Assembly: GCA_024278345.1 (NCBI GenBank)
Contig: JAJRTK010000003.1
Span: forward strand, 1-6,804
DNA from: a bacterium
Lineage (GTDB): Bacteria; CSSED10-310; JAJRTK01
DNA length: 6,804 bases
Direction: 5' to 3'
The position numbers and the translations under genes were made by a program. Shown piece by piece: positions 1 through 6,804 of the stretch; the stretch's first letter is position 1, and each line of letters opens with the position of its first letter. The notes under the pieces were generated by a model. It saw only the letters and a list, made by a program, of their open reading frames with translations, did not search any database and was not told the origin of the DNA.

Positions 1-333
1 CTCATGAGACTGTCTGCCATAGCAAGGGCGAATATGCTCGTGACGACGATGCCGGCGGGTTTTGCGAGGTTCATGTCAATACGATGGAGGGTTTCTGGTC
101 CCTTTTGCGCTCATGGCTCCGGTCGCACCGGGGTATCTCCCAGGAGCACCTGCCCGCCACCGGCAAGATGCCGGTGCCACCGGTGCGGCAGTGCGGACTG
201 TAAAGCAGAATCGTGTGGATTTGATAGGTTCCTTCATAACGTCCGAAAGCGCGGCACTGATCTGCAAGCACGCCTTTTGGCACGGTGGGTTCGTGGGGAC
301 GTGGAGCACTATATGCCCTACATTAACAAGTAG
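1..333 (+). pseudogene. IS1595/ISXO2-family transposase, C-terminal remnant broken by a repeat
   Basis: The gene enters from the left edge. From base 3 the frame reads HETVCHSKGEYARDD and then VHVNTMEGFWSLLRSWLRSH and RGISQEHLP, ending near base 152. This is the end of the ISXO2-like DDE domain of IS1595-type transposases; the Glu in NTMEGFW is the expected third catalytic acidic residue. Shortly after the palindromic repeat starts, the frame becomes unrelated and hits a TAA at 201-203. Past the repeat, a different frame resumes at about 223 with the family's usual continuation, FLHNVRKRG, and runs to TAG at 331-333. About seven residues normally between these blocks (a YLxFF-like stretch) are missing. 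Seen: both blocks in different frames with a repeat between them. Inferred: the repeat inserted or recombined into the gene and killed it. No terminal inverted repeat of the IS could be recognised. The last 20 residues, RWVRGDVEHYMPYINK and just before, are poorly conserved. Confidence 0.75.
156..232 (+). repeat. Dispersed palindromic repeat, 5' copy, inside the transposase
   Basis: It begins with a 26-base block (156-181) with the hairpin CCGGCA-AGA-TGCCGG, flanked by further self-complementary CCAC/GGTG arms. After a variable stretch comes TGTAAAGCAGAATCGTG (199-215) and GGATTTGATAGGTTCC (217-232). The same arrangement occurs inverted at 6508-6611. The 26-base block matches there at 25 of 26 positions, and the TGTAAAGCA and TTTGATAGGT motifs are conserved in order. 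This implies a defined multi-part unit rather than a chance hairpin. It resembles REP-type elements, but no REP-associated transposase is in view. Confidence 0.75.
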
Positions 334-542
334 CCGGAAGAGGCTGCGGTTCCAGGGAAAATGGTTTTCGGCAAGCCAACAGAGCGAGACTTCCAGAAAC
401 CCTTCTCTTCTGTTTGGGTTGTGTTCCGCTCCTGTCACGCGGCGTCCGCCACCTGCCAGTCGCCTTTCCAACAGCTTGAAGACTCGATGAATGCCCCGAA
501 AGTGGACCACCACCCAATCTTCACGGGAGCCCCATCATATTC

Positions 543-800
543 GTGGTGATTTGTTACGATGTCTCCACCATCTCCAAGGAAGGTCGCCGACGGCTCCGAA
601 AGATGGCCAAAACGTTCGAAAACTGGGGCCAGAGAGTCCAGAAATCAGTCTTCGAGTGCAATTTGTCAGAGGTCCATTTCGAGCGGCTCCTCCAGACGCT
701 CCGGAAGATCATGGCCGCCGAAGAGGAGAGCCTGCGGATTTACCGGCGCGCCGTGACCCTACCTCCCTGGACCTACATGGATGGGCGGTGGATTTCGGTT
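543..800 (+). pseudogene. cas2: CRISPR-associated Cas2, probable C-terminally damaged relic
   Basis: Cas2 is the small ferredoxin-fold partner of Cas1 in CRISPR spacer acquisition. The frame from GTG 543 shows its hallmarks: the first strand VVICYDVST with the conserved Asp (residue 6), EGRRRLRKMAK helix 1, GQRVQKSVFEC (residues 29-39), a second helix with FERLLQTLRKIM, then EEESLRIY (61-67), the usual strand before the C-terminal tail. Normal members go on for roughly 20-25 more residues. Here the frame turns into RRAVTLPPW, which is unlike Cas2. Another frame at 755-781 reads DPTSLDLHG, which looks like the usual '(K/D)P-S-LDLDG' tail, suggesting a small frame-shifting deletion near 745-755. 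The start is uncertain: GTG 543 or 546. ATA at 537, with GGGAG at 525-529, could be a decayed ATG giving MFVVICYDVS. No cas1 or CRISPR repeats are visible. Core identification is strong; the damage interpretation is moderate. Confidence 0.8.
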
Positions 801-853
801 ACGGCCTATGGCCGTTATCTCCGCTGCGCTCCGGTTATGCTTGCCCTCTCGCT

Positions 854-876
854 GCGCTCGGCTCGCGCCTTTTTTT
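854..876 (+). terminator. Weak intrinsic-terminator-like site
   Basis: A short GC-rich hairpin is possible, with GCGC at 854-857 pairing with GCGC at 865-868 (or GGC/GCC at 860-869). It is followed directly by seven T residues (870-876). The stem is short, so this is a candidate only. Its position would separate the cas2 relic from the operon downstream. Confidence 0.25.
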
Positions 877-986
877 CGTTCTCCTTCCCTTCTTTCATCT
901 CCCGGGGTGGTTCGATTCCTATCCAGGAACGTTCAATGGATGGCCCCGGTCTCACCGGTCCGGCTGAAAAAAGTTTCGGGGGTTGC

Positions 987-1015
987 TTGGAATTGGAGCC
1001 TTGGGGCGCTATTGT
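987..1015 (+). promoter_or_regulatory. Possible sigma70-like promoter for the FecR-cyclase operon
   Basis: TTGGAA (987-992) and TATTGT (1010-1015) are separated by 17 bases. Each matches four of six bases of the standard -35 and -10 consensus. It lies about 97 bases upstream of the FecR start. Such pairs arise easily by chance and the organism's consensus is unknown. Confidence 0.2.
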
Positions 1016-1100
1016 GGGATGCTGGAGAGGAATTGCCAGCGTGCGGCCAGCGGTGATGGGAAGGATCGGTGGTGTCCGTGGGCCGCGTATTTTCTTGCGA

Positions 1101-1107
1101 AGGGAAG
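1101..1107 (+). promoter_or_regulatory. Ribosome binding site of the FecR gene
   Basis: AGGGAAG lies four bases before ATG 1112. It supports this start over upstream in-frame alternative starts such as 983, because a signal peptide follows ATG 1112 directly. Confidence 0.6.
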
Positions 1108-1111
1108 TTTG

Positions 1112-2563
1112 ATGAAACAGATGAGTTGGTGGGGAGCCTGGGGATTCGTGTTGGTGGCCTTGGGAAGTCCGGCATTGGCGGCTGTGGACATGAGTGCCTC
1201 GGAGCTTATCCAGGTTCAGGGTCACGTGGAGGTGCGAAAGGGGGAAGGGGGGTTCAAGAAGGTTCCCTTGAATCTTCGGCTTGCCGGTTCCTTGAAGCGC
1301 CTGGATGGTGGGGATAACGTGAAGACCAGGCTGGAGAGCGCCGCGGAATTGGCGCTTGCCGAGGTTTGTGTGGTGGCCATCAAGGAGAACACCCTGTTTG
1401 AGGTTCCGGCGACCCTGGGTGATGAGGGGCGGCTGCAGCTCCGCGCAAAGGAGGGATCACTCCTCATCAAGGTTGTCACCGGAAGCCAGTTCGAAGTGCA
1501 GACCGCCGATGTTGTGGCGGGCGTCAAGGGAACGCTCTTCGAGGTGGAAGTGGTGGACGATCTGCGGGGGATTCTCTTGCTTCCGGGGCTCGAGCTTGGA
1601 AGTCCCATGGCGGGCGGCACGGTCATCAACGTCTATGAAGGTGAGGTGGAGCTGACTCATGAAGGGACGAAGCATCGCCGCAAACTCTTGGCCGGAGAAG
1701 GAATTGCCGCGGTAAGTCCGGCGCTGATGGGTCTAGACGATTCCATGGCCGATGGGTTTGGCCAGATCAGGAAGCTCGAGGTCAAAACGATGTTGCGGGA
1801 GCGGTTTGGCACGGTGGGGGAACGTCTCCGCGCCGTTGCCTCCACCAGGGAGGCCCTTGGGAATCTCGATTTGGCGTTGGTGAAGCTTCCGACGCGGATA
1901 GGACGAGTCTCCCAGCGTGTGGAACGGATCGTGGAAGCCATGCCTGGAAAAGCCCTCAAGAAGCTCCGAAAGATCCGGTTGGAGCGGGGCGTGTTGGCGC
2001 CTCTTCGCCGTGTGGGCGTTCTTGAGAAACGAAAAGCGGACTTCGATGCCTCGGGCTTTCCCGTGGAAGAGGAAGCGGTGGTTCTTAAGGGCGGGGAGAT
2101 CAAAGTGATCCACCTTGGCGAAGGTCTCTTCATGGGGATGGTTTCTTCGGAAGGCGCGGCGGGGATGACTGTTGCTCCGGAAGGTGAGGGATTTGGCCTG
2201 AAGAGTGGTGAGGGCAGTTTTCGGATTGCGGACGTCGAGGGGAATCTCGATGCCTTGGTGACGGTGCGTGGGGGAAAATCGGGGCTTCAGACTTCGGTCC
2301 AGATCAGGAAGGGAACGCTGCGAGTCCGTCTTCCCGGTGGTGGGGACGACCTGGATTTTTCCCAGGGGAGCTCCACGCTCTTCCAGCGCGGGTCAGAGGG
2401 CGGTGCCATCCAGGTCCTGCCGGGCAAGGGCGCGTTGTCCGACGGAATCGAGGATCTTCGGATGCCGTTCGATCCGAAGAAAAAGGGTTGGAAGAACTAT
2501 TTGGAGAAGCAAAAGAGAAAGCTGCCGTGGAAAAGGAGAAGACGTTCCAACGACCAGCGCTGA
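1112..2563 (+). CDS. Secreted FecR-domain protein
   Basis: This 483-residue protein starts with a Sec signal peptide: MKQMSWWGAW, then the hydrophobic GFVLVALG and a cleavage site after SPALA (about residue 23). Residues 34-200 form a FecR domain: VQGHVEVRKG, a 'D...VKTRLESAAELALAE' segment, a strand-rich middle, and the diagnostic ADVVAGVKGTLFEVEV (132-147), followed by VINVYEGEVEL and LLAGEGIAA. Residues 210-315 are charged and probably helical. Residues 320-450 are again strand- and glycine-rich and unassigned. The tail (456-478) is strongly basic. Unlike classical FecR anti-sigma regulators it has a cleavable signal and no evident transmembrane helix, so it is predicted to be periplasmic or exported. 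The stop lies 11 bases before the cyclase start, so the two are almost certainly co-transcribed. FecR-domain proteins beside CHASE2 cyclases are a recurring pairing, and a sensory or ligand-binding role in that pathway is inferred. The ligand is unknown. Confidence 0.88.
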   Translation: MKQMSWWGAWGFVLVALGSPALAAVDMSASELIQVQGHVEVRKGEGGFKKVPLNLRLAGSLKRLDGGDNVKTRLESAAELALAEVCVVAIKENTLFEVPATLGDEGRLQLRAKEGSLLIKVVTGSQFEVQTADVVAGVKGTLFEVEVVDDLRGILLLPGLELGSPMAGGTVINVYEGEVELTHEGTKHRRKLLAGEGIAAVSPALMGLDDSMADGFGQIRKLEVKTMLRERFGTVGERLRAVASTREALGNLDLALVKLPTRIGRVSQRVERIVEAMPGKALKKLRKIRLERGVLAPLRRVGVLEKRKADFDASGFPVEEEAVVLKGGEIKVIHLGEGLFMGMVSSEGAAGMTVAPEGEGFGLKSGEGSFRIADVEGNLDALVTVRGGKSGLQTSVQIRKGTLRVRLPGGGDDLDFSQGSSTLFQRGSEGGAIQVLPGKGALSDGIEDLRMPFDPKKKGWKNYLEKQKRKLPWKRRRRSNDQR

Positions 2564-2570
2564 GGGAAGG
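2562..2570 (+). promoter_or_regulatory. Ribosome binding site deciding the cyclase start
   Basis: GAGGGAAGG overlaps the FecR stop codon and sits four bases before ATG 2575. It favours this start over the in-frame TTG at 2488, which would create a 76-base overlap with the FecR gene. The arrangement suggests translational coupling. Confidence 0.65.
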
Positions 2571-2574
2571 CTCC

Positions 2575-5500
2575 ATGGGATTTCGCAAACCAGAAGCCCG
2601 CCGGTCCCTCCATGGGCTTGCCGATTCCTCGAAGGCTGTCTCCTCCAGCCGTCGGTTGCTCTTGGTTCCACTGCTCATCTCTCTTTTCATCCAGTTGCCG
2701 ACGCCGCGCCACTTCGTCGCCTGGCTAGACGCAAAAGTCACAGACCTCTACTTTGTGTTGTTGCCTTCAGGAGAGGTGCGCCATCCCTCTCTAGTGGTGG
2801 CCAAGGACCAGTTGGCCTTGGACTCGCTAGGCCACGAGCCTGGCCGTCCCGAGTTGGCAAAGAGCCTGGATCTGCTCCGGAAAGCTGGAGCCCGGGTCGC
2901 GGCCTTGGACTTCATCTACGATGCTCCACTGGAGCCAGTGGCGGATGCTCGGTTGGCCCGTGCGCTGGAACGGTTTCCGGCGGCGATTCTGGCGACCCGG
3001 TTCCACCGGCGGACAGCTCTGGTGGGAGGCAGGACGGTGATGCTCGGCCTATCGTCCGGGCCGCCGCCTCCGCCGCTTCCTCTTTATGAGCCGCTGGCGT
3101 CGGTGGCAGCCGGCCGGGGATTCGTCAATCTATTTCTGGATTATGACGGTGTGGTCAGGGCGCTGCCCCTGGCTTTTCGGACCTCGGGGAGTGCCGAGCT
3201 CCAGCTCACCTTGGGGTTTGCGGCCTTCCTGGAGCGGGTTGCGGCCCGGTCGGGGTTTTCCCCGGGTGCCGGAGTGTCGCTTCCTAGGCCCGGCGCTGCG
3301 GAATTTTCAGGCTCAGCCGGCCGGTGGTTGCATACTGCCTTGGAGGCGGCGCCGCGGCGATTTCGGAGTACGGGCCATCCGGGCCTTGACCTGGCGGTCC
3401 GCCGCCGGGAGTTGCTCTGGTTGGCGCGATTGGCCGCGGCTGAGATTCGCGGCCCCGGAGCTCCGGACCGTGGAGGCGTCCCGAAGCGGGACGCCAGGTT
3501 GGCGTGGCGGACGGTGGCCGAAGAGCTGGATCTGACGACTCTGCCGGACAGATCCTGGTTGGACCTGCCCAAGGATGGGCTTCCCCTGTTTGGGCCGGAC
3601 TATGCTCCTTCTTTGAGGGTCCGGTTTCGCCGGGAAGCCTGGCCACAAAAAGGGGACGGCATTCCCACCGTCTCCATGGGGATGGTGCTGGGCCGCGGGA
3701 CCCGCGCTTCCGAAACCGTGCGCATCGCGGCCGCTGGGAAGGAGGGTAAGACTGTCTACCTGGGGTTTGATTGGTCCGAGCCCGGGGAGGGGATTTTGGA
3801 GGGGCGGGTCATTGATTTTGGGGGCCGGCCGCTGGCGGGCGTCCAAGTTCTTTGCCGCCAGGCGGCTGGAGGCTATTGGACCCGGGCGGTTTCCGGAGTG
3901 CGTGGCGGTTACCGGTGCCAGGGGCTTCCGTCCGGCCGCTATCAGGTCTCGCTTTGGAAACGGATGGGCGACGCGGTACAGAGGCTCGACCTGGAGGTCC
4001 CGGTGCAGCTTCCCGGCGTCGGTCATGGTCTGGGCGACCCACCCAAGAGCCGCGAAGCAAAAAAAATGTGGGCGGGGAATCGGTCGCCTTTCATTGCAAC
4101 GGGTCCTGCGCGCTCCCTGGCGAAGTCCGGGAGCAGCGCTCCTGGCGGAGGCCCGGAGCGGAGCGGAGACCGGGGTATCCACGCAAGGCGGGACATTCCC
4201 GGGACTGTGGAATCGCAAGCGTCCGGGGATTGTAGCGTGCGGTCCTCCCGGCCCGCATGCATAGGGAGTGGATACCCCGAAGACCATGACCGTAAGGTCA
4301 TAACCGGCGCTCCTGGCGGAGGTCCGGCGGCAGAGCCTCCGGGGGCCTCCAGGGCAGGAAACCCTGGCACCCTGCCCGGAATCCACGGGGCGGTCGGTGC
4401 CGAGCGGCAGCGAGATCCGCCAGAGCGGCCACCGATGACCGAGTCCCGGCTTTCCAAAGGAAGCCTGCGGCTGGCGGATGCTCGTTTCCTGCCAGGAGAG
4501 GGCCTTTTGACGGGAACTCTGTTGCCCTGGAACCAGGAGCAGCGTGTCACCCTTTTTGCCGATGGTGTTTGGGTCGCCGTGAGTGGCGCCGCCGGAGAAA
4601 TGCCGTTCCGCCAGCCCCCGCCCGGCCTTGAACTCGTGCCGCTCGCCGGGGATGAGGGCCTGGATTGGTCGGCTGACGGCCTTCTCCGCGGGCCGGACGG
4701 CGAGGTCCTGCCCGGTCGCCGTGTGGCCCTCCTGGAACCGGCTCCCCAGTGGAAGAGCTCCGTGACAGCCACCGTCTCTGTTCCGGCGTCGGCCACGGAA
4801 TTTGAGATTCGCGGCATTCCTCCGGCTCTGGGGGCCAGGGTGGCGCTTCTGCGTGACGAACCGGGAGCTCCCCATGGCCGGCCCGCCGAAGTGGATATCC
4901 TTGATGGCCGGCCCGCTCGCATTGCCGGATTGGACCGCCTCGGGAGCTTCAGCTTGGTTCCGATCCCGGTTTCCTTGGAGTTCTCCCCCGATGCTCCGCC
5001 CGATTTGAGGATTTGGTTTCTGGATGGAGAAGCTGGCTGGCGTCCCGCGGAGCTCCAGAGCTCCACGATTGGTTTACCGTCTGGGAAATACAGCGTATTT
5101 GCGGCTTCCGGCACGCGGCGGGGCACCTTCAACCGCCTTGCCGGCCTGGTGAGCGGCCGGACCCTCTTTTTCGGGACGACGTTGCCCGAAGACCTGGACT
5201 TCCGCATGACCCCCATCAACTTCCTGGATCGGGATTTTCATCAGCTCCCCGGGGTCAATCTTCACGCCAATCTTCTGTCGGCGTTGGTGCGGCGGGATTT
5301 CCTCTGGCCCACCATCCTGCATCCGGACGCCAGCCCGATCTTCTGGCCCCTTTGGGACCTCTTGGCGCTCCTGCCGATTTTGGTCTTGTTGGACGAGATC
5401 TTCCGCCGTTGGGGCGGCCTGGCCGGCGGGCTGGCTTCCCTGGGAGCCGTGGGGCTTTGGATCGCGACCTCGGCGCTCTTGTTCCTCAACCAGTGGCTCC

Positions 5501-6459
5501 TACCGTCGGCCCTGCCGGCTTTGGCCCTGGGCTCCTTCGGAGTGGCGCGTGGCGTCGGAGCCTATCTGGCGGCCCGCGGCCGGGAACGGATGGCCCGGGA
5601 AACCTTTGGGCGGTTTGTTTCGCCCGTCATGGTGGAGCAGATTCTCCGCCATCCGGAGCGCCTTCGGCCTGGCGGAGAGAAAAGAGTCTTGACCGTCATG
5701 TTCACCGATCTCGCGGGGTTCACCTCCATCTCTGAGAAACTGGAGCCGGAAGCCCTCACGGCACTCATGAACGAGTATCTGGGCGAGATGACCCAAATTC
5801 TGTTTGAGCATGGCGGAACTTTGGACAAATATATCGGCGATGCCATCATGGGCTTCTGGAACCATCCTTCGCCGCAACCCGATCACGCCGCGCTGGCGGC
5901 TCGGTGCGTGCTGGCCATGGATGCGCGCCTGGCGGAGCTTCGGGACCGATGGTTGGAGCAGGGTCTTCCCCGCGTCTCCATGCGGGTCGGGCTCAACAGC
6001 GCGCCCTGCGTGGTGGGGTTTGTGGGGAGCGCCATCCAGATGAACTTCACCTGCCTGGGAGACGGAGTCAACCTTGCCGCCCGGTTGGAGGGGGCCAACA
6101 AGGTCTATGGCACGTCGATGATGATTTCGGAGTTTACGAAGGCGGAGCTTGATGGGGCCGGGATTCCCACGCGGTATCTGGACCTGCTGGTGGTCAAGGG
6201 CAAGCGTCGGCCCATCCGGGTTTTCGAGCTCATGGAGGAGGGGCATCCCGTGGCCGGTGAGGTTCTGGCTCTCTACCACAAGGGAGTGGAGCAGTACCGG
6301 GCCCGGAATTGGCGGGAAGCCGAAGCCACCTTCCTGGAACTTTTGGAGCAGGTTCCCGGGGACGGTCCGTCCGAGGTCTATCTGGGTCGTTGCCGGCTAT
6401 ACGCGGCCAAGCCGCCTCCCGCGGACTGGGACGGATGTTTTGTCATGACCGGCAAGTGA
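2575..6459 (+). CDS. CHASE2-domain class III adenylate cyclase with a large insert
   Basis: This 1294-residue membrane protein is predicted to convert ATP to cAMP. A membrane segment (about 27-41) leads into an extracytoplasmic CHASE2 domain: AKSLDLLRKAGARVAALDFIYD (95-116), GFVNLFLDYDGVVRALPL (182-199), and GIPTVSMGMVL with GKTVYLG (about 362-397). CHASE2 is then interrupted. A carboxypeptidase-regulatory-like fold (about 406-479) has GRPLAGVQV and GLPSGRYQVSLW. A repeat-derived stretch (about 496-620) and more beta-rich sequence (621-860) follow. CHASE2 resumes with GRTLFFGTTLPED (861-873) and LPGVNLHANLLSALV (891-905). Three membrane segments follow (about 924-940, 949-971, 974-991). The cytoplasmic cyclase domain has metal ligands D1045 (MFTDLAGFT) and D1089 (YIGDAI), purine-specifying K1085 and T1159 (FTCLGD), and N1166 and R1170 (VNLAARLE), a class IIIb adenylate-type set. 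The C-terminus is a TPR-like segment ending DWDGCFVMTGK, as is usual in this family. All catalytic residues look intact. Confidence 0.9.
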   Translation: MGFRKPEARRSLHGLADSSKAVSSSRRLLLVPLLISLFIQLPTPRHFVAWLDAKVTDLYFVLLPSGEVRHPSLVVAKDQLALDSLGHEPGRPELAKSLDLLRKAGARVAALDFIYDAPLEPVADARLARALERFPAAILATRFHRRTALVGGRTVMLGLSSGPPPPPLPLYEPLASVAAGRGFVNLFLDYDGVVRALPLAFRTSGSAELQLTLGFAAFLERVAARSGFSPGAGVSLPRPGAAEFSGSAGRWLHTALEAAPRRFRSTGHPGLDLAVRRRELLWLARLAAAEIRGPGAPDRGGVPKRDARLAWRTVAEELDLTTLPDRSWLDLPKDGLPLFGPDYAPSLRVRFRREAWPQKGDGIPTVSMGMVLGRGTRASETVRIAAAGKEGKTVYLGFDWSEPGEGILEGRVIDFGGRPLAGVQVLCRQAAGGYWTRAVSGVRGGYRCQGLPSGRYQVSLWKRMGDAVQRLDLEVPVQLPGVGHGLGDPPKSREAKKMWAGNRSPFIATGPARSLAKSGSSAPGGGPERSGDRGIHARRDIPGTVESQASGDCSVRSSRPACIGSGYPEDHDRKVITGAPGGGPAAEPPGASRAGNPGTLPGIHGAVGAERQRDPPERPPMTESRLSKGSLRLADARFLPGEGLLTGTLLPWNQEQRVTLFADGVWVAVSGAAGEMPFRQPPPGLELVPLAGDEGLDWSADGLLRGPDGEVLPGRRVALLEPAPQWKSSVTATVSVPASATEFEIRGIPPALGARVALLRDEPGAPHGRPAEVDILDGRPARIAGLDRLGSFSLVPIPVSLEFSPDAPPDLRIWFLDGEAGWRPAELQSSTIGLPSGKYSVFAASGTRRGTFNRLAGLVSGRTLFFGTTLPEDLDFRMTPINFLDRDFHQLPGVNLHANLLSALVRRDFLWPTILHPDASPIFWPLWDLLALLPILVLLDEIFRRWGGLAGGLASLGAVGLWIATSALLFLNQWLLPSALPALALGSFGVARGVGAYLAARGRERMARETFGRFVSPVMVEQILRHPERLRPGGEKRVLTVMFTDLAGFTSISEKLEPEALTALMNEYLGEMTQILFEHGGTLDKYIGDAIMGFWNHPSPQPDHAALAARCVLAMDARLAELRDRWLEQGLPRVSMRVGLNSAPCVVGFVGSAIQMNFTCLGDGVNLAARLEGANKVYGTSMMISEFTKAELDGAGIPTRYLDLLVVKGKRRPIRVFELMEEGHPVAGEVLALYHKGVEQYRARNWREAEATFLELLEQVPGDGPSEVYLGRCRLYAAKPPPADWDGCFVMTGK
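4060..4434. repeat. Palindromic repeat DNA read through within the cyclase gene
   Basis: This stretch encodes a Gly/Pro/Arg/Ser-rich sequence with no fold signature, unlike the domains on both sides, and looks like intergenic repeat DNA. GCGCTCCTGGCGGAGG followed by C or T and CCGG occurs at 4136-4156 and 4307-4327 (20 of 21 identical, 171 bases apart), with a degenerate copy at 4110-4130. A perfect 12-base inverted pair, CGGGGTATCCAC and its complement, lies at 4171-4182 and 4268-4279. A tight hairpin ATGACC-GTAA-GGTCAT lies at 4286-4301. Positions 4306-4361 match the inverse of 6717-6772 at 46 of 56 positions. Only the cyclase frame is open throughout; the other two forward frames stop at about 4235 and 4264. 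Boundaries are approximate. Confidence 0.65.
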
Positions 6460-6471
6460 CGCGACCATTGT

Positions 6472-6494
6472 CTGGCCTCGGCCATCGGGGCCAG
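6472..6494 (+). terminator. Hairpin after the cyclase, possible terminator
   Basis: CTGGCCTCG (6472-6480) pairs with CGGGGCCAG (6486-6494), with one G-T pair and a five-base loop. It starts 13 bases after the stop codon. There is no T-run, so it is either a non-canonical terminator, an mRNA-stabilising hairpin, or simply part of the repeats here. Confidence 0.35.
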
Positions 6495-6507
6495 GAGAGC
6501 CTCCGGC

Positions 6508-6611
6508 GGGACCTATCAAATCCCCGCGTTTTTGGGCACCTATCGAAATGCCGTGTTTTTGCTTTACAATTATCTTCGCCGCCCTGGTGGCACCGGCATT
6601 TTGCCGGTGGC
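6508..6611 (-). repeat. Dispersed palindromic repeat, 3' inverted copy with an extra tandem unit
   Basis: On the minus strand this reads as the repeat at 156-232: the CCGGCA-AAA-TGCCGG hairpin block (6586-6611), then TTGTAAAGCAAAAACACGGC, then GATAGGTGCC. It has one more unit than the 5' copy. On the plus strand, ACCTATCAAATCCCCGCG followed by TTTTTGGGC (6511-6537) is followed at once by ACCTATCGAAATGCCGTG followed by TTTTTGC (6538-6562). The terminal ACCTATCAAATCC motif is the part shared with the 5' copy's outer end. Confidence 0.75.
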
Positions 6612-6717
6612 GTACCGGACGGGATTCACGCACTTGAACGGTGGGTTCCTGTAGGGCGTAAACTGGCCTCGGTCATGGTACCGGCCACGGTTCAGATTTC
6701 AGACGCCGCCCCGGGGC

Positions 6718-6804
6718 TTCCAGCCCTGGAACCCGGCGGAGGCTCCGCCTCCGGACCTCCGCTGGGAGCGCCGCTCCCAGACCCACGCCAGGGAGCCAGC
6801 TCCC
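6718..6804. repeat. Cluster of four short palindromes
   Basis: Four near-adjacent perfect inverted repeats are visible: TTCCAG-CC-CTGGAA (6718-6731), GGCGGAG-G-CTCCGCC (6735-6749), CTGGGAGCG-C-CGCTCCCAG (6762-6780) and GGGAGC-CA-GCTCCC (6791-6804, ending at the window edge). Most of 6717-6772 is also the inverted relative of 4306-4361 inside the cyclase gene. This looks like a mosaic of REP-like units that probably continues beyond the window. Confidence 0.65.

Follow-up and report, generated by a model that had tools for sequence, protein, structure and literature searches.

Two nested MITE-like elements, very probably inserted in frame, in a nucleotide cyclase gene of an uncultured bacterium

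How does repeat DNA of an intergenic type come to lie inside a nucleotide cyclase gene whose reading frame remains open? The question is raised by a window of 6,804 nucleotides, one whole contig (C16) of a MAG of 6.06 Mb and 550 contigs. The cyclase gene (Table 1) lies downstream of a gene with a FecR domain (1112-2563), and its product matches the Pfam profiles CHASE2 (residues 42-218), CarboxypepD_reg (408-462) and Guanylate_cyc (1039-1212). Its frame has zero stops from 2575 to 6459, and its best orthologues are in genomes of Candidatus Riflebacteria / Ozemobacteraceae. A preliminary description of the window had located a stretch of 125 codons (4060-4434) rich in direct repeats within this gene and regarded it as a repeat exonisation that added disordered residues to the protein. 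On the same contig, a Cas2-like gene (543-1112, + strand; Pfam CRISPR_Cas2, E 2e-19) carries a long and odd C-terminal extension, and no further cas gene was noticed there.

The segment matched its own genome at the DNA level in 67 places. Within the 1.24 Mb of genomic sequence compared with the cyclase gene, 4033-4447 was the only part of the gene to recur, at up to 53 other places, and the identity of the inserted DNA to these genomic repeats was 75-100%. Side-by-side reading of the copies told apart two families of short elements, A and B, unrelated to each other. Family A has a 23-bp terminal inverted repeat (GGGTATCCACGCAAGGCGGGACA), mostly measures 210-300 bp and has target-site duplications of 8-9 bp on its flanks, many of them perfect; its end sequence occurs 421 times in the 6.06-Mb genome with at most three mismatches, against 0 for a reversed-pattern control. 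Family B has ends like GGCCTCGGTCATGGTACCGGCC, an inverted repeat of about 22 bp and a length of about 130-430 bp; its ends occur 316 times in the same genome (reversed-pattern control, 5), also beside duplications of 8-9 bp such as CCCGGAAGC in L115. Perfect duplications across the genome include GACGATGAG (L159), GGCTCCAG (L125) and, around a family B copy, GTTCAAGCG (L139). Both families thus combine the traits by which MITEs are recognized, i.e., inverted ends, target-site duplication, short length without a transposase gene and high copy number, and because of their inverted ends, 8-9 bp duplications and dispersed copies we class them as non-autonomous DNA transposons.

In the cyclase gene, a family B element (GGCSTCGGTCAT...ATGACCGAGKCC) encloses a short form of family A, and the inverted ends are degraded but recognizable (Table 1). 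The duplication at the exact ends of B has a chance of 0.003 among random 9-mer pairs of the gene. That it is imperfect, like that of A (7/9 in each), is a point against the reading as insertions. The preliminary description was right in supposing that the repeat is of a kind found elsewhere in the genome and in reporting direct repeats within it, but what it took for one repeat consists of two nested mobile elements, and its limits were too narrow: with one of the 9-bp duplications, the insertion 4015-4446 makes 441 nt, or 147 codons. The inverse match that it had noted between 4306-4361 and 6717-6772 extends to 4305-4367 and 6711-6773 (83% complementary) and falls in a second family B copy, opposite in orientation to that of the cyclase gene. 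B also exists without A in this genome: when the central 171 bp are left out, 230 bp of it align without interruption to C456 (75.7%), and shorter stretches match at other places. The left half of the nested A is identical to the family at 55 of 55 positions, as in many genomic copies, which suggests a young element; against this, the two copies of its duplication differ at two positions, and the match to the family at its short right end extends over about 10 bp only. It is possible that this A arose by recombination or has undergone it.

Table 1. Features of the cyclase locus and in-frame copies of the repeats in other genes
Feature	Position	Strand	Details
Nucleotide cyclase gene (insertion host)	2575..6459	+	1294 aa; CHASE2 / CarboxypepD_reg-like / beta-sandwich / TM / class III nucleotide cyclase
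Left target-site duplication of B, CAGCTTCCC	4006..4014	+	codons Q L P; 7/9 match to 4447-4455
Family B MITE-like element, including nested A	4015..4446	+	432 bp; ends GGCGTCGGTCATGG.. and ..CACCGATGACCGAGTCC; from family alignment and genome end count
21-bp direct repeat inside B, left copy	4136..4156	+	95% identity to 4307-4327
Left target-site duplication of A, CGGAGACCG	4164..4172	+	7/9 match to 4278-4286
Family A MITE-like element, 105-bp short form inside B	4173..4277	+	left end GGGTATCCACGCAAGGCGGGACA, right end GTGGATACCC
Right target-site duplication of A, CGAAGACCA	4278..4286	+	7/9 match to 4164-4172
21-bp direct repeat inside B, right copy	4307..4327	+	171 nt (57 codons) from left copy
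Right target-site duplication of B, CGGCTTTCC	4447..4455	+	codons R L S; 7/9 match to 4006-4014
Second family B copy, 3' intergenic, cut by contig end	6661..6804	-	perfect B end 6665-6686; inverted repeat; from repeat map
Predicted tryptic peptide	within aa 481-627		SGSSAPGGGPER
A in kinase-AAA-TPR protein	L128		244+8 = 252 nt; duplication 8/8
A in membrane TPR protein	L197		177 nt
A in helicase protein	L162		177 nt
Repeat in linker of 2-oxoacid dehydrogenase E2 acyltransferase	L173		99+9 = 108 nt, in frame; duplication AAACCAGAG; by inspection
B in exosortase-like protein	L193		132+9 = 141 nt, in frame; duplication TCCCTTTTC 9/9; A copy adjoins; by inspection
Repeat in multidomain acyl-activating enzyme	L179		in frame, by inspection

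The distribution of the two families suggests a history confined to this lineage. The ends of family A were absent (0 occurrences) from seven other genomes of the phylum and from the genomes of three orthologues (L060, L063, L064), and in seven genomes with orthologues those of family B occurred about as often as by chance. With neither family above the chance level in any other Riflebacteria genome that was searched, their spread looks lineage-specific. The viral contigs searched for the repeat gave no match. As for the enzyme that might mobilize A and B, the transposase profile PF00872 had 0 matches in the genome, and the sole match of PF01609 was a C-terminal fragment of DDE_Tnp_1 at the start of contig C373 (L193:1-270); the initial 480 bp of that contig contain neither an A nor a B end. 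The fragment is a candidate relic of an autonomous partner. Multi-copy insertion sequences easily drop out of such a fragmented MAG.

If the elements entered an older gene, its orthologues should resemble the gene without them. We aligned 15 full or near-full orthologues from Riflebacteria/Ozemobacteraceae, and 13 of them had no residue opposite positions 482-625 of the protein, an empty site that is read from proteins of about 37-55% identity, none from the same genus. The preliminary description had proposed this comparison, and the absence that it predicted holds also for the remaining two (L063 and L064), whose linkers of 37 and 83 residues in that loop, rich in Ala/Gly/Pro, are unrelated to the repeats. 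We considered a parallel insertion of A/B repeats in these two and rejected it, given this lack of relatedness and the absence of family A from their genomes. The span between two anchor columns of the alignment is 180 residues in the protein of the window; subtracting the 147 added codons leaves 33, identical to the span in L060, L061 and L069. The insertion falls into the loop that connects the CarboxypepD_reg-like domain to the beta-sandwich domain after it. In an AlphaFold2 model (residues 395-860, 15 sequences), the domains on either side mostly have a pLDDT around or above 90, and residues 90-233 of the model (484-627 of the protein) are mostly below 50, a value expected wherever no homologue aligns. 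The model supports, without proving it, the earlier prediction that the added residues would be disordered, here between two apparently well-folded beta-sandwich domains.

How surprising is the open frame? Both insertions respect the frame: B and one duplication add the 441 nt given above, A and one duplication add 114 nt (38 codons), and the B element and both its duplications begin on codon boundaries. The stretch 4015-4446 is open in a single frame of the + strand, in agreement with the preliminary description, and in one of the - strand; no stop was found within it. The given frame was open in 6.4% of dinucleotide-preserving shuffles of 4015-4446 and in 9.1% for 4060-4434, close to the several percent estimated before. 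The combined probability that a single insertion is both in frame and open is about 2% (1/3 x 6%), so one case alone is no proof of selection. The comparison of codon use with the flanks, also suggested earlier, gave a score per codon of -0.165 in the insert and +0.185 in the host gene; the insert codons lack the coding signal of the host, as their score is near that of the host read off frame (-0.193). Order-promoting residues make up 15% of the insert against 34% of the host. As for the families at large, 27 copies of family A contained 76 open frames for 29.8 expected from shuffles, and 22 copies of family B, a few doubtful elements included, contained 61 for 39.8 expected, counts in which the trials are not independent because copies share descent. 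These numbers suggest, short of proof, that both families contain fewer stop codons than expected from their composition. A frame of family A beginning GYPPKPG can be read in many copies (57-100% identity), mostly stop-free, e.g., L128:4075-4318, hinting at a shared open frame.

The cyclase gene is not an isolated case. In-frame copies were found in at least six other genes (Table 1) within about 1.24 Mb, about a fifth of the genome, read on contigs that were partly picked for holding repeats and with elements listed by their target-site duplication. These six were identified by element ends, duplications and Pfam matches, the orthologue alignment being that of the window cyclase alone. Wherever a true element had two coding-like flanks (L128, L197, L162, the B of the window and its nested A), its length was a multiple of three and it was stop-free. 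When the element is removed from L128, matches to TPR_19 and TPR_MalT cross the junction, and in L179 the AMP-binding match takes 488 residues for 380 profile positions. Two candidates from a relaxed search for ends were discounted: L172, which has coding flanks without real ends and is a false element, and L187, a doubtful one. In this same census, coding-like flanks were found for about 10% of the elements and for 47% of random genome positions. Such rarity in coding DNA is as expected if most hits in genes have been purged while harmless in-frame ones survive. Some of these genes have other peculiarities. In the L128 frame (1282-5472), the Ser/Thr kinase domain (residues about 100-237) is interrupted in its middle by about 100 residues that match neither A nor B, possibly an older or different insertion. 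The L179 protein that holds a repeat in its AMP-binding domain (L179:3-5396, - strand) also has a NAD_binding_4 match in which 256 profile positions take up 399 residues, the extra residues being unlike the repeats.

Taken as a sequence-based account, insertion of MITEs, B and then A, in frame into an interdomain loop of the cyclase gene is very probably the correct explanation of this locus. A short-read assembler could in principle have created the arrangement, by using a multi-copy repeat as a bridge between two loci or by slipping a repeat into the gene, and the MAG gives some cause for suspicion: it is split into 550 contigs, many of which, that of the window included, terminate in repeats of the A/B type. 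Yet the halves of the gene join in frame, the junctions are the termini of mobile elements with their target-site duplications, removal of the element leaves the exact length of the orthologues, and the same pattern, with perfect duplications, is found in several unrelated genes. An artefact, which the preliminary description had named as a threat to its reading, is very unlikely on these grounds. We give a little more credit, while still thinking it improbable, to an insertion that broke the gene and left a young pseudogene, open by chance and making no such protein. The frequency of open shuffles and the non-coding look of the insert codons are compatible with it, but it must accommodate two nested insertions that are each a multiple of three, a downstream part of 667 codons in which codon bias persists and the cyclase domain is still matched intact, and duplications that have aged while no stop or frameshift arose.

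Other explanations concern what the segment is. A segment so rich in palindromes and repeats might be removed from the RNA, like an IStron or a group I/II intron, or be bypassed by the ribosome, giving a protein without it. This has very little probability, because the frame is open and removal unneeded, because target-site duplications at exact ends fit DNA transposition, and because an Rfam scan of the window gave no intron or other RNA family at gathering score. The term exonisation used before is loose, since no splicing is involved; the in-frame insertion of a repeat stands, and in-frame MITE insertion describes it better. The segment might instead be an ancient, functional linker of low complexity that diverged fast and resembles the repeats by base composition. 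The linkers of L063 and L064 in the same loop give this idea some appeal, but they have no sequence in common with the segment and come from genomes without family A. The identity of the segment to dispersed repeats (75-100% at the DNA level, with element ends and duplications) largely refutes the idea, which we regard as highly implausible.

Nested MITE insertion into the cyclase gene would have proceeded in few steps. A family B element, non-autonomous and MITE-like, would have entered the interdomain loop of a CHASE2-type cyclase gene, duplicating 9 bp of target, and a family A element would then have inserted into B, an order suggested by the nesting; B could also have moved as one unit already carrying A. 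The transposase would have been supplied in trans from elsewhere. With each step the gene would have grown by a number of bases divisible by three and acquired no stop, so that it stayed open and became longer by 147 codons in all, which are presumably translated as a disordered loop rich in Gly/Pro/Ser/Arg between two extracytoplasmic beta-sandwich domains. Selection would have removed insertions that shift the frame, bring stops or disrupt folded cores, leaving harmless in-frame insertions in loops. The insertion was most likely tolerated rather than useful, neutral tolerance being the default; a gain of function from the added loop is speculative, though possible. A more ambitious proposal is that both families have become coding-compatible in this Riflebacteria lineage, i.e., poor in stops and prone to insert multiples of three bases, and act as a genome-wide source of new disordered loops in conserved proteins, some of them by now functional, for example by altering the extracytoplasmic sensing of the cyclase. 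We think this unlikely, without dismissing it.

In-frame insertion of MITEs is already known, from the Rickettsia palindromic elements (RPEs), reportedly described by Ogata et al. in 2000 and 2002, from ERIC and Correia elements, and from QMITE1 of Coxiella. What is new here is the phylum, the presence of two unrelated families with clear duplications, the nested pair in frame, and the residue-exact restoration relative to orthologues. RPEs are short MITE-like palindromes that contain open frames and lie in frame within many protein genes, conserved and unrelated to one another; the one host protein that was tested, Gmk, remains active (PMC10969869, PMC2229807). Like RPEs, A and B lie in frame inside conserved genes, and the copy of the window is absent from orthologues. 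RPEs are 105-146 bp long, with a question mark for target-site duplication in a review table (PMC10969869, PMC2229807), whereas A and B, compared here by description, are two unrelated families of another phylum, of about 130-430 bp, with clear duplications of 8-9 bp, inverted ends of 22-23 bp and a nested pair of which both members are in frame. Correia/NEMIS and ERIC are non-autonomous inverted-repeat elements that are sometimes fused in frame to host genes, and the termini of ERIC and Correia have a TA dinucleotide according to a review table (PMC2229807, PMC10969869); unlike them, A and B make duplications of 8-9 bp and lie mid-way in long genes. QMITE1 is likewise a MITE with in-frame fusions (PMC5896051). 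IStrons are rendered harmless through RNA splicing (PMC4227781). A and B share with IStrons and group I introns the condition of mobile DNA that lies in genes and is made harmless to the host, but their insert is kept in an open frame, with no match to an intron model in the Rfam scan.

A review of 2024 judged it 'conceivable' that the same MITE-driven change of proteins occurs in other prokaryotes (PMC10969869). In-frame palindromic elements have Rickettsia as their best-known host, and this MAG, from an uncultured bacterium of a little-studied phylum, provides a clear independent case. Comparison of close Riflebacteria genomes, together with proteomics, can now test whether proteins gain new segments from mobile repeats or whether these just litter tolerated loops.

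The window also holds a third dispersed repeat family (C), with palindromes like CACCGGCAAGATGCCGGTG. It occurs in the intergenic DNA at either end of the contig (149-233 and 6526-6659), in opposite orientations, and in 40-51 other places of the fetched DNA.
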